Below are positions 1 to 64,000 of a stretch of DNA of 64,000 bases, in pieces (position 1 is the stretch's first letter; the number at the start of each line of letters is the position of its first letter). The notes below the pieces were generated by a model. The model saw only the letters and a program-made list of their open reading frames with translations. It ran no database searches and was not told where the DNA came from. Position numbers and translations under genes: made by a program. Source of the stretch: Nitrospirota bacterium. Its GTDB lineage: Bacteria; Nitrospirota; Nitrospiria; Nitrospirales; UBA8639. The DNA lies in the NCBI GenBank assembly GCA_003695915.1, contig RFGF01000041.1, positions 1 to 64,000 of the forward strand. Reading direction: 5' to 3'.

Positions 1-354
1 GATCATGAGATGGTTGGCCTGCTTCCAATAGAGGTTGTGATGACGCTCGATCGCCTCACGTTGGGGTATCGTCAATTGGAAGTCATTCTCCCTTGCCCGA
101 TTGGCGATACGGGCATCACGGCTCGCGGACATGAATTTCATTATTCGAGCATGAATACCACGGCTCCCACGACGTTTGTCGGAAGGATCGTCGATGCGCA
201 AGGCAGGTCGGTCGGCTATGATGGCCTTCTATGCAACAATGCCGTGGCCTTTTATACGCATCTGCATTTTGGGAGTCAGCTCGAGATTGCCCGCTCATTG
301 CTTCAGCAGGCTCGTGCGTTTGCTGAACGTCGTGCGGCGTCGGTCGATTCGTGA
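1..354 (+). CDS. cbiA: Cobyrinate a,c-diamide synthase, C-terminal part (5' end outside window)
   Basis: The reading frame is open from the first base, so the gene starts upstream of the window. The visible 117 residues match the end of the class I glutamine amidotransferase-like domain of CbiA/CobB, which amidates the a and c side chains of cobyrinate using glutamine and ATP. The segment GHEFHYS, followed near the end by the THLHF block, is the typical tail of this family, including a histidine expected in the amidotransferase active site. It is the first gene of a run of cobalamin genes and ends 52 bases before bluB. The N-terminal ATP-binding domain cannot be seen. An alternative is the related CobQ family, but the THLHF tail favours CbiA. 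Confidence 0.85.
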   Translation, partial: DHEMVGLLPIEVVMTLDRLTLGYRQLEVILPCPIGDTGITARGHEFHYSSMNTTAPTTFVGRIVDAQGRSVGYDGLLCNNAVAFYTHLHFGSQLEIARSLLQQARAFAERRAASVDS

Positions 355-406
355 TGGCTACGTAAAAAGTTGCGCTCGGCATGGGCTACAGGAAAGGTAT
401 TTTGTC

Positions 407-1180
407 ATGAAGAAGGATCCTATCCAGATTGCTCGAGCGAAAAACCGGGCGTTTTCGCAAAGTGAACGTGAAGCCGTCTATCGTGCGATTTTTGAGCGTC
501 GTGATGTTCGAAGAAATTTCCTTCCGCATCCCATTCCCTCTCACGTGGTACGGCGATTGCTCATGGCTGCTCACCATGCCGGCTCGGTGGGCTTTATGCA
601 GCCGTGGGATTTTATCGTGATACAGCAACGAGCGACGAAGCGGGACGTGAAGCAGCTATTCATTGATGCGAATGAACGTGCGATTCAGCAGTATCGGGGC
701 ACAAAAGCGGCCCTCTATCGTGAGTTGAAACTAGAAGGGATCGAAGAAGCCCCCCTCAACCTTTGTGTGACCTGTACCCGTCAACGGGGCGGCCCCCACG
801 TACTGGGACGGGCGACTATTCGTGACACCGACATTTACAGCACCTGTTGTGCTATTCAGAATTTGTGGTTGGCGGCGCGGGTAGAAGGGATCGGTGTCGG
901 GTGGGTCAGCATTCTGGATTATGACGCATTGAAACGCTTGTTGGGCATTCCGCGATCGATTAAAGTCGTGGCATATTTGTGTCTCGGCTATGTTGAAGCC
1001 TTTGCCTCGCAGCCGGACTTGGAACAGGCGGGATGGCGGCAACGATTGGCCCTCGAACAACTCGTGCATTACGAACGATGGGGCAATCGAGCCGAATCCA
1101 TGGGAAAACACGACATCGTTGACGGGAGCGGTCGTGTAGAAGGTATCGGGTTCAGCGATGGTAGGCAATATCGAAAATGA
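407..1180 (+). CDS. bluB: 5,6-dimethylbenzimidazole synthase (BluB)
   Basis: A 257-residue nitroreductase-fold flavoprotein. BluB uses O2 to cleave FMNH2 and release 5,6-dimethylbenzimidazole, the lower ligand of cobalamin. Family features visible are the RRDVRRNF block near residue 35, the AAHHAGSVGFMQPWDF block (BluB-type rather than general nitroreductase), and VGWVSILD with the LCLGYV segment towards the end. The start is chosen at the ATG after AGGAAAGG; a longer frame upstream lacks similarity and would overlap cbiA. The next gene begins 64 bases downstream, so it is in the cob operon. Its presence implies an oxygen-exposed lifestyle, because this route to the base needs oxygen. Confidence 0.93.
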   Translation: MKKDPIQIARAKNRAFSQSEREAVYRAIFERRDVRRNFLPHPIPSHVVRRLLMAAHHAGSVGFMQPWDFIVIQQRATKRDVKQLFIDANERAIQQYRGTKAALYRELKLEGIEEAPLNLCVTCTRQRGGPHVLGRATIRDTDIYSTCCAIQNLWLAARVEGIGVGWVSILDYDALKRLLGIPRSIKVVAYLCLGYVEAFASQPDLEQAGWRQRLALEQLVHYERWGNRAESMGKHDIVDGSGRVEGIGFSDGRQYRK

Positions 1181-1244
1181 CCGACATAGCAGCCTTTCAG
1201 GTGAAGAGACTTCATCGAGCATTGAAATCTTTAACGAGGGGTTT

Positions 1245-1868
1245 ATGCGAATTTCTAAAGTCTATACGCGAAAAGGGGACACGGGAAAAACCCGCTTAGC
1301 CGGCGGACAGGATGTCTGGAAGGATTCGTTGCGTGTCGAGGCCTATGGCACCGTCGATGAACTCAATTCCATCATGGGAATCGTTCGGGCCTTTTATAAG
1401 GATTGCCCAGTCCCTGCACAGGCCTCGTTGAATGTGGAAGCTGTGCTCCGCTGGATCCAAAATAAATTGTTCGATTTGGGAGCCATTCTGGCGACGGCTC
1501 CCGGCCAGACGCTCAAAAATCGGCCGTGCATCTTGCCGAGCCATATCGAGCGGCTGGAAGCGATCATCGACGAATGCCAAACCGAGTTGACGCCGCTTAA
1601 AGAATTCATTCTTCCCGGTGGAGGCAAAGTGCCGGCCTTTCTTCATCAAGCGCGAACGGTCTGCCGTCGAGCGGAGCGGATTTGCGTGACGCTGTTACGG
1701 GAAGAGGCGATCGAAGGAGATCTCGTCAAATTTTTGAACCGATTGAGCGATGCCCTGTTCGTCCTTGCACGCTGGGTAGCGAAAGCCCAAGGGGAGCCGG
1801 AATTCCTCTGGGAACGCGAAGTCGCACCAGCCGATCAGCAAGGTCTCGAACAGACGAACGACTTATGA
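1245..1868 (+). CDS. pduO: Cob(I)yrinic acid a,c-diamide adenosyltransferase, PduO type
   Basis: A 207-residue corrinoid adenosyltransferase that transfers the adenosyl group of ATP to Co(I) corrinoid. The N-terminal YTRKGDTGKTRLAGG is the ATP-binding signature of the PduO family, and VEAYGTVDELNS, FILPGGG and ARTVCRRAER are the further conserved blocks. The start is the ATG at 1245, which sits just after GAGGGG; an upstream in-frame ATG would add an unrelated N-terminus overlapping bluB. Its stop overlaps the cobU start as ATGA, suggesting translational coupling. Placement between bluB and cobU fits a role in the late adenosylated branch. Confidence 0.93.
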   Translation: MRISKVYTRKGDTGKTRLAGGQDVWKDSLRVEAYGTVDELNSIMGIVRAFYKDCPVPAQASLNVEAVLRWIQNKLFDLGAILATAPGQTLKNRPCILPSHIERLEAIIDECQTELTPLKEFILPGGGKVPAFLHQARTVCRRAERICVTLLREEAIEGDLVKFLNRLSDALFVLARWVAKAQGEPEFLWEREVAPADQQGLEQTNDL

Positions 1869-2428
1869 CCGCTCCGTCACGGCGATCGTCTCGCGCCGCT
1901 CGGGCTCGGAAGCCGGGACGATTGATTCTCGTGCTGGGCGGTGCGGACTCTGGAAAGAGCCAGTTCGCCATCCGACTCTGTGGGACGCGTTCGCCTCGGG
2001 CCTTTCTGGCTACCTGTCAGCCCGCGGATCCGGAAATGCGAGAGCGGGTCCGGCGGCACCAGGAGGCTCGACATGGTCAATGGGATACGGTGGAAATTCC
2101 TCTCGCGCTCGCTCGATGGTTCGAGGCCTCTGGCGCGCGATATCGCAGCATCCTCCTCGATTGTCTCACGTTATGGCTGGCGAATCTTCAAGCCGACGGA
2201 CATGATTCCGTCTCGATCATCGATCGCGCGCAGGAGCTGTTGGATGCCATGCGCGCCGTGCCCGCTCGCGTGGTCGTCGTCAGTAACGAGGTCGGATGGG
2301 GGATCGTTCCCCGAAATGCCATGGCGCGCCAGTTTCGTTCGCTAGCTGGGAAAATCAACCAGCAGTTCGCGCACGCAGCCGACGAGGTCTACGTGACCAT
2401 TAGCGGCCTTCCGCTCAAGCTCAAATAA
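1865..2428 (+). CDS. cobU: Adenosylcobinamide kinase / adenosylcobinamide-phosphate guanylyltransferase
   Basis: A 187-residue bifunctional enzyme that phosphorylates adenosylcobinamide and then attaches GMP to give AdoCbi-GDP. It carries a P-loop GGADSGKS at residues 25-32; most family members have arginine where this protein has aspartate. RRHQEARHGQWDTVE contains the histidine region expected to carry the GMP. LDCLTLWLANL and VVVSNEVGWGIVP are further CobU/CobP hallmarks. The start ATG overlaps the preceding stop by four bases, and the longer upstream frame is out of register with any similarity. The basic, serine-rich N-terminus of about 18 residues is longer than usual. Confidence 0.92.
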   Translation: MTAPSRRSSRAARARKPGRLILVLGGADSGKSQFAIRLCGTRSPRAFLATCQPADPEMRERVRRHQEARHGQWDTVEIPLALARWFEASGARYRSILLDCLTLWLANLQADGHDSVSIIDRAQELLDAMRAVPARVVVVSNEVGWGIVPRNAMARQFRSLAGKINQQFAHAADEVYVTISGLPLKLK

Positions 2429-3520
2429 ATGGACACCACGATCCTCGAACGCGTGTGCGCATCCATCGTGCCCTTGGATTCCGCACTGCTGGATCAGGCG
2501 CGGGAACGGTTGAATCGCCTGACGAAGCCGATCGGGAGTCTGGGGCGTCTGGAGACACTCGCCGCGCAATATGTCGCGATGACGGGGGAGCTCATGCCGC
2601 CGATACCCGCTTCGCTGGTCGTCGTCATGGCCGCCGATCATGGCATCGCCGCCGAGGGTGTGAGCGCCTATCCCGCATGCGTGACCCGGCAAATGGTACA
2701 GAACTTTCTTCGCGGAGGCGCCGCTATCACCGTGTTGGCCCGGCGCGTCGGAGCGACGCTGTGGGTCGTCGATATGGGTGTGGCAGCCGAATTGGGCGAT
2801 CCTCCGGGGTTGATCACGAACAAGATCGGGCCGGGAACGAAAAATTTCCGGTACCAGCCCGCAATGACACGGACGCAAGCGCTCGCCGCGATCGAATCGG
2901 GCATTGCTCTGGCACAGAAAGCCTGGGAACAGGGTGCACGCCTGCTCGCGATCGGGGAGATGGGTATCGGCAACACGACTGCGAGTGCGGCGATCGCGGC
3001 CGCAATGACCGGGCAGCCGGTTCGAGAGGTGACTGGGCATGGAACCGGCATCGACGCCGGGACCTGGGAGCGCAAAGTGCAGCTCATCGAGCAGGCCTTG
3101 CAACGGCATCGACCGGACCCGCGCGATCCCATCGATATCCTGGGCAAGGTCGGGGGATTCGAAATCGGGGGATTAGCCGGCGTGATTCTCGGAGCCGCAG
3201 CGCGACGCATGCCTGTCGTCCTGGATGGATTCATTACCGGCGCCAGTGCGCTGTTGGCCGTCGGGTTCAATCCATCCTGCCGCGCGTATCTCTTCGCCTC
3301 GCATCGTTCCGTCGAACGCGGCCATGAAGTGATCCTGCGGCACTTGGATCTCGATCCCTTGCTCGACCTCGATTTGCGGCTCGGGGAGGGGACGGGGGCG
3401 TGCTTGGCGATCAATCTGATTCAGGCGGCGATCGCGCTCTACACGGGCATGGCGACGTTCGATGAAGCCGGTGTGGACGGGCCCGTGGATTCTACCATGA
3501 CTTCGTCATTCGATTCATGA
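2429..3520 (+). CDS. cobT: Nicotinate-nucleotide--dimethylbenzimidazole phosphoribosyltransferase
   Basis: A 363-residue CobT, the usual family length. It activates dimethylbenzimidazole by transfer from nicotinate mononucleotide, giving alpha-ribazole phosphate. Visible signatures are MAADHGIAAEGVSAYP near residue 70, NFLRGGAAITVLAR, GEMGIGNTT near 180, the VGGFEIGGLAGV block and LDGFITGASALLA near the end. The catalytic glutamate lies in the C-terminal region EGTGA. Its ATG directly abuts the stop of cobU, and its stop overlaps the cobS start. With bluB in the same operon, the substrate base is probably dimethylbenzimidazole. Confidence 0.96.
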   Translation: MDTTILERVCASIVPLDSALLDQARERLNRLTKPIGSLGRLETLAAQYVAMTGELMPPIPASLVVVMAADHGIAAEGVSAYPACVTRQMVQNFLRGGAAITVLARRVGATLWVVDMGVAAELGDPPGLITNKIGPGTKNFRYQPAMTRTQALAAIESGIALAQKAWEQGARLLAIGEMGIGNTTASAAIAAAMTGQPVREVTGHGTGIDAGTWERKVQLIEQALQRHRPDPRDPIDILGKVGGFEIGGLAGVILGAAARRMPVVLDGFITGASALLAVGFNPSCRAYLFASHRSVERGHEVILRHLDLDPLLDLDLRLGEGTGACLAINLIQAAIALYTGMATFDEAGVDGPVDSTMTSSFDS

Positions 3521-4305
3521 TGTCCATGATCCGCTCGCTCGTCGTCGCGTGGCATTTTTTGACACGGATTCCCATTCTTCGGTGGCCCCAGGCAGCCATC
3601 GATCATCGCGACTTCGCGCGGTCCATGCGATGGTTTCCGCTGATCGGCATGGTCATCGGCCTTTTCCTCGCTGGAAGCGATCTGGTGTTGTCCCGAGTCT
3701 TCGCACCCTCGATCGCCAATTTGTTGCTCATCGCGCTTCTCATCGTAACCACGGGAGGTCTTCATCAAGATGGATTGGCCGATACCGTGGATGGCTTGTG
3801 CGGTGCGCGCCAGCCGGAAGAACGATTGGCCATCATGAAAGATGGCCGGATCGGGGCAATGGCGGTCACCGGTTTGTTCTTGATCTTGGGGCTTCGCTAT
3901 GCGGGCTTGTTGGCGTTACCCACGGCAGACCGGTTCTCGGTGATCGCGGCGATGCCGGTCGTAGGACGATGGTCGATGGTCGTGACAGCCTATGGATCGC
4001 GGTATCCGGGATCGCAGGAAGGCTTGGCCACGGCATTCTTGCGCGAGCTGAGAGCCAGGGATCTCGTGTGGGCGACGGGCGTGTGTAGCATCATCCTGTT
4101 TTGGCACTTCGAGTGGGTATCGGTGCTCATCCTGGGCATGCTCATAGTCGGGCTCGCTCGTCTTTTGGCGAGTGGGGCGAACGCCGCATTCGGAGGCGTG
4201 ACAGGTGATGTGCTCGGAGCGACCAATGAACTGGCTGAGATTGTCTTCCTCCTCCTGTACCCCTTGCTAGCGATAAACCTTGATACCTCGAATCTTGCTG
4301 GATAA
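3517..4305 (+). CDS. cobS: Adenosylcobinamide-GDP ribazoletransferase (cobalamin synthase)
   Basis: A 262-residue integral inner-membrane enzyme that joins AdoCbi-GDP with alpha-ribazole (phosphate) to complete the nucleotide loop. The signature HQDGLADTVDGL near residue 88 supplies the metal-binding aspartates, and FLTRIPI near the N-terminus is also typical. Several hydrophobic segments can be seen, for example around residues 40-60, 110-130 and 190-215. The start overlaps cobT by four bases (ATGA). It is the last classical nucleotide-loop gene here; a 40-base gap then separates it from the small cysteine-rich gene. Confidence 0.95.
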   Translation: MMSMIRSLVVAWHFLTRIPILRWPQAAIDHRDFARSMRWFPLIGMVIGLFLAGSDLVLSRVFAPSIANLLLIALLIVTTGGLHQDGLADTVDGLCGARQPEERLAIMKDGRIGAMAVTGLFLILGLRYAGLLALPTADRFSVIAAMPVVGRWSMVVTAYGSRYPGSQEGLATAFLRELRARDLVWATGVCSIILFWHFEWVSVLILGMLIVGLARLLASGANAAFGGVTGDVLGATNELAEIVFLLLYPLLAINLDTSNLAG

Positions 4306-4345
4306 CGGTTGTCGATGAACGTACAACCCGCGAAGATGCAGATCC

Positions 4346-4570
4346 ATGAAACGCGCCATCCCTAAACGCTGTGCCCGGTGTCAGCAAGAGTTTACTTGCG
4401 GCCTTTCCGGCTGTTGGTGCAGTCAGATCACGATTCCCGAATCTCAATATGCGGTCATTCGAGATCGCTATCACGATTGTCTGTGCCCTGCCTGTTTGAG
4501 ACAGGTGAGTATCGGCGAGCTGGATTTGACGGCCGAGCAGCCGGAGTCGTCGAGTTCGGAGAGTCCATGA
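4346..4570 (+). CDS. Cysteine-rich CWC family small protein
   Basis: A 74-residue protein with eight cysteines in its first 50 residues (C9, C12, C18, C23, C25, C45, C47, C50), including the CWC triplet that names the family and a CLCPAC pair. This pattern suggests a small zinc- or other metal-binding fold. The C-terminal tail is acidic and serine-rich and probably disordered. Its stop overlaps the cbiB start as ATGA, so it is co-translated with a cobalamin gene. Function is unknown. The location suggests, but does not show, a link to corrinoid or cobalt handling. The identification rests on the cysteine pattern alone. Confidence 0.75.
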   Translation: MKRAIPKRCARCQQEFTCGLSGCWCSQITIPESQYAVIRDRYHDCLCPACLRQVSIGELDLTAEQPESSSSESP

Positions 4571-5511
4571 ATGCGGCCAATCTGCTGATGGCGTGCACCC
4601 TGGATTGTGTCTTGGGAGATCCCCGGTGGATGCCGCATCCGGTTCGGTTGTTGGGCTGGGGCATTCGGCAGTGCGAGCGGGGCATTCGGCGGATGGTTGT
4701 GTCTCCAGCTAGACAGCGAATGGCTGGGTGTGTCATGGCATGCGGTATTCCAGCGAGCGCATACGTTGCTGGCGAGTGGGCGATCGACATGGGCTATTCG
4801 ATGCACCCCGTCGTGGGCGATGGGTTGTGGGTCGTGTTGGCCTATACGACCGTGGCGGCGCGAGATTTGGCCGACCATGCCTTGGCCGTGTATCGGGCGC
4901 TGCGCGATGGAGAATTGGAAGAGGCGCGCCGGGCCTTGTCGAAGATCGTAGGGCGCGATACGGCGTTGTTATCGGAATCCGAAGTCGTGCGGGCATCGGT
5001 GGAAACCGTGGCCGAAAACACCTCCGATGGCGTGATCGCCCCGTTGATGTATTTGGCGTTGGGTGGCCCGGCTCTGGCGCTTGCGTACAAGGCGGTCAAT
5101 ACACTGGATTCCATGATCGGGTACCGAACGCCCGAGTACGAGCATATCGGGTGGGCCTCGGCGAAAGTGGATGATCTCGTCAATTGGCTTCCAGCCCGAA
5201 TCAGTGCTGTGTTGATCGTTATCGCCGCGATCCTCTGTTTTCGTACCGGAGGGGAAGCCTGGCGAATCTTCCGGCGGGATGGCGCAAAGCACCCCAGCCC
5301 CAACGCCGGGCGACCCGAAGCGGCGATGGCGGGGGCATTGCAAGTTCGGTTGGGCGGTACCAATACTTATCAGGGGATCCGCGTGATGCGACCGACATTG
5401 GGTGATCCTCGGCGCCCGCTGGTGCCGATCCAGATTTGTCGAGCCGTTCGATTGATGTGGATAGTATGGGGGCTCGGCGTAGTCGGTGCGGTCTTGCGAT
5501 ATGCCGTATGA
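4567..5511 (+). CDS. cbiB: Adenosylcobinamide-phosphate synthase
   Basis: A 314-residue membrane protein of the CbiB/CobD family, which attaches aminopropanol or its phosphate to adenosylcobyric acid. Conserved blocks include LDCVLGDPRWMPHPVRLLG at the N-terminus, the IVGRDT motif, the SVETVAENTSDGVIAPL block and YKAVNTLDSMIGY. The GAKHPSPNAGRPEAAMAGAL block and LGGTNTYQG close the family pattern. The start is the ATG that overlaps the CWC gene stop; an earlier in-frame start would lie inside that gene and lacks similarity. The end overlaps the cobD start region by about 11 bases. Confidence 0.95.
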   Translation: MNAANLLMACTLDCVLGDPRWMPHPVRLLGWGIRQCERGIRRMVVSPARQRMAGCVMACGIPASAYVAGEWAIDMGYSMHPVVGDGLWVVLAYTTVAARDLADHALAVYRALRDGELEEARRALSKIVGRDTALLSESEVVRASVETVAENTSDGVIAPLMYLALGGPALALAYKAVNTLDSMIGYRTPEYEHIGWASAKVDDLVNWLPARISAVLIVIAAILCFRTGGEAWRIFRRDGAKHPSPNAGRPEAAMAGALQVRLGGTNTYQGIRVMRPTLGDPRRPLVPIQICRAVRLMWIVWGLGVVGAVLRYAV

Positions 5512-6637
5512 TCGCATGGATCATGGAGGAAATGTCTATGCCGCCGCACGGACCGCGAATCGCTCGCTGAACGAACTGGTCGATTTCAGCGCCAGCATCA
5601 ATCCATTGGGATTGCCCGCATCGGTGCAGCGGGCGATTCGACACGGGCTGTCGCGTGCGATCCATTATCCGGATCCGGACCAGCGCGAGCTCCGACGAGC
5701 CTTGAGCGAATACCATGGTGTCGATCCGGCTCGCCTGGTGCTGGGGAACGGGTCCATCGAGCTGATTTATGCGCTTCCCCGGGCGTTGGGCATCCGACAT
5801 GCGTTGATTCTCGGTCCGACATTCTCGGAATACGAACGCGCACTCCGCGCTGCAGGAGGGCAATGCAGCTATGTCCATGCCTCGTCGTCCAGCGGCTATG
5901 CGCCACCCCTTCGCAAAGCGTGCCGCCTTCTTCGTCGACAAGACGCCACGGCAAGCGGGCCAGCGCGATCGCGTCACCCGTCGATACCTTCATTCGATGC
6001 GGTATTCGTGTGTCAACCCAACAACCCCACGGGGCAAGCGTTGACCCACCGCGAGATAACCCGTTTGTATGACGTTGCAGCGGGTGCTGGTGCATGGTTG
6101 ATCGTCGATGAGGCGTTCATCGATTTTTGCAAGCAGCGTTCGGTCATCGAGGAGATCGAACGCTGGCCTCGTCTGGTGTTGCTTCGGAGCTTCACAAAAG
6201 TGTATGCCATGCCGGGATTACGAATCGGCTATGCGATAGCTCATCATACGGTGATCGAGCGGCTACGGGCTGTGCTACCGCCCTGGTCAGTCAATGTGGT
6301 GGCCGAACAGGCAGCGCTCGCCGCCTTGAAAGACGAATCCTATCGATGGCGGAGCTTGAAACTGATCGATCACGAGCGGGACAAGATGCTCGACCGGCTT
6401 CAGCGTGTTCCGGAGTTGCGCGTCATTCCTTCGTCGGCGAATTTTCTTCTTTTCGAACTCCTGAAAGGTTCGGCTTCCCGACTGACGGCATTGTTGCTGG
6501 AACATGGAATTGTGATTCGAGATTGTACGAACATTCCCGGGATCCGTACGCAGGCATTGAGGATCGCCGTTCGCACCCCGGCGGACAACGCTCGTCTCTT
6601 TCGCGCGCTCAGCGCCGCTTTCCGAAAGCCGATGTGA
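5501..6637 (+). CDS. cobD: Threonine-phosphate decarboxylase, HisC-like
   Basis: A 378-residue fold-type I PLP enzyme of the CobD/CobC family, making (R)-1-aminopropan-2-ol phosphate from threonine phosphate for CbiB. Visible are the DFSASINPLG N-terminal block, LGNGSIELIY, the VCQPNNPTGQ motif, the DEAFIDF block, and SFTKVYAMPGLRIGY, whose lysine binds PLP. The start is uncertain. ATG 5501 gives MPYDRMDHGGNV, ATG 5516 gives MDHGGNV and a GTG lies at 5486; none has a strong ribosome binding site. The stretch around residues 130-160 is longer and more polar than in typical members. It is directly coupled to cbiZ. Confidence 0.9.
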   Translation: MPYDRMDHGGNVYAAARTANRSLNELVDFSASINPLGLPASVQRAIRHGLSRAIHYPDPDQRELRRALSEYHGVDPARLVLGNGSIELIYALPRALGIRHALILGPTFSEYERALRAAGGQCSYVHASSSSGYAPPLRKACRLLRRQDATASGPARSRHPSIPSFDAVFVCQPNNPTGQALTHREITRLYDVAAGAGAWLIVDEAFIDFCKQRSVIEEIERWPRLVLLRSFTKVYAMPGLRIGYAIAHHTVIERLRAVLPPWSVNVVAEQAALAALKDESYRWRSLKLIDHERDKMLDRLQRVPELRVIPSSANFLLFELLKGSASRLTALLLEHGIVIRDCTNIPGIRTQALRIAVRTPADNARLFRALSAAFRKPM

Positions 6638-7407
6638 TGCTCCCGCGTCATTGGACGACAACCTTCGAAATTCGAGATCGTACCTTGATCGTGTCGTTCC
6701 CCGAGCTCCGGCAAGTCCTTTCGTCGGCCGTGCAGGGAGGAGGATTGCGTCGTGTCCGCCATATCATCAACCATCACGTCGATGGGCGCGCTCACGAATG
6801 CGATGCGTCGACGAGGCCGCACATGGCCGACCCGGCTCGGTATCTTCTTCGATTGGCGCAGACCTTAGGGCTCACGAGCCCCACCTGCGGCTTGATGACG
6901 GCGGTAAACCTGAATCATGTGGTGGCGAAGCGGGAGGAAGCCGAAGACCTGTGGGTCGAAGGTGTGTTTACGGTCGGCGTCACGAATGCGGTGCGCGTTG
7001 GCGAGCCGATCGACCCTGTGGCGACGTCACCTTCGTCGGCTCGGGGGGCGGTGACGCAACCTGTGGGAACGATCAATATGATCTTGATCACCAATGCCCA
7101 TTTGACGCCGGCAGCATTGATCGGAGCGGTGATGGTCGCCACCGAAGGAAAAACGGCGACGCTCTTGGAGGCCGGCGTACCCAGTTGGACCGGTCGACCG
7201 GGCGCGACAGGGACGGGAACGGATGCGATCGTCGTCGTCAATGGGCGAGGCCGGCGTCTTCGATACAGCGGAACACATACCAAGGTCGGCGAATTGATCG
7301 GCCGGGTCGTTCGTCAGGGTATCGAAGACGGATTGCAAACAGCGCAGGGTGTCAGGAAGGCCAAAAAGCGATCGACGAGAGCGGACTTGTCGCACCGGGG
7401 TTCGTAA
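6637..7407 (+). CDS. cbiZ: Adenosylcobinamide amidohydrolase
   Basis: A 256-residue CbiZ-family protein. CbiZ removes the aminopropanol arm from adenosylcobinamide so that adenosylcobyric acid can re-enter the pathway, allowing salvage or remodelling of corrinoids. Family features are the INHHV and RPHMADPARYL segments early on, GLMTAVNLNHV and the long glycine-rich TGTGTDAIVVVNG block. Start at ATG 6637 overlaps the cobD stop by one base; a GTG three bases earlier is equally possible. The C-terminus is basic. It ends the cob operon; 179 bases follow before the next gene. Confidence 0.88.
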   Translation: MLPRHWTTTFEIRDRTLIVSFPELRQVLSSAVQGGGLRRVRHIINHHVDGRAHECDASTRPHMADPARYLLRLAQTLGLTSPTCGLMTAVNLNHVVAKREEAEDLWVEGVFTVGVTNAVRVGEPIDPVATSPSSARGAVTQPVGTINMILITNAHLTPAALIGAVMVATEGKTATLLEAGVPSWTGRPGATGTGTDAIVVVNGRGRRLRYSGTHTKVGELIGRVVRQGIEDGLQTAQGVRKAKKRSTRADLSHRGS

Positions 7408-7586
7408 TCGAAAACGTGAGTGAACAGCCGCATAGCGCTCTTCGCTCGGCCCTGTCTCAATGTTGCGGTCGGTCGAGGATAGTGCGCGTTCACTTGGATC
7501 GACCGGCTCAGGTATGATGTAACGAGCTGTTCGGCCGGCCAGTCATTATCGGGATCCTTCTGTCCACACTCCGAGTGCGAGAACTC

Positions 7587-8021
7587 ATGAAAAAGGCGAT
7601 GCTATTCGTTGGATTGGTCATTGCGTTGGCGGGCCTATGGATGTCTACGAACCAGGGTTCCAAAGGGCCCAAGCTCCCCCCGAACGATCCATTGGCTGTG
7701 GAAGCTCTGACGCTGGTCAAAACGCATGCAGCCAGACAAGCCCCGACTATCGAAGCGGCGATCGCCAACATTCTGGCGGAACTGGAATCACGGGGTGTGC
7801 CCTATCGCAATGTGGGATGGCGGGTAGCCCAGGAAAAACCTGGTCTTTATGTCGTGAGTTGGTTGATCCGCGAAAAGGGTGAAACGGGATGGATCGAACG
7901 CGACTATGCGTGGCGGGTCGATATGCAAACCAAAACGATCCGTGTCATTACGTTACCGGCCACGCATCTTATGCCGTTTCATGAGCTGCCCCCACTCCCT
8001 CATTCCCAAGAGATTTCGTAG
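7587..8021 (+). CDS. Hypothetical exported or membrane-anchored protein
   Basis: A 144-residue protein I do not recognise. An N-terminal lysine pair and the hydrophobic run AMLFVGLVIALAGLW (residues 4-18) suggest a signal peptide or anchor, followed by a soluble domain of about 120 residues. The region around residues 45-70 looks helical, and the later half (YVVSWLIRE, YAWRVD, TIRVITL) looks like beta strands. The start is placed at ATG 7587; a GTG at 7575 is an alternative. The last 53 bases overlap the minus-strand Rieske gene tail to tail, so the two genes converge. No function is proposed. Confidence 0.6.
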   Translation: MKKAMLFVGLVIALAGLWMSTNQGSKGPKLPPNDPLAVEALTLVKTHAARQAPTIEAAIANILAELESRGVPYRNVGWRVAQEKPGLYVVSWLIREKGETGWIERDYAWRVDMQTKTIRVITLPATHLMPFHELPPLPHSQEIS

Positions 8022-8355
8022 TCGAAGACGATTGTGATATCGGAAGTAACACTTGGACTTCGCCGTTGACCACGCGGGTTTCGTAGCGGGTCACCTGCCA
8101 CGACGGGCTGGGGTTTTTCAGGCATGCACCGGTTCGGACATTGAATTTCCATCCGTGCCACGGGCAGGCCACAAGATCCCCTGTGAGACAGCCTTCTCCC
8201 AATGGTCCTCCGGCGTGGGGACAGGTATTGTCGAGGGCGAAAACTTCTCCTTTCACATTGAACAGCGCGATGCCAGCTTCTGGAAGTTCGATCGAGAGGC
8301 ACGTGCCAGGCGGGAGATCCGAAAGTTGAGCGACGGAACGGAATTGCTTTTCCAT
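7969..8355 (-). CDS. Rieske [2Fe-2S] protein, NirD-like
   Basis: A 128-residue soluble Rieske-fold protein. The two cluster-binding motifs are complete: C45-P-H47 (CPHAGGPLGEG) and C64-P-W-H67 (CPWHGWKF). It has no signal peptide or transmembrane segment, so it is likely a cytoplasmic ferredoxin-type electron carrier or a small oxidoreductase subunit like NirD. The last 25 residues are serine/threonine-rich and not part of the fold. It lies on the opposite strand to its neighbours and converges on the preceding gene, so it is probably transcribed alone. No partner enzyme is adjacent, so the redox partner is unknown. Confidence 0.85.
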   Translation of the reverse strand: MEKQFRSVAQLSDLPPGTCLSIELPEAGIALFNVKGEVFALDNTCPHAGGPLGEGCLTGDLVACPWHGWKFNVRTGACLKNPSPSWQVTRYETRVVNGEVQVLLPISQSSSTTKSLGNEGVGAAHETA

Positions 8356-8519
8356 AGTGCACTCTTGCGAATGTCACAGTGTATCAAGCTTGGTCAGGGC
8401 CTTCAAGTAGGGGGGGCGAATAGACGGAAACGCTGTATTGATTCCTCTATAAAACAGGTGCTATCTATATCCCAACAGTTAAATGGGTGTGGGCGGTTGA
8501 TTCGCATGATGGTTGATCA

Positions 8520-9053
8520 ATGGAGATGACCTTACTCTTAAATACCACCTACGAGCCTTTGCGGGTGGTTCACTGGAAGAAAGCGATTACGCTGTTGTGG
8601 CAAGGGAAAGTCGAAGTCCTGGAATTTTATGATCGGGATGTCCACGGAGTTTCCATCACGTTGAAATTGCCGTCGGTCATGCGGTTGCTCAAGCTGGTCA
8701 AGTTGCGACGGCAGCATCAGGCCGTGAAATTTTCGCGGATCAATATCTTCACGCGTGATGATTATACCTGCCAATATTGCTACAAGCGGTTTCGGACGGA
8801 AGAACTGACATTCGATCATGTTATCCCCATTGCCAAAGGTGGAAAGAAGACGTGGGAAAATATCGTGACGGCCTGCTGGCGATGCAACAATAAAAAAAGC
8901 GGACGGTCGCCAGAGGAAGCGGGGATGAAGCTGTTAAAGCCGCCGGTCAAGCCAAAATGGACGCCGCGTTTGACGCTGATGATCGGGCTCCGAAACGCGC
9001 CGGAAAGCTGGCGCGATTATTTGTACTGGAATATGGAATTGGACGACGGCTAG
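8520..9053 (+). CDS. HNH endonuclease family protein
   Basis: A 177-residue protein with an N-terminal block LLNTTYEPLRVVHWKKAI common to a widespread HNH family, then a zinc-stabilised HNH domain. Key residues are C84 and C87 (CQYC), D99-H100 (FDHVIP) and C119, C122, N123 (CWRCNN). This arrangement predicts a metal-dependent nuclease, but the physiological substrate of this chromosomal family is not established. No restriction methylase, phage or toxin gene lies next to it. An ATG at 8526 is an equally good start. Upstream 8356-8519 is lower in GC and holds no other gene. Confidence 0.85.
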   Translation: MEMTLLLNTTYEPLRVVHWKKAITLLWQGKVEVLEFYDRDVHGVSITLKLPSVMRLLKLVKLRRQHQAVKFSRINIFTRDDYTCQYCYKRFRTEELTFDHVIPIAKGGKKTWENIVTACWRCNNKKSGRSPEEAGMKLLKPPVKPKWTPRLTLMIGLRNAPESWRDYLYWNMELDDG

Positions 9054-9194
9054 CGCCGACGACTTGCCCCCTCCGGTCTCTTCATTGCCTGCCTCGCGTA
9101 CGATTTAGACAATCCTGCTCGTCTTCGATTTCGATTCTTGGAGAAAACGGTCCCGAAATGGATATGAATCTCGGCCTGTGTGCGGGCCGCACGA

Positions 9195-9524
9195 TCAATT
9201 AAAAGCCAGGAACCGGTCGCAGCCATTGATGATATTGGAGAGGACGACCAAGCCGCAAAACGTGACGTCTTCTCCATATCCGTCGGTTGGGACATTGTGC
9301 CGCTGGCACCCATATGCGCAGGCAAAGTACTTGAGTCCCGATGCGGTCAGATTCCGCAATTTTGCATTGGGAAGATTCTTGACTCCCTCGTCAATCAGAT
9401 ACAGGTACACTTCCACACCCGCGGCTAAGGCTTCTTCGCACAATCGGATCACCGCCTGAACGTTGGGATGTTCCGGCGGGGTCGAGAGCAAGATGCCGAG
9501 TTTTTTGCTGGCTAAGTGTTCCAT
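9195..9524 (-). CDS. DsrE/TusD-like small protein
   Basis: A 109-residue protein resembling the DsrE/DsrF sulfur-relay fold: a starting beta strand (KLGILLSTPPEHPNV), an alpha-beta pattern (EALAAGVEVYLYLIDEGVKNL) and a cysteine-containing loop (FACAYGCQRH). C-terminal FCGLVVLSNIINGCDRFLAF completes the fold. Related proteins carry persulfides on the loop cysteine or serve as peroxiredoxin-like or scaffold subunits. Here two cysteines (CAYGC) occupy that loop. No dsr or tus genes are nearby, so a role in sulfur transfer is only a possibility. It is encoded alone on the minus strand, converging with the HNH gene. Confidence 0.65.
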   Translation of the reverse strand: MEHLASKKLGILLSTPPEHPNVQAVIRLCEEALAAGVEVYLYLIDEGVKNLPNAKLRNLTASGLKYFACAYGCQRHNVPTDGYGEDVTFCGLVVLSNIINGCDRFLAFN

Positions 9525-9810
9525 ATAGTGAGAAGCCCCGCGTCAATAGGCTGTTTCACTCTATGACAGGTTCGACGGTCTCTCGTCAAGATGGGGGAGC
9601 CGTCAAGATGGGGATTGAAGAAATGTTTCAAGGTCGATCGATTCGTTGCGAGGGCCTTAAAATTATGGGCTTTTTATGTTGATGAGGGATCTCGGCGAAC
9701 GCATCCGTCACAATGGACATTTACATAGAGTTCCTCGCTCCTGCTTGTTGCGATGAACCGTGTGTTGGAGCGGTATTGTTAACTTATTATCGGAGCAGAA
9801 AGGATTGGCT

Positions 9811-10983
9811 ATGGTGTCTCTTCTGAGGGGACTCATCGCGCTTGGTTCCTGGATTCCCATGCTTGCTGCTTGTGGTGTCGATCCACTTCCGCCAGCGGTC
9901 GTGGACGCACCTCCGGATTGGGAACGGATCAAACGCTCAACTCGCCCTTATGTCGCGCTTCCAAGCGAATATGGTATGCCGTATCGTCAGCCACATAGCA
10001 CCTTGGCGTGGGAAGACGGGATGTTCATCAGCCATGATGGGCTACACATGTATGCGTTTTATGCGCCAGCAGATCTTTGGCAATATAGCCCGTACGCTGC
10101 GGAATATCCTGATTGCCCAGATATTACCCCGTTTTTGCGCGGCCCTCGTCTCGGCATGGATTTGACTACGAATCCATGGGGGTGTCCCACCGTCATGCAC
10201 AGTGATATCGCGTACGCTGCACGAAATTCGACAACGGAACCATTTGGGCCCTGGAAACGAACTACAATGGCTTTCCCTGCGAGATACGAAGGAGGCGTGC
10301 ACGTTCTCGACAATTCCGATGGAACGATTGATCTCGTCTTCTCTATGAGTACGGAGGAGCGGGCGAATGATCTCTTTTGGATTCGAGACATTCATCATCC
10401 ACCGCCACCCCAGGATCCAACACCGCTACCGGCACCTATCAATACGGATGGGCAAGAAGACAACCCTCATCTTGAGCGATTGGATGATAAAACCCTCGTG
10501 CTCTTGTTCGATAATCATGGTTTGGAAGATGCAAGCACCACCATTAAATATGCCCTGAGCCACGATGATGGAAAAACGTGGACGACTCCACGGGAATTGG
10601 GGGACACGATCAATGCCGGGCCACATGATTTGACCGGCCATCTGTATCACGACGGCCATGACTGGTGGCTGTATTTTGCTTCTGAACGTAGTGGAGCCCT
10701 GTCGATTTATCGAAGCCGCCATGTCGATCCTGCGCGAATGAGCTCCGATTTCGATCAGTGGGGTCAGCCTGAATTGGTCATTGGGCCCGGCGATGTTCTT
10801 GATCATTTTGGAGAGGTGGCTGGCGTTGGAGAACCGACGCTGACATCCAGCGGAGATATCAGCTTTGCAGTGGTCTATGTGAGTTTGACACAGGCCACTC
10901 GCTATGATCGGGTAGACATCGATCCTTGGTTTCTTCCGAAGCGGTCGGTTTCGACAGAAAAATTGCCGGTCGATCGTCAATGA
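9811..10983 (+). CDS. Lipoprotein with sialidase-like (Asp-box) beta-propeller features
   Basis: A 390-residue exported protein. The N-terminus (SLLRGLIALGSWIPMLAAC) ends in a lipobox LAAC, so a lipid anchor is likely. The mature part has repeated beta-strand blocks and one clear Asp-box, SHDDGKTWTTP, near residue 250, a motif common in sialidases and other glycan-binding or hydrolysing propellers. Catalytic residues cannot be assigned by eye, so neither enzyme activity nor substrate is claimed. The start ATG follows AGGA with six bases between. Base composition is visibly lower in GC than the operons on either side, which may indicate acquisition by transfer. A long AT-rich spacer follows. 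Confidence 0.6.
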   Translation: MVSLLRGLIALGSWIPMLAACGVDPLPPAVVDAPPDWERIKRSTRPYVALPSEYGMPYRQPHSTLAWEDGMFISHDGLHMYAFYAPADLWQYSPYAAEYPDCPDITPFLRGPRLGMDLTTNPWGCPTVMHSDIAYAARNSTTEPFGPWKRTTMAFPARYEGGVHVLDNSDGTIDLVFSMSTEERANDLFWIRDIHHPPPPQDPTPLPAPINTDGQEDNPHLERLDDKTLVLLFDNHGLEDASTTIKYALSHDDGKTWTTPRELGDTINAGPHDLTGHLYHDGHDWWLYFASERSGALSIYRSRHVDPARMSSDFDQWGQPELVIGPGDVLDHFGEVAGVGEPTLTSSGDISFAVVYVSLTQATRYDRVDIDPWFLPKRSVSTEKLPVDRQ

Positions 10984-11366
10984 TCGGAGTGAAGGGCCGA
11001 GAAAAAATTCATTTCCTAGATTCCCCAATTCACAGTAGCTCATTCTTGATCTTTGTTGGTAGAACACGAGTCTGTCTTGAGAATCTATTCGGATATGTAT
11101 TTGTCACTAACTTGGATTAATCTTTGAGAAGACCTAGTGATAATCTCTCATAAAAAGAACGGAATTGGGTACTCGTATCTGACTTTTCTTTCGAGAATGT
11201 TAGCCCCCTTGGCTCTAAGCTATGATTATCGTCTCCGTCTCGGTATTCCCGATAGGATAGCATGGGAGTTTGCTTGACGTGGTTTTTGGGCCATTTCTAT
11301 AATTGGACGCTGGCGATGGGTAGGCGTTGAGCGCGTTTCTTCAAGGGGCGCTGGGAAGAGAGAACC
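10984..11366 (+). other. AT-rich intergenic region before moaC
   Basis: A 383-base stretch without a convincing gene. Roughly 11000-11220 is markedly richer in A and T than the surroundings and shows no hairpin I would call a terminator. The right end contains the moa promoter described separately and a leader of about 55 bases ending in GGAAGAGAG, the likely ribosome binding site of moaC. I saw no riboswitch fold that I could defend. Confidence 0.5.
11274..11303 (+). promoter_or_regulatory. Housekeeping-type (sigma-70) promoter of the moa operon
   Basis: TTGACG at 11274-11279 and a perfect TATAAT at 11298-11303 are separated by 18 bases. This is close to the ideal -35/-10 arrangement and lies about 64 bases before the moaC start, predicting transcription from about 11310. 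It is the best-matching housekeeping promoter I found in the window. Confidence 0.7.
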
Positions 11367-11894
11367 ATGTCCGAACTCACACATTTCAACGAAGCCGGAC
11401 GGGCTCGCATGGTCGATGTAACAGCCAAGCCCATCACCGAGCGAGTCGCCAAAGCCCAGGGCAAAGTGTTCGTTCTCCCCGAAACGTTAGCTCGCATTCA
11501 TCAAGGTCGTGTGGCAAAAGGTGACGTCTTGGCCGTGGCCCAAGTTGCTGGTGTCATGGGAGCCAAACGGACCCCTGATTTGATCCCCATGTGTCACCCC
11601 CTCCTGCTAACCAGCGTCGATGTCGAATTTCACGAAGATCCCGAGCCTGGGCCTCACGGGCGCTGTGCCATCATCATCGTCGCGACCGTCAAAACCACCG
11701 GTGCGACCGGTGTGGAAATGGAAGCCATGACAGCAGTCTCCGTCGCCGCATTGACGATCTACGATATGTGCAAGGCGATCGATAAAGAAATCAGCATCGG
11801 GGAAATCGGCCTGATGGAAAAGTCAGGTGGCAAGTCCGGTGTGTTTACCAGAACGGAAACGCTGTGTGCGCAGTCCGGAGGTCGCCTTCGATGA
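11367..11894 (+). CDS. moaC: Cyclic pyranopterin monophosphate synthase
   Basis: A 175-residue MoaC, which converts the MoaA product to cyclic pyranopterin monophosphate in molybdenum cofactor synthesis. Nearly the whole family pattern is present: MVDVTAK at the N-terminus, [15 protein letters not shown], the [20 protein letters not shown] block, [12 protein letters not shown] with the catalytic aspartate/lysine region, and KSGGKSG. Length is a little above the usual 160 because of a short C-terminal tail ([16 protein letters not shown]). It is first in a moaC-moaD-moaE-moaA run and overlaps moaD by four bases. Confidence 0.97.
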
Positions 11895-12169
11895 TCATGG
11901 TTCGATTGTTCGGCATGTTGAAATCGATGGCGGGAGCGAGCGATGGGACGTTGGCTCTCGATCTTCCGGAAGGTTCCTCTGTGCGTGACCTGATCGAGAC
12001 GCTCGAGCGCCAGCATCCGCAAATTTGGGAATTGATTGCCAAGAAAAAGGTGGTGGTTTCGGTGAACCAAGAAATTGCGCAAGAAGCGACACCGATTCGG
12101 GAAACCGATGAAATCGCGTTATTGCCGCCCTTTGCCGGTGGGGCGTCTGGAACTTCAAGAGGAGCATGA
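11891..12169 (+). CDS. moaD: Molybdopterin synthase small subunit (MoaD/ThiS family) with C-terminal extension
   Basis: A 92-residue ubiquitin-like protein. MoaD normally carries the sulfur for molybdopterin synthase as a C-terminal Gly-Gly thiocarboxylate. Here the fold and the late [14 protein letters not shown] segment are typical, but eight further residues (ASGTSRGA) follow the Gly-Gly. In the usual mechanism that diglycine must be the exact end, so either the tail is removed, the protein is atypical, or the start of the next gene has dragged the frame on. The tail-coding bases include the moaE ribosome binding site (AGAGGAG). The start overlaps the moaC stop (ATGA), favouring 11891 over an upstream in-frame codon. 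Confidence 0.88.
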
Positions 12170-12172
12170 GAT

Positions 12173-12616
12173 ATGGCCGTCCACACTGAAGAGACGATGC
12201 TGGTTCGTGTTCAACGCGAGAACTTCTCGATCGACGAAGAAATCGATCGTGTCCGTCGACGGTCTACCCGTATCGGCGGAATCGTCACGTTTCTGGGGAC
12301 AGCCCGTGATCGATCCCGGGGGCGCGATGTCAGCTCCATTACCTTCGAACATTACGAGGGAATGGCTCAGAAGAAGTTGCGCGAAATTCGCACGCGGGCC
12401 TTGGAGCGGTTCAATGTCATCGAGGTGCTAATCCTTCATCGATACGGAAACATCGAGGTTGGAGAGAATATCGTCTTGATTGTCGTCGGCGCCGAACATC
12501 GCGTGGATGCGTTTCAAGCCTGTCAGTGGTGTATCGATGAATTGAAACAAATCACGCCCATTTGGAAGTTGGAGCATACCCCGGAAGGCGAGGTCTGGGT
12601 CGAGGAACATCCATGA
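12173..12616 (+). CDS. moaE: Molybdopterin synthase catalytic subunit
   Basis: A 147-residue MoaE, which with MoaD inserts two sulfurs into cyclic pyranopterin monophosphate. Diagnostic segments are GGIVTFLGTARD, the FEHYEGMA block, the HRYGNIEVGENIVLIVVGAEHR segment split by the conserved glycine, the AFQACQWCIDELK helix and the catalytic PIWKLE with its conserved lysine. It follows moaD by three bases with AGAGGAG upstream and overlaps moaA by four. Two adjacent tryptophan/cysteine residues (QWC) in the helix are slightly unusual but outside the active site. Confidence 0.96.
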   Translation: MAVHTEETMLVRVQRENFSIDEEIDRVRRRSTRIGGIVTFLGTARDRSRGRDVSSITFEHYEGMAQKKLREIRTRALERFNVIEVLILHRYGNIEVGENIVLIVVGAEHRVDAFQACQWCIDELKQITPIWKLEHTPEGEVWVEEHP

Positions 12617-13677
12617 GAGAGGCCCTCATGGCACAACAGATTCCGCTCACGGTCGTGGATCGATGGAATCGTCCGCTTCGTGCGCTTCGTTTGTCTGTAA
12701 CCGATCGCTGCAATCTGCGGTGTCAATATTGTATGCCGGAAGAAGACTATACGTGGTTGCCCCGGCAGACGCTCTTGACCTTTGAAGAGATGGCTCGATT
12801 GACCGATGTCTTTACCCAATTGGGAGTGGATAAAGTGCGGATTACAGGAGGCGAGCCGCTCTTGCGAAAAGATCTGCCGATTTTAATTCGATTGCTGCGA
12901 CAGAACCCGCGCATTCAGGATATCGCCCTGACGACGAACGGGGTGCTCTTGGCTGACCAGGCTGCCGATCTGTACCGGGCTGGTCTGCATCGGGTGACCG
13001 TAAGTCTCGATACTTTGAGGCCCGATCGGTTCAAAGCTTTGACGAAACGCGAGATGTTGGATCGCGTGCTGGAGGGGATTCGAGCAGTTGGAGCCGCCGG
13101 GTTTACCGGATTGAAAATCGATACGGTGGTTATTCGCGGGTTCAATGACGACGAATTGGTTGATCTCGTTGAATATGGCAAGCAGGTATCGGGGGAAGTT
13201 CGGTTCATCGAATACATGGATGTCGGGGGAGCGACGGAATGGGCACCGGAAAAAGTGTTGTCTCGAACAGCCATGTTGCAGATCCTCAGTGAACAGTACG
13301 GTTCGATCGAACCGATTGTGGAGAACAGTTCGGCTCCTGCGCAGCGATTCCGCTTGCCCGATGGCACGATCTTCGGGATCATCGCCTCGACCACGACCCC
13401 GTTTTGTGCCACGTGCGATCGAAGTCGATTGACGGCGGACGGTATGTGGTACCTCTGCCTGTACGCCAGACAAGGCATCGATTTGCGCGAGCCGTTACGC
13501 GCGGGGGTTGAAACCGAAACGCTGCAATCCTTGATTCTCGCCGGTTGGAACAACCGTCGAGATCGCGGTGCCGAAGAGCGAAAGGCACTGGAACATCGAA
13601 GCACACGCGGACAGTTCATCGCCATCGAGCAGCTTCGTGAAGACCCTCATCTAGAAATGCATGCTCGAGGGGGTTGA
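12613..13677 (+). CDS. moaA: GTP 3',8-cyclase (radical SAM)
   Basis: A 354-residue radical SAM enzyme catalysing the first step of molybdenum cofactor synthesis from GTP. The SAM cluster motif is C33-x3-C37-x2-C40 (CNLRCQYC), followed by RITGGEPLLRKDL. The second cluster is bound by the C-terminal FCATCDRSRLTADG and a downstream cysteine (YLCLYA). The protein ends in Gly-Gly (HARGG), as active MoaA does. Start at ATG 12613 overlaps the moaE stop and has GAGGAA upstream; ATG 12628 preceded by GAGAGG is an alternative. It closes the moa operon; 285 bases without a clear gene follow. Confidence 0.96.
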   Translation: MREALMAQQIPLTVVDRWNRPLRALRLSVTDRCNLRCQYCMPEEDYTWLPRQTLLTFEEMARLTDVFTQLGVDKVRITGGEPLLRKDLPILIRLLRQNPRIQDIALTTNGVLLADQAADLYRAGLHRVTVSLDTLRPDRFKALTKREMLDRVLEGIRAVGAAGFTGLKIDTVVIRGFNDDELVDLVEYGKQVSGEVRFIEYMDVGGATEWAPEKVLSRTAMLQILSEQYGSIEPIVENSSAPAQRFRLPDGTIFGIIASTTTPFCATCDRSRLTADGMWYLCLYARQGIDLREPLRAGVETETLQSLILAGWNNRRDRGAEERKALEHRSTRGQFIAIEQLREDPHLEMHARGG

Positions 13678-13962
13678 ACCCTGTCAGGTCCTTGAGCGTC
13701 AGCATCGTTCCATCTCTGGTCGGTACAACAACCTGGGCTGTCAGGTGCCATTCGCGATGTTCGGATCAGGGCTCGATTCAGCTCGGAACCGAACGATCGC
13801 GGGGAGGAGCTTGCTGTAGTCGTTCCCGAACGGCTTCCTAGAACTATGATTCCTTTTCGCGCACGCTCATGATAAGGTATGAGTTCAACCATGTGGTCTT
13901 GTCGGAGATGACATTTCTCATGTTCGTGGCGAAACGGCGGTGACACGCGAGCGAGCAAGGCC

Positions 13963-14817
13963 GTGGGCTGGTTTACACGAACGAAAGAAAAAGAAGAGGA
14001 CAAATTCAAAAACCTGGAAGGATTATGGGTCAAATGCCCGGCATGCCGGGCCATCATTTATAAAAAGGAGGTCGAGCGCTGTTGGAAGGTCTGTCCCAAG
14101 TGCGACTATCACTTCCCCCTCTCGGTGGAGGAACGGATCGATCTCCTCGCAGATCCTGGGTCGTTCGAGGAGTGGGATCGTGAGCTCATGCCCGCCGATC
14201 CCTTAAAGTTCGTCGATTCTCGTCCCTATGTCGACCGGTTGCGCGATGCCCAGGCGAAAACCGGCCGTTCCGAGGCGCTCGTCTCTGGCGAATGCCGGCT
14301 TGCCGGAAACCGTATTGCGCTCGGTATTTTTGATTTTCAATTCATGGGGGGAAGCATGGGGTGCGTAGTCGGCGAGAAGATATGCCGGGCGATCGATCGC
14401 GCCATCGATTTTTGTATCCCATACCTGTTGGTGACGACCTCCGGCGGAGCGCGGATGCAAGAAGGGACGTTGTCTTTGATGCAGATGGCTCGGACGGCTT
14501 CAGCCTTGGCGCGTTTGCACGAAGTCGGATTGCCGTACGTGGTGGTCCTTACGGATCCGACCTTCGGAGGAGTCACGGCCAGTGTGGCCATGTTGGGGGA
14601 CGTGATTTTGGCCGAGCCCAAAGCCCTGATCGGGTTCGCCGGCCCTCGGGTCATCGAACAAACTATCAAGCAGCGATTGCCCGATGGATTCCAACGCGCC
14701 GAATTTCTCCTCGAACACGGCATGATCGACCGTATCGTTCCCCGAAAAGATCTGAAAACTACATTGGGTGTGCTGCTCACCTATTTGACCCCATCCAAGG
14801 CCCCTATTCCATCGTAA
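13963..14817 (+). CDS. accD: Acetyl-CoA carboxylase carboxyltransferase subunit beta
   Basis: A 284-residue AccD, forming the carboxyltransferase that makes malonyl-CoA for fatty acid synthesis. The N-terminal zinc ribbon is intact (C25, C28, C44, C47, with an additional C40), and the crotonase-fold region shows FMGGSMGCVVGEK, TTSGGARMQEG and the LTDPTFGGVTAS block. The start is GTG at 13963, which begins the usual MGWF sequence; the AAGG just before it is close to the codon, so initiation may be modest. It heads accD-folC-lptD, an arrangement seen in many bacteria for accD-folC. Confidence 0.95.
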   Translation: MGWFTRTKEKEEDKFKNLEGLWVKCPACRAIIYKKEVERCWKVCPKCDYHFPLSVEERIDLLADPGSFEEWDRELMPADPLKFVDSRPYVDRLRDAQAKTGRSEALVSGECRLAGNRIALGIFDFQFMGGSMGCVVGEKICRAIDRAIDFCIPYLLVTTSGGARMQEGTLSLMQMARTASALARLHEVGLPYVVVLTDPTFGGVTASVAMLGDVILAEPKALIGFAGPRVIEQTIKQRLPDGFQRAEFLLEHGMIDRIVPRKDLKTTLGVLLTYLTPSKAPIPS

Positions 14818-14947
14818 TGTCCTGTCGCGGTTCGTCGATGATACGGCAATCCGACAACCTATATGCGTGGAATGGCCGAGTCGCATGCTGCGATGCTCCG
14901 GTCATCCGGAAGATGGTAAGGTCAACATGTTCGATGGATGAGCGTTG

Positions 14948-16246
14948 ATGCCTCTTACCTATTCGGATACGCTCGATTTTCTTTATAACCTCGAGCGATA
15001 TGGGATCAGATTTGGTCTCGATGTAATCGCCGCCTTGCTGGCCAAGCTCGAGAATCCGCATCATCGATACCCTACCCTCCATATCGGCGGGACGAATGGG
15101 AAAGGATCTTGCGCTGCCATGGCCGCAGCCATCCTTCAGGCTGCGGGCTATCGCGTCGGATTGTACACTTCGCCGCACATGTATGATTTCCGCGAGCGTA
15201 TTCGCGTGCAAGGCGAGGCGATTTCCGAAGAGCACGTCATCGAGCTGACGAAACGGATCCGCGATGTCTGTCAAGGGCTGTCGCCCACCTTTTTTGAATG
15301 GACGACAGCGATGGCCTTGACCGCTTTTGCGGATTGTCAGGTGGATGTGGCAGTGATCGAGGTCGGGATGGGAGGGCGTCTGGATGCGACGAATGTGATC
15401 TCCCCGCTTGCCACTTTAATTACGAACATTGCGTTCGATCACGAACGATTTCTAGGAAATACGTTGTCAGCCATTGCGTACGAAAAAGCCGGAATCGTCA
15501 AACCCGCAGTTCCTACGATCGTCGGCGCCATGCCGACCGAAGCTAGCGAGGTCATTCGACGGTGTGCGGCTGAGCGTCGTTCGCCGTGGTATCAATTCGG
15601 AGTCGATTTTCATATTCAGCACCAGGACCAGCGCCGTTTCGCCTATCAGGGACTCGACCGAACCTACGAAAATCTCAGCTGTGCGTTGGAAGGAAGGCAT
15701 CAAGCGCTCAATGCGGCATGCGCACTCGCATTGCTCGAGGCAGGGGCCAGGCAAGGCTTGTCAATCACGGAATCGGCGATTCGCACCGGCCTTTCGCGCG
15801 TTCAGTGGCCTGGGCGCTTAGAAGTATGGAGGACCGCTCCATTGCTGTTGGTCGATGGAGCACACAATCCCGACGCTGCGCAGACATTGGTGGCATATCT
15901 GACCAGAGTATTGGTCCGACGTCCCTGCTCGCGGCTGATCTTGGTCGTCGGTATGATGCGGGATAAGGATCATGCGGGGTTTCTCAAATTACTGACGCCG
16001 CTTGCCCATTCCCTGATTTTGACTCAAGCCCATCTGCCGCGTGCAGCGACACCGCAAGAGTTAGCCAATTGTCTTCCGGAAGATAGACGACACGTGGAAC
16101 TATACCCGAACCCCCTTGAAGCCCTGTTGGCGGCGGAACGACGTGCCAACCCTTCCGATGTGATCTGCGTGACCGGTTCGTTGATCTTGATCGGAGAACT
16201 CGGGGTGGCTCTACGCCGAGCGGCGCCCACGGTTGCTCAGAGCTAA
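14948..16246 (+). CDS. folC: Bifunctional dihydrofolate synthase / folylpolyglutamate synthase
   Basis: A 432-residue Mur-ligase-family enzyme that adds glutamate to dihydropteroate and folates. The ATP-binding loop HIGGTNGKGS lies near residue 50, followed by the YTSPHMYDFRERI block, the EVGMGGRLDATN motif and AFDHERFLG with the conserved Asp-His. The C-terminal domain shows VDGAHNPDAA and VVGMMRDKD. Start at ATG 14948, just after TTG 14945 and preceded by GGATGAG. The stop is followed after two bases by the lptD start, so the two are likely cotranscribed. Confidence 0.94.
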   Translation: MPLTYSDTLDFLYNLERYGIRFGLDVIAALLAKLENPHHRYPTLHIGGTNGKGSCAAMAAAILQAAGYRVGLYTSPHMYDFRERIRVQGEAISEEHVIELTKRIRDVCQGLSPTFFEWTTAMALTAFADCQVDVAVIEVGMGGRLDATNVISPLATLITNIAFDHERFLGNTLSAIAYEKAGIVKPAVPTIVGAMPTEASEVIRRCAAERRSPWYQFGVDFHIQHQDQRRFAYQGLDRTYENLSCALEGRHQALNAACALALLEAGARQGLSITESAIRTGLSRVQWPGRLEVWRTAPLLLVDGAHNPDAAQTLVAYLTRVLVRRPCSRLILVVGMMRDKDHAGFLKLLTPLAHSLILTQAHLPRAATPQELANCLPEDRRHVELYPNPLEALLAAERRANPSDVICVTGSLILIGELGVALRRAAPTVAQS

Positions 16247-16248
16247 CC

Positions 16249-18471
16249 TTGCACGGTCGATCGATCGTACGCAGCGTCTGGATCTTGATACTCATAGGTG
16301 CCGTGGTGCTGAGCCACGCGAGTGCGCTTTGGGCGCAGACGCTGTCGTTGCACCCGTCGACCTCCTCTCAAAAGCCCTCATTGGAAGTCACGGCCGACAA
16401 TCTGGAGTACGACCGTGAGCGCGAATTATATATCGCAACTGGCAACGTGGTGGTCGTTCAAGGATCCGTTCGTCTGACGGCTGATCGAGTCACCCTCGAT
16501 AAATTGTCCGGTGACGTCGTCGCGACGGGACATGTGCATCTTCACAACGATCGGACGGATGTGTGGGCCGAACGTCTGAGCCTCAATGTCAATACCGAAA
16601 CGGGGATGATCCTCAATGGGCAATTGTATCTCAGGGAACGACGATCGTTGATTACCGGACGACGGATCAAACGCTTCTCCGAAACGCATTATCGTGTGCA
16701 AGACGGATCGTTTACGAATTGTGACGCCATGGGGGGCGAGGTGCCTGCCTGGCGCTTCACGTTCGAAGATCTGGATTTCGATTGGGATGACAGCCTGTAT
16801 GGGAAAGGCGTCTGGTTCAACATTCACGATACGCCCGTGCTTCCCTTGCCGGCATTCCGGTATCCGCTCGGGGCACAGCGCAAAACGGGCTTTCTGATTC
16901 CCACCATCGGTCTGGACAATGTGTTCGGGTTTCAGTATCAGCAAGGATTTTTCTGGGCCATCGATCCGAGTCAAGATTTGACCATTTCGCCTTTGGTCCT
17001 GAGCAAGCGCGGGGCAGGCGGCGATCTGGAATATCGATACGTTCTGAGTCGGCAATCACGGGGCGAATGGCTGCTCAGTTCGTTGTACGATACCGATCGA
17101 GACCGCGGGCGCGCTCAACTCAAAGGCGCGCATGTGCATCGATTCACGGAGGACCTGTCGGCCAAGCTGCAAGTCAATTTGACGACGGATCGAACCCTCC
17201 TCAACGATCTGAGCAATTCCGGCGTCCTTCGCGCGTTGCCGAGTCAAGAATCGAATTTTTTGGTGATGCAGCGATTCGATCACGGCAGTCTGTATCTTCA
17301 GGGACAGTATCTCCAACCGCTGGGAAGCGGAGGCAAGACCACTTTTCAACGACTGCCCGAACTCGGGCATCGACTCGTCGGATACGGTATTCCGGGAACG
17401 CCGCTGGTTGTGGGGGTGGATTCTACGGCGACCTATTTCTTTCGCGAGGAAGGATTTCACGTCGGCCGCCTCGATCTCCTCCCATCTCTCACGGCTGAAG
17501 GACTGCATCTGGGGCATATCGTCGGCCTGCGTCCTCAAGCCAAATTTCGCAACGTCGCGTATACGCGAGGTGCTACGTCGACGGAGGTTCAAAACCGGGC
17601 AACGTTTTGGGTCGGCATGGAAGCCTTTACGTCGCTGTCGCGCCGATTCCGCTTGGATTATGGGTCGAGCCTTCGTCATTTTGTGGAACCCCGAGTGATC
17701 TACGAATTCGTCCCGCCAACCGATGAGTCGGATCTCGTGCAAATCGACGCGATCGATAATCTGATCAAAAAAAGCTTGATAACCTATTCACTGCGTACTC
17801 GCTTGATCGAACAGGATGCCCGCGGTGCGACCAGTACATGGCTCGATCTCTTGCTTGCTCAAAGCTATCATGTCGGCGATCCACCGGGTGCGGCGAATCT
17901 CTTTTCGGATATTTGGACACGGGGGACGGTGACGCAGCCGTTGGGATGGTCCCAGAGTTGGCTCTCATCGCTCGCTTTGACGGTGGACGCCTTTTACAAT
18001 CCGACCGATCGAGAGTTGACCCAATTCAACAGCGATGTTCGTCTGCAATCCGGCAATCGGTGGTACATGTCCATCGGACAACGCTTTGCGCAAGCCGGCC
18101 CACAAGTTCGTCGCGGTGACATTTGGAATCCCATTTCATTTAACGAAGTCTTGTCTCCCCAAGACAAGATCGTCTTTGTCACGGGAAGCGCTGCGGTTCG
18201 CTTGCCGTGGGGGGTCACGCTCGGATCACGGGTGTATCACGATTTTCGCACGGGCCAGACCTCGGAATGGGATGTCGTCGGGTTGTATCAGAATCCGTGT
18301 CGGTGTTTCTCGTTCGGGTTGTATTACATTCAGTTCCCCGACCGGCAACAGTACAATTTCTTGATCAGCCTGACCGGACTCTGGGGGACTGGCGGCACAG
18401 GAGCTGAACTCATGAAATCGATTTTGAGTCCGGTGCTAGCTGGTGAACGAGGGCTTCCGTGGGCAATGTGA
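16249..18471 (+). CDS. lptD: LPS-assembly protein LptD (OstA)
   Basis: A 740-residue outer-membrane protein that inserts lipopolysaccharide into the outer leaflet. A signal peptide (VWILILIGAVVLSHASALWA) is followed by a periplasmic OstA/LptA-like domain at about residues 40-150 (VTADNLEYDRERELYIATGNV) and then a long beta-barrel region with alternating strands to the end. Cysteines are C158 and C684/C686; this resembles the N-terminal to C-terminal disulfide pairing of characterised LptD. The start is TTG, two bases after folC; no ATG lies before the signal peptide. Its presence shows an LPS-bearing Gram-negative envelope. Confidence 0.9.
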   Translation: MHGRSIVRSVWILILIGAVVLSHASALWAQTLSLHPSTSSQKPSLEVTADNLEYDRERELYIATGNVVVVQGSVRLTADRVTLDKLSGDVVATGHVHLHNDRTDVWAERLSLNVNTETGMILNGQLYLRERRSLITGRRIKRFSETHYRVQDGSFTNCDAMGGEVPAWRFTFEDLDFDWDDSLYGKGVWFNIHDTPVLPLPAFRYPLGAQRKTGFLIPTIGLDNVFGFQYQQGFFWAIDPSQDLTISPLVLSKRGAGGDLEYRYVLSRQSRGEWLLSSLYDTDRDRGRAQLKGAHVHRFTEDLSAKLQVNLTTDRTLLNDLSNSGVLRALPSQESNFLVMQRFDHGSLYLQGQYLQPLGSGGKTTFQRLPELGHRLVGYGIPGTPLVVGVDSTATYFFREEGFHVGRLDLLPSLTAEGLHLGHIVGLRPQAKFRNVAYTRGATSTEVQNRATFWVGMEAFTSLSRRFRLDYGSSLRHFVEPRVIYEFVPPTDESDLVQIDAIDNLIKKSLITYSLRTRLIEQDARGATSTWLDLLLAQSYHVGDPPGAANLFSDIWTRGTVTQPLGWSQSWLSSLALTVDAFYNPTDRELTQFNSDVRLQSGNRWYMSIGQRFAQAGPQVRRGDIWNPISFNEVLSPQDKIVFVTGSAAVRLPWGVTLGSRVYHDFRTGQTSEWDVVGLYQNPCRCFSFGLYYIQFPDRQQYNFLISLTGLWGTGGTGAELMKSILSPVLAGERGLPWAM

Positions 18472-18497
18472 AGGTCTGTCGTCCGACCATGAACAAG

Positions 18498-18518
18498 GTG
18501 TCGCGCTAGCGCAGACAC
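18498..18518 (+). terminator. Inverted repeat after lptD, possible terminator
   Basis: The sequence GTGTCGCGC pairs with GCGC(A)GACAC, giving about eight to nine base pairs with one bulged A around a very short CTAG centre. It lies 27 bases after the lptD stop. There is no immediate run of T; the nearest is GTTTT about ten bases on, so intrinsic termination would be weak. A protein-binding palindrome is the alternative. Confidence 0.35.
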
Positions 18519-18699
18519 GGATCAACTGTTTTCATGCGCTTTCGTTCACAAACAGCGACCAATGACTCAAGGGACTCAGCACTTGACGATGATCCTGCTT
18601 TTGTGGCTAACGGGATGGCAATCGACGGATCGGATTCTGCATGTGAACGGCACTGTGGAGAGTGCTTTCCTGGGATTGTTTAGCGCAATGGAGCGAGAT

Positions 18700-18912
18700 T
18701 CAATTGGCTGAGAAATGGCCGCTGTTGGGCGCACTGATCACCTCTGGATGGTCGAGACCGATGGGAGGCGTCGAACAATGTGTGCTCCACCAACCGACAA
18801 TTTCCTGAAGGAACGGGTCTTGGGGCCCGCTCGCAAACAGATGCCCGTATAAGTAACCGGTTTTCGTGTCGAACAGGATAAAGACGGGCATGGATGTGTA
18901 ATCAGGCATCAT
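18700..18912 (-). CDS. Small hypothetical open frame
   Basis: A 70-residue open frame on the minus strand with a fairly protein-like composition (PVFILFDTKTGYLYGHLF, then a more polar C-terminal half). I do not recognise a family. No strong ribosome binding site precedes its ATG pair. It lies alone in the long gap after lptD, beside another short minus-strand frame that ends 10 bases inside its start, so the two could be remnants of one decayed gene. The call as a real gene is doubtful. Confidence 0.25.
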   Translation of the reverse strand: MMPDYTSMPVFILFDTKTGYLYGHLFASGPQDPFLQEIVGWWSTHCSTPPIGLDHPEVISAPNSGHFSAN

Positions 18913-19103
18913 GCGCTCTTACGGCTTGGAAGTTCAATGAGTTGGTCGCAGCCTTCCGTAATGGATAGGTGTTTCGGCTCAGTAGGCGGATTTCTTGAGC
19001 GATAAGAGGTTTTGGGCCAAGTGATGTTATCGATCGTCTCTGCTTGTCAACCGAGGAAGCGCGCTCGCCGACGTCCATGAGCAGACCGACACTCTCTGCC
19101 ATC

Positions 19104-19131
19104 TTGACTCATGGAAAAGTGCTGGTATTGT
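19104..19131 (+). promoter_or_regulatory. Possible sigma-70-type promoter for the first NtrC-family gene
   Basis: TTGACT at 19104-19109 and TATTGT at 19126-19131 are 16 bases apart. The -35 box is good and the -10 box fair. It would give a leader of roughly 95 bases before the ATG at 19235. This is a pattern match only. Confidence 0.35.
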
Positions 19132-19234
19132 TGAACCCACAGAGTTCATGAGGGCCAGAATGCGCAGAGATACGAGCCTGACTGGATATCGTGATTAAAG
19201 GACATGCTGTGACAAGCTGGGAAAGGACAGAGCT

Positions 19235-20710
19235 ATGAGCTCTTCAACCAGTTCCATGAATGTTGAGGCGGCACCTGCCAGCCGATCGATTTCCATCCTC
19301 CTCGTTGAAGACGAGGCAGAGGTTCGTGAATCCCTCCAATTGCAATTGGAGGCGGAGGGGTTTCAGGTTATGCAAGCCGAATCGGGCAGCGAGGCATTGA
19401 TGTTGCTTGAACGGTCACCGTTCGATGTGTTGGTCACGGATGTCATGATCCCCGACATCAACGGTATCGAACTCGTTCAGCGGACCAACAGGTTACCTTC
19501 CTCGCCGGTAACGATCGTCATTACCGGGCATGGATCGGTCGATATGGCGGTCGCGGCAATGAAAGCCGGGGCGTTTGATTTTCTTCAAAAACCGTTTTCG
19601 GTTGACGTTCTCAGCGCCACGGTGGCCAGCGCCGTTCGCGTCAAGCATCTCCGCGACGAAAATCTTGTCCTTCGACGCACGGTGAAAGGGCAATATGGTC
19701 TTGGCAATCTGGTCAGTCAAAGCGAAGTGATGCGCGAAGTTTTTCGGCTCGTGGAATGCGTTGCCGACTCGGATAGCACGGTGCTCTTGCTGGGAGAAAG
19801 CGGAACAGGCAAAGAACTGTTGGCGCAGACCATCCATTATCATAGCCCTCGGCGTCGGGGATCCTTGATTCCCGTGAATTGTGGCGCGATTCCTGAGACC
19901 TTGCTGGAAAGCGAATTGTTCGGTCATGAGAAAGGTGCCTTTACCGGAGCCGTGGCCACGCGAGTCGGTCGGTTCGAATTGGCTTCGGGGGGAACCATTT
20001 TTTTGGATGAAATCGGCGATCTGAGCCCCCCGCTTCAAGTCAAACTCCTTCGCGTGCTGCAGGAGCGGACGTTTGAACGCGTCGGAGGGACGCGGACCTA
20101 TAAAACCGATGCTCGGGTGATCGCGGCAACCAACCAGGATCTCGAAGAATTGGTCGCTACGAAACGTTTTCGTGAAGATCTCTATTATCGCTTGAACGTC
20201 GTCCCCATCGTGGTTCCTCCCCTGCGGCAACGAAGCGAGGATATCCCCTTATTGGTCGAGCATTTCATCAATCTGTTCAACGAGCGGCAGGGAGCAACGT
20301 TGAGCGGGATATCCGGTGAAGCCATGATGTTGTTATGCCAATACTCGTGGCCAGGTAATGTGCGGGAGTTGAGCAACGTCATCGAGCGAATATCCATTCT
20401 CAAGCGATCGGGAACGATTGAGCCGGCTGATCTGCCCGATAAGATTCGACGGCCTTCGGCAGCCAGCGGTAGCATTCCTCCACCGGCGATCCCTGTGAGC
20501 GGAATCGATCTGGCCGCCACTGTCGAAGAATTCGAAAATCAGTTGATCATCGAGGCATTGGAGCGAACGAATTGGGTGAAAAGCAAAGCGGCTCAATTGC
20601 TGCATATCAATCGAACCACGCTGATCGAAAAGCTCAAAAAAAAGTCGCTGGCGGCGATCGTCGCACAACGCACTAACGGACTCGTCAATCAGTCCAATCC
20701 TGTTCATTGA
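19235..20710 (+). CDS. Sigma-54-dependent response regulator, NtrC/FlrC family
   Basis: A 491-residue transcription activator with three domains. A receiver domain (about 18-135) has an acidic pocket and phospho-acceptor D69. An AAA+ domain (about 165-400) has Walker A GESGTGKE near residue 187, the sigma-54 contact loop GAFTGA near 235 and Walker [11 protein letters not shown] Fis-type helix-turn-helix lies at about 435-475 ([22 protein letters not shown]). ATG 19235 is preceded by GAAAGGA. A sensor kinase is not adjacent. The position just upstream of a flagellar locus, with a second activator of the same type at 23429, suggests FleR/FlrC-like control of flagellar genes; this is inferred from context. 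Confidence 0.93.
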
Positions 20711-21175
20711 CTCCTTATTCTCCCACTATCCACCAGTGATCATGCCATGGCAGGTGCGACCTGTTCCTGTGAATGGCCATGACCGTTCATAGCCGAACTT
20801 CTCGATATTTGCATATCGTTCGTCACCTGGTTGAAGTTTGACCTTTTCGTCAAGTCCTTGACGTTCGCTCTCTTCCTGTTTCCGTGCTGCGGATTCGATC
20901 TTTGGCCTACTATGTTGTATTTTCGTGAAAGACGGACATTTGGCTCGATCATGGGCCTCTCGGTCTGAATTTTGCTTATCTGAGGGTCGGAATGAGGCAG
21001 CGCACGTCCCGAGCAGGAACTCGAGCATGGTCACGGATTTCCCATGCAAGAAGTTGGTGCCGATCCCTGTTCCTTTGAAAAACCGGATCGTTGGCGAGGA
21101 GGATGCGAAAGCATTCGTCAGCATTCAACGGTGCAGTCGGATGGTTGAACACGAGATGATTGTGTTCGGCGATGC
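20711..21175 (+). other. Intergenic region, no confident gene
   Basis: A 465-base gap between the first sigma-54 regulator and the TPR-type gene. A minus-strand frame at 20726-21124 (132 codons) and a plus-strand frame at 20925-21185 (86 codons) overlap each other. Neither has a recognised family or a good ribosome binding site. I see no terminator. Only a weak sigma-54-like match was found (see rejected items). Confidence 0.4.
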
Positions 21176-23272
21176 ATGGGGGTGAGCGATTATCCCAAAC
21201 AAGCGTTTGTATCGCGGCGATGGTGGGCAGGGATCATGCTTTGGGGCATCTGGCTGGTCTCGATCGCACGCACCGGTTATGCCGCACCATGTCCAGATTT
21301 CACCTGGCAACATCCTCCGGAGATGAGGCAACCTGACGTGTTGCATGAGGTCCAGAAGGCACTCGCCGCACGCGAGAGCGAACGAGCCCGGCGATTGCTG
21401 TCCACGTATCTCGATCAAGTTCCCGAAGGCCTTTTTGCCGAGGGCGCCCGCTTTGCATTGGCCTGGCTTCCAGGGCAACACGATGATCGAGAAAACGGCT
21501 TTTTGGCCGTGATCGATCGTCTCGAACAGCTTCGCAAGCTGAAGCCTCACAGCCCGTATGCGCCTTGGGCGCTGTGTTGGGAAGGGGAGTTGTATCGGCA
21601 GGCAGGATGGCACGTTGAAGCCAATGCCATGTTTCAGGAATTAGTGGAAACGTATCCGGCGAGTCCGCTCGTCGGAGGAGCCTTATTGGGAGCCGGGTTG
21701 AGTTATTTGGACAATCAACAGTATCTCGAGGCCGCACTTGTCTTCAGGAGGATCGTCGAAGAACCTCGATGGGCCGCTTATCATCTTGAGGGCGCATTGG
21801 GGCTTGCCGATGCCACTGCGCTTTCAGGAGCTTGGCCACAGGCCCATTACTGGTATCAAGTGGTCGAAGCTGAAGCGCCGCACATGATTCGGGCCTCTGT
21901 GCGTTCGACCTACGGTGCGGCCTTGGCCGAATGGCATGTCGGTGATCGACGCCGGTCCATTCGTCGGTTGTTGCTCACAGTCAATCTCTATCCACGAGAT
22001 GAGCGAGCAGGGGACGCCTTGAACCGCATCGGCTCCTATCTGCTCGCTCAGGGTCACGAGGCCTTGTCTTTATGGTTTTTCCATGAAGCGGCGGTGCGTT
22101 TCGACCGACGTGCCCCCGGACGTCGCGCGCAAGCGGCCATCACCCGATGGGTCGTCTCGTTCTTGTCGCGCCGGCCATCTGAAGACGAACGCAATCGGTT
22201 CTATGATCGGCTCGATCAATTGGGTATCTATGTGCCGTTGAATTGGGACGGCGTGATAGAGACAGCCTTGGTACTCAAAAACGCGCCGGAGCCGGAATTG
22301 GTCGATGAAGCCAAGTTATGGTTGGCACAGGGCTACGAGGCATTGGACGATTGGTCGGCGGCCGTGGCGGCCTATGCCGCTCTCGCTTCGTCGTTCCATG
22401 AACCCCGGTGGGGGAAGGTCGCTCAAACGCGATTGAAGCACATCCTGATGACGCAGGTACGAGCATATTATGCTCGTCAAGCGTGGCCGGAATTGATCGC
22501 CTTTCATCACGCGCACCGCACCGAATTTCTTGTGCTCCCGCCTGATCGAGAGCTTATGCTCATGATCGCCGAAGCGTATCAACAGGTCCATCTTCCCGAA
22601 CGGGCACTCGCATGGTATAGCGAGGTGCTTCGGGAATATCCCCACCACGCCATGGCGGAAGAGATTATGGCCCGGCAAATGCTCGTGGCGTTGGAGCTCC
22701 CCGATCGCCAACGCGCTCTCGCCTATGCGACAGCCTATCGAGAGGCATTTCCTCACGGACAGTGGCGAGGCGAAGCGGCGTGGATTTTGGGGCTCAAGGC
22801 ATTGGATGAGCACCAAGTCTCCAGCGCGATTGACGAATTGACGACAGCGGTCCAGCATGCGCGTGATCGCGCTATCCGGGTGCGCGCTCTCCGTCAACGG
22901 GCCTCGGCTTATCGCGCGATCGGGCAGCTGGAACAGGCGATCCAAGACTATCGCCAGCTAGTCGACATGCCCGACTCCTCGATCGACGATCAAGTCGTAC
23001 TCGCCGATCTGCTCTATGAACAGGGTGCGTTCGCGGAAGCTGCACGGAGATATACCAACGTCCTCGACGATCGAGTGTCGCCTGATGTGGCAGTGTGGGT
23101 CCAGTTCAGGTTGGGACTGTGTCATCAAGAAATGGGAAACCGTTCCCGTGCCATCGATTTGCTGAAACGCGTGCTGGTGGAAAACATCGAAGATCCCGAT
23201 CTCGAAAAGATTATTCATCGGACAGCCCGAGCGGCACTGAACGTGTATCAGTCAGGCATGGGCAATCCGTAG
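21176..23272 (+). CDS. Secreted TPR-type repeat protein of unknown function
   Basis: A 698-residue protein with an N-terminal signal sequence (RRWWAGIMLWGIWLVSIARTGYA, split here by its hydrophobic core) and then an all-helical body with tetratricopeptide-like repeats. Examples are the blocks around AEANAMFQELVETYP-like spacing, YSEVLREYPHHAMAEEI and AIQDYRQLVDMPDSS. No enzymatic domain is seen. It resembles periplasmic or outer-membrane TPR scaffolds. It lies between two sigma-54 activators at the head of the flagellar locus, so a role in flagellar assembly or envelope placement is possible but unproven. The start could also be GTG 21182. Confidence 0.75.
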   Translation: MGVSDYPKQAFVSRRWWAGIMLWGIWLVSIARTGYAAPCPDFTWQHPPEMRQPDVLHEVQKALAARESERARRLLSTYLDQVPEGLFAEGARFALAWLPGQHDDRENGFLAVIDRLEQLRKLKPHSPYAPWALCWEGELYRQAGWHVEANAMFQELVETYPASPLVGGALLGAGLSYLDNQQYLEAALVFRRIVEEPRWAAYHLEGALGLADATALSGAWPQAHYWYQVVEAEAPHMIRASVRSTYGAALAEWHVGDRRRSIRRLLLTVNLYPRDERAGDALNRIGSYLLAQGHEALSLWFFHEAAVRFDRRAPGRRAQAAITRWVVSFLSRRPSEDERNRFYDRLDQLGIYVPLNWDGVIETALVLKNAPEPELVDEAKLWLAQGYEALDDWSAAVAAYAALASSFHEPRWGKVAQTRLKHILMTQVRAYYARQAWPELIAFHHAHRTEFLVLPPDRELMLMIAEAYQQVHLPERALAWYSEVLREYPHHAMAEEIMARQMLVALELPDRQRALAYATAYREAFPHGQWRGEAAWILGLKALDEHQVSSAIDELTTAVQHARDRAIRVRALRQRASAYRAIGQLEQAIQDYRQLVDMPDSSIDDQVVLADLLYEQGAFAEAARRYTNVLDDRVSPDVAVWVQFRLGLCHQEMGNRSRAIDLLKRVLVENIEDPDLEKIIHRTARAALNVYQSGMGNP

Positions 23273-23428
23273 GACCATACACGGCATAACTAGTTCTGAG
23301 CTGTCTGATCTCACAGATTGACGGCCGTCACGTCTCATCGGCTGTTCCCAATACGAAGCGTGTCGGGGATGAATTCGGACGACGTGCCTACTGAACACCG
23401 ATTATGTTGCTCGAAGGAGGTGGAGAGA

Positions 23429-24805
23429 ATGCATTCGGATCGTGACAGTCGACGGTCCGTGTTATTGGTAGATGATGATGAGCACCTTCGTGCCGCCATC
23501 CGCGAAGCGTTGGAACATCGTGGCTATTGCGTACGGGTCGCGCGGGACGGGCATGAAGGACTGCAGTATCTCATGGAAGAACCTGTGCAATTGGTGCTCA
23601 TCGATCTCAATATGCCGGGAATGAATGGGATCGAAATGCTCCGCACGCTGCGGTCGGCAGGCTTCACGGTACCGGTCGTCGTCCTGACGGCTTACGGAAC
23701 CATGGATTCCGCAATCGAAGCGATGAAGTTGGGCGCGACCGATTATCTTCGCAAGCCCTGTCCCCTGGAAGAGGTGGAGCGATTGGTTCAACGTTTCTGT
23801 ATGGCGTCTCCTGAACCTGTGGAAGCGACCGAACATGAGCTACGCCATCCTCAGGATTCAGACGGATTCCTCACTCGCAACGATCGCATGCGTCATCTGC
23901 TGGCCATGCTGGAGCCGGTGGCCAAGAGCCAAGCGACGATTTTGATACAAGGGGAAAGCGGAACGGGCAAAGAAGTGTTGGCGCGATATATTCACCGCCG
24001 GAGCAATAGAGCCGATCAGCCCTTTGTTGCGGTGAATTGTGCCGCGCTGCCCGAGGGTCTGTTAGAAAGCGAATTGTTCGGTTACGAAAAAGGGGCGTTT
24101 ACGGGGGCCATCCATCGTCGGTGCGGGAAATTCGAGTTAGCGCACCGTGGGACGTTATTGCTGGACGAAATCGGAGAAATGAGTCTGGCGCTTCAAGCCA
24201 AATTGCTTCGGGTGCTCCAAGAACGCGAAGTCGACCGCTTAGGATCTCATCGGCCGGTTGCCGTCGATATTCGTGTCATTGCGACTACCAACCGTTCTCT
24301 GATCCAGGAAGTGCAGGCCGGGCGGTTTCGGGAAGATGTGTACTACCGATTGAGCGTGGTGCCGATTACGCTCCCTCCGTTGAGAGAGCGACCAGAGGAT
24401 ATCGAAGTTCTCGCCGAACATTTTGTCAAACAATCGTGCGCACGGAATGGGCGTCCCATGGTGAAGCTCACCAAGGAGGCCGTGGCGTATTTGACGTCGC
24501 GGCCATGGCGCGGCAATGTGCGCGAACTCGAAAATGTCATCGAGCGGGGTGTCCTGCTAGCCCAATCGGGATCGTTGCGCCCCGAGCATCTGACGTTCGA
24601 AACCGTGGCGGTGACGAGCGCGCCGGACATGACGTTTTCGGGGACTGTATGGGAAATGGAGCGGCAGTTGATCCTGAAAACCTTGGATCGTCTTGGAGGG
24701 AACCGCACACATGCAGCACGGGCATTGGGAATCAGTATCCGGACTTTGCGGAACAAACTTCGTGAATATCGTCAACGTGCCGGGGGCGATGCTGTCGGCT
24801 TTTAG
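23429..24805 (+). CDS. Sigma-54-dependent response regulator, second NtrC/FlrC-type protein
   Basis: A 458-residue activator with the same architecture as the protein at 19235. The receiver has phospho-acceptor D59 and the acidic VDDDE pocket. The AAA+ domain carries GESGTGKE near residue 176, a GAFTGA loop (YEKGAFTGA) and [10 protein letters not shown] Fis-type DNA-binding helix-turn-helix ([22 protein letters not shown]) is at the C-terminus. The start is set at ATG 23429 because AAGGAGG lies eight bases upstream; the longer frame to 23318 has no similarity. It ends 26 bases before flgB, so it is probably the first gene of, or directly controls, the flgB operon. The cognate kinase is not in sight. 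Confidence 0.93.
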
Positions 24806-24831
24806 TCGACCCGGCTGAAGGGAGAGGAACG

Positions 24832-25245
24832 ATGATCACGTCGCCATGGGACCAGGGAACACGGTTGTTTGAAGTTGCGCTGGATATTCGCAGTGCCGCC
24901 CATGAGTTGATCGCAGCGAATATCGCGAATGAAGAAACGCCAGGTTACAAAGCCCGACATATCCCCTTTCGTGAAACGCTCGACGCCGTGTTGAGTGGTC
25001 ATCATCCTCTGGAACCGCACAATACCCATCCACGCCATATTCCAGTCGCGGACGAACAGGGACGGCTTTTTCATTTTGCCACCCGCGAGATCGCCGGCAG
25101 CGGACCGGATGGCAATACCGTCAGTCTGGAAAAAGAAATGGCGATGATGGCGGAAAACGCCGTGTTGTACTTGGCGGTCAATCAATTTCTCGCTGGACGC
25201 TTCGATGGATGGCGAGCGGCGATCGATGAAGGTCGTCGTGGCTAG
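24832..25245 (+). CDS. flgB: Flagellar basal-body rod protein FlgB
   Basis: A 137-residue proximal rod protein. It has the flagellar axial signature near the N-terminus, AANIANEETPGYKAR, and a C-terminal coiled region (MMAENAVLYLAVNQFL) that packs with the N-terminal helix. Length fits the family (about 130). It opens the first flagellar operon, with AGGGAGAGG directly upstream of its ATG. flgC follows after 55 bases. Exported through the flagellar type III apparatus to form the rod with FlgC and FliE. Confidence 0.93.
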   Translation: MITSPWDQGTRLFEVALDIRSAAHELIAANIANEETPGYKARHIPFRETLDAVLSGHHPLEPHNTHPRHIPVADEQGRLFHFATREIAGSGPDGNTVSLEKEMAMMAENAVLYLAVNQFLAGRFDGWRAAIDEGRRG

Positions 25246-25300
25246 GACCAGGCACCCGTTCGTCACGGGTGAGGCGATTTGATCGCGGAAAGGAGGGAGT

Positions 25301-25744
25301 ATGCACATCGATCGACTATTTGCTGTGGCAGGATCGGCGTTGGATGCCCAGCGTCAGCGCCTGAACATCATTGCCGGGAATCTCGCGAATGCCGAGTCCA
25401 CGCGGGCTCCTGGAGGCGGTCCGTTCGTTCGCCGCGATGTGATCTTTCAGCCGACCGGGCCTGCCTCACCGTTCAGACGGGTATTTTTGCAGGCATTCGG
25501 AAGTACGACGGAACCGCAGGGCGTGAAGGTGGCCAGAGTGGTGGTCGATCCGCGCCCTAATCGGCATGTGTACAATCCGCATCATCCCGATGCGGATGCC
25601 GAGGGGTTTGTCCAGTTACCGAACGTGAATGTGATCGAAGAAATGACCAACTTGCTCGCCGCTTCGCGTGCCTTTGAAGCCAATCTCACCGTGCTCGAAA
25701 CAGGCAAAACTCTGATGTTGCGAACATTGGAGATGGGCCGATAA
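25301..25744 (+). CDS. flgC: Flagellar basal-body rod protein FlgC
   Basis: A 147-residue rod protein. It shows the N-terminal axial motif NIIAGNLANAESTRAP, the middle VVVDPRP segment, and the C-terminal VNVIEEMTNLLAASRAFEANLTVLE, which is the characteristic FlgC end. AAAGGAGGG lies just upstream of the ATG. It sits between flgB and fliE in the conserved order flgB-flgC-fliE, and functions with them in the proximal rod. Confidence 0.95.
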   Translation: MHIDRLFAVAGSALDAQRQRLNIIAGNLANAESTRAPGGGPFVRRDVIFQPTGPASPFRRVFLQAFGSTTEPQGVKVARVVVDPRPNRHVYNPHHPDADAEGFVQLPNVNVIEEMTNLLAASRAFEANLTVLETGKTLMLRTLEMGR

Positions 25745-25770
25745 CGCAAACGAGGAGAGGAGATATACGT

Positions 25771-26073
25771 ATGGAACCTATTCAGCTTCACCGAATCCAA
25801 GCCGAATCAGGCGCCTGGCCCGAAATGCCGAGTCCGACTCAGGCGAGGACGGGACTTCGCTTTGGTCAACTGATTCAACAGGCGATCGAATCCGTGAATC
25901 ATTTACAGCATGAGTCCGGGCGTCTCGAGGACGCGATCGCTCGCGGCGACAGCGTCAATCTTCACCAAGCGATTATTGCCGGCGAAAAAGCTGGGCTCTC
26001 GTTTCGGCTGCTGATGCAGGTACGAAACAAATTGGTCGATGCCTACCAAGAAATTATGCGGATGCAAGTGTAA
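25771..26073 (+). CDS. fliE: Flagellar hook-basal body complex protein FliE
   Basis: A 100-residue FliE, which links the MS ring to the proximal rod. The conserved C-terminal half is clear: the HQAIIAGEKAGLSFRLLMQV segment followed by RNKLVDAYQEIMRMQV. The N-terminal part is variable, as usual. A strong ribosome binding site (GAGGAGAGGAG) precedes it. The 84-base gap to fliF shows no clear terminator. Confidence 0.95.
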   Translation: MEPIQLHRIQAESGAWPEMPSPTQARTGLRFGQLIQQAIESVNHLQHESGRLEDAIARGDSVNLHQAIIAGEKAGLSFRLLMQVRNKLVDAYQEIMRMQV

Positions 26074-26157
26074 GCCAGTTTACGGTCGATAGGTCGACGC
26101 ACCAGGGCTCTCCGAGCCCTGTCTCGTTGCCCCTTCAGATGTCTTCAATGGTCGCTC

Positions 26158-27774
26158 ATGGCTGACGAGACTCCTCGCCCTGCGCTCACATCGTTCCCCG
26201 ATGTTTTACTGCAAAATTTCCGCAAGCTCACGCCCATTCAGCGTGTGGGCTCGTTGGCCCTGTTGGCTCTCGCTATCGCCGTCATTCCGGCACTCGCGTT
26301 GATGGGGCGGGAGCCCGATATGGCCGTCCTCTTTTCGAATTTAGATCCCGAGGATGCCCAAGCCATTGTCGCGACCTTGAATCGACAGGGCATTGCGCAT
26401 GAAGTCAACGCTGCGGGCGACACGATCAAGGTTCCGGCTCATCAGGTTCATGACTTGCGATTACAACTCGCCTCCCAAGGACTACCCGAAGTCGGAGGAG
26501 TGGGCTTTGAGATTTTCGACCAATCAGGATTCGGCATTACGCAATTCGTCCAACAGATGAATTATCGCCGAGCCTTGCAGGGAGAACTGGCCCGGACCAT
26601 TGCCCAGATCGACGCGGTCGAGCGCGTACGCGTGCATCTGGTGTTGCCGGAACGGCGATTGTTTTCGTCGCAGCAGGAACCGGCCCGGGCGGCGGTGGTG
26701 GTGACCCTCAAACGCGGTGCTCGGCTCAAACAGTCGCAAGTGGATGGCATCGTGCACCTAGTGGCGAGCAGTGTCGAAGGGCTCGAACCAGGCAATGTGA
26801 CGGTGGTCGATAGTCACGGACGGGTGCTGAGTCAATCCCACGAAGACGAAGTGATGCAATTGAGCGCGTCGCAGCTCGAAGTGCAGCGTCACGTGGAAAA
26901 GGATCTGGAACAGCGCGTGCAGACCATGCTCGATCGCGTGTTGGGTCTCAATAAATCGGTGGTTCGGGTTTCCGCTCAATTGGAGTTCCGTCATGTGGAG
27001 GTGACCGAAGAGCAGTTCGATCCGGAAAATCAAGTGGTGCGGAGCGAACAGCGGAGTCAAGAAAAGGTGATCGAAGAGCAGCAGGTTTCCGGTGTGCCGG
27101 GGGTACGGTCCAATGTTCCGGATGAAGCGCCTCCGAACAGTGGGGGAGGGCCCAAAGAAGCGAAGCGCAAAAGCGAAACCATCAATTACGAAGTAAACAG
27201 AAAAGTCAGCAAAGTCGTCGAACCGCAAGGTACGATCCGACATTTGTCCGTCGCCGTCCTGGTGGATGGGACCTATGAGCCAGCCGAGGGAAATGGAAGC
27301 GAGGAGGGTCAACAATATATCCCACGTTCCGAAGAAGAAATGGAAAAACTCGTGGCCATTGTGAAAAAGGCGGTCGGCTTTTCTCAGGAACGGGGCGATC
27401 AAATCGAGGTGGTCAATATTCCTTTTGAGTCAACATCGCTGGCTGCAGGTGAGGAAACACTGGGGACGTCGATTCAGAATTTCTGGACGGCATGGGGTCC
27501 GTTGATCAAACCGGCGGTCTTTCTTCTCCTCGGTCTCGCCGTCGTGCTGTTTGTGGTGCGCCCCATGGCGACCCGCCTCACGACGCCGCCACCAGAACCC
27601 ATTGCGCTTCCCGCAGACGGTCTTCCGACGACCGTGTCCGAATACGAAGCGCAAATGTCGGAAAGCCCTGAAGAGCAGGCTATCAAACTGGCTGCGCAAA
27701 ATCCCGCCACGGCCGCCTTTGTTATACGAAGCTGGATCAAAGAAGAGCAGCAGGACAAGCTGGAAAAGGTGTGA
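26158..27774 (+). CDS. fliF: Flagellar MS-ring protein FliF
   Basis: A 538-residue inner-membrane ring protein. The first transmembrane segment is at about residues 30-50 (GSLALLALAIAVIPALALM) and the second at about 441-468 (PAVFLLLGLAVVLFVVRP). Between them are the ring-building motifs, including VGFEIFDQSGFGITQF, RVHLVLPERRLF and LVASSVEGLEPGNVTVVD. The cytoplasmic tail (EEQAIKLAAQNPATAAFVIRSW) is the FliG-binding region. Length is typical. Its stop lies next to the fliG start, consistent with stoichiometric expression of ring and switch. Confidence 0.96.
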   Translation: MADETPRPALTSFPDVLLQNFRKLTPIQRVGSLALLALAIAVIPALALMGREPDMAVLFSNLDPEDAQAIVATLNRQGIAHEVNAAGDTIKVPAHQVHDLRLQLASQGLPEVGGVGFEIFDQSGFGITQFVQQMNYRRALQGELARTIAQIDAVERVRVHLVLPERRLFSSQQEPARAAVVVTLKRGARLKQSQVDGIVHLVASSVEGLEPGNVTVVDSHGRVLSQSHEDEVMQLSASQLEVQRHVEKDLEQRVQTMLDRVLGLNKSVVRVSAQLEFRHVEVTEEQFDPENQVVRSEQRSQEKVIEEQQVSGVPGVRSNVPDEAPPNSGGGPKEAKRKSETINYEVNRKVSKVVEPQGTIRHLSVAVLVDGTYEPAEGNGSEEGQQYIPRSEEEMEKLVAIVKKAVGFSQERGDQIEVVNIPFESTSLAAGEETLGTSIQNFWTAWGPLIKPAVFLLLGLAVVLFVVRPMATRLTTPPPEPIALPADGLPTTVSEYEAQMSESPEEQAIKLAAQNPATAAFVIRSWIKEEQQDKLEKV

Positions 27775-27776
27775 GG

Positions 27777-28772
27777 ATGCCCAGCCGATTGTCCGGGTAT
27801 GAAAAGGCCGCCATTCTCCTTTTGGCCATCGGGGAATCCGCCGCAATCGAAGTCCTCAAGGCGTTGGATCAAAAAGACATCCGCCAAATCGGAACCTATA
27901 TGGGTGCGATGGTCAACGTGGGACATGAAGAACACAAGACCGTGCTGAAAGAGTTCATCGAATTGGCGGGGACGTCCGGGCTGTCTGTCGAAGGCAAAAC
28001 GTACCTGGCGAAGATTTTGAACGCGGCTCTGGGGAAAGATAAAGCCCGTCGGATTTTGAATTCGCTGAATACCTCCGAGAATGCCGGCTTCGAGACCTTG
28101 AAGACGCTGGACCCGGCATCGATTGCCAACATGTTGAGTTACGAACATCCGCAGACAGGCGCTCTCATCCTCGCGAATCTGGAATCAGATCAAGCCGGAC
28201 AGGTGTTGTCCTTGCTGCCGAAAGCCAAGCGGGATGCCATTGTGTACCGGATGGCAACGACCGAAGAAGTCTCGCCGAACATGTTGGAGGAGTTGAATTG
28301 GGTGTTGCAGGAAGAATTGCGAATCGGGGGAGGGCGGAACGCTGTGCCGGTCGGAGGTACTGGATTGGTCGCAGAAATTTTGAACACCGTCAAGCGGAAT
28401 GTCGAAACCGATATTCTTGCCGCGCTGGAGGAACAAAACCCGGAATTGGCCGAGGAGATTCGCTCGAAGATGTTCGTCTTCGAAGACTTGGAAAACCTCG
28501 ACGACCGGAGTATGCAGGAAGTCTTGCGCGAAGTCAGTAAAGACGAGTTGATCTTGGCGCTGAAGGTTGCCGAAGAGCCGCTCAAAGAAAAATTCTTCCG
28601 CAATATGTCCAGCCGCGCAGCGGAGTCGCTCAAAGAAGATATGGAAGCCAGAGGTCCAGCCAGACTTTCCGATGTGGAAGCTGCACAGCAAAATATTCTT
28701 AAGCTCGTCCAAAAAATGGCCAGCGAAGGTCGGGTGGTGTTAGGAGGGAAGGGTGAAGAGCAAATGGTCTAA
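27777..28772 (+). CDS. fliG: Flagellar motor switch protein FliG
   Basis: A 331-residue rotor protein that binds FliF and FliM and interacts with the stator. N-terminal YEKAAILLLAIGE is the FliF-binding domain, the EHPQ motif (LSYEHPQTGALIL) lies at about residue 125, and the C-terminal torque helix region LILALKVAEEPLKEKFFRNMS has the alternating charges of the stator interface. ATG 27777 is chosen with AAAAGG upstream; a GTG at 27771 overlapping the fliF stop is possible. It overlaps fliH by 20 bases. Confidence 0.96.
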   Translation: MPSRLSGYEKAAILLLAIGESAAIEVLKALDQKDIRQIGTYMGAMVNVGHEEHKTVLKEFIELAGTSGLSVEGKTYLAKILNAALGKDKARRILNSLNTSENAGFETLKTLDPASIANMLSYEHPQTGALILANLESDQAGQVLSLLPKAKRDAIVYRMATTEEVSPNMLEELNWVLQEELRIGGGRNAVPVGGTGLVAEILNTVKRNVETDILAALEEQNPELAEEIRSKMFVFEDLENLDDRSMQEVLREVSKDELILALKVAEEPLKEKFFRNMSSRAAESLKEDMEARGPARLSDVEAAQQNILKLVQKMASEGRVVLGGKGEEQMV

Positions 28773-29466
28773 AATCCTCAAAGCCGATCACACCACCATA
28801 CGGATCGAATCCGTGACGATGGACACGTTTCCGGATCCTGATCCGCCCATGCCGCCTCCCGAAGGGAATACCGAGTCCGAGTCCCGGATGGCCGAAGAGC
28901 CGGCACTTGAAGCCCATGATTGTGCACGTCTCCAACACGAGGCCTTTGAGAGCGGATATGCAAAGGGGCTGGAGGAAGGTCGAGCCCAGATGCGCGCTCA
29001 GGCTGAAGCGGAACTGGCGCAGGCGCTTACCTTGGCGACCCAAGCCGGCCTCGCGCATCTGCGAGCGCTGCGGGATGCAGAGCATTGTATCGTGGAATTG
29101 GCGCTAGCGGTGGCCCGTAAAGTGATTCGGCGAGAAGTCACCATCGATAAAGATACGGTTGCGAAACAGGTGCATCATATCGTGCATTCCCTGACGCGAT
29201 CGGCGAGTGTCAGAGTCCGTCTTCATCCGGATGATGCCGAACGGGTCAAGGCCTGTTGTCCCACTAATCGTGAAGGACAGACCGTGGCATTGGTGGTCGA
29301 GCCGGATTCGGCAATGGATCCCGGGGGCTGCGTCATTGAAACTGATAAGGTGATCATTGACGCCTCGATCGAGCAACAACTGGCGATCATACATCAACAT
29401 TTGACCATGCCCTGTGAGTCATCCATTGAACCAGACGATGCACTCCGCCCAGCTTTCACGTCTTGA
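28753..29466 (+). CDS. fliH: Flagellar assembly protein FliH
   Basis: A 237-residue regulator of the FliI export ATPase. It has a proline-rich N-terminal region (DPDPPMPPPEG), a central stretch with GxxxG-like and alanine-rich helices (FESGYAKGLEEGRAQM...), and a C-terminal domain (ALAVARKVIRREV, VRVRLHPDDAERV, GGCVIETD) shared with FliH/YscL proteins. The start is GTG 28753, inside the end of fliG, with AGGAGGGA four bases before it. The C-terminus overlaps the fliI start. Confidence 0.9.
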   Translation: MKSKWSKILKADHTTIRIESVTMDTFPDPDPPMPPPEGNTESESRMAEEPALEAHDCARLQHEAFESGYAKGLEEGRAQMRAQAEAELAQALTLATQAGLAHLRALRDAEHCIVELALAVARKVIRREVTIDKDTVAKQVHHIVHSLTRSASVRVRLHPDDAERVKACCPTNREGQTVALVVEPDSAMDPGGCVIETDKVIIDASIEQQLAIIHQHLTMPCESSIEPDDALRPAFTS

Positions 29467-30769
29467 CGCCCTAGAAACCGTTAGCGTGTACGGCCGTGTG
29501 GTCAAAGCCGTGGGCCTGACGGTGGAAGCCACGAGCCCCGTTGCCACCATAGGGCAAGGCTGCCGGATTGTGTGTCGGAATGGCTCTGTCCTGGATGCGG
29601 AGGTCGTCGGGTTTCGTGGCGAGACGGCTTTGTTGATGCCGCTTGGGGAAGTCCGGGGTATTGGACCCGGGGATCGGGTGCTGTTCGAGGCGCACCCGTT
29701 ACACATACCCGTGAGCCCTTTGTTGTTGGGACGCGTTGTCGATGGTCGAGGACAAGCCATCGATGACGGTCCTCCCATTCCGGCAACGCTCCGGTATCCG
29801 CTGTATCGCCAGCCTCCTCATCCATTGGAACGTGAACGAATTCGGGAGCCGTTGGATCTCGGCATTCGGGCCATCAATGCGTGCTTGACGTGCGGGGTCG
29901 GACAAAAACTCGGCATCTTTGCAGGGAGCGGAGTGGGCAAAAGTGTACTGCTGGGCATGATGTGCCGCTATGCCCGAGCAGAAATCAATGTCATCGCCTT
30001 GATCGGCGAGCGCGGGCGCGAGGTTCGGGAGTTCCTCGAGCGGGAGTTGGGAGCAGAAGGCCGTCAGCGATCGGTGATCGTGGTGGCCACGTCGGACCAA
30101 CCGGCTTTAGTCCGCCTGCGAGCCGCATATCTCGCCACCGCCATTGCCGAATATTTTCGGGATCTCGGCAAGCACGTTTTGCTGATGATGGATTCGCTCA
30201 CACGGGTCGCCTACGCACAGCGAGAAGTGGGCCTGGCCGTCGGCGAACCTCCAACGGCCAAGGGCTATCCTCCCTCGGCATTTGCGGTCTTTCCGCAGCT
30301 CTTGGAGCGAACCGGATGCACGCGGGAAGGCTCCATTACCGGTTTGTATACCGTGTTGGTGGAAGGCGACGATCTCACGGATCCAATTGCCGATTCAGTA
30401 CGGGCGATCTTGGACGGTCATATCGTTTTGTCGCGATCGTTAGCGATGAAAGGCCATTATCCGGCCATCGATCTTCTCCACAGCCTCAGTCGTGTCATGA
30501 GCGATGTCGTTTCGCCTGACCAATTGACGGACGTCCGCCTCCTCTCGCAAGTGATGGCGACCTATCGGGATGCGGAAGAGATGATTCAGATCGGCGCCTA
30601 TCAACCTGGAACGAACCCGCGTTTGGATCTCGCCATCCAGATGCACGAAGCGATTGTACAGTTTCTTTGCCAGGATCGCGAGGAGCGCGCATCGATGGCA
30701 AAAAGTTTGCAGGCCCTTCGTGATCTCGTCAACGAGATCGAGAGACGGCGTTCGTCAGAAACGAGGTGA
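29414..30769 (+). CDS. fliI: Flagellum-specific ATPase FliI
   Basis: A 451-residue F1-beta-like ATPase that energises or aids flagellar protein export. The Walker A loop GSGVGKS is near residue 172 (IFAGSGVGKSVLLGMM), the conserved GERGREVREF follows, and Walker B lies in LLMMDSLTRVAYAQRE. FPQLLERTG and GHIVLSR are further family motifs. The initiation codon is uncertain: GTG 29414 overlaps fliH by 53 bases, and ATG 29438 would remove eight residues; neither has a strong ribosome binding site, which suggests coupling to fliH translation. Confidence 0.95.
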   Translation: MSHPLNQTMHSAQLSRLDALETVSVYGRVVKAVGLTVEATSPVATIGQGCRIVCRNGSVLDAEVVGFRGETALLMPLGEVRGIGPGDRVLFEAHPLHIPVSPLLLGRVVDGRGQAIDDGPPIPATLRYPLYRQPPHPLERERIREPLDLGIRAINACLTCGVGQKLGIFAGSGVGKSVLLGMMCRYARAEINVIALIGERGREVREFLERELGAEGRQRSVIVVATSDQPALVRLRAAYLATAIAEYFRDLGKHVLLMMDSLTRVAYAQREVGLAVGEPPTAKGYPPSAFAVFPQLLERTGCTREGSITGLYTVLVEGDDLTDPIADSVRAILDGHIVLSRSLAMKGHYPAIDLLHSLSRVMSDVVSPDQLTDVRLLSQVMATYRDAEEMIQIGAYQPGTNPRLDLAIQMHEAIVQFLCQDREERASMAKSLQALRDLVNEIERRRSSETR

Positions 30770-30771
30770 TC

Positions 30772-31236
30772 ATGAATTGGTCCACGCTGCTCCGCTTTCG
30801 TCGAAACGTCGAAGACTTGATTCGGGAACAAATCGCCCTGTTGGAGTGGGAACGTAGCCAGGAATGCGCAAAACAGGATCAATTGCGTCGAGACATGCAC
30901 GAAGTGGCGCTAGCACTCGAACGCCATTTACGCAGCGGCGTAGAAACTGTTTTTGCCGAGCAACGCTATCGATGGCTGGATCGTATGGGATCCGCGTTGG
31001 AGCAAGGGGTGGAGCGGCTGCACAAGATGGATCAACAATTGGTCGAGCTCCGCAAAAAACTCGCCAAAGCCTATCAAGCCCGTCGCGTGATCGAACTCGT
31101 CATTGCCAAAAAAGAAGCCGCCGTCTTGCGAGACATCGCTAAACGAGAGCAGCGCGTGATGGAAGAAGTGGGCGTGCGCCGGTACCGTGCGCGCGGCAGG
31201 CGACATCTGCTCGAACCTATCGCTGACCAAGAATAG
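30772..31236 (+). CDS. fliJ: Flagellar export chaperone FliJ
   Basis: A 154-residue, almost wholly coiled-coil protein, the expected size and character of FliJ, which sits as a stalk in the FliI ring. The N-terminal LLRFRRNVEDLIREQIA and the central LDRMGSALEQGVERLHKMDQQLVELRKKL heptad patterns are visible, and the sequence ends with a basic segment. It begins two bases after fliI with ACGAGGTG before ATG 30772. Sequence conservation in this family is low; the call rests on position, size and coiled-coil pattern. Confidence 0.85.
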   Translation: MNWSTLLRFRRNVEDLIREQIALLEWERSQECAKQDQLRRDMHEVALALERHLRSGVETVFAEQRYRWLDRMGSALEQGVERLHKMDQQLVELRKKLAKAYQARRVIELVIAKKEAAVLRDIAKREQRVMEEVGVRRYRARGRRHLLEPIADQE

Positions 31237-31243
31237 GTGAACG

Positions 31244-31867
31244 GTGAAATTTTTGCCGCATACGGTCATTTTGCCCTGGTGGCTAGTCTTGAGTGTCTTG
31301 GGTTTCACAGCCGTAGTCACCGTGGCGCAGACTGCGCAAACGACGCATAAAGGTGATTCGGAAGCGCCGCATGATATGGTTAGCGAGCCTCAGGCCGCCG
31401 AGTCCGAGGAATCGGAAAGCGACAAGGGCCCATCGCTGCAACAAGAACGCTCGCTGATTGAAGAACTGCGAGCACGGTTGCAGGCGCTGAAGGAACGGGA
31501 ACAACGTTTGCTAGAACGAGAGCAGCGACTCGAGGGACTCAAGCGAGATTTAGAAAAACTCGCCACGGCTCAACAACAAGAAGCGGAACGGCTGGCAAAA
31601 GCCGCAGAAGAACTGGAACGGAAGAAGCGGATGCTCGCTCAAGAGGATCCCTCGCTCAAACACTTACGAAAAGTGTATGCAGCTATGGATCCCGAAGAAG
31701 CGGCCATGCGAATCGAAGCCATGAAGGAATCGTTAGCGTTGGAAATTTTAGCCGGGCTCAAGGAAAAGACAGCGGCCGGTGTGCTGGCTGGCGTGGAACC
31801 CCAAAAGGCTGCGCGCTTATCAGAAGGGCTTCGGCAATATCGCCAACGAAAATTGGCGGAGCCATAA
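31244..31867 (+). CDS. MotE-like protein with coiled coil and MgtE_N-type domain
   Basis: A 207-residue protein. One N-terminal membrane segment (WWLVLSVLGFTAVVTVA) is followed by a long, strongly charged coiled coil (about residues 65-135), then a compact domain (LRKVYAAMDPEEAAMRIEAM through GVEPQKAARLS) like the intracellular N domain of MgtE. This layout matches MotE/YlxF-type proteins found after fliJ in many flagellar operons; MotE is known in some bacteria as a periplasmic chaperone for the stator protein MotB. The start is GTG 31244 with AGGTGA upstream. motA and motB are not in the window. Confidence 0.75.
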   Translation: MKFLPHTVILPWWLVLSVLGFTAVVTVAQTAQTTHKGDSEAPHDMVSEPQAAESEESESDKGPSLQQERSLIEELRARLQALKEREQRLLEREQRLEGLKRDLEKLATAQQQEAERLAKAAEELERKKRMLAQEDPSLKHLRKVYAAMDPEEAAMRIEAMKESLALEILAGLKEKTAAGVLAGVEPQKAARLSEGLRQYRQRKLAEP

Positions 31868-33280
31868 ATGCTGGATGCGATTGCTCAAGCAATGCCGACA
31901 TTGCCGATACCCTCGGAGACAGGGAAGACGGCTTCTTCGAAAAGCGCGTTCGAGCTCGACCTAACTTCCAGCACATCGTTCGGTCCCATCTTCGCGATGT
32001 CCCAGCAGAAACCGTTACAGAATGGTGGCGATGAGCCCGCCTTGGAGCCTCTCGTCGTCGCGGGGCTCGAAGACCCACCAGCGGCCTTCATGCCGCTCCC
32101 TCCCCACTCTATGACGGTGCCGAGCGGCCAACGACTCGCTGGGGATCTATCCGCGGTTCCCTTCAGTGTCCAGACCCGAGTGCTCGACGAACACGTTGCG
32201 TTAGAAAAGATCGCTATCGATATCGGGTATGGAAACCGTCAGGTGCGTGTGAGCGAGCGAGGACTTGCGTCTTTGGCAGAGATGGCACATGGGCAGCCAG
32301 TGGGCTCCCAGTCGGCGCCCTCCGAGCTTGTACCCGGACAACAAGCGCGTACCGAACTGGGTCCTATCGAAAAACCGAGAGCATCGTCGACGGATCTTCA
32401 TTCGAGCGAGAGTCGAATGGGTATTCATGGTCGCCAAGCGCTAGCTCCTTTGCTGGAAGGAAAGGAATTGCAGGATTCGAACGAATCTCCGGCACAAGCT
32501 TTGTCAAATGCCGCACAGCGCTATCTCGGCATACGGGACACGACCGCGCGGTCGCTCGATGAGACCGGCTATCGGTCGCTTGCCGTCGGGGGGATATCTT
32601 CCGAGTCCGCTACGCCCCTTCCCCTTGCAGTTGAGACAACGCAAGCGGGACCGGGCATCGGGGCCCGAGCATCAGCGGATATCGATCGAACTGGAGAACT
32701 GTTGAAGACGGGAGATCGATTGCATCCGGACGAGGTCGGTGCGCTGGCGGATCGACTAGCGGATGAGCGCTCGCGCGACCCATTAGGCGCACAGTTCTTC
32801 ATGCACCATCATCAAATGAAGTCGAGCACACTGACGAAGGACGGACGGGCGGTATCTGTTCCCGGTGCGACTGTCAGCGGCGATCGAACCCCGTCGATGG
32901 CCATGTCCGGGTCTCATCGCTTGCAACTGGATGTTCCCCTGTCACAGACAGCGATGATGCATCTCGATGTCAGTGTCCAGCAACGACAGGTTTCGGCGAA
33001 TTTACTGCTTGACCACCCCGTGATCAAACATCTGGCTGTCCAACATGTATCCGAACTGGAAGATCAATTAGGAATGCTGGGATTCCAACTTCGCGAGTTC
33101 GATGCGCAAACCGATACGAGAGCCGGAAGCGAATCATCGTTCCTGGGCGGTGAACGGAGCTCGGAACGGCATGCGGAACGGCCTAGAGTTCGATCGGTCC
33201 ATCAAGCCGATGACCGCCCGTCCGCTCAATCAGCCGACGCTATCGGTCAGGCAGCAAGCCGAGTCCATGTGATTGCGTGA
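31868..33280 (+). CDS. fliK: Flagellar hook-length control protein FliK
   Basis: A 470-residue protein with a long low-complexity, polar first part and a C-terminal Flg_hook-like domain at about residues 345-425, with LQLDVPLSQTAMMHLDVSV and VSANLLLDHPVIKHL followed by VSELEDQLGMLGFQLREF. FliK is exported as a molecular ruler and switches export specificity from hook to filament. The call depends on the C-terminal domain and on its place before flgD and flgE. It abuts the MotE-like gene without a gap. Confidence 0.85.
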   Translation: MLDAIAQAMPTLPIPSETGKTASSKSAFELDLTSSTSFGPIFAMSQQKPLQNGGDEPALEPLVVAGLEDPPAAFMPLPPHSMTVPSGQRLAGDLSAVPFSVQTRVLDEHVALEKIAIDIGYGNRQVRVSERGLASLAEMAHGQPVGSQSAPSELVPGQQARTELGPIEKPRASSTDLHSSESRMGIHGRQALAPLLEGKELQDSNESPAQALSNAAQRYLGIRDTTARSLDETGYRSLAVGGISSESATPLPLAVETTQAGPGIGARASADIDRTGELLKTGDRLHPDEVGALADRLADERSRDPLGAQFFMHHHQMKSSTLTKDGRAVSVPGATVSGDRTPSMAMSGSHRLQLDVPLSQTAMMHLDVSVQQRQVSANLLLDHPVIKHLAVQHVSELEDQLGMLGFQLREFDAQTDTRAGSESSFLGGERSSERHAERPRVRSVHQADDRPSAQSADAIGQAASRVHVIA

Positions 33281-33321
33281 TCATGGTGAAGCGACGACGA
33301 AACAAACGCGAGGGATAACTC

Positions 33322-34008
33322 ATGAATGTGACGCCGGTACCAGAACGTCTAACCGCAGGGAACGAACACGGTCTGACGGCGGAGAATGTCCAAGCGTTGG
33401 GACGAGAAGTGTTTTTGCGATTGCTCGTGACCCAATTGCAAAGTCAGGATCCGACCAATCCCGTCACCAACGAAGACTTCATCGTCCAACTGGCACAATT
33501 TACGACCTTGGAACAGGCGAACAATACCAATGATCTGCTGGCGAGTTTGGTGGAGCAAAATGATCGGCGTACCCAATTGGATCTGGTCAAGTTGATCGGT
33601 CACGACGTTGTGGCCGAAGGGGATGTCGTGAGTCTTGGGGAGTCCGGCCCGGCCCGGTTGACCTATGTATTGGGCGGCGAAGCGCGCACGGTGGAAATTC
33701 GCATCCTCGACACCAACGGCACGGTGAGGCAGTCCCTTGATGTGGGTCCGCAAGGTGCAGGCTCTCATGATGCAGTCTGGGATGGCAATGTGATCGATGG
33801 CGACCGAGCCCCAGCGGGGTCCTATCGGTTTCAGGTGATCGCTACGGACTCCGGGGGCGGGGCCGTTCCCGTGACCACGTTTCTTCGAGATACCGTGAAA
33901 AATGTGCTGTGGGGCCACGAGACTCCTGTCCTGACCCTGGCAAGCGGAAAAACCCTGTCTTCTTCCGACATCATATCGGTGGAGCGGAACCATACGCCCA
34001 GAGAATGA
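33322..34008 (+). CDS. flgD: Flagellar hook assembly scaffold FlgD
   Basis: A 228-residue hook-capping protein. The N-terminal FLRLLVTQLQSQDPTNPVTN is the strongest FlgD signature, followed by QLAQFTTLEQANN. The C-terminal half carries the FlgD Ig-like/tudor region, with VWDGNVIDGDRAPAGSYRF matching the usual W-D-G-x-N/D pattern. It is preceded by GAGGGATAA. It precedes flgE, the protein it polymerises, and is removed when the hook is complete. Confidence 0.95.
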   Translation: MNVTPVPERLTAGNEHGLTAENVQALGREVFLRLLVTQLQSQDPTNPVTNEDFIVQLAQFTTLEQANNTNDLLASLVEQNDRRTQLDLVKLIGHDVVAEGDVVSLGESGPARLTYVLGGEARTVEIRILDTNGTVRQSLDVGPQGAGSHDAVWDGNVIDGDRAPAGSYRFQVIATDSGGGAVPVTTFLRDTVKNVLWGHETPVLTLASGKTLSSSDIISVERNHTPRE

Positions 34009-34067
34009 TGTGTCAGCACGTATGATCATCAAGTCTCATCTCGAGCGTCCAGCAAGGAGTGTCCATT

Positions 34068-35378
34068 ATGGGAATTACCTCGGCATTTTTTACAGCCACC
34101 AGCGGCATCAATTCGACGAGTCGGGCGTTGTCCGAAATCGGCAACAATCTCGCGAATGCGCAAACCATCGGCTACAAGTCACGAAGCGTCATCTTCGGTG
34201 ATTTATTCGGCGCGACGATCGGCGGTGGAGGGACCACCAATGGGCTCGTGGAAGGTCGAGGCGTGCGCGTGATGGGGATCGATCCGAGTTTTACACAAGG
34301 CTCGTTACAGACGACTTCCAATGCGTTGGATCTCGCCATTGACGGAGATGGATTCTTTTGGGTGAAGGACAGCAATGGAAACGATTTTTACACACGAGCA
34401 GGCCAATTCGGTATCGATAGCTCCGGAAACATTGTCACTCCGGCCGATATGAAATTACAAGGATTTCAAGCCAACTCCAGCGGAACCATTTTGGGTACCA
34501 CCGGTGATTTGATTCTGACGACAACGCAAGAATCGGGATCTGCGACCACGAGCGCTTCTATGAGTGGAAATTTAAAGGCTTCGGAAACGGCGACGACGTT
34601 TGCCATTTCCGATCCGGTCGGGACTTCGCATTTCAGCACAGGCCTCCGCGTGTTCGATTCGCTCGGCGTGGGACATGATTTGACCATTTATTTTACCAAA
34701 ACCGCCGCCAATACCTGGCAATACAACGTCGTGGCGTCGACGTCGGAAGTAAGCTCGACCAGTACCTCGGGAACGAATGCATTGGTGGCCAGAGGAACAT
34801 TGGGATTTACCACGGCCGGGTTGCTGGATACGGAAAGCTCGGTGACGTATTTCAATTCGGGAGGGACCGGTATCGATTTTACGGGGGCGGCGACGGGACA
34901 AACCATTGCGTTCGATTTCGGGACCAGTATTACGACGGATGGCGGGAGCGGAACGGATGGGATGCTCCAGCAAGGCGGGGATTCGGTCCTGCTGACGTTG
35001 AGTCAAAATGGGTTCGCCAATGGGACCCTCGTCGGCACGACGATCGGAGAAAACGGAGTGATTACCGGCCGCTTTTCCAACGGAACCACCCGAAACTTGG
35101 GGCAAGTGGCTCTGGTGCGATTTTCGAATCCGGACGGGCTTCAACCCGTCGGGCGCAATTTGTTTATTCAAACTGCCGATTCCGGTACGCCGCTGAGCGG
35201 CGCGCCGAGTTCGGGGTCGTTTGGAAAAGTGTTTGCCAACACCTTGGAAACGTCCAATGTCGATCTCGGCGATGAATTGGTCAACATGATCACGATGCAG
35301 CGGGGCTTCCAAGCCAATGCGCGCATCATTACCACGACCGATACGCTCTTGGGCGAGTTGGTGAATCTATCACGATGA
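34068..35378 (+). CDS. flgE: Flagellar hook protein FlgE
   Basis: A 436-residue hook subunit. It has the N-terminal axial motif GNNLANAQTIGYKS, the conserved LDLAIDGDGFFWV segment with the FYTRAGQFGID block, and the C-terminal LVNMITMQRGFQANARIITTTD end. The centre is rich in threonine, serine and glycine, typical of the surface domains. The start is ATG 34068, placed eight bases after AAGGAG; a GTG at 34059 overlaps that site and is less likely. It ends the first flagellar operon, tail to tail with the minus-strand regulator at 35419. Confidence 0.95.
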   Translation: MGITSAFFTATSGINSTSRALSEIGNNLANAQTIGYKSRSVIFGDLFGATIGGGGTTNGLVEGRGVRVMGIDPSFTQGSLQTTSNALDLAIDGDGFFWVKDSNGNDFYTRAGQFGIDSSGNIVTPADMKLQGFQANSSGTILGTTGDLILTTTQESGSATTSASMSGNLKASETATTFAISDPVGTSHFSTGLRVFDSLGVGHDLTIYFTKTAANTWQYNVVASTSEVSSTSTSGTNALVARGTLGFTTAGLLDTESSVTYFNSGGTGIDFTGAATGQTIAFDFGTSITTDGGSGTDGMLQQGGDSVLLTLSQNGFANGTLVGTTIGENGVITGRFSNGTTRNLGQVALVRFSNPDGLQPVGRNLFIQTADSGTPLSGAPSSGSFGKVFANTLETSNVDLGDELVNMITMQRGFQANARIITTTDTLLGELVNLSR

Positions 35379-35418
35379 CGGGAATCCTCTTTTCTTTGAA
35401 TGTCGGTGTCCAGGATAC

Positions 35419-35943
35419 TCACTGCGGCTGAGCCGGCGTCGGGTCAGCCGCCTGGCGCGGGGTCGCTGTGGCTGCGGTTTTGTCGGAGGCTGGCGTGATT
35501 CCCGATGGCGCCGTCCCCGCACCTGTCGAAGATGGCGAAGAGGTCTCTGTCGAGGCGGTGGATGGAGAAAAAAGCGCATGAATTTTTTCGGCGATGTTCT
35601 GTTTGGAAAACGGCTTCATGATATAGCCGTTGACGCCGGCTTTGATAGCCTCCATGATGTGCGCACGCCGATCCTCCGACGTGACCATCACGACCTTGAT
35701 GTGTGCAAAGCGTGCATCGCTTCGTATGTGTTTGAGCAGTTCCAATCCCGACATCTCCGCCATATGCCAATCCGCTAAGATCACATCCACTCGTTGATGC
35801 TGGAGCTTTTCCCAGGCTCCCTCTCCATTTTCCTGCTCGTCGATCCGCTTGATCCCCAACGCTGTCAGGATGGATTTCAACAATTTTCTGGACGTCGCGT
35901 CATCGTCCACGATCATAACCGTTTTGGCCGTTTGAGTCTCCAA
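35419..35943 (-). CDS. CheY-like single-domain response regulator with Pro/Ala/Thr-rich tail
   Basis: A 174-residue protein: a complete receiver domain (residues 8-122) with the acidic triad VDDD, phospho-acceptor D58 (ILADWHM), the threonine in VMVTSED and the KPF lysine. A tail of about 50 residues follows, made mostly of Ser, Thr, Ala and Pro. The start codon is TTG, supported by a very good AGGAGGAG six bases upstream. No output domain exists, so signalling must be by protein contact. It is the only minus-strand gene in the flagellar locus. Its WHMAEMSG segment resembles CheY variants seen beside chemotaxis genes. Target unknown. Confidence 0.88.
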   Translation of the reverse strand: METQTAKTVMIVDDDATSRKLLKSILTALGIKRIDEQENGEGAWEKLQHQRVDVILADWHMAEMSGLELLKHIRSDARFAHIKVVMVTSEDRRAHIMEAIKAGVNGYIMKPFSKQNIAEKIHALFSPSTASTETSSPSSTGAGTAPSGITPASDKTAATATPRQAADPTPAQPQ

Positions 35944-36369
35944 GAGATGCTCCTCCTTTCGGTGTCGTGACCCAGCAAGCGTGGCGAGTCAGTCGCTTGT
36001 ACCGTGCTGCTTATTTCATCGGTTGAAAAAAGAAAAGATCAAGGCAGTCCATGCCGGCCGGGTGAATGGGCATCGTGTCCGATGGATCGCCTCCTGGCTA
36101 TTTCCTGTCAAAGACTCGACTTGTTGCCAGGATTCTTGACGGAGACTCTCGCTTCGTTCGGTATGCGGGATGGACGGGAGTTCGCGTTCGTCGGAAGGCT
36201 CTGCAAGAAACCGAAGTGAATCAAGACATTGGCTATAGGCGATCCCCACTGCCTTCGCCACGTCACGACAACGCTCGCTCGCGGATCGTTCAGATGGTCG
36301 GCATGAACGTTGCTATCAGGATAGGACCGTCGCTTTCATATCCTGCTCATTCATCAGGGAGCGCCAACG
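35944..36369 (+). other. Divergent intergenic region between the CheY-like gene and fliL
   Basis: A 426-base region separating the minus-strand regulator from the second flagellar operon. It must hold the promoters for both directions. The only strong motif I found is the sigma-54-type element at 36299-36314 described separately. Open frames that cross the region (for example 36004-36219 and 36066-36503) show no similarity to known families and are probably chance. Confidence 0.5.
36299..36314 (+). promoter_or_regulatory. Sigma-54-type (-24/-12) promoter of the fliL operon
   Basis: CGGCATGAACGTTGCT fits the -24/-12 consensus TGGCAC-N5-TTGCW with the invariant GG and GC at the correct spacing. 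The mismatches are C for T at the first position and T for C at the sixth. Transcription would begin near 36325, giving a leader of about 45 bases to the fliL ATG at 36370. Two sigma-54 activators are encoded upstream in the same locus, which makes functional use credible. Not tested. Confidence 0.5.
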
Positions 36370-36873
36370 ATGGCGGAAGAAAAAACCGAAGATGTGTCCG
36401 CGCCGCCGGGCACGCGCAAAAAAATGGTGCTGTTGATCATTTTAGGTGTCGCCATTCTCGCCGGGGGAGGTGGGGCGGCCTGGTTGTTGTTGGGGACGAA
36501 TGACACCGCTCACGAGATTCGGTCGGACAATCCTTCAGAAGAGTCGAGTCACGGTGCTCATGCCAACGAACCTGGTCCGATCGTGGAACTCGATCCGTTT
36601 GTCCTGAACCTGGCCGACAAAGAAGAATTGCGATACTTGAAATTAACGATCTCTTTGGAACTCGACCGCCCCAAGGAAGAAACGGACTTCGATGCACGAC
36701 TCCCGGCGATACGGGATGCTTTGCTTGTTCTCTTGACAAGCAAGGAGTCGCGAGCGATCCGCACGGTCAACGGCAAGCACCGAATTCGTGAAGAGATTCG
36801 ATCGCGGGTGAACAAGATCATGCGAAAAGGGAAAGTCACGAATGTGTTTTTTACCGACTTCATCATTCAATGA
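36370..36873 (+). CDS. fliL: Flagellar basal body-associated protein FliL
   Basis: A 167-residue single-span inner-membrane protein. A short charged cytoplasmic N-terminus precedes the transmembrane segment at residues 19-41 (VLLIILGVAILAGGGGAAWLLL). The periplasmic domain has IVELDPFVLNLADKEELRYLKL and the conserved RDALLVLLTSKE, as in the stomatin-like FliL fold. FliL surrounds or stabilises the stator. It heads the second flagellar operon, preceded by GGGAG and the sigma-54-like element. Confidence 0.94.
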   Translation: MAEEKTEDVSAPPGTRKKMVLLIILGVAILAGGGGAAWLLLGTNDTAHEIRSDNPSEESSHGAHANEPGPIVELDPFVLNLADKEELRYLKLTISLELDRPKEETDFDARLPAIRDALLVLLTSKESRAIRTVNGKHRIREEIRSRVNKIMRKGKVTNVFFTDFIIQ

Positions 36874-36960
36874 CCGTGCGCTCATGATTCGTGGCACGAG
36901 GGATGAGGCAAGATAACGCAGCCGCTCACATCTGAAGCGGTTTCGCTCGTCGAACTCAAT

Positions 36961-37944
36961 ATGGAAAAAATCCTTTCACAAGAGGAAGTCGATGCGTTGC
37001 TTCGGGGCGTCACCGAGGGAGAAGTGGATACGACTCCTTCGGAGCCCGAAGGACCTCAGGAGGGTCCTGTTCCCTATGATCTCGGCAATCAGGAATGGAT
37101 CGTCCGGGGGCGCATGCCCACGCTGGACGTCATTCATCAACAGTTTGCCCGCCTGTTTCGAGTCTCGCTGAGCGACACCTTGCGGAAGGCGATCGAGGTC
37201 AACATCACGAATCAATCGGTCTTGAAATTCAGCGAGTTCACGCGTCGGCTGCCCGTGCCCGCCTTTCTGCAGATCATTTCCATGGAGCCGCTGCGTGGAT
37301 ATGGCTTGATCGCGACGGATGCCTCTACGGTGTATCTCCTGGTCGATCATTTTTTCGGTGGAGTTGGCCAGACCCATGTCAAGCCGGAAGGGCAAGATTT
37401 TACTTTGATCGAGCAACGGGTGATGCGAAAAGTGATGACCATGGCCCTGGCCAATCTCACGAAAGCATGGGAACCTGTTCATCAGGTGACGGTGAAACCG
37501 GTCCGAACGGAGATGAATCCGCAATTAGCGGCTATCGTTCTCCCCTCCGACGTGGTGATCGTCATCACGATCGGGTTGGAACTCGGCGACGCGGTCGGCG
37601 ATCTTCATCTGTGTATTCCGTACGCGATGTTGGAACCGCTGCGCGATCGCTTGCAGGTCAGCTTTCAGAGCGATTTTTATGAAATGGATTATGGATGGAT
37701 TCGGCGATTCGCCGACCGACTTCGGGAAACCACCGTCACGCTCACCGTGCATCTGGGGAAGGCCGTCATCTCCGTGGAAGATCTGCTGAATTTCTCCGCC
37801 GGTGATGTGGTCGTGCTCGATCAATCAACCGACGAACCGCTTGTCGCGACCGTCGAAGGCGTGCCGAAGTTTCGTGGCTATCCCGGTGTGCAGAAATCGG
37901 CCCAATCGTTTCGCATCGAGAGCATGATCGTCCTCCAAGAGTAG
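36961..37944 (+). CDS. fliM: Flagellar motor switch protein FliM
   Basis: A 327-residue C-ring protein. Its N-terminal peptide EKILSQEEVDALL is the CheY-P binding motif. The middle domain (FARLFRVSLSDTLRKAIEV and the DHFFGGVGQ block) and the C-terminal SpoA domain (TVTLTVHLGKAVISVEDLLNF) are both intact. Length is normal. It follows fliL by 87 bases and precedes fliN. Presence of the CheY-binding peptide links this motor to the chemotaxis operon at 52207-63860. Confidence 0.96.
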   Translation: MEKILSQEEVDALLRGVTEGEVDTTPSEPEGPQEGPVPYDLGNQEWIVRGRMPTLDVIHQQFARLFRVSLSDTLRKAIEVNITNQSVLKFSEFTRRLPVPAFLQIISMEPLRGYGLIATDASTVYLLVDHFFGGVGQTHVKPEGQDFTLIEQRVMRKVMTMALANLTKAWEPVHQVTVKPVRTEMNPQLAAIVLPSDVVIVITIGLELGDAVGDLHLCIPYAMLEPLRDRLQVSFQSDFYEMDYGWIRRFADRLRETTVTLTVHLGKAVISVEDLLNFSAGDVVVLDQSTDEPLVATVEGVPKFRGYPGVQKSAQSFRIESMIVLQE

Positions 37945-38020
37945 GCGTCGCAGGGATGCGCCAACGGAACACATCGCGGACGGAAACTAGGAACATGAGC
38001 GTCGACGCACAGGTGAACGA

Positions 38021-38404
38021 ATGAGTGAATCAATCGAACAAGACGACCATGCGATGGTCCAACAGGACGCCGCTGCATCAGCGGTCGAGGCTCAGGCCGA
38101 AGCGGGCGCACTGACCAAGTCGGCTCAAGAGCCGGGCATTGATCATGCCGATTTACAACGAATTCTCGACATCCCCCTCGTCCTGTCGGCGCAATTGGGC
38201 AGTGCAAAATTGTTGATCAAAGAGTTGCTGCAATTGGGCCCGGGTTCCGTCGTGGAATTGGATAAATTGGCCGGAGAACCGCTGGAAGTATTTGTGAACG
38301 ATAAACTCGTCGCGCGCGGCGAAGTGGTCATGATCAACGAAAAATACGGTATTCGGCTGACGGACGTCGTAAGCCCCACGGAACGGGTGAATAAGCTCGC
38401 GTGA
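38021..38404 (+). CDS. fliN: Flagellar motor switch protein FliN
   Basis: A 127-residue protein with a variable alanine-rich first 45 residues and a C-terminal SpoA domain: ILDIPLVLSAQLGSAKLLIKELLQLGPGSVVELDKLAGEPL in two adjoining blocks, then FVNDKLVARGEVVMINEKYGIRL. It has no phosphatase domain, so it is FliN rather than FliY. It sits between fliM and fliO as in most flagellar operons and forms the bottom of the C ring. Confidence 0.95.
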   Translation: MSESIEQDDHAMVQQDAAASAVEAQAEAGALTKSAQEPGIDHADLQRILDIPLVLSAQLGSAKLLIKELLQLGPGSVVELDKLAGEPLEVFVNDKLVARGEVVMINEKYGIRLTDVVSPTERVNKLA

Positions 38405-38446
38405 ACACGACAGCCGTCTGCCATGAACTAGAGCGACTGAGACACC

Positions 38447-38839
38447 ATGGATTTGGCTGCTGAAGCTCTGAAGATGGCGGGAGCCTTGGCCGGGGTCATC
38501 GCGTTCTTGCTCGGTGGCGCGTTCGTCGTCAAGCGGATGACGGGCGACGTTGTCGGCTCAGGGCTTCCACGATTTCGTGTGTTGGGAACGCTTCGATTGG
38601 GGCCGGGGAAGGGCATTTTCTTGGTCGAAGTGGCTGGAGAAGTGTTGGTCTTAGGAACGACCAGCCGTGATGTGACCGTGTTGACCAGAGTGCAAGATGC
38701 CGAACGCGTGGAGCAGCTTCGGGCGATTGGCTCCCCCTTCGGGACTGTTTGGCCTTTTCGGAGGCTGAAAGAACAACATCCCGGGTATGCCGGTGATGGC
38801 AAGACGAAACCGCTCGCTGCATCGACCGTGAAAGAATGA
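38447..38839 (+). CDS. fliO: Flagellar biosynthetic protein FliO
   Basis: A 130-residue protein with one N-terminal membrane segment (MAGALAGVIAFLLGGAFVV) and a cytoplasmic beta-rich domain (FRVLGTLRLGPGKGIFLVEVAGEVLVLGTTS) typical of FliO/FliZ, followed by a disordered tail. FliO assists stability or assembly of FliP. Position between fliN and fliP supports the assignment, and the stop overlaps the fliP start (ATGA). Confidence 0.9.
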   Translation: MDLAAEALKMAGALAGVIAFLLGGAFVVKRMTGDVVGSGLPRFRVLGTLRLGPGKGIFLVEVAGEVLVLGTTSRDVTVLTRVQDAERVEQLRAIGSPFGTVWPFRRLKEQHPGYAGDGKTKPLAASTVKE

Positions 38840-39642
38840 AAACGATGGCGCATGGCGCATCGCCGTTCAGAATCTGGTTGCGTGTTCGCTGGTCTTGGTT
38901 GCCGGGCGCTGTGCTGTCGGCATGGACAGCACTGGGGATGAATGCTGTCGCTTTGGCACAGTCGATCGCCGACCCGGCGTTAACGCTGCAATTGTCCGGC
39001 ATGGAGGAAAAAGAACCGTGGACCATCGGCATCAGAATCTTGGTGCTCTTGACCATTCTGACGTTAGCGCCGGCGCTGCTTGTGCTGCTGACGTCTTTTA
39101 CGCGAGTGGTCATTGTCCTGGGCTTGCTTCGCCAGGCGATGGGAACGCTGCATGCTCCGCCCAACCAAGTGATCATCGGGCTGGCATTGTTTTTGACCGT
39201 CTTCATCATGATGCCGGTGTGGGAAGACATTCGAGTCAATGCGATCACACCGTATTTGGAAGATCGTCTGACGCAGGAGCGGGCGCTCGAACGGGCCATT
39301 GTCCCTGTGCGAGCGTTCATGCTGCGGCAAGTGCGCGAAAAAGATCTGGCGTTGTTCGTGGATATGGCTCGGCTCGGCCAACCGGCGACTCCCCAGGACG
39401 TTCCGCTTCATGTCTTGATTCCAGCGTTCGTCACCAGCGAACTTCGGACGGCCTTTCAAATTGGGTTTTTGATTTACGTACCGTTTTTAGTGATCGACAT
39501 GATCATCGCGAGCATTCTGATGTCCATGGGAATGATGCTGCTGCCTCCGGTCATGATTTCCTTGCCGTTCAAACTTGTCTTGTTTGTGTTGGCAGATGGG
39601 TGGTTTTTGATCGTCGGGTCGCTGATGCAAAGCTTTCGCTAA
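38836..39642 (+). CDS. fliP: Flagellar type III export gate protein FliP
   Basis: A 268-residue export gate subunit. An N-terminal signal-like segment (about residues 20-45, ending VALAQS) is followed by hydrophobic helices with the FliP signatures FTRVVIVLGLLRQAMG and FLTVFIMMPVW, then LIPAFVTSELRTAFQIGF and SMGMMLLPPVMISLPFKL. Length and helix pattern match the family. The start overlaps fliO by four bases. FliP with FliQ and FliR builds the export channel. Confidence 0.96.
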   Translation: MKTMAHGASPFRIWLRVRWSWLPGAVLSAWTALGMNAVALAQSIADPALTLQLSGMEEKEPWTIGIRILVLLTILTLAPALLVLLTSFTRVVIVLGLLRQAMGTLHAPPNQVIIGLALFLTVFIMMPVWEDIRVNAITPYLEDRLTQERALERAIVPVRAFMLRQVREKDLALFVDMARLGQPATPQDVPLHVLIPAFVTSELRTAFQIGFLIYVPFLVIDMIIASILMSMGMMLLPPVMISLPFKLVLFVLADGWFLIVGSLMQSFR

Positions 39643-39711
39643 GACGCGGCGTTTCAGCGACAGGATTGAGCGAAGCAAGGATGGATACCGGAGAAGGACG
39701 AGAGACGAGGC

Positions 39712-39981
39712 ATGACTCCTGAAGGGGTGTTGGATATCGGGAAAACAGCGATCCAGACGATTTTGTTGGTCGCTGGTCCGATGCTCGGGTTGAGCATGAT
39801 CGTCGGTTTGATCATCAGCGCGTTTCAAGCCATGACACAGATCAATGAAGCCACGCTGACCTTTTTGCCGAAAATCATCACGATTTTTATCGTGATGCTC
39901 GTGGCCTTTCCTTGGCTTCTGGACATTCTGTTGGGGTTTATGACCGGCATTTGGGGGAATATCCCGGCGTATATTCGGTAA
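39712..39981 (+). CDS. fliQ: Flagellar type III export gate protein FliQ
   Basis: An 89-residue two-helix membrane protein, the standard size for FliQ. The segments LVAGPMLGLSMIVGLIISAFQAMTQ (split by its conserved glycine turn) and NEATLTFLPKIITIF are diagnostic, followed by the second hydrophobic helix VMLVAFPWLLDILLGFM. It lies between fliP and fliR, 69 bases after fliP. Confidence 0.96.
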   Translation: MTPEGVLDIGKTAIQTILLVAGPMLGLSMIVGLIISAFQAMTQINEATLTFLPKIITIFIVMLVAFPWLLDILLGFMTGIWGNIPAYIR

Positions 39982-40023
39982 CCGCATTCGGCTCGAACGA
40001 CGGTATGACCGGGGTATGCGCCG

Positions 40024-40842
40024 ATGCGTCAGACCACCGCTTTCCGTGAGACCGCCGTGTTTCGATGGGAAATCGCCCTGACCGAGTTTTGGGGATTCAT
40101 GTTCGTCTTGGTGCGGACGGCCGCGATTTTGGCGGCGATCCCATTGCTGGGCTCTCGCACGGTTCCTGTCCGCGTCAAAATCGCCTTGGCGTTCGCCATG
40201 GCTCTTGTCTTGATGCCCGTCGTATCGGTCAGCCTCAGCCCCGAGGGGTTGCAGCCATGGAATGTGGTGATCGGGCTGATGCGCGAATTGATCGTCGGAA
40301 TGGTGTTGGGCTTGGCGACCCGGTTGCTCATGGGCGCCGTGGAATTGGCGGGAAGTGTGATGGGCTTTCAAGTCGGATTCGGCGTGATCGGGATGCTGGA
40401 TCCGGTTTCGCAAGTCGAAACGCCGGTCTTCGGTCAATTGCTCACCGTTCTGGCCACGCTGTTGTATTTTCAGGTTGACGGGCATCATTTGGTCTTGTTG
40501 GCCCTGGCGGCCAGCTTCCAATTGATTCCCCCGTTCGCGGCGCATCTCGGTCCACCGGTACTCGCGGATGTCGTGCAATATCTCCAGGATATGCTCGTCA
40601 CCGCCGTCCGCATTGCGTTGCCAGTCATGGCGGTCACATTTCTTGTGCATCTGACGTTGGGGATCTTAGGACGTCTGGTGCCTCAAATGAACATTCTGCT
40701 GACGAGTTTCCCGCTCACGATTTCAGCGGGATTATTGGTGCTCGGGTTGGGCCTACCCATGATCGCCATCGTGTTTCAAGATGCCGTGTTCGGCATTGAG
40801 CGCATGTTATGGACGTTGTTGAAGGATCTCGGTCATGGCTGA
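40024..40842 (+). CDS. fliR: Flagellar type III export gate protein FliR
   Basis: A 272-residue polytopic membrane protein with about six hydrophobic segments. Family landmarks include LVRTAAILAAIPLLGSRTVPVRVK, the MRELIVGMVLGLATRLL segment, GFQVGFG and the late LGRLVPQMNILLTSFPLTI. It completes the fliPQR gate set. Its last eight bases overlap flhB, as is common. Confidence 0.95.
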   Translation: MRQTTAFRETAVFRWEIALTEFWGFMFVLVRTAAILAAIPLLGSRTVPVRVKIALAFAMALVLMPVVSVSLSPEGLQPWNVVIGLMRELIVGMVLGLATRLLMGAVELAGSVMGFQVGFGVIGMLDPVSQVETPVFGQLLTVLATLLYFQVDGHHLVLLALAASFQLIPPFAAHLGPPVLADVVQYLQDMLVTAVRIALPVMAVTFLVHLTLGILGRLVPQMNILLTSFPLTISAGLLVLGLGLPMIAIVFQDAVFGIERMLWTLLKDLGHG

Positions 40843-41914
40843 AAACAAGGACGGCATTGAAAAATCAGAACAACCGAGTGCGCGTCGTCTGGAGCAGGCC
40901 CGTCGCAAAGGGCAAGTGGCGAGCAGCCGCGAACTCGCTCCGCTGCTCGTGCTGTTAGGCGGGATGGGAATGATTACGTACTACGGACCGGTGGCGTGGC
41001 AGCGGATCCAACAACACAGTCATGACTGGTTTTCGCAAGCCGGGACGTTTTCTCTCACCCCCGAGCAGGTCCATGCCATGGCCATAGCCATTACGGAACA
41101 GGTGTTCGTGCCATTGATTCCGTTCGGTCTGCTCATGGTCGGCATCGGGATTGCCGCTGTGCTGATTCAAACGGGACCGCTGTGGGTCGAAGAGGCGCTG
41201 CGCCCTTCGTGGTCGAAAATCAATCCGACCAACGGGTTGAAGCGCGTGCTTTCTCTTCGCGGTGTCGTTGAATTGGTGAAGTCGCTCGGGAAAGTGGCGA
41301 TCGTGGCGGTATTGGTTACGTTGATCATTCGCATCGATCTCTCGACGATTGTGCAGTTGCCCGGCCGCCGGTTGGGAGAAGCCATCGCAGCCATCTGGGA
41401 ATCGGCTGGCAAAATTGTGCTGTGGGCCGGCTTGTGTTTATTGGTCTTAGCCGCAGCCGATTGGTTGTACCAGCGATGGCAATTTTTGCGCGACATGCGG
41501 ATGACCAAACAAGAAGTCAAAGAAGAGGCACGCGATGTGGAAGGGGACCCTGTTGTCCGGTCGCGCCGATTGAGCCTTCAGCGCGAGCGAGCTCGCCAGC
41601 GGATGATTCAAGGCGTCAAGCAGGCCGATGTCGTCATCACCAATCCAACTCACGTCGCTGTCGCGCTTCGCTATGACGCCGCGACGATGGAAGCGCCGAC
41701 GGTCTTGGCCAAAGGCGCGGGTGTGGTGGCAGAGAAAATTAAAGACATGGCCCGATATGCGGGCGTGCCCATCGTGGAAAATCGCAGCTTGGCGCAAGGT
41801 CTCTATCGAACGGTGAAAGTCGGGCAGGCAATTCCGGTCGATTTGTATCGAGCGGCGGCGGAAGTCTTGGCTTATGTCTATCGGTTGAAGCAGGAACAAG
41901 AACGAGCAGGATAG
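40835..41914 (+). CDS. flhB: Flagellar export switch protein FlhB
   Basis: A 359-residue FlhB. The N-terminal EKSEQPSARRLEQARRKGQVASSREL is the conserved start (longer than shown here in unbroken form), followed by four membrane helices and a cytoplasmic domain. The autocleavage site NPTH is present (VVITNPTHVAVALRYD near residue 270), so substrate-specificity switching should be functional. AKGAGVVAEKIKDMA and VPIVENRSLAQGLY complete the domain. It overlaps fliR and is followed by flhA after seven bases. Confidence 0.96.
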   Translation: MAENKDGIEKSEQPSARRLEQARRKGQVASSRELAPLLVLLGGMGMITYYGPVAWQRIQQHSHDWFSQAGTFSLTPEQVHAMAIAITEQVFVPLIPFGLLMVGIGIAAVLIQTGPLWVEEALRPSWSKINPTNGLKRVLSLRGVVELVKSLGKVAIVAVLVTLIIRIDLSTIVQLPGRRLGEAIAAIWESAGKIVLWAGLCLLVLAAADWLYQRWQFLRDMRMTKQEVKEEARDVEGDPVVRSRRLSLQRERARQRMIQGVKQADVVITNPTHVAVALRYDAATMEAPTVLAKGAGVVAEKIKDMARYAGVPIVENRSLAQGLYRTVKVGQAIPVDLYRAAAEVLAYVYRLKQEQERAG

Positions 41915-41921
41915 GTCTCCG

Positions 41922-44027
41922 GTGCCATTCGATCCTAAAACACTAAAACAAGAACTCACGCCGTCGCATTACGGCGATGCGGTGTTGCCAATCGGCGTGG
42001 TGGGTGTGCTGCTGCTCATGCTGTTGCCCATGCCTCCGTTTTTGCTCGACCTGTGTCTCTCGTTCAGTTTCACGCTCTCGGTGTTGATTCTCTTGGTGAC
42101 CATGCAGGCGGGACGGCCGATCGACTTCTCCGTGTTTCCCTCGGTGCTTTTGCTTGGCACGCTCTTTCGCTTGGCATTGAATATCGCCTCGACGCGCGTC
42201 ATTTTGCTTCACGGACACGAAGGGACCGATGCCGCAGGCGAGGTCATTCGGGCCTTCGGCGAATTTGTGGTGGGAGGAAATTTCGCCGTGGGCTTGGTCG
42301 TGTTTTCGATCCTGGTGATCATCAATTTCGTGGTGATTACGAAAGGAGCCGGGCGCATCGCCGAAGTGGCGGCCCGTTTTACCTTGGATGCAATGCCCGG
42401 GCGGCAGATGAGCATCGATGCCGATCTCAACGCTGGCCTGATCGACGAGGCCGAGGCCCGGAAGCGCCGGGAAGAAATTGCTCGAGAAGCGGATTTTTAC
42501 GGATCGATGGACGGCGCCAGCAAGTTCGTCCGGGGCGATGCTGTTGCCGCGCTCTTGATCATTTTCATCAATATTCTCGGCGGACTCGCGATCGGCATTC
42601 TCGAGCATGGCATGCCGTTGGCCAAAGCCGTTCAAACCTTTACGCTGCTCACGATCGGCGATGCGTTGGTCGCGCAGATTCCAGCCCTGATTGTGTCCAC
42701 CGCGGCCGGCATCATCATCACCCGAGTGACGACCGACACCAGCTTGGGACGCGATCTCACCGAACAAATCTTTTTCAATCCCCATCTGATCGCGGTCGTC
42801 GCCGTAATTCTGTTTTTTCTCGGCTTTATCCCGGGGTTGCCCCATATCGCGTTTCTCCTGCTCGGCGGGATTGCCGGCTGGGTCGCGTATCTGCTGTGGC
42901 GAAAAAAACGACAGCCGGAGACGGCACCGTCGAGTCCCGTCAAAGCAAAACCGGCTGCGCCGGCACCGGAGGCCATCGAGACGGTGACCCTTCCTGATAT
43001 GCTCGAGCTCCAAGTAGGCTATGGTTTGGTGCCCTTGGTCGATGCCTCACAAGGTGGCGAACTCTTGGATCGCGTCCGGGCTATCCGACGTCAAACCGCG
43101 CAGGATCTGGGCTTTATCGTGCCTGCCGTCCACATTCGCGACAATCTGCAATTGAAGCCCCATGAATATCAGATATTGTTGAAAGGGGTCTCCGTTGCCA
43201 AAGGCGAACTCATGCCCCGGCATATCTTGGCGATCAATCCCGGACACGCCAAAAGAAGCGTCGAGGGAAAGCCCACCGTGGATCCGTGCTTCGGATTGCC
43301 GGCTCTGTGGATCGCGCCCCAAGACAAAGAGCAGGCGCAAATGGATGGCTACACGGTCGTGGACGGCGCAGCGGTCATCGCGACGCATTTGACAGAAGTG
43401 ATTCGTGCGAACGCCCACGAACTGTTGGGTCGGCAAGAGGTCCAACAGTTGCTCGATCAGTTGGCCAAAAGCTATCCCAAAGTTGTCGACGATCTCGTTC
43501 CCACCCAACTGTCGTTGGGGGCCGTCGTCCGGATTCTGCGTAATTTGCTGCGTGAGCGAGTCTCGATTCGCGATCTGCGCACGATTCTCGAAACCATAGC
43601 GGATTATGCCGGCCAAACAAAAGATCCGGATACGCTGACGGAATATGTTCGGCAACAATTGGCGCGGACGATCACCAGTCAATATGCTACGCCCGATGGT
43701 CTGGTGCCCGTCATCAGTCTCGATCCGCTTGTGGATCGAAAACTCCATGAGCTGATTCGGCAATCGGCGAGTCCCGACGGGGCTGCGTATGCGCCCTCGT
43801 TCCTCAATACATTTATCAACTCTGTCAGACAAGCCATCGAGAGGGTGGCGAAACAAGGCTATCAACCGGTCCTCCTCTGTTCGCAGGCTATTCGGGCACA
43901 GGTGTATCGCCTCATCGCTCCCGGGATTCATGCCTTGGCGGTCCTATCGCCGAACGAGATCGATCCGAGGGCAAAAATCCAAGCCATAGAAATCGTGAGG
44001 ATCCCCGATGAAGCTGAAACGATATGA
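41922..44027 (+). CDS. flhA: Flagellar export apparatus protein FlhA
   Basis: A 701-residue export gate protein. The first half has about eight membrane helices and the FHIPEP loop region signature (GGNFAVGLVVFSILVIINFVV, then RFTLDAMPGRQMSIDADLNAG). The cytoplasmic half shows VGYGLVPLVD, FIVPAVHIRDNL and the SLGAVVRILRNLLRERVSIRDL block. Start is GTG 41922. Full family length. It overlaps flhF by 20 bases, which ties export to the polar-placement genes. Confidence 0.96.
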   Translation: MPFDPKTLKQELTPSHYGDAVLPIGVVGVLLLMLLPMPPFLLDLCLSFSFTLSVLILLVTMQAGRPIDFSVFPSVLLLGTLFRLALNIASTRVILLHGHEGTDAAGEVIRAFGEFVVGGNFAVGLVVFSILVIINFVVITKGAGRIAEVAARFTLDAMPGRQMSIDADLNAGLIDEAEARKRREEIAREADFYGSMDGASKFVRGDAVAALLIIFINILGGLAIGILEHGMPLAKAVQTFTLLTIGDALVAQIPALIVSTAAGIIITRVTTDTSLGRDLTEQIFFNPHLIAVVAVILFFLGFIPGLPHIAFLLLGGIAGWVAYLLWRKKRQPETAPSSPVKAKPAAPAPEAIETVTLPDMLELQVGYGLVPLVDASQGGELLDRVRAIRRQTAQDLGFIVPAVHIRDNLQLKPHEYQILLKGVSVAKGELMPRHILAINPGHAKRSVEGKPTVDPCFGLPALWIAPQDKEQAQMDGYTVVDGAAVIATHLTEVIRANAHELLGRQEVQQLLDQLAKSYPKVVDDLVPTQLSLGAVVRILRNLLRERVSIRDLRTILETIADYAGQTKDPDTLTEYVRQQLARTITSQYATPDGLVPVISLDPLVDRKLHELIRQSASPDGAAYAPSFLNTFINSVRQAIERVAKQGYQPVLLCSQAIRAQVYRLIAPGIHALAVLSPNEIDPRAKIQAIEIVRIPDEAETI

Positions 44028-45330
44028 AGCCATGACCCTGCAGGAAGCCTTAAAGGCGGTCAAAGCGGAGTTAGGCCCTGACGCCGTCATTGTCTCCACT
44101 CGTCGGGTTCAGCGGGGACACAAATGGTTGGGGCTGTTGAGTCAACCGATGGTCGAGGTGACGGCGGCCGTCGACCGTGTCCAACCGGAGCCGGGACTCG
44201 GCAGAAACGATCATCCTTCCGTTGCCTTCCTAGAGGAAAAATTGCCGAGCCGTGACGAAGCGTTGACGCGGGCGACGGATTTCGAACGACAGTTGCAGCT
44301 GGCTGCCTGGTTGGATCCGCTGAACCGGCAGCTTGCTGAAGTGCGGGACGAACTCGAACGTTTGCGGAGCGAGCGGGCCTCCCACACGATAAGTCTGGAT
44401 CCAATTCGCCAAGAACTCGAGGGGTTGCGCACGATGATGCACCACGCCTTCAGCGATCGGCTTCGCCATCGCGTCGGCACGCTCCCGAGTTCCGTGGCCA
44501 CCGAATTCGATGCGCTGGTGAGCGTGGGCGTGCAACCCGAGGTGGCCTACGAATTGCTTCGTGCTGTAGCCGAAACCTTGGGAACCATGGGGCTGGTGCA
44601 GGCACAGGCGGTCAGAGAGTTTGTCTGGGAACGACTGGAAGCGGCGATCGCCGTGGCAGGCCCGAGCGAACCGATCGAGGGCGAACCGCGGATCGTCATG
44701 CTCGTCGGTCCGACAGGAGTCGGGAAAACGACCACGATCGCGAAATTGGCCGGATTGGCGGCCCAAGGGAATCGGCCGGTGAAAACCGTGCTGGTGACCT
44801 TGGATACCTATCGCGTAGCGGCGGTGGAGCAACTTCGGGTCTATGCACGCATTCTCAAGATTCCGTTGGAAGTGGCGGTTTCCCCGCACGAGTTGGCCGG
44901 GTGTATCGAACGGCATCGGGATGCCGGACTGATTTTCATCGATACCGCCGGACGGAGTCCGCGCGATGCGCATCTTCACGAGGAATTGACGGCCATTGGC
45001 CGCCAGCGCATCAAACTGGAGACGCACTTGGTCTTGGCAGCCACGGCGGAAGAATCCGTTCTCAAAGAAATGGTCCGGCGATACAGCGTCATTCCGATTC
45101 ACCGGTTGCTCTTTACCAAGCTGGATGAAGCCGGTCGATTGGGACATCTCTTCAATCTGCTGTACTTGATGGGGATCCCGGTGTCGTATCTCGCGATGGG
45201 GCAACGAGTGCCCGAAGATGTCACAGTGGCGACCCGGCGGCGAATGATCGAATTACTGAATCTTCCCGATGTGTCGTCATCCGCGAATGACACGGTGTTC
45301 GAACGAAGCGGAGCGCTGACGTCGCCATGA
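44008..45330 (+). CDS. flhF: Flagellar biosynthesis GTPase FlhF
   Basis: A 440-residue SRP-type GTPase that marks where flagella are built. The N-terminal MKLKRYEAMTLQEALKAVKAELGPDAVIVSTR is spread over the first 32 residues and is typical of FlhF; a helical middle follows. The NG domain begins near residue 225, with the GTP-binding loop VGPTGVGKTTTIAKL at about 233, TLDTYRVAAVEQL, FIDTAGRSPRD and FTKLDEAGRLGHLFNL. The start lies within flhA. It overlaps flhG by four bases; together they control flagellar number and, in many bacteria, polar location. Confidence 0.95.
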   Translation: MKLKRYEAMTLQEALKAVKAELGPDAVIVSTRRVQRGHKWLGLLSQPMVEVTAAVDRVQPEPGLGRNDHPSVAFLEEKLPSRDEALTRATDFERQLQLAAWLDPLNRQLAEVRDELERLRSERASHTISLDPIRQELEGLRTMMHHAFSDRLRHRVGTLPSSVATEFDALVSVGVQPEVAYELLRAVAETLGTMGLVQAQAVREFVWERLEAAIAVAGPSEPIEGEPRIVMLVGPTGVGKTTTIAKLAGLAAQGNRPVKTVLVTLDTYRVAAVEQLRVYARILKIPLEVAVSPHELAGCIERHRDAGLIFIDTAGRSPRDAHLHEELTAIGRQRIKLETHLVLAATAEESVLKEMVRRYSVIPIHRLLFTKLDEAGRLGHLFNLLYLMGIPVSYLAMGQRVPEDVTVATRRRMIELLNLPDVSSSANDTVFERSGALTSP

Positions 45331-46235
45331 ACACCGAACGAAAGGTTGTGACACCGATGATCACCGATCAAGCCAGCGGACTGCGGGCGACGGCGGGAAC
45401 CCATGCCCTGCGGTCTCCGCGGGTGCAAGTCATCGCCGTGAGTTCGGGGAAAGGCGGTGTCGGAAAAACCAACATCGTCGCCAATTTGGCAGTGGCTTGC
45501 GCACGTGCTGGTCGACACGTAATGGTGATGGATGCGGATTTGGCCTTGGGCAATGTGGATATTCTCTTGGGATTGGCTCCCACGCACACGATCGAAGACG
45601 TATTGGCCAGGACCAAAAGCTTGGAAGACATCATCGTCCCCGGCCCGGCCGGCATCGACATCCTACCCGCCGCTTCCGGAGCGCAGGAACTGACCCATCT
45701 CACGTATGAACAGCAACTGCACCTGCAGAACGAGTTTCTCAAGCTCCGACGCATTCCCGATTTGCTGTTCATCGATTGCGCTGCCGGTGTGTCGTCCAAT
45801 GTCCTGTATTTTAGCCTGGTCGCCCACGACAGCGTGGTCGTGATTTCACCAGATCCCGCTTCGCTCACGGACGCCTATGCGACGGTCAAAATTCTCTCCA
45901 CTCGGTATCAGCAGCGCCGCTTTCGATTTCTCGTGAACATGGCGCGGTCCGCACAGGAGGGGAGCGAGGTGTTTCGAAAATTCAGCATGGTCACGGATCG
46001 GTTTCTCGATCTGTCGCTCGATTACATGGGATGGATTCCTTTGGATCCAGCTGTGCCGCTCGCCGTCGCCCGGCAACGCGCGGTGGTGGAAGCGTATCCG
46101 AAAGCTCCGTCGAGCCGAGCCTTCTGTCGGTTGGTTCCGCACCTCGATCGATGGCGGAGCGAACGTCCAATGTACGGCGGGCTGCACTTGTTCGGACCAG
46201 CGAGTTGGGGGGCGGCCTTGGAACCTATCGCCTAA
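45327..46235 (+). CDS. flhG: MinD-like ATPase FlhG (FleN), flagellar number regulator
   Basis: A 302-residue MinD/ParA-family ATPase. It has the deviant Walker A SSGKGGVGKTNIVANLA at about residue 40, MDADLALGNVDILLGLAP and the FIDCAAGVSS block. FlhG counteracts FlhF and, in polar flagellates, also restrains the FleQ-type sigma-54 activator. Its ATG overlaps the flhF stop. The final 25 residues lack the long amphipathic MinD helix in an obvious form, so membrane binding cannot be judged by eye. Confidence 0.94.
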   Translation: MNTERKVVTPMITDQASGLRATAGTHALRSPRVQVIAVSSGKGGVGKTNIVANLAVACARAGRHVMVMDADLALGNVDILLGLAPTHTIEDVLARTKSLEDIIVPGPAGIDILPAASGAQELTHLTYEQQLHLQNEFLKLRRIPDLLFIDCAAGVSSNVLYFSLVAHDSVVVISPDPASLTDAYATVKILSTRYQQRRFRFLVNMARSAQEGSEVFRKFSMVTDRFLDLSLDYMGWIPLDPAVPLAVARQRAVVEAYPKAPSSRAFCRLVPHLDRWRSERPMYGGLHLFGPASWGAALEPIA

Positions 46236-46304
46236 CACCAGTGATGCCTTCATCCCTTGTTCGGCTCGAGTGGATGTTCTACCCAGCCTTTATCTCGAGG
46301 TGAT

Positions 46305-47108
46305 ATGAAACGACCATCGTTGCCTAAAGCGCCTTCGAAAGAGAAATCGGCCATGGACGATGCCCCCGTCTCCGCGACGCCGACAAAATTGAACTTGACG
46401 AGACAAGAGCGCGAAGAATTGATTCGGGATTTTCTTCCCATCATCAAATACATGGCCTTACGTCTGGCCGTGCGGGTCTCGAGCGGGTTGAACGTCGAAG
46501 ATTTGATCAGTGCCGGAACCGTGGGACTGTTGGATGCCATCTCCAAGTTCGATCCTTCCAGGGAGATCAAGTTTCGTACCTATGCAGAGTTTCGGATTCG
46601 CGGGGCCATGCTGGATGAAATCCGGGCCATGGACTGGGTTCCACGGTCCATGCGCGAACGCATCGGAAAAATTCAGAACGCCGCCAATACGCTCACCAAA
46701 CGCAAGGGGCGTCCGCCCACCGAAGAAGAATTGGCTCGAGAATTGGACATGGACCCCGAAGACGTTGACGAAACACTCATGCAAGCCAAAGGCGCTGTGA
46801 TGCTGAGCCTCGAGGATTTGGGCGTGAACGAAGACGAGACCCATCCCATTTTAGATGCCTTAGCGGATCGCGAACAGCCCGATCCGTTGGAATCGCTGCT
46901 GTCCGAAGATACGCGGAAACTGTTGGCCCAGGCCATCGATCAGTTGCCGGAACGCCAGCGCTTGGTCTTGACGCTGTATTATTTTGAAGAACTCACGATG
47001 AAGGAAATCGGTGCACTGCTCAACGTCACGGAATCGCGCATCTGTCAATTGCATGCCCAAGCCATGGTGCGTCTGCGAGCGGCCCTCCACAGTCACCTCG
47101 CGAGGTAA
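46305..47108 (+). CDS. fliA: RNA polymerase sigma factor for flagellar operons (sigma-28, FliA/WhiG)
   Basis: A 267-residue sigma factor. Region 2 shows FLPIIKYMALRLAVRV, DLISAGTVGLLDAISKFDP and the EIKFRTYAEFRIRGAMLDEIRAMDWVPRS tract (continuous in the protein, the hallmark of sigma-28). Region 3 (RKGRPPTEEELARELDM) and region 4 (LPERQRLVLTLYYFEELTMKEIGALLNVTESRICQLH, in two adjacent parts) are complete. ATG 46305 is preceded by CGAGGTGA; an upstream in-frame codon lacks one. No flgM-like anti-sigma gene is adjacent. Confidence 0.96.
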   Translation: MKRPSLPKAPSKEKSAMDDAPVSATPTKLNLTRQEREELIRDFLPIIKYMALRLAVRVSSGLNVEDLISAGTVGLLDAISKFDPSREIKFRTYAEFRIRGAMLDEIRAMDWVPRSMRERIGKIQNAANTLTKRKGRPPTEEELARELDMDPEDVDETLMQAKGAVMLSLEDLGVNEDETHPILDALADREQPDPLESLLSEDTRKLLAQAIDQLPERQRLVLTLYYFEELTMKEIGALLNVTESRICQLHAQAMVRLRAALHSHLAR

Positions 47109-47291
47109 CCGATACCGACCGTCATCCGTGCCATACGCACATCGGTGAGGATCGGCGCGCGAATGCTCCGCGCGGCGGCTTGTCTGACCGTTGCCATCTT
47201 GCTTTAGTTTTCTCGATCCGAGGCCGACAGTGATGTCTGAAAGGGCCCTGACGGACTTGGCCCTCGCCTGAATGTGAAAGGCCACCACGAC

Positions 47292-48518
47292 ATGCTCCCC
47301 TGTTCAGATGCCATGATAGGACAGACCGATTCACCGGACCATGTTCAGGAACCCTGGACGACCGCGACGATCCTCATCGTCGACGACGAGAAAACCGCTC
47401 GGATGATCACCCGGCGTCGATTGGAACGGTTAGGCTGTCGCGTCTTGGAGGTCGAAAACGGGAAAGAGGGATTGGACGTGCTCCGACGAGAGAATGTGGA
47501 TCTCGTGGTCTGCGATTGGATGATGCCGGAAATGGACGGTCCGAGCCTGTGCGATGCCATCAAGGCTGATGAGGGATTACGGTCCGTGTATGTCCTTCTC
47601 ATGACCGCTTTGGATCAGCCGGATCAAATCGCCGAGGGACTTCGTCAAGGCGCGGACGATTTTCTCGCCAAAACGGCCAGCGAACAGGAAATTGCCGCAC
47701 GCATCAATGCCGGTCTGCGTACCCGCGGGCTCATGAAACGATTGACGGACTCCTATCGGGTCATCGCTGAAAAGCAGGAGGAATTGGAAAGCGAGTTGCG
47801 GTCGGCCTCGGAATTTGTGGTCTCGCTGCTCCCGCCTCAGGGCATGATTTCGCCACGAATCGAACTGGGCTGGCAGTTCCTGCCATCCTCAAAATTGGGG
47901 GGCGACCTATTTCAAGTCGTGCAGTGGGATGAGGACTATTTGGGACTCATGATATTGGATATGTCCGGTCATGGGATCGGACCCGCCTTACGGGCGGTGT
48001 CGTTGGCGATGGCGTTTCGTCCGGAAATTGTCCGGCAACGCTCTGCGTCGTTCGATCCCGGCGACATACTGCAGGGATTCAATCGCGACTATCCCGTCAC
48101 CGATCAGGGAGAGTATTTCACGATGTGGCTCGGAAGCCTTCATCGTCCGAGCCGAACGCTTCGCTATGCCGCTGCTGGTCATCCGGCGGCGATTCTGGTC
48201 CGCGCCGATCGGTCCTTGGTGCGGTTAGGGGCGCAAACATGGCCGGTCGGATTTGGCGTGAATGAAGACTATGCAACACGCTCGCAGCAAGTCGAACCCG
48301 GTGATCGCTTGTATCTCTATACGGATGGTCTGTACGAAATATTTTCCCCATCGGACCACATGTGGGGCAAGGAAGGATTGGAGCATGCCTGTACGGAGGC
48401 TCATGAACAGCCGCTGCATACCGCACTGCCTTGGATCGTGGATCGAGCCCGCCATTGGCAACAACGGCAACTCTTTCGGGATGATGTGGCGTTGGTGGGG
48501 ATCGACATCCAAGCCTAA
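47292..48518 (+). CDS. Response regulator with PP2C-type (RsbU/SpoIIE) serine phosphatase output
   Basis: A 408-residue two-domain protein. The receiver (residues 25-145) has the VDDEK pocket, phospho-acceptor D75 (VVCDWMMPEMDG) and a lysine in LAKTAS. After a coiled linker, the phosphatase domain (about 190-405) has the metal-binding GGDLFQV and LDMSGHGIGPAL segments, LRYAAAGHP, LYLYTDGLYE and the last FRDDVALVG aspartates, so it should be active. Such proteins dephosphorylate STAS-domain antagonists. The likely substrate, a STAS protein, is encoded two bases downstream. Start is ATG 47292 or GTG 47274; AAAGG lies ten bases before the former. Confidence 0.9.
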   Translation: MLPCSDAMIGQTDSPDHVQEPWTTATILIVDDEKTARMITRRRLERLGCRVLEVENGKEGLDVLRRENVDLVVCDWMMPEMDGPSLCDAIKADEGLRSVYVLLMTALDQPDQIAEGLRQGADDFLAKTASEQEIAARINAGLRTRGLMKRLTDSYRVIAEKQEELESELRSASEFVVSLLPPQGMISPRIELGWQFLPSSKLGGDLFQVVQWDEDYLGLMILDMSGHGIGPALRAVSLAMAFRPEIVRQRSASFDPGDILQGFNRDYPVTDQGEYFTMWLGSLHRPSRTLRYAAAGHPAAILVRADRSLVRLGAQTWPVGFGVNEDYATRSQQVEPGDRLYLYTDGLYEIFSPSDHMWGKEGLEHACTEAHEQPLHTALPWIVDRARHWQQRQLFRDDVALVGIDIQA

Positions 48519-48520
48519 TC

Positions 48521-48912
48521 ATGGAGCACGCCGCGATGCTGATCACTGTTCGGCAACGGCAGCACATCGTGATTCTCGAATTGTCAGGGCGATTCGACTT
48601 TCGATCGAGCAAGCCGTTCCAGAACGCCTTGCTCGACGCTCAACAGGAGATGGCTCGATATCTGGTCATCGATCTGGCCAAGGTGTCGTTCATCGACAGC
48701 GCCGCGTTGGGATTGTTGTCCATGTGGCATACGCGATTACGTGAGGAAGGGTGCTGCTGCGATTGGCCGGTGCTACGGGATATGTGCACAAGGTGTTCGA
48801 GTTGTTTCGCATTGGCCAGTTGATTCCCACATATCCGACGGTGGAAGCGGCGATTCGTGCCACACCGGTCTGCAAAACGACCGAACAACCGGCGTCGACG
48901 GGAGCAAGCTGA
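48521..48912 (+). CDS. STAS-domain anti-sigma factor antagonist (RsbV-like), interrupted by a frameshift
   Basis: The first 77 codons (48521-48751) encode the front of a STAS domain, with LELSGRFDFRSS and the phosphorylatable serine S60 in VSFIDSAALGLL. After REEG the frame becomes a cysteine-rich run of nonsense-like sequence ending at 48823. The next frame, from GTG 48751, continues the fold exactly: VLLRLAGATGYVHKVFELF, then the typical IGQLIPTYPTVEAAI, ending at 48912. One extra G in the GGG run at 48749-48751 would restore a 130-residue protein. So this is a sequencing error, a decayed gene or a recoded gene. It sits between a PP2C phosphatase and a HATPase protein. Confidence 0.8.
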
Positions 48913-49871
48913 TGACCGCGAAAGCATCTTCTCCCCATATTTTGGTCGTGGATGACGATCCGCTCAACCGGCAGGTCCTCGCTGAATATCTCGAAGAGAC
49001 CGGCTATGAACTGATCGTCACGGAGCACGGGGCTGCGGCATTGGCTTATGTGGAGCAACCGGCAAACCGTGTGGATGCCATTTTGCTGGATTGGATGATG
49101 CCCGAAATGGACGGCATGGCGTTTGTCCGCCGAATGCGGGACATCGAGGCGAGACGATCGATTCCCATCATTATGCAGACGGCGCTCGGCGATCCGGACC
49201 GCATACGGGAGGGGTTGGAAGCCGGCGTCTTTTATTATCTGGTGAAGCCGTTTGGAGCGGAGATTCTCAAAGCGGTGGTCAACGCCGCTCTTCGCCGATT
49301 TCGGGAACATGAACGCCAAAGGCTGGATCTGGAGGAGCAGGCCTTTTCCCTGACGTTCATGGAATCCGCGACATTCCGCGTGCGAACTCTGCCGGAAGTG
49401 CATGCTGTGGCCCTCTTGTTGGCTAAAGCGTGTCCTGACCCCGATCGCATCATCATGGGCCTCACGGATTTGTTGGTCAATGCGGTCGAGCATGGAAACC
49501 TTGAAATCTCTTATGACGAAAAAACTCGCCTCCAAGAAGAGGAACGATGGGAAGCCGAAATTGAACATCGACTCACCTTGCCCCGTTATCGAGAAAAGTC
49601 GGTGACGGTCGACTTCGAACGCAAAAACGGCGAAATTCAGATCACGATTACGGACGAGGGCAGCGGATTCGACTGGAAACCGTACATGGAGTTGCAACCC
49701 GAAACTCTTGTCATGGGTCACGGACGAGGGATTGCTATGGCCAAGGCGCTGGCGTTCGACTCGATGGAATATCGCGACAAAGGCAATGTCGTCGTGTGCC
49801 GAATATCGGAAAGGGCTCTCCGCTCGGGAAGACCACATGACGCCGCTTCAACCGCAAGCATGTCCGGTTGA
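48912..49871 (+). CDS. Response regulator fused to RsbW-like HATPase (anti-sigma/serine kinase type)
   Basis: A 319-residue protein. The receiver (residues 8-125) has VDDDP, phospho-acceptor D60 (LLDWMMPEMDG) and KPF. The C-terminal domain (about 155-300) is a GHKL ATPase of the anti-sigma type: N-box TDLLVNAVEHGN, G1 TDEGSGFDWK and G2 GHGRGIAMAKAL. There is no dimerisation/phospho-histidine domain, so it resembles RsbW serine kinases rather than a histidine kinase. ATG 48912 overlaps the restored STAS stop, and GGAG lies upstream. With its two neighbours it makes a complete partner-switching set. Confidence 0.88.
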   Translation: MTAKASSPHILVVDDDPLNRQVLAEYLEETGYELIVTEHGAAALAYVEQPANRVDAILLDWMMPEMDGMAFVRRMRDIEARRSIPIIMQTALGDPDRIREGLEAGVFYYLVKPFGAEILKAVVNAALRRFREHERQRLDLEEQAFSLTFMESATFRVRTLPEVHAVALLLAKACPDPDRIIMGLTDLLVNAVEHGNLEISYDEKTRLQEEERWEAEIEHRLTLPRYREKSVTVDFERKNGEIQITITDEGSGFDWKPYMELQPETLVMGHGRGIAMAKALAFDSMEYRDKGNVVVCRISERALRSGRPHDAASTASMSG

Positions 49872-50181
49872 GAAGACTCCTATGCTCTCGCGCCTGGGCT
49901 CGACTCCTTGTCTGACAGGGAATAGAAACCGGCTTCCGTGCCTGCAGCCCAACCTATCACGATGCCAGATTTTTCGCGGCCAGGTCATGGCTCGGCTTGT
50001 ACTGCACCTTGGACGGTGATCGGTCTCTCGGCCATCCGACATCGGCGGAGAAAAATCCATCGCATAGAGCCGATGCCAGGCAATACGCAATGGATGCTTG
50101 TTTTGTTCGTGCACGTCGCAGGTGTGGATTATCTGTGAATCCTCTGGAAAACACCGAGTCGAGAAACTGTCGAGCGATTCG
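49872..50181 (+). other. Intergenic region before the histidine kinase gene
   Basis: A 310-base gap. Frames crossing it, such as the minus-strand one at 49848-50267, have no recognisable similarity and are arginine/cysteine/histidine-rich, as expected of shadows. No convincing promoter or terminator was seen. Confidence 0.4.
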
Positions 50182-51552
50182 ATGTTCTCTCGTGCCATGA
50201 ACCAATCGACGACGGTCCCACACACAACGCAAGCCGATCGCGAGACATCCGCTGGTTCGTCGACCAACGAGGGCGAACGGCAACCAATCGTACGTCTCGA
50301 CGGCGATCACGCACGGGATCTTCTTGATTGGATTTTTAACCATATGAACGAAGGGGTATGTCTCGTCGATGCCCACGGCAATCTCGTGATGTTGAATGCG
50401 CAAGCCGAACGTTTGCTGGGTGCGAAGGCCCAGGAACTGCTCCATCAATCCTTTGAATCATTGATCATTTCCGACGACATGGGTAGTGGCGAGAGTCCGA
50501 ACTCGGAGCCCGCATCTAGCCACACATCGCCTGCCGTCGGCCGCCTCCGAACCATGCGCCGTTTGGATGGACGGCCGATCCGTCTTCGTTGCCGACGACG
50601 ACCTGTGATATTGAGCTCCGGAGAGATGGGCGAGCTTCTTCTCGTTGATCCGCAGGAGGAAGCCATTTCGGGGCAGGATGGCACGGTGTCTTTTGCTCCC
50701 GTCGGCCAACAGCACGCTCCCCCGCCGTCATGGCCTCCCTCGAGGGATACGGTCGATCGATCCAAACGCATGCAGCTTCAGTTTTTAGCGAAAATCTCCC
50801 ATGAGCTCCGGACTCCCATGCATGCCATCCTGGGGTTCGCCTCCTTGGCGATCGAGAAGTGGGGACAGATTGCTCCGGAAACACTCCTGCGGTATGTCGC
50901 CTTGATTCGAGAAAGCGGAGACCGGCTCGTGCGACTGGTCAATGCGTTGTTGGATCTGTCCAAGCTCCAAGCGGGACACATTCATTTGAGGCTGGAGGAG
51001 ACGGATTTTCGCCCTCTCGTAGAGCAGGTGATTGTGCAGATGGAAAGCTTGTGGCGCGAAAACGGTTTATCGATCCGTTGGGAACATTCGTTGCCGACGG
51101 CCACGGTGACCTGCGATGTCGATCGCGTGACCCAAGTGGTCTGGAATCTGCTCTCGAACGCCGTCAAGTTTTCTCCACAAGGAGGCACCATCTTCCTTTC
51201 TCTCGTCGAGGATACGCTTCCTGCCGGACGACGAGAGGACGATTATGACTGGTTGCCCGCCGTTCGATTGTCGATCCGAGATCAAGGAGAGGGCATTCCC
51301 CCGAACGAGTGCAGCAGCATTTTTGATCCCTTTGTACAAGCATCCGGACACAATAGGTTCGTGAACGGCACCGGGTTGGGCTTGGCGATTTGTCGAGAAA
51401 TCGTCCTGGCTCATGGGGGGAAGATCTGGGCCGACAATCATCCCTCCGGCGGCACAATTGTTTCGGTCACGCTTCCGCAATGGATGCCTGGCTGGCTTCG
51501 CGACACCGGGTTCTCTTCCTCTTGTCCGCAAGCGCCCAAGCAGGATACTTGA
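50182..51552 (+). CDS. Soluble PAS-domain sensor histidine kinase
   Basis: A 456-residue kinase without membrane segments. A PAS domain at about residues 45-170 (FNHMNEGVCLVDAHGNLVMLNAQAERLLGA, in two adjoining parts) is followed by a variable linker. The dimerisation helix has H207 in FLAKISHELRTPMHAILGF. The ATPase domain shows the VWNLLSNAVKFSPQGG N-box, IRDQGEGIPP and GTGLGLAICREI. Initiation at ATG 50182 or 50197 is more likely than the earlier codon at 50098. Nearby receivers (47292, 48912, 35419) are possible partners, but no direct link is shown. Confidence 0.88.
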   Translation: MFSRAMNQSTTVPHTTQADRETSAGSSTNEGERQPIVRLDGDHARDLLDWIFNHMNEGVCLVDAHGNLVMLNAQAERLLGAKAQELLHQSFESLIISDDMGSGESPNSEPASSHTSPAVGRLRTMRRLDGRPIRLRCRRRPVILSSGEMGELLLVDPQEEAISGQDGTVSFAPVGQQHAPPPSWPPSRDTVDRSKRMQLQFLAKISHELRTPMHAILGFASLAIEKWGQIAPETLLRYVALIRESGDRLVRLVNALLDLSKLQAGHIHLRLEETDFRPLVEQVIVQMESLWRENGLSIRWEHSLPTATVTCDVDRVTQVVWNLLSNAVKFSPQGGTIFLSLVEDTLPAGRREDDYDWLPAVRLSIRDQGEGIPPNECSSIFDPFVQASGHNRFVNGTGLGLAICREIVLAHGGKIWADNHPSGGTIVSVTLPQWMPGWLRDTGFSSSCPQAPKQDT

Positions 51553-51850
51553 CCTGCACGACGATCTCCCGGCACGTATGTGAATCTTCTGGGTGTTCCA
51601 CCGTTAAGTTGGGAACTCCCGTTCCCGAAATGGTGCAGTATGGATGTCGCAAAGGACGACACGAGATCACCCCAACGTGCGCAACGGGTCGTTGCGCAGC
51701 AGTCAATCGCTTTTCGTCACGGTCAGAAAGCCGATATGGCGAGCTCGCTTCGGAGCTCTGGTGATCCAGCCATGACGAATGTCCTGCTCGAAGCGGAGAT
51801 CGGTGCCTGTTCTCTCTCGTGCGCTATTCGTGCGAGAACATGGAGCGCGC

Positions 51851-52120
51851 ATGTCGACCGTTGATGTGGATAGAGAGCGGCGGCGAATTATTCTGCGCGG
51901 AGGCGTCACCATATTCAAGGTCGCCGATCTCCACGAGGCGCTTCTTGCGCTTTCTCGCAATGACGCTCCCATCGACGTCGACCTGTCCGCCGTCGATCAT
52001 CTCGACAGTGCAGCCATTCAGGTGCTCTTGGTGGCTGTCCGGTCTGCCCCTGTGACCGTGTGCGGGTTGTCGCTGTCCGTGCGCAAACGCTGTCGAATGA
52101 TCGGACTCGAAACACTTTAA
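51851..52120 (+). CDS. Small STAS-domain protein (MlaB/RsbV-like)
   Basis: An 89-residue single STAS domain. The central IDVDLSAVDHLDSAAIQVLLVA contains S53 at the usual phosphorylation position; the N-terminal strand (RIILRGGVTIFKVADLHEAL) and the end (VRKRCRMIGLETL) fit the fold. ATG 51851 follows TGGAGC; longer frames upstream have no similarity. It lies just before the chemotaxis operon and may be an alternative or additional target of the PP2C/HATPase pair at 47292-49871. STAS proteins like this also occur at the head of chemotaxis clusters in other bacteria, where their role is poorly defined. Confidence 0.8.
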   Translation: MSTVDVDRERRRIILRGGVTIFKVADLHEALLALSRNDAPIDVDLSAVDHLDSAAIQVLLVAVRSAPVTVCGLSLSVRKRCRMIGLETL

Positions 52121-52206
52121 CGCGGGAAAGCAGTGACCAAAAAAGACGGACCTCCGTCGATCGGGTTTTTCGTATCGTGCAATGAGCCACTGAGTCGGAG
52201 CTGAGG

Positions 52207-53349
52207 ATGGGTATGTCTTCTTGGGGAACGATGATCGGCGCGTTTGGAATCGGCGCCATACTGGCCTATGGATGGGAGCGCTGGCGATATCGCCAGCTGC
52301 TTCATCACCTGGAGCAGGAACGGGAACAACTGATTGCACAACAGGCGAGAGCCGAGGAGCCGTGGAAAGAATTGGCCCAATGCGTCACCGTGGTCTTACC
52401 GGTGCTGGTCAGTCAAGTCAAAGCGGTAATTGCAGAAACAGAACGTGCGGCTGCCTGCCTGATCGAACAATTCCAAGCCATTGCACGACGCGCCAAAGAG
52501 CAAGTCGATCAAACGGAACGGTTGCTCGTTCACCAAGATGACGATCATGACCAGCGAGAGATCGTGACCGTCGACCGCATATTAACGGTCACGCAAGAAA
52601 CAATGGAGATTTTCGTCAAGCAGGTCATGGCGACCAGCGAAGTGACGATGAATGCGGTCTCGGTCATGGAAACCGCCGTCGAGGCGACCTCACGCATTTC
52701 GCAAGTCGTCGAAGAGGTCGAGTTCATCGCTGATCAAACGCGGCTCTTGGCTCTCAATGCCGCCATCGAGGCCGCACGAGCGGGCGAACATGGACGAGGC
52801 TTCGCGGTCGTGGCGGACGAAGTGACTAAACTGGCGAATCGCTCAGGTCAGGCGGCAGATACCATTCGCGCGCTTGCCAATGATGCGACCGGCAGCACAC
52901 AAGGAGCGATGAGGCAAATGGAAGAGTTGGCCGCGATAGACCTGACAGAAACCATGGAAGCCCAACAGCGAATCCAGCGCATGACGAAAACGCTAGCGGA
53001 CAACAACGCGGCACTGCAAACCTCCGTCTCCGAGAGTCGGGATGCTGCCAGGACGTTGGATGAGGATATCTCGCGCATTGTGATGTCCATGCAGTTTCAA
53101 GATATTACCCGACAAAAATTGGAACATGTGTGCGTGCCGCTCGAACGTCTGCACGAGACGCTTCAGGTGCTGAGGGAACCCCATGCCGACAGGAACCGTC
53201 TTCGGGAAATGCTTGGACGCTTGCGCGATGTGGAGCAGTCGTACACGATGGAGTCCGAGCGCGAGACGATGAAAGCGGTTCGAAACGGGGAACGAGGAGA
53301 GTTCGTGGGAACCACGGCGCAGACCGATGAGGCCGTAACGTTGTTTTGA
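52207..53349 (+). CDS. MCP-like signalling protein with CheZ-like C-terminal motif
   Basis: A 380-residue protein with one short N-terminal hydrophobic segment ([17 protein letters not shown]) and no periplasmic sensor domain. The MCP hairpin tip is clear at about residues 170-205 ([33 protein letters not shown], in sequence). Near the end [14 protein letters not shown] (D299, Q303) resembles the CheZ catalytic motif, in which E. coli uses D143 and Q147 with the same spacing. The protein finishes with a flexible stretch and TDEAVTLF. It lies 88 bases before cheY. Best described as an MCP-family protein; CheY phosphatase activity is a hypothesis. Confidence 0.8.
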
Positions 53350-53437
53350 TCGAAACACCGGCTGAAGCCGGCATGAGGATTCGGGGGTTGCACGTCGAGA
53401 GCAGCTCGGTGCAGCCATTGCGTAAGAGAGGGTGAGT

Positions 53438-53809
53438 ATGAGCAAAACAATTCTTGTCGTTGATGATTCAGCGTCCATGCGCCAAATGGTGGGCTTTACC
53501 TTGAAGAGTGCGGGGTTCGACGTCATCGAGGCCGCAGATGGCGAGGAGGCGGTCAAGAAGCTGAACGGCGGAGCGACGCCCCACCTCGTTATTACCGATT
53601 TGAACATGCCCAATATGGACGGCATTGCCTTGATCAAAGCCATTCGGGGCATGGCTAAACATAAATTTACTCCTATTCTCATGTTAACCACGGAGTCGGC
53701 AGCAGAAAAAAAGAAAGAAGGACAAATTGCCGGAGCGACGGGATGGATCGTCAAACCGTTCCATCCCGAGCAAATGCTGGCCACGATCAAGAAAGTGCTT
53801 CCAGGATAA
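53438..53809 (+). CDS. cheY: Chemotaxis response regulator CheY
   Basis: A 123-residue single receiver domain. The acidic pocket is D9-D10, the phospho-acceptor is D54 (VITDLNMPNMDG), and the switch threonine (MLTTES) and lysine (VKPFHPEQ) are in place. It has no output domain. In CheA-type pathways it binds FliM when phosphorylated; FliM here has the matching N-terminal peptide. Start is ATG 53438 after GAGAGGGTGAG; a GTG at 53432 is less likely. cheA follows after 19 bases. Confidence 0.95.
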   Translation: MSKTILVVDDSASMRQMVGFTLKSAGFDVIEAADGEEAVKKLNGGATPHLVITDLNMPNMDGIALIKAIRGMAKHKFTPILMLTTESAAEKKKEGQIAGATGWIVKPFHPEQMLATIKKVLPG

Positions 53810-53828
53810 GTTGCGGAGGAACGCAGCT

Positions 53829-55931
53829 ATGGCAGTCGATCTCTCGCACTTTCAGCAAGCCTTTTTCGATGAATCCGACGAGCACGTGCAGACCATCGAG
53901 ATGGGTCTGCTCGAACTGGAGCAGCGTCCAGACGATTTGGATCTTCTGAACCGTATTTTTCGTGCGGCGCATTCCATCAAGGGCAATTCCGGAATGTTCG
54001 ACTTCACCGAGATCGGCTCGTTAACTCACAAGATGGAGAATTTGTTGGATGCGCTTCGGAACGCCCGAATGAGGGCCACACAGGACGTGATCGATCTCTT
54101 GCTCCAGGCATTGGATAGGCTCAAGACCGTGTTGGCCGCCACCCGACAGGGGAGCACGGTCGATCAAGATGCACTGAGGCAGATGGAAGAACAGCTGTCG
54201 GCATGCCTAGAAGGAGGATCTTCCGTGTCACAGGAGCAGACGGTCCCTTTGTCCGGTCGGGACGCCTCCTTGATGCCACGCGGGATGCGTCATGTGACGA
54301 TTGAGTGGACACCGTTACCCGAATTGTTTCAGCGCGGGCTCGATCCGGCACATGTGTTTCAAGAACTCCGGACGCTCGGCGAGATCCGGCAACTCGTTCT
54401 TCACCAAGAACGCTTGCCGACGCTGGCGGAGATGGATCCTGAACGCTGTTATTTGTCGTGGACGATCGAGCTCGAATCCGATCAACCGCTCCAGGCCATC
54501 GAACAGGTGTTCGAATTTGTGCGCGACGGAAGCGAACTGACCATCGCGGAACAACTTCCCGACAACCAACAGGGAGGATATCGCCGTCTCGGCGAATTGT
54601 TGGTAGAGCAAGGCGCCACCACACCGGAGTGTGTGGAGGCGGCATTAGCCAAACAGAAGCCATTGGGTCAGATCTTGGTCGAAGACCGGGCCGTCACCCC
54701 TCAGCAGGTCGATCGTGCGCTGGCCATACAACAACAAACGAAACGTGGCGAAAATGCGACGATTCGGGTGGATACGGATAAGATCGACAAATTGATCAAC
54801 CTCGTCGGGGAATTGGTGATTACCCAATCCATGATCGCCGATCTGAGCGAAAAGTTCACCATGTCGCAACTCCCGACATTGTTGGAACGGCTGGCCCAAT
54901 TAGAGAGGAACACGCGCGAATTGCAGGAACGGGTGATGTCCATTCGCATGGTGCCGGTCGGTTCGGCCTTTCAGCGATTCCCGCGTCTCGTACGCGATTT
55001 GGCCGCCAAGAGCGGCAAGCACATTCAGCTGCTGATGTCGGGCGAGGAAACGGAACTGGATAAAACCGTGATCGAAGCGATCGGCGATCCTTTGACCCAC
55101 TTGGTCAGGAATTCGGCGGACCACGGGCTCGAGACTCAGGAGGAACGACGCGCGGCCGGGAAAGCTGCGGTCGGCACGATCCGCTTGCACGCGTATCATG
55201 ACGGGGGAAGCATTTGCATTGCTGTCGAAGACGATGGGCGAGGCCTGAATCGCGGGAAAATTCTTGACAAAGCCATCGAAAAGGGACTGATCGCAGATGG
55301 CGACGGCCTCACGGATGAAGAGGTCTGGCAATTGATTTTCCGTCCGGGATTTTCGACAGCGGATCAGGTGACGGATATCTCCGGTCGCGGGGTGGGTATG
55401 GACGTGGTCAAGCGCAATATCGAGGGGCTGGGCGGCAGCATCGCCATTCACAGCCAGGAGGGCAAGGGGACACGGATGACGCTCAGGCTGCCGCTCACCC
55501 TCGCCATTATCGACGGCATGACCGTTCGAGTCGGCCGGGAGCATTACATCATTCCCTTGCTGGCAGTGACGGAATCCATTCGTCCGGCACCGCACGAGGT
55601 TCAAACCGTCGTCGGCAGAGGCGAGGTCGTGAACCTGCGCGGTGAATGGGTACCGCTGGTGCGGGTGTACGATCTATTCAAGATCGAACCAGAGTATCGC
55701 AATCCCGCCGAGGCGCTCTTGGTGATCGTGGATGTCGAAGGACGGCGATTTGCATTGTTCGTCGATGAATTGGTGGGCCAGCAACAGGTGGTCATCAAAA
55801 GTTTGGAACGCAACTATCGGAAGGTCGACGGCATTTCCGGCGCGACGATTTTGGGCGACGGCCATGTGGCGTTAATCCTGGATGTGCCAGGATTGGTGAA
55901 ATGTGCCAAAGCCGTCACAGCCGCTGCTTAA
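53829..55931 (+). CDS. cheA: Chemotaxis histidine kinase CheA with inserted tandem LG..L/AL..Q repeats
   Basis: A 700-residue kinase. The HPt domain (1-115) has H48 in FRAAHSIKG. A second domain at about 150-240 (VTIEWTPLPELFQRGLDPAHV onwards, broken here) is like that of many proteobacterial CheAs. Then two tandem repeats at 252-276 and 279-301 (RRLGELLVEQG..AALAKQ and LGQILVEDRAV..RALAIQ) resemble the MshEN half-repeats. Dimerisation (DKIDKLINLVGELVI), ATPase (HLVRNSADHGLE, EDDGRGLNR, GRGVGMDVVK) and the CheW-like regulatory domain follow. ATG 53829 follows GGAGGA. Confidence 0.95.
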   Translation: MAVDLSHFQQAFFDESDEHVQTIEMGLLELEQRPDDLDLLNRIFRAAHSIKGNSGMFDFTEIGSLTHKMENLLDALRNARMRATQDVIDLLLQALDRLKTVLAATRQGSTVDQDALRQMEEQLSACLEGGSSVSQEQTVPLSGRDASLMPRGMRHVTIEWTPLPELFQRGLDPAHVFQELRTLGEIRQLVLHQERLPTLAEMDPERCYLSWTIELESDQPLQAIEQVFEFVRDGSELTIAEQLPDNQQGGYRRLGELLVEQGATTPECVEAALAKQKPLGQILVEDRAVTPQQVDRALAIQQQTKRGENATIRVDTDKIDKLINLVGELVITQSMIADLSEKFTMSQLPTLLERLAQLERNTRELQERVMSIRMVPVGSAFQRFPRLVRDLAAKSGKHIQLLMSGEETELDKTVIEAIGDPLTHLVRNSADHGLETQEERRAAGKAAVGTIRLHAYHDGGSICIAVEDDGRGLNRGKILDKAIEKGLIADGDGLTDEEVWQLIFRPGFSTADQVTDISGRGVGMDVVKRNIEGLGGSIAIHSQEGKGTRMTLRLPLTLAIIDGMTVRVGREHYIIPLLAVTESIRPAPHEVQTVVGRGEVVNLRGEWVPLVRVYDLFKIEPEYRNPAEALLVIVDVEGRRFALFVDELVGQQQVVIKSLERNYRKVDGISGATILGDGHVALILDVPGLVKCAKAVTAAA

Positions 55932-55955
55932 CACAGAACAGGAGGAACGGACACG

Positions 55956-56480
55956 ATGACGACGACAGTTGCCGAACCCGGTTTTCAACCGAGTGCCGAA
56001 CGCAGCGCAGACTGCCAAAAGGTCCTGACGTTTCAATTGGGGGAGGAATGCTACGGGATCGATATCTTGAAAGTCCAGGAAATCAAAGGCTATACGGCCG
56101 TGACCCACATTCCCAATTCTCCCCCATATGTCAAAGGCGTGCTGAACTTGCGCGGTACGATTGTGCCCATCGTCGATCTTCGCCTGAAGTTCGGGATGAC
56201 CCCTTGCGAACCGACCATGTTCACCGTCGTGGTCGTCGTTAACGTGCGGGAACGCGTGATGGGGATGCTCGTCGATGCGGTCTCGGATGTGTTGGAACTG
56301 GGGGAAGGCGACATTCAGCCGCCACCGGAACTCGGGGCGAGCGTCGATTTGGCTTTCATCGCCGGAATGGGAAATAGTCAGGATCGACTGGTGACGATTC
56401 TGGACATTGAGCGCGTATTCGCGGAAACCGACGCGACATCAGATGATTCCCTTCCAGGTTCCACTCGAGTCTCGTCATGA
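55956..56480 (+). CDS. cheW: Chemotaxis coupling protein CheW
   Basis: A 174-residue coupling protein. The CheW fold runs from about residue 20 to 160, with LTFQLGEECYGIDILKVQEI, IPNSPPYVKGVLNLRG, the TIVPIVDLRLKFG block and LVDAVSDVLEL. It joins receptors to CheA. The ends are slightly longer than average and rich in Ser and Thr. It begins 24 bases after cheA with AGGAGGAA upstream. Confidence 0.95.
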   Translation: MTTTVAEPGFQPSAERSADCQKVLTFQLGEECYGIDILKVQEIKGYTAVTHIPNSPPYVKGVLNLRGTIVPIVDLRLKFGMTPCEPTMFTVVVVVNVRERVMGMLVDAVSDVLELGEGDIQPPPELGASVDLAFIAGMGNSQDRLVTILDIERVFAETDATSDDSLPGSTRVSS

Positions 56481-56588
56481 GCGCAGAATATTTCGGACTA
56501 CCTCAGTCCATACGGACATGAATCGTCGATCCACGGCTGAACAGCATTGCCTGCACGGGTTCGTTGCAGCGTCGAAAAGGAGGATTAC

Positions 56589-59516
56589 ATGGATCAGGTG
56601 AAATTGAAATTTAATCAATGGGGAATCACCGCCAAATTGGTGATGCTGTTTGTGGTCTTCGGGCTGATGCCCATGGCGGTCGTCGGATGGATCGCCATCA
56701 TGGCCAGCCACGATATGGAAGAGGGAGTGGGCCAGAAGTTTCAAATTGCCGCAACGGAAATCGCCGACAAGATCGACCGGAATTTATTCGAACGATACGG
56801 AGATGTCCAGGCCTTCGGCTATAACGACGTGCTCCATCGCGTGACGCATTGGTACGACCCAACGGAAGCGAACGCCATCAGTCAAGTCATGAACAAATAT
56901 GTCGCCGCCTACGGCATTTACGACCTAACATTGTTCGTGGATACCCGCGGTGACGTGATTGCCGTCAATACGAGAAATGCCAATGGTCAGCCGATCAACT
57001 ATCGATTCCTCTATGAGAAGAACTATGCCGATGCGCCGTGGTTCAAGGCATTGGCCGAAGGGCGGTATACCACACGACAGCCGTTTACGGCTCCGGGCAA
57101 TGATGTCTCCACGGGCACGTTTATCGAAGACGTGCATATCGATCCCGACGTCAAGAAGGCCTTAGGGAACGACGGGTTGGTCCTCGGATTTTCGGCTCCG
57201 GTCTACGACGATACGGGAACAGTCGTGGGATATTGGAGCAATCGGGCGAACTTCTCGCTCGTCGAGGATATATTCCGGGAGGCGTATCACGCGCTCAAAC
57301 TCTCCGGATTCGCCGGAGCCGAACTGACCCTGCTCGACGGAGACGGGCGTGTGATCATCGATTACGATCCGGTCAGGGTCGGCACCGAAGATGTCGTGCG
57401 CAATTTCGATGTCCTGATGAAATTGAATCTCGTCGAAAAAGGCGTGGAAGCGGCAAAAGCCGCTGTCGCCGGACAAACGGGGTATATGAATGCATTCCAT
57501 GCCAGAAAGAAGATTATGCAGGCTTCCGGATTCACGCATCTCAAGGGCGCATTGGGGTATCCCGGCATGAATTGGGCCGTGCTCGTGCGGGTGCCGGAAG
57601 ACCAGGCTATGGCCGAGGCGTGGGCCATTCAACGAAAGGTGATGATGGCCGGACTGGTCTGCCTGGGCCTCATCGTTCCGCTCGGCTGGTATGTCGGCCG
57701 CACGGGTGCACGACGCGTGAAAGCCGTCCAAGAAGCGGCGGACAAAATGGCTGCCGGCGAATATGGGACACGCGTGGACGTGAAATCCCGAGACGAAATC
57801 GGTCAATTGGGCCAGGCGTTCAATCGCATGGCGGAGGAAATCCAACAGAGCATAGCCAAACAAGAGGAGAACGCAAGGCAAATGGCCAAAGCCAACGAAG
57901 AAATGTCGGTCCTCAAGGCAGCGATCGAAAACGCGAGCACGAACATCATGATCTCCGATGCTGACGACAATGTGATCTTTATCAACCATGCCGCGCATTC
58001 GACTCTCAAGAATCTTCAAGGAGAATTGGCCAAATACTTGCCGGGCTTTGATGCGGACAAGATCGTCGGCGGGTCGATTCATCGCTATCACAAAAATCCG
58101 GATGCCGTTCGGCAGATCCTGCGGGGGTTGGGACCGGGGGATGTGCGGCGTGGCGAGATTACGCCCGGAGAGTTTGTCTTCAAACATGCCACGCGCGGGA
58201 TCTTCAATGACAAAGGCGAGAAGATCGCCCATATTGTGGAATGGACGGATGGGACAGGGGAAATCAAGGCCTCTCGTGAAGTTCAACGGTTGGTCGAAGC
58301 GGCAGCGAACGGCCAATTGAACGAGCGACTCAATATGGACATTCTCGTAGGCAGCTTTCAAACGCTCGGCTCCGGGATCAATAAATTGATGGAAGCGGTG
58401 GTAACGCCGCTCACCGAAGCCCAACACGTGTTGAGTGCCATGGCGCAAGGGGATTTGACCCAGGAGATGACCGGTCATTACCAGGGGGAATTTGCCAAGA
58501 TAAAGGACAGCCTGAATACTGCCTTGGCCAATATTCGCACGGTAGTGCAGTCGGTGCGGGAAGGGGCCGATCACGTGAGCACGGCCGCCGATGAAATCAC
58601 CAAAGGGAATGAAGATCTGTCTCACCGGACATCCGAGCAAGCCAGTGCGTTGGAGGAAACCAGCGCATCGATGGAGGAAATGACCAGCACCATCAAACAA
58701 AACGCCGATAATGCCAAACAGGCCAATCAATTGGCCGTCGCGGCGCGGGAAACGGCGGAAAAAGGCGGCGAGGTCACCGTCAAAGCCGTCGAGGCCATGG
58801 GAGAAATCAACAAAAGCAGCAAGCAAATTGCGGATATCATCAATGTGATCGACGAGATCGCCTTCCAGACCAATCTCTTGGCGCTGAACGCCGCCGTGGA
58901 GGCTGCCAGAGCCGGCGAACAAGGCCGAGGCTTTGCCGTGGTGGCATCCGAAGTCCGAAATCTTGCCCAGCGATCGGCCACTGCAGCGAAAGAAATCAAA
59001 GCGCTGATCAATGAATCGGTGAGCAAAGTCAGCGCCGGGAGCGAGTTGGTCAACGAATCCGGTAAACGGCTCGAAGAAATCGTGAGTTCCGTCAAACGAG
59101 TGACGGATATCATCATGGAAATCAGTGCAGCCTCGCAGGAGCAGGCCAGCGGGATCGATCAAGTGAATAAGGCGGTTATGCAGATGGATCAAACGACGCA
59201 ACAGAATGCCGCATTGGTCGAACAGATGGCGTCGGCTTCGCAGTCCATGCGGCAGCAGGCTGCCGACTTGCTGCGGCAAGTGGCCTTTTTCAAGGATGGA
59301 AAGGAGCCGCAAGGCCGCGGTACGTCTCATGTTTGCGTACGAGGCGTGACCTCGGCCGATCGAGCTTCATCGCCAAGCGAAGGCGGGGGGAACCGGGAAA
59401 CGGCAGGGACGTCGACCTCGTCGCGTTCGATGCCTGTTCTCCAGTCGGTCGGCGTCGGGCAGGACAACGGCCATGAACGGCGTCATCGCGAAGATGATTT
59501 CTTCGAGGAGTTTTGA
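56589..59516 (+). CDS. Methyl-accepting chemotaxis protein with dCache-type sensor, HAMP and PAS domains
   Basis: A 975-residue receptor. Membrane helix 1 is at about residues 15-37 and helix 2 at about 350-372, enclosing a periplasmic dCache-like sensor. HAMP follows (about 374-426), then a PAS-like domain (about 445-575, [22 protein letters not shown]), a second HAMP-like stretch and the signalling domain with the [20 protein letters not shown] hairpin tip. Glutamine/glutamate-rich methylation helices flank it. After a disordered tail the protein ends in FFEEF, a form of the aromatic-x-x-aromatic pentapeptide that tethers CheR in some receptors. ATG 56589 has AAAAGGAGG upstream. Ligand unknown. 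Confidence 0.92.
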
Positions 59517-59588
59517 CATGCCGCGAGTCCTCATCTGACGAGCAATTGGAGCGATATTCGGGATCAATCATTGCAAGGAGAACGTTAT

Positions 59589-60164
59589 ATGAAACGGTGC
59601 AGCATAGGTGATCGAATCTCGAAAGTGGGCATCGTTATCGCAGTCATCATGGTGCTTGCCATGGGGTCGTGGACGGTTGGTCAGGCCGTGATGACGAAGG
59701 ATTTTCAAGCGGACAAGGCGACGTTCACCAAATATCTGCTGGCCACCGCGCGAGCCGCCAGAACGGTGTACGTCAAGGCCGTGATGAGAAAGGCCAAGGA
59801 AGCGGGAATGCGCCCTAGCGAAGCCTGGGTCAAGGAAGACCATGCGTTGATGCTGCCGGCGCAATTTATCAAAGCGTTGGGTAAGGAAATTCCAGAATAT
59901 GAATTGGGATTGATCGGCACCGATCCGTTGTACGAAGCCAATGCCCCTCGCACACAAAAGGAACGGGAAATGCTGGCACGGCTGGCTTCGGGAAAGGAAA
60001 AAATGGTGACCTTCCAAGACGGGATGCAATTCAAAGGAATGGCTGCGGATTTTGCCATCACGCAAGGCTGCGCTGACTGTCACAACCGGCATCCGCGCAG
60101 CCGCAGACACGATTGGAAAAAAGGCGACTTCATGGGCGCGATCATCGTGCGCATGAGAGGGTAA
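59589..60164 (+). CDS. DUF3365 (Tll0287-like) c-type haem protein, membrane-anchored
   Basis: A 191-residue protein with one N-terminal membrane segment (VGIVIAVIMVLAMGSWTVGQAV) and a periplasmic domain. A single c-type haem site is present near the end: C161-A-D-C164-H165. The sequence around it (FAITQGCADCHNRHP) and the ARTVYVKAV and YELGLIGTDPLYEANAP segments fit the Tll0287-like DUF3365 domain, which in other proteins is often fused to receptors or kinases as a sensor. Here it stands alone. The start is ATG 59589 after AAGGAG; a TTG at 59571 is rejected. It lies between the large receptor and cheR. A redox or gas-sensing role with that receptor is an inference. Confidence 0.82.
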   Translation: MKRCSIGDRISKVGIVIAVIMVLAMGSWTVGQAVMTKDFQADKATFTKYLLATARAARTVYVKAVMRKAKEAGMRPSEAWVKEDHALMLPAQFIKALGKEIPEYELGLIGTDPLYEANAPRTQKEREMLARLASGKEKMVTFQDGMQFKGMAADFAITQGCADCHNRHPRSRRHDWKKGDFMGAIIVRMRG

Positions 60165-60375
60165 GGCCTTCGCGTCCGCTCGACTCTGACTCAGGCGAGA
60201 GACAGCACGTCTCACCGTATATGCGCCGACTGCAATCGTCGCTGAACCCTGCATCGACCAGGCATCTGTGTCGGGGCGTGAGAAGCACGGAGGTCTTTTC
60301 GCGTCTCCTTGTTTGGATGCCAGCTCGTGGCGCGATGCTATCGCGTACGCCGATTGAAGCGCCGGGTCGTTCACG

Positions 60376-61194
60376 ATGACGAGTCCGGCCATTACGCCAC
60401 AGGCATTCGGACGGTTTGCCGATCTGATCTATCGCCACGCCGGTATTGCGCTCAGCGAACAGAAGCAGGCGCTGCTGGTGTCTCGGTTGGGCAAGCGTCT
60501 CCGGCAATTGTCGCTGGCATCTTTTCAAGCATACTACGAGTATGTCACCGGTGAAGGCGGGGAGGAAGAACTCACGCACCTGTTGGATTTGATTTCCACG
60601 AACAAAACGGATTTTTTCCGCGAGCCCGCTCATTTTGCCTTCCTGCGTGATCGAATTCTTCCTGATCTTGCGATAGAGCGACGTATTCGCATTTGGTCCT
60701 CGGCATCGTCATCAGGCGAAGAACCCTATTCCATTGCCATGACGGTCTACGATGCCGTGCCCGATATGACCCGTTGGGATGTCAAGATTCTCGCGTCCGA
60801 TATCTCGACGCGGGTGTTGGCGAAAGCGGCATCCGGCATCTACGACGAACAACGGGTCGCCTCGCTCCCTGCCGATCTTGTGCGCCGACATTTCTTGCGG
60901 GGAAGGGGCAATCAGGCCGGAATGGTGAAAGTCAAGCCGCATCTTGCACGCATGGTGGTGTTTCGGCGCATCAATCTCATGGACGAGGCATTTCCGATTC
61001 GGACAGCGCTGGATGTGATCTTTTGCCGGAATGTCATGATTTATTTCGACCGGCCGACGCAATCGCGCTTGATGGCCAAGTTTTACCGTTACATGAAGCC
61101 CGGTGGGTATTTGTTCATCGGCCATTCCGAGTCGCTTCAATGGATCGAGCATCCGTTCACGTACGTCGCCCCCACGATCTATCGGAAGGACTGA
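60376..61194 (+). CDS. cheR: Chemotaxis protein methyltransferase CheR (first copy)
   Basis: A 272-residue SAM-dependent methyltransferase that methylates receptor glutamates. The N-terminal all-helical domain has FADLIYRHAGIALSEQKQALL; the catalytic domain shows TNKTDFFRE, WSSASSSGEEPYSIAM (SAM loop, with SAS replacing the more usual AGC) and ASDISTRVL. The VIFCRNVMIYFD and PGGYLFIGHSESL blocks close the family pattern. It is preceded by 211 bases of apparent non-coding sequence. A second cheR is encoded at 63033. Confidence 0.93.
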   Translation: MTSPAITPQAFGRFADLIYRHAGIALSEQKQALLVSRLGKRLRQLSLASFQAYYEYVTGEGGEEELTHLLDLISTNKTDFFREPAHFAFLRDRILPDLAIERRIRIWSSASSSGEEPYSIAMTVYDAVPDMTRWDVKILASDISTRVLAKAASGIYDEQRVASLPADLVRRHFLRGRGNQAGMVKVKPHLARMVVFRRINLMDEAFPIRTALDVIFCRNVMIYFDRPTQSRLMAKFYRYMKPGGYLFIGHSESLQWIEHPFTYVAPTIYRKD

Positions 61195-61202
61195 GCAGGA
61201 AG

Positions 61203-61811
61203 ATGGGCTCGAACGCGTTGATGGAATTCGGCCATATTCGACGCATGCGCGATAGGCGATTCCCCCACGAGATCGCGGTTATTATGCCGGGCGAATATTT
61301 CGTCAGCGCAACACCGATGATCGTGTCTACCGTGCTGGGATCGTGTGTTTCGGTGTGTCTGCGCGATCCGCTCGTCGGCGTGGGTGGTATGAATCATTTT
61401 ATATTGACGGAGCCGTCATCGCATTCATCTGCCGATGCCTGGATCGAATCCGGCCGCTACGGCAGTTACGCCATGGAACTGCTGATCAACGAAATCCTCA
61501 AGCGTGGTGGCCGAAAGCCGCGATTGGAAGCCAAGGTGTTCGGCGGAGGCCGCATTTATCAGGGAGCCACCGATATCGGGGCGCGGAATGCTGCCTGGGC
61601 GATCACGTATCTTGAGCAGGAAGGCTTGTCGATCGTGAAGGCCGATGTGGGAGATGTCTATCCTAGGAAAGTTTATTTTTTTACGGATACTGGCCGAGTG
61701 TTGTTGAAGAAACTCGACTCCCTTCACAGCCGCACCCTTCAGCGTGAAGAAGAACGGTACCGTTCCTCGCTTATGCAAGCGACGGTTGCCGGCGAAGTCA
61801 CACTGTTTTGA
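61203..61811 (+). CDS. cheD: Chemoreceptor glutamine deamidase CheD with C-terminal VTLF tail
   Basis: A 202-residue CheD, which deamidates receptor glutamines and in some bacteria also partners CheC. The catalytic cysteine is in STVLGSCVSVCLRDP and the histidine in GGMNHFILTEP; KVFGGGRIY and IGARNAAW are also conserved. The C-terminal 30 residues extend beyond the core and end in GEVTLF, the same last four residues as the MCP-like protein at 52207. No cheC or cheX gene is present. Start is ATG 61203, nine bases after cheR; ATG 61221 is possible. Confidence 0.92.
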   Translation: MGSNALMEFGHIRRMRDRRFPHEIAVIMPGEYFVSATPMIVSTVLGSCVSVCLRDPLVGVGGMNHFILTEPSSHSSADAWIESGRYGSYAMELLINEILKRGGRKPRLEAKVFGGGRIYQGATDIGARNAAWAITYLEQEGLSIVKADVGDVYPRKVYFFTDTGRVLLKKLDSLHSRTLQREEERYRSSLMQATVAGEVTLF

Positions 61812-61937
61812 GACGGATCGGTCGCTATGATTTCTATGTCTCAGGTATGACCCGATGGGACGTGAGCATGAGGGCCACCGATCCCGGTCGGCGTAAACGG
61901 TCCTCTCGCGTCATCGGTGGGAAGAGAGGAGGCCATC

Positions 61938-62996
61938 ATGGCAAAGCGGATTCGTGTTCTCGTGGTGGATGATTCGGCGCTCATGCGCCAAGTGCTGACG
62001 CACCTGCTCTCGCACGATCACGAGATCGAAGTCGTCGGCTCAGCCTCGGATCCCTACAGCGCACGCGACAAGATCAAAGAGCTGAATCCCGATGTGCTCA
62101 CCTTGGATGTGGAAATGCCCAAAATGGACGGGCTCACGTTTTTGGAAAAACTGATGCGGGCTCGCCCCATGCCGGTCGTCATGGTGAGCTCCTTGACGGA
62201 AGCCGGCTGTCAGACGACCTTGCGGGCGTTGGAGTTGGGAGCTGTCGACTTTTGCACCAAACCCAAGGTGGATGTCCGATATGGAATGGAAGCACAAGCG
62301 GATCAGCTCATTCGAAAAATCAAAGCTGCGGCCTTAGCCAACCTTCCTCGACGTTCCCGGTCAGTCGCTTCTCCTGCTCGGCCTGCGGTGTTAAGCGGTG
62401 CGATGATCAAAACCACGGATATCGTGATCGCCATCGGGGCGTCGACAGGAGGCACGGAAGCCTTGAAAGAGGTGCTGGAAGTGCTCCCTTCCAACGTTCC
62501 GCCGATCATCGTTACCCAACACATGCCGGAAAAATTCACGCGAACGTTCGCAGATCGGTTGAACCAGCTGTGCCGTATCGTGGTAAAGGAAGCGCAAGAA
62601 GGGGACAGTGTGATCGCCGGACAGGCGTTGATCGCGCCGGGCAATTATCACATGGAACTGCGCCGGAATGGAGCCCGGTATTATGTGACATTGACACAAG
62701 AGCCCCCCGTCAATCGGCATCGGCCGTCGGTGGACGTGATGTTTCATTCGGTCGCGAAATACGCCGGGGCCAACAGCGTGGGGATCATCTTGACGGGCAT
62801 GGGGAATGATGGCGCTGCCGGGATGCTGGCCATGAAGCAAGCGGGGGCCTACACGTTGGCACAGGACGAAGCCTCATGTGTGGTCTTCGGAATGCCGAAA
62901 GAGGCGATCAAGGCCGGAGGGGTCGATAAAATCGTGCCCCTGGCGGATCTCCCGTCGATCCTGCTTGCGCATGTGCGCAGCCATAACGGGTCTTGA
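61938..62996 (+). CDS. cheB: Chemotaxis response regulator methylesterase CheB
   Basis: A 352-residue CheB. The receiver has phospho-acceptor D57 ([12 protein letters not shown]) and TKPK. The methylesterase domain shows the serine in [10 protein letters not shown], the histidine in [10 protein letters not shown] and the aspartate in [11 protein letters not shown]; a linker of about 35 basic residues separates the domains. It removes methyl groups added by CheR and can deamidate glutamines. ATG 61938 is selected because AGAGGAGG lies five bases upstream; a GTG at 61917 is weaker. Confidence 0.95.
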
Positions 62997-63032
62997 TGTC
63001 GGATGTGATGTCTGAGATGTGAGCGCGCGGCG

Positions 63033-63860
63033 ATGCCGACTCTGACAGCCAAACGAGATTATTCCATCGTTCGATCACTGGTGCGGGAACGCGCTGCGAT
63101 CGTCTTGGAGCCAGGGAAGGATTATTTGATCGAGTCGCGCTTGGATAGCGTCGTGCGCGAGTTGGGCTTATCCTCGATCGATGATTTGTTGTCTCGATTG
63201 CGTGGCACACGATACAGCGTGCTGCACGAAAAAGTGGTCGAAGTCATGACGACCAATGAAACGAGTTTTTTCCGAGACCGCATCCCGTTCGAGATCTTTG
63301 CCAACGTATTATTGCCCGACGTCCTGGCCCGGCGCGATCGCGACCGTGTGCTGAGCCTGTGGTGCGGGGCCTGTTCGAGCGGCCAAGAACCGTACACGAT
63401 CGCCATACTCTTGCGCGAGCGATTCCCTGAACTTCGGCACTGGCGCATCCGATTTTTTGCCACCGATATTTCGCCCTCCATGATCGCGCGATGCCGTCAA
63501 GGGTGCTATAGCGAGATGGAAGTCAGACGGGGCATGCCCGAAACCCTGTTGACCAAATACTTTCGGAGATGTGGAACGCAATGGGAAGTCGTCGACGAGC
63601 TCAAGATGATGGTGACGTTTCAGACGATGAACCTGATCGGGACCTGGCTTTCGTTTCCGCGGTTGGATTTCGTGTTTTTGCGGAATGTTTTGATCTATTT
63701 CGACCTGGAGACGAAGAAGATGATTTTACGAAAAGTCCGCAGTCAACTGGCGCCCGACGGCTATTTGATTCTCGGAGGGACGGAAACCATCGGGAATCTG
63801 GATGACGGGTTTGAGCGCCTAGATTATCGCGGGATTTCGTGTTATCGCGTGCGAACATGA
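63033..63860 (+). CDS. cheR: Chemotaxis protein methyltransferase CheR (second copy)
   Basis: A 275-residue CheR family enzyme distinct from the first copy. It has the N-terminal helical domain (LVRERAAIVLEPGKDYLIESRL), MTTNETSFFRD, the more classical SAM loop LWCGACSSGQEPYTIAIL, FATDISPSMI, VFLRNVLIYFD and GYLILGGTETI. Pairwise similarity to the copy at 60376 is clear in these motifs but low elsewhere, so the two are diverged paralogues or have separate origins rather than a recent duplication. It follows cheB by 37 bases. Confidence 0.92.
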   Translation: MPTLTAKRDYSIVRSLVRERAAIVLEPGKDYLIESRLDSVVRELGLSSIDDLLSRLRGTRYSVLHEKVVEVMTTNETSFFRDRIPFEIFANVLLPDVLARRDRDRVLSLWCGACSSGQEPYTIAILLRERFPELRHWRIRFFATDISPSMIARCRQGCYSEMEVRRGMPETLLTKYFRRCGTQWEVVDELKMMVTFQTMNLIGTWLSFPRLDFVFLRNVLIYFDLETKKMILRKVRSQLAPDGYLILGGTETIGNLDDGFERLDYRGISCYRVRT

Positions 63861-63899
63861 TCGGCATGAATGCGACACGATGCAAGAGGATGATGGGCC

Positions 63900-64000
63900 A
63901 TGACTGATTCGTTCGAAGAGGACACCGAGGCGATGGGACGGGCACTTCAACGGCGGGCCAGTACCCGGGTCCGGGTGATGGTGGAAGCGGAATTAAAAGC
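63900..64000 (+). CDS. Probable PilZ-domain protein, N-terminal part (runs off window)
   Basis: Only 33 codons are visible. The frame begins ATG-ACT-GAT and, after an acidic stretch, reads RRASTRVRVMVEAEL, which resembles the RxxxR start of PilZ c-di-GMP-binding domains. AGAGGATG lies upstream. It would be the next gene of the chemotaxis operon, 40 bases after the second cheR. The assignment is tentative because the rest of the domain is beyond the window. Confidence 0.45.
   Translation, partial: MTDSFEEDTEAMGRALQRRASTRVRVMVEAELK

Follow-up and report, generated by a model that had tools for sequence, protein, structure and literature searches.

Could a protein that looks like a chemoreceptor carry the active site of a CheY phosphatase? 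The question is raised by P0001, the product of a gene here called X from a relative of Nitrospira, which lies in the 64,000-nucleotide window that we analysed (C69:1-64000, from contig C69 of a 3.7-Mb genome). On the sequence evidence we lean towards the view that P0001 couples a CheZ-type phosphatase for CheY to the signalling tip of a receptor, and that it is probably a second, array-linked phosphatase for CheY.

Architecture of P0001 and its gene cluster

Residues 146-291 of P0001 match the MCPsignal profile (PF00015) with 96.6 bits against a cut-off of 34.6, and no sensor or ligand-binding domain was found with the Pfam and NCBIfam profiles. The MCP hairpin lacking a sensor domain that a sequence-only reading had described was thus borne out, as were D299 and Q303 within FQDITRQ. 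The N-terminal hydrophobic stretch is weak and marks a putative membrane anchor. The AlphaFold monomer consists of long helices (mean pLDDT 77.6, pTM 0.36), with the helix 1 region in predicted helix H3-112. The YTMESER block near the C terminus has no counterpart in CheZ.

Features of P0001 and of the surrounding che genes. Positions are those of the window unless prefixed with C69
Feature	Position	Strand	Description and basis
P0001 (X)	52207..53349	+	Receptor-like protein, 380 aa, CheZ-like hairpin with an inserted MCP tip; translation, family alignment
Helix 1, CheZ-like	52369..52542	+	Residues 55-112, antiparallel to the motif helix; kept in long and short forms
MCP signalling (kinase-control) hairpin	52642..53079	+	Residues 146-291; PF00015; missing from short Nitrospira orthologues
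QFQDITRQ	53092..53115	+	Residues 296-303, CheZ-like D-x3-Q
D299 codon	53101-53103	+	
Q303 codon	53113-53115	+	
YTMESER	53242..53262	+	Residues 346-352, family-specific; Y, T, M, E and R 92-98% conserved
C-terminal tail	53326..53349	+	DEAVTLF and stop, same as CheD tail; VTLF-stop DNA pattern
STAS protein	51779..52120	+	Just 5' of X, first gene of the F7-like cluster; PF13466/PF01740
cheY1	53438..53809	+	Single receiver domain, presumed substrate; PF00072
cheA	53829..55931	+	Hpt, H-kinase_dim, HATPase_c and CheW domains
cheW	55956..56480	+	PF01584, 137.7 bits
cheD	61413..61811	+	Domain start to stop, ends GEVTLF; PF03975, 101 bits
cheD tail codons	61797-61811	+	
cheY2	C69:68918-69301		F6-like set
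True cheZ	C69:69350-69982		F6-like set; over the Pfam cut-off

The genes are arranged STAS-X-cheY1-cheA-cheW-MCP-cheR-cheD-cheB, and this content matches the F7 stage-1 gene content described in PMC7184735; the labels F6 and F7 are used here on the basis of gene order, not of a CheA tree. As the earlier reading had noted, X lies just before cheY, with cheY1 starting 83 nt 3' of its end, and a FliM within the window carries a peptide of the CheY-binding type, LSQEEVDALL. In an alignment to E. coli CheY, CheY1 keeps the K109 equivalent and has a Trp at position 106. Beside the cluster, positions 47274-51552 encode a partner-switch module composed of a receiver-SpoIIE phosphatase, a STAS protein, a receiver-HATPase_c_2 protein and a PAS histidine kinase. 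The MCPs of the cluster (56547-59516, and locus L038) end in FFEEF, the CheR/CheB tether pattern, unlike X.

The sequence-only reading had also argued that the operon encodes no CheZ, CheC or CheX. For the CheC/CheX/FliY class, another class of CheY-P phosphatases, this extends further than claimed: the genome as a whole lacks CheC and CheX, no member of the class is present, and P0001 has no Pfam match to a CheC-like domain with the ExxN motif. For CheZ it holds only inside the window. The region runs on past the window into a second, F6-like set, where a true cheZ with its own cheY lies 5.4 kb past the window end and 16 kb downstream of X; its product ends in DDILSKLGCK. A role of P0001 as a stand-in for a missing CheZ is ruled out by this true cheZ in the same gene cluster, and P0001 is a second CheZ-like candidate, in the F7-like set. 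A true cheZ is carried by 31 of the 32 genomes tested, so a phosphatase activity of P0001 is not obviously needed.

Likeness to CheZ and conservation of the D-x3-Q motif

Taken alone, P0001 scores below the CheZ family cut-offs (15.1 bits against 30.7 for PF04344; 14.4 against 350 for NF041271, the NCBIfam CheZ model). PF04344 matches members of its family with up to 25.6 bits (E 1.4e-5), and the short family members that lack the MCP tip are matched by NCBIfam Phos_CheZ in 18/18 cases (best 4e-5) and by Pfam CheZ in 12/18 (best 1.9e-4), all of them below cut-off. The HMM-HMM match to CheZ that the earlier reading had proposed looking for was found: hhalign of the long family against CheZ gave a probability of 82%, E 1.1e-5 and a score of 46.5. 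The score reached at most 24.6 in 100 heptad-preserving shuffles and 18.4 with a reversed alignment; ordinary MCPs of the same clusters scored 29.6, with the match lying elsewhere. When the octamer QFQDITRQ was masked, the score dropped to 25.2, just over the shuffle range, and most of the CheZ signal is therefore contributed by the motif helix.

The matches also hold in the opposite direction. Run against the 6528 ORFs of the loci assembled here, an HMM of the family C terminus detected 30 CheZs (E 2.5e-8 to 8.5e-5), and CheZ was its sole match in a Cupriavidus replicon (2.6 Mb) and in a Halomonas replicon (1.8 Mb), with E values of 1.9e-4 and 1.5e-3 in the two proteobacterial replicons. The best PDB match of the short-form profile was E. 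coli CheZ (1kmi), at a weak E of 0.42; both helices were aligned, helix 1 with helix 1 of CheZ. A Foldseek search of the short-form model against the PDB returned generic helical hairpins (best E 0.18) without singling out CheZ, and is uninformative either way. Judged from the profile comparisons, common descent with CheZ is strongly supported at the active-site helix, while for helix 1 the evidence is no more than suggestive.

The octamer was invariant in 30 aligned relatives, but the patterns used to fetch most of their loci included part of it. A set of 77 non-redundant relatives, assembled by profile, came partly from loci retrieved with patterns that included QFQDIT, while its genome-search members were found by profile A1 and not selected on exact letters; here D and Q were each kept in 72 of 75 sequences (96%), and I300 (65/75) and T301 (62/75) varied more. 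Variants include FHDITRQ, FHDISRQ, FQDVVRQ, FQDIVRQ, FQDRVRQ and FADIVSQ. In E. coli CheZ the counterparts of D299 and Q303 are D143 and Q147, which face outward. Burial of the pair in P0001 was looked for; hydropathy by helical phase placed both residues on the polar helix face, as in CheZ. The AxxFQ signature of CheZ (PMC7750401) precedes D-x3-Q in P0001 and in many relatives.

Conservation does not stop at the catalytic pair. Q296, F297, E306, H307, V308 and the YTMESER block show about the same degree of conservation as D and Q, indicating that a whole patch matters. This would also be expected if the CheZ-like face bound CheY or another partner without catalysis, serving as a docking or phosphate-sink scaffold that holds the F7 CheY at the array, with D and Q conserved for binding; the presence of a true CheZ fits such a role. 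However, the family keeps the exact catalytic pair at CheZ spacing while I300, T301 and R302 vary, and the pair persists in the form without the MCP tip, which has lost all the array parts. We regard non-catalytic binding as unlikely, though as the most serious competitor to the phosphatase reading.

The comparison with CheZ can be stated at the level of whole proteins. CheZ (PF04344; E. coli, 1kmi) is a helical hairpin similar in size to the one predicted for the short form, and CheZ and X have in common the AxxFQDxxxQ signature, a helix-1 pattern (I/L)PxxxxxLxxVxxxTExAA, a gene beside cheY and the polar placement of D and Q. Unlike CheZ, P0001 has an MCP hairpin inserted between the two helices, a putative N-terminal membrane anchor and the YTMESER block, and its VTLF tail replaces the CheZ C-terminal helix (DDLLDSLGF). 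Because of its sub-threshold scores and the lack of that helix we do not file P0001 as a CheZ member; to judge from its sequence it probably works like one. CheW-CheZ fusions of other Nitrospirota (L154, L157) similarly tie a CheZ hairpin physically to the array, but they do so through CheW rather than an MCP tip, and their CheZ domains are genuine ones that exceed the Pfam cut-off. These fusion proteins are ~417-436 aa long.

The family, its short form and the pairing with cheY

Relatives of X were found in Nitrospirota, in Geobacteraceae and other former Deltaproteobacteria, and in one Acidobacteria and one Delongbacteria bin; many are single metagenome bins, and the outlying taxa are to be taken with care. 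No relatives were found in a scan of viral contigs. Searches of plasmids by tblastn with P0001 or its C terminus gave no matches, but the MCP core was probably masked as low complexity and a control match began only past it, and we do not count this null result as absence.

Long forms of ~370-480 aa carry the MCP tip. In one Nitrospira clade the orthologues are only 165-224 aa long and lack both the tip and the N-terminal anchor, yet they keep the operon place directly upstream of the same cheY, both helices, D-x3-Q, the YTMESER block and the VTLF tail. The two forms align by hhalign with E 3.7e-39, the MCP tip appearing as a gap of ~173 residues, and the AlphaFold monomer of the short form is a helical hairpin (mean pLDDT 69.8). 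In the family tree the short forms fall together on one side of one branch (97/87), among long forms of several phyla. The simplest reading of these sequences is that the receptor part, anchor and MCP tip, was lost once in the Nitrospira clade; the tree is midpoint-rooted, and the direction of change is inferred.

Two further groups of proteins carry the motif. Proteins of ~600-740 aa from loci L212, L226, L228 (G115, G183) and L214/L227 (G240) each give two matches to the module profile; they contain FHDITRQ or FHDISRQ and, where read, end in DNIELF. They have no intact MCP tip but a degenerate MCP-like one (L226 was read over its full length), and their genes sit in the same cluster type, ordered X-STAS-cheY-cheA or X-cheY-STAS-cheA. 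A second X paralogue of 329-368 aa (L018, L030, L031, L032) has QFQDISRQ or QFQDLTKQ without the YTMESER block or the VTLF tail; in G004 it lies ~12 kb from X.

A single-domain response regulator directly follows X in 86 of 95 family loci, at a median gap of 68 nt. The search pattern overlooked at least two more among the other nine (L099 and L142), which were found by eye, so that the pair is conserved in at least 88 of the 95 loci.

Both the short form and this pairing are hard to reconcile with P0001 being simply an ordinary chemoreceptor of the McpA-like kind, in which the motif and tail would serve array assembly or a link between the F7 array and the F6 array, and coiled-coil convergence would account for the likeness to CheZ. 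The shuffled, reversed and ordinary-MCP controls also speak against convergence. What such an explanation does accommodate is the intact MCP tip, together with the association of McpA with F6 arrays in P. aeruginosa (PMC7184735) and S. oneidensis (PMC9855816); on balance we think it improbable.

We prefer the phosphatase reading on account of the two-way CheZ profile matches, the D/Q conservation, the MCP-less form and the constant pairing with cheY. The earlier proposal of a receptor-like protein with a CheZ-type site stands on these points and loses its missing-CheZ and tail arguments. The scheme starts from features read directly in the sequences, namely the conserved motif, the pairing with cheY, the form without an MCP tip and the sharing of the tail. 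Helix 1 (~55-112) would pair with the C-terminal portion of the long helix 2 (~280-323) in a CheZ-like hairpin, two of which may associate into a dimeric four-helix bundle that the MCP signalling tip would extend toward CheA/CheW. The outward-facing D299 and Q303 would dephosphorylate CheY-P, with CheY1 from the adjacent gene as the likeliest substrate, while the conserved tail (E/D)xVTLF would dock a partner common to CheD.

The C-terminal tail and McpA-like receptors of F7 systems

The acidic-hydrophobic end of P0001 had been likened to the CheY-binding tail of CheZ. This did not hold: the protein has no CheZ-type C-terminal CheY-binding helix (DDLLxxLGF type), and DEAVTLF is instead a tail common to CheD. 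The VTLF-stop DNA pattern occurs exactly twice in the 3.7-Mb genome, at the ends of X (53335-53349) and cheD. CheDs of Nitrospirales end in (E/D)VTLF or close variants; most other tested Nitrospirota CheDs end earlier. A Vibrio F7 cluster follows the same pattern, its McpA-like protein ending EGEVELF and its CheD DDDVELF. The sharing of the tail with CheD in both the P0001 genome and the Vibrio cluster makes a shared docking partner probable, and we propose docking of the X tail to that partner as a candidate interaction.

A Phe-terminated tail that follows a short C-terminal region could alternatively be a variant CheR/CheB tether like NWETF, akin to the FFEEF ends of the cluster MCPs, in which case the job of P0001 would be adaptation. 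The last five residues, A-V-T-L-F, have an aliphatic second position and do not conform to x-[HFYW]-x2-[HFYW] (PMC7184735), and P. aeruginosa McpA, with Val at the same position, binds none of four CheRs (Ortega et al. 2020, PMC7184735). The presence of the same tail on CheD also speaks against a tether, which would leave the D-x3-Q module unexplained, and we consider it very improbable.

McpA-like receptors (P. aeruginosa PA0180/CttP/McpA, V. cholerae VCA1088) resemble P0001 in their F7 cluster, the lack of a sensor domain, a C-terminal extension and a conserved tail whose final five residues include an aliphatic one in second place. They are F7-encoded, with a predicted transmembrane region and an unassigned heptad class, and are dispensable for the F7 array; their C terminus is highly conserved, with Val at the second pentapeptide position, and its role was called 'important yet unclear' (PMC7184735, Ortega et al.). 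P0001 agrees with this description. The comparison by sequence covers one Vibrio replicon, and PA0180 was compared by description only. The Vibrio member keeps D-x3-Q (ALQFTDIIVQ) and the tail EVELF; unlike P0001 it lacks YTMESER, has FTD for FQD and matches the family profile weakly. The gene order also differs, X lying between STAS and cheY in Nitrospirota. Going by its place, architecture and tail, we consider P0001 the probable equivalent in Nitrospirota of the McpA-like receptors (CttP/VCA1088) that belong to F7 systems. In the literature searched, which covered few subscription papers, we found no paper linking McpA-like receptors to CheZ.

A bolder extension, which we advance tentatively and with some doubt, is that the whole class of McpA-like receptors, from Nitrospirota through to Vibrio, consists of receptor-phosphatases, and that CheD, with its identical tail, competes for the docking site. 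If this were true, a CheZ hairpin and a receptor tip would be combined in one coiled coil, and the state of the array could set the removal of CheY-P as well as its formation. F7 clusters are described as carrying cheY and lacking cheZ (PMC7184735), and for Geobacter, whose genomes reportedly have no cheZ, the conclusion was that some CheZ-independent mechanism has to be at work (PMC2577667). The presence of a CheZ-type site in P0001 would address the cheZ-less F7 clusters, the case of Geobacter and the role of McpA-like receptors. The MCP-less Nitrospira form, a small soluble protein, is suited to a direct test. If the phosphatase reading is true, one receptor would both steer the kinase and end the signal.
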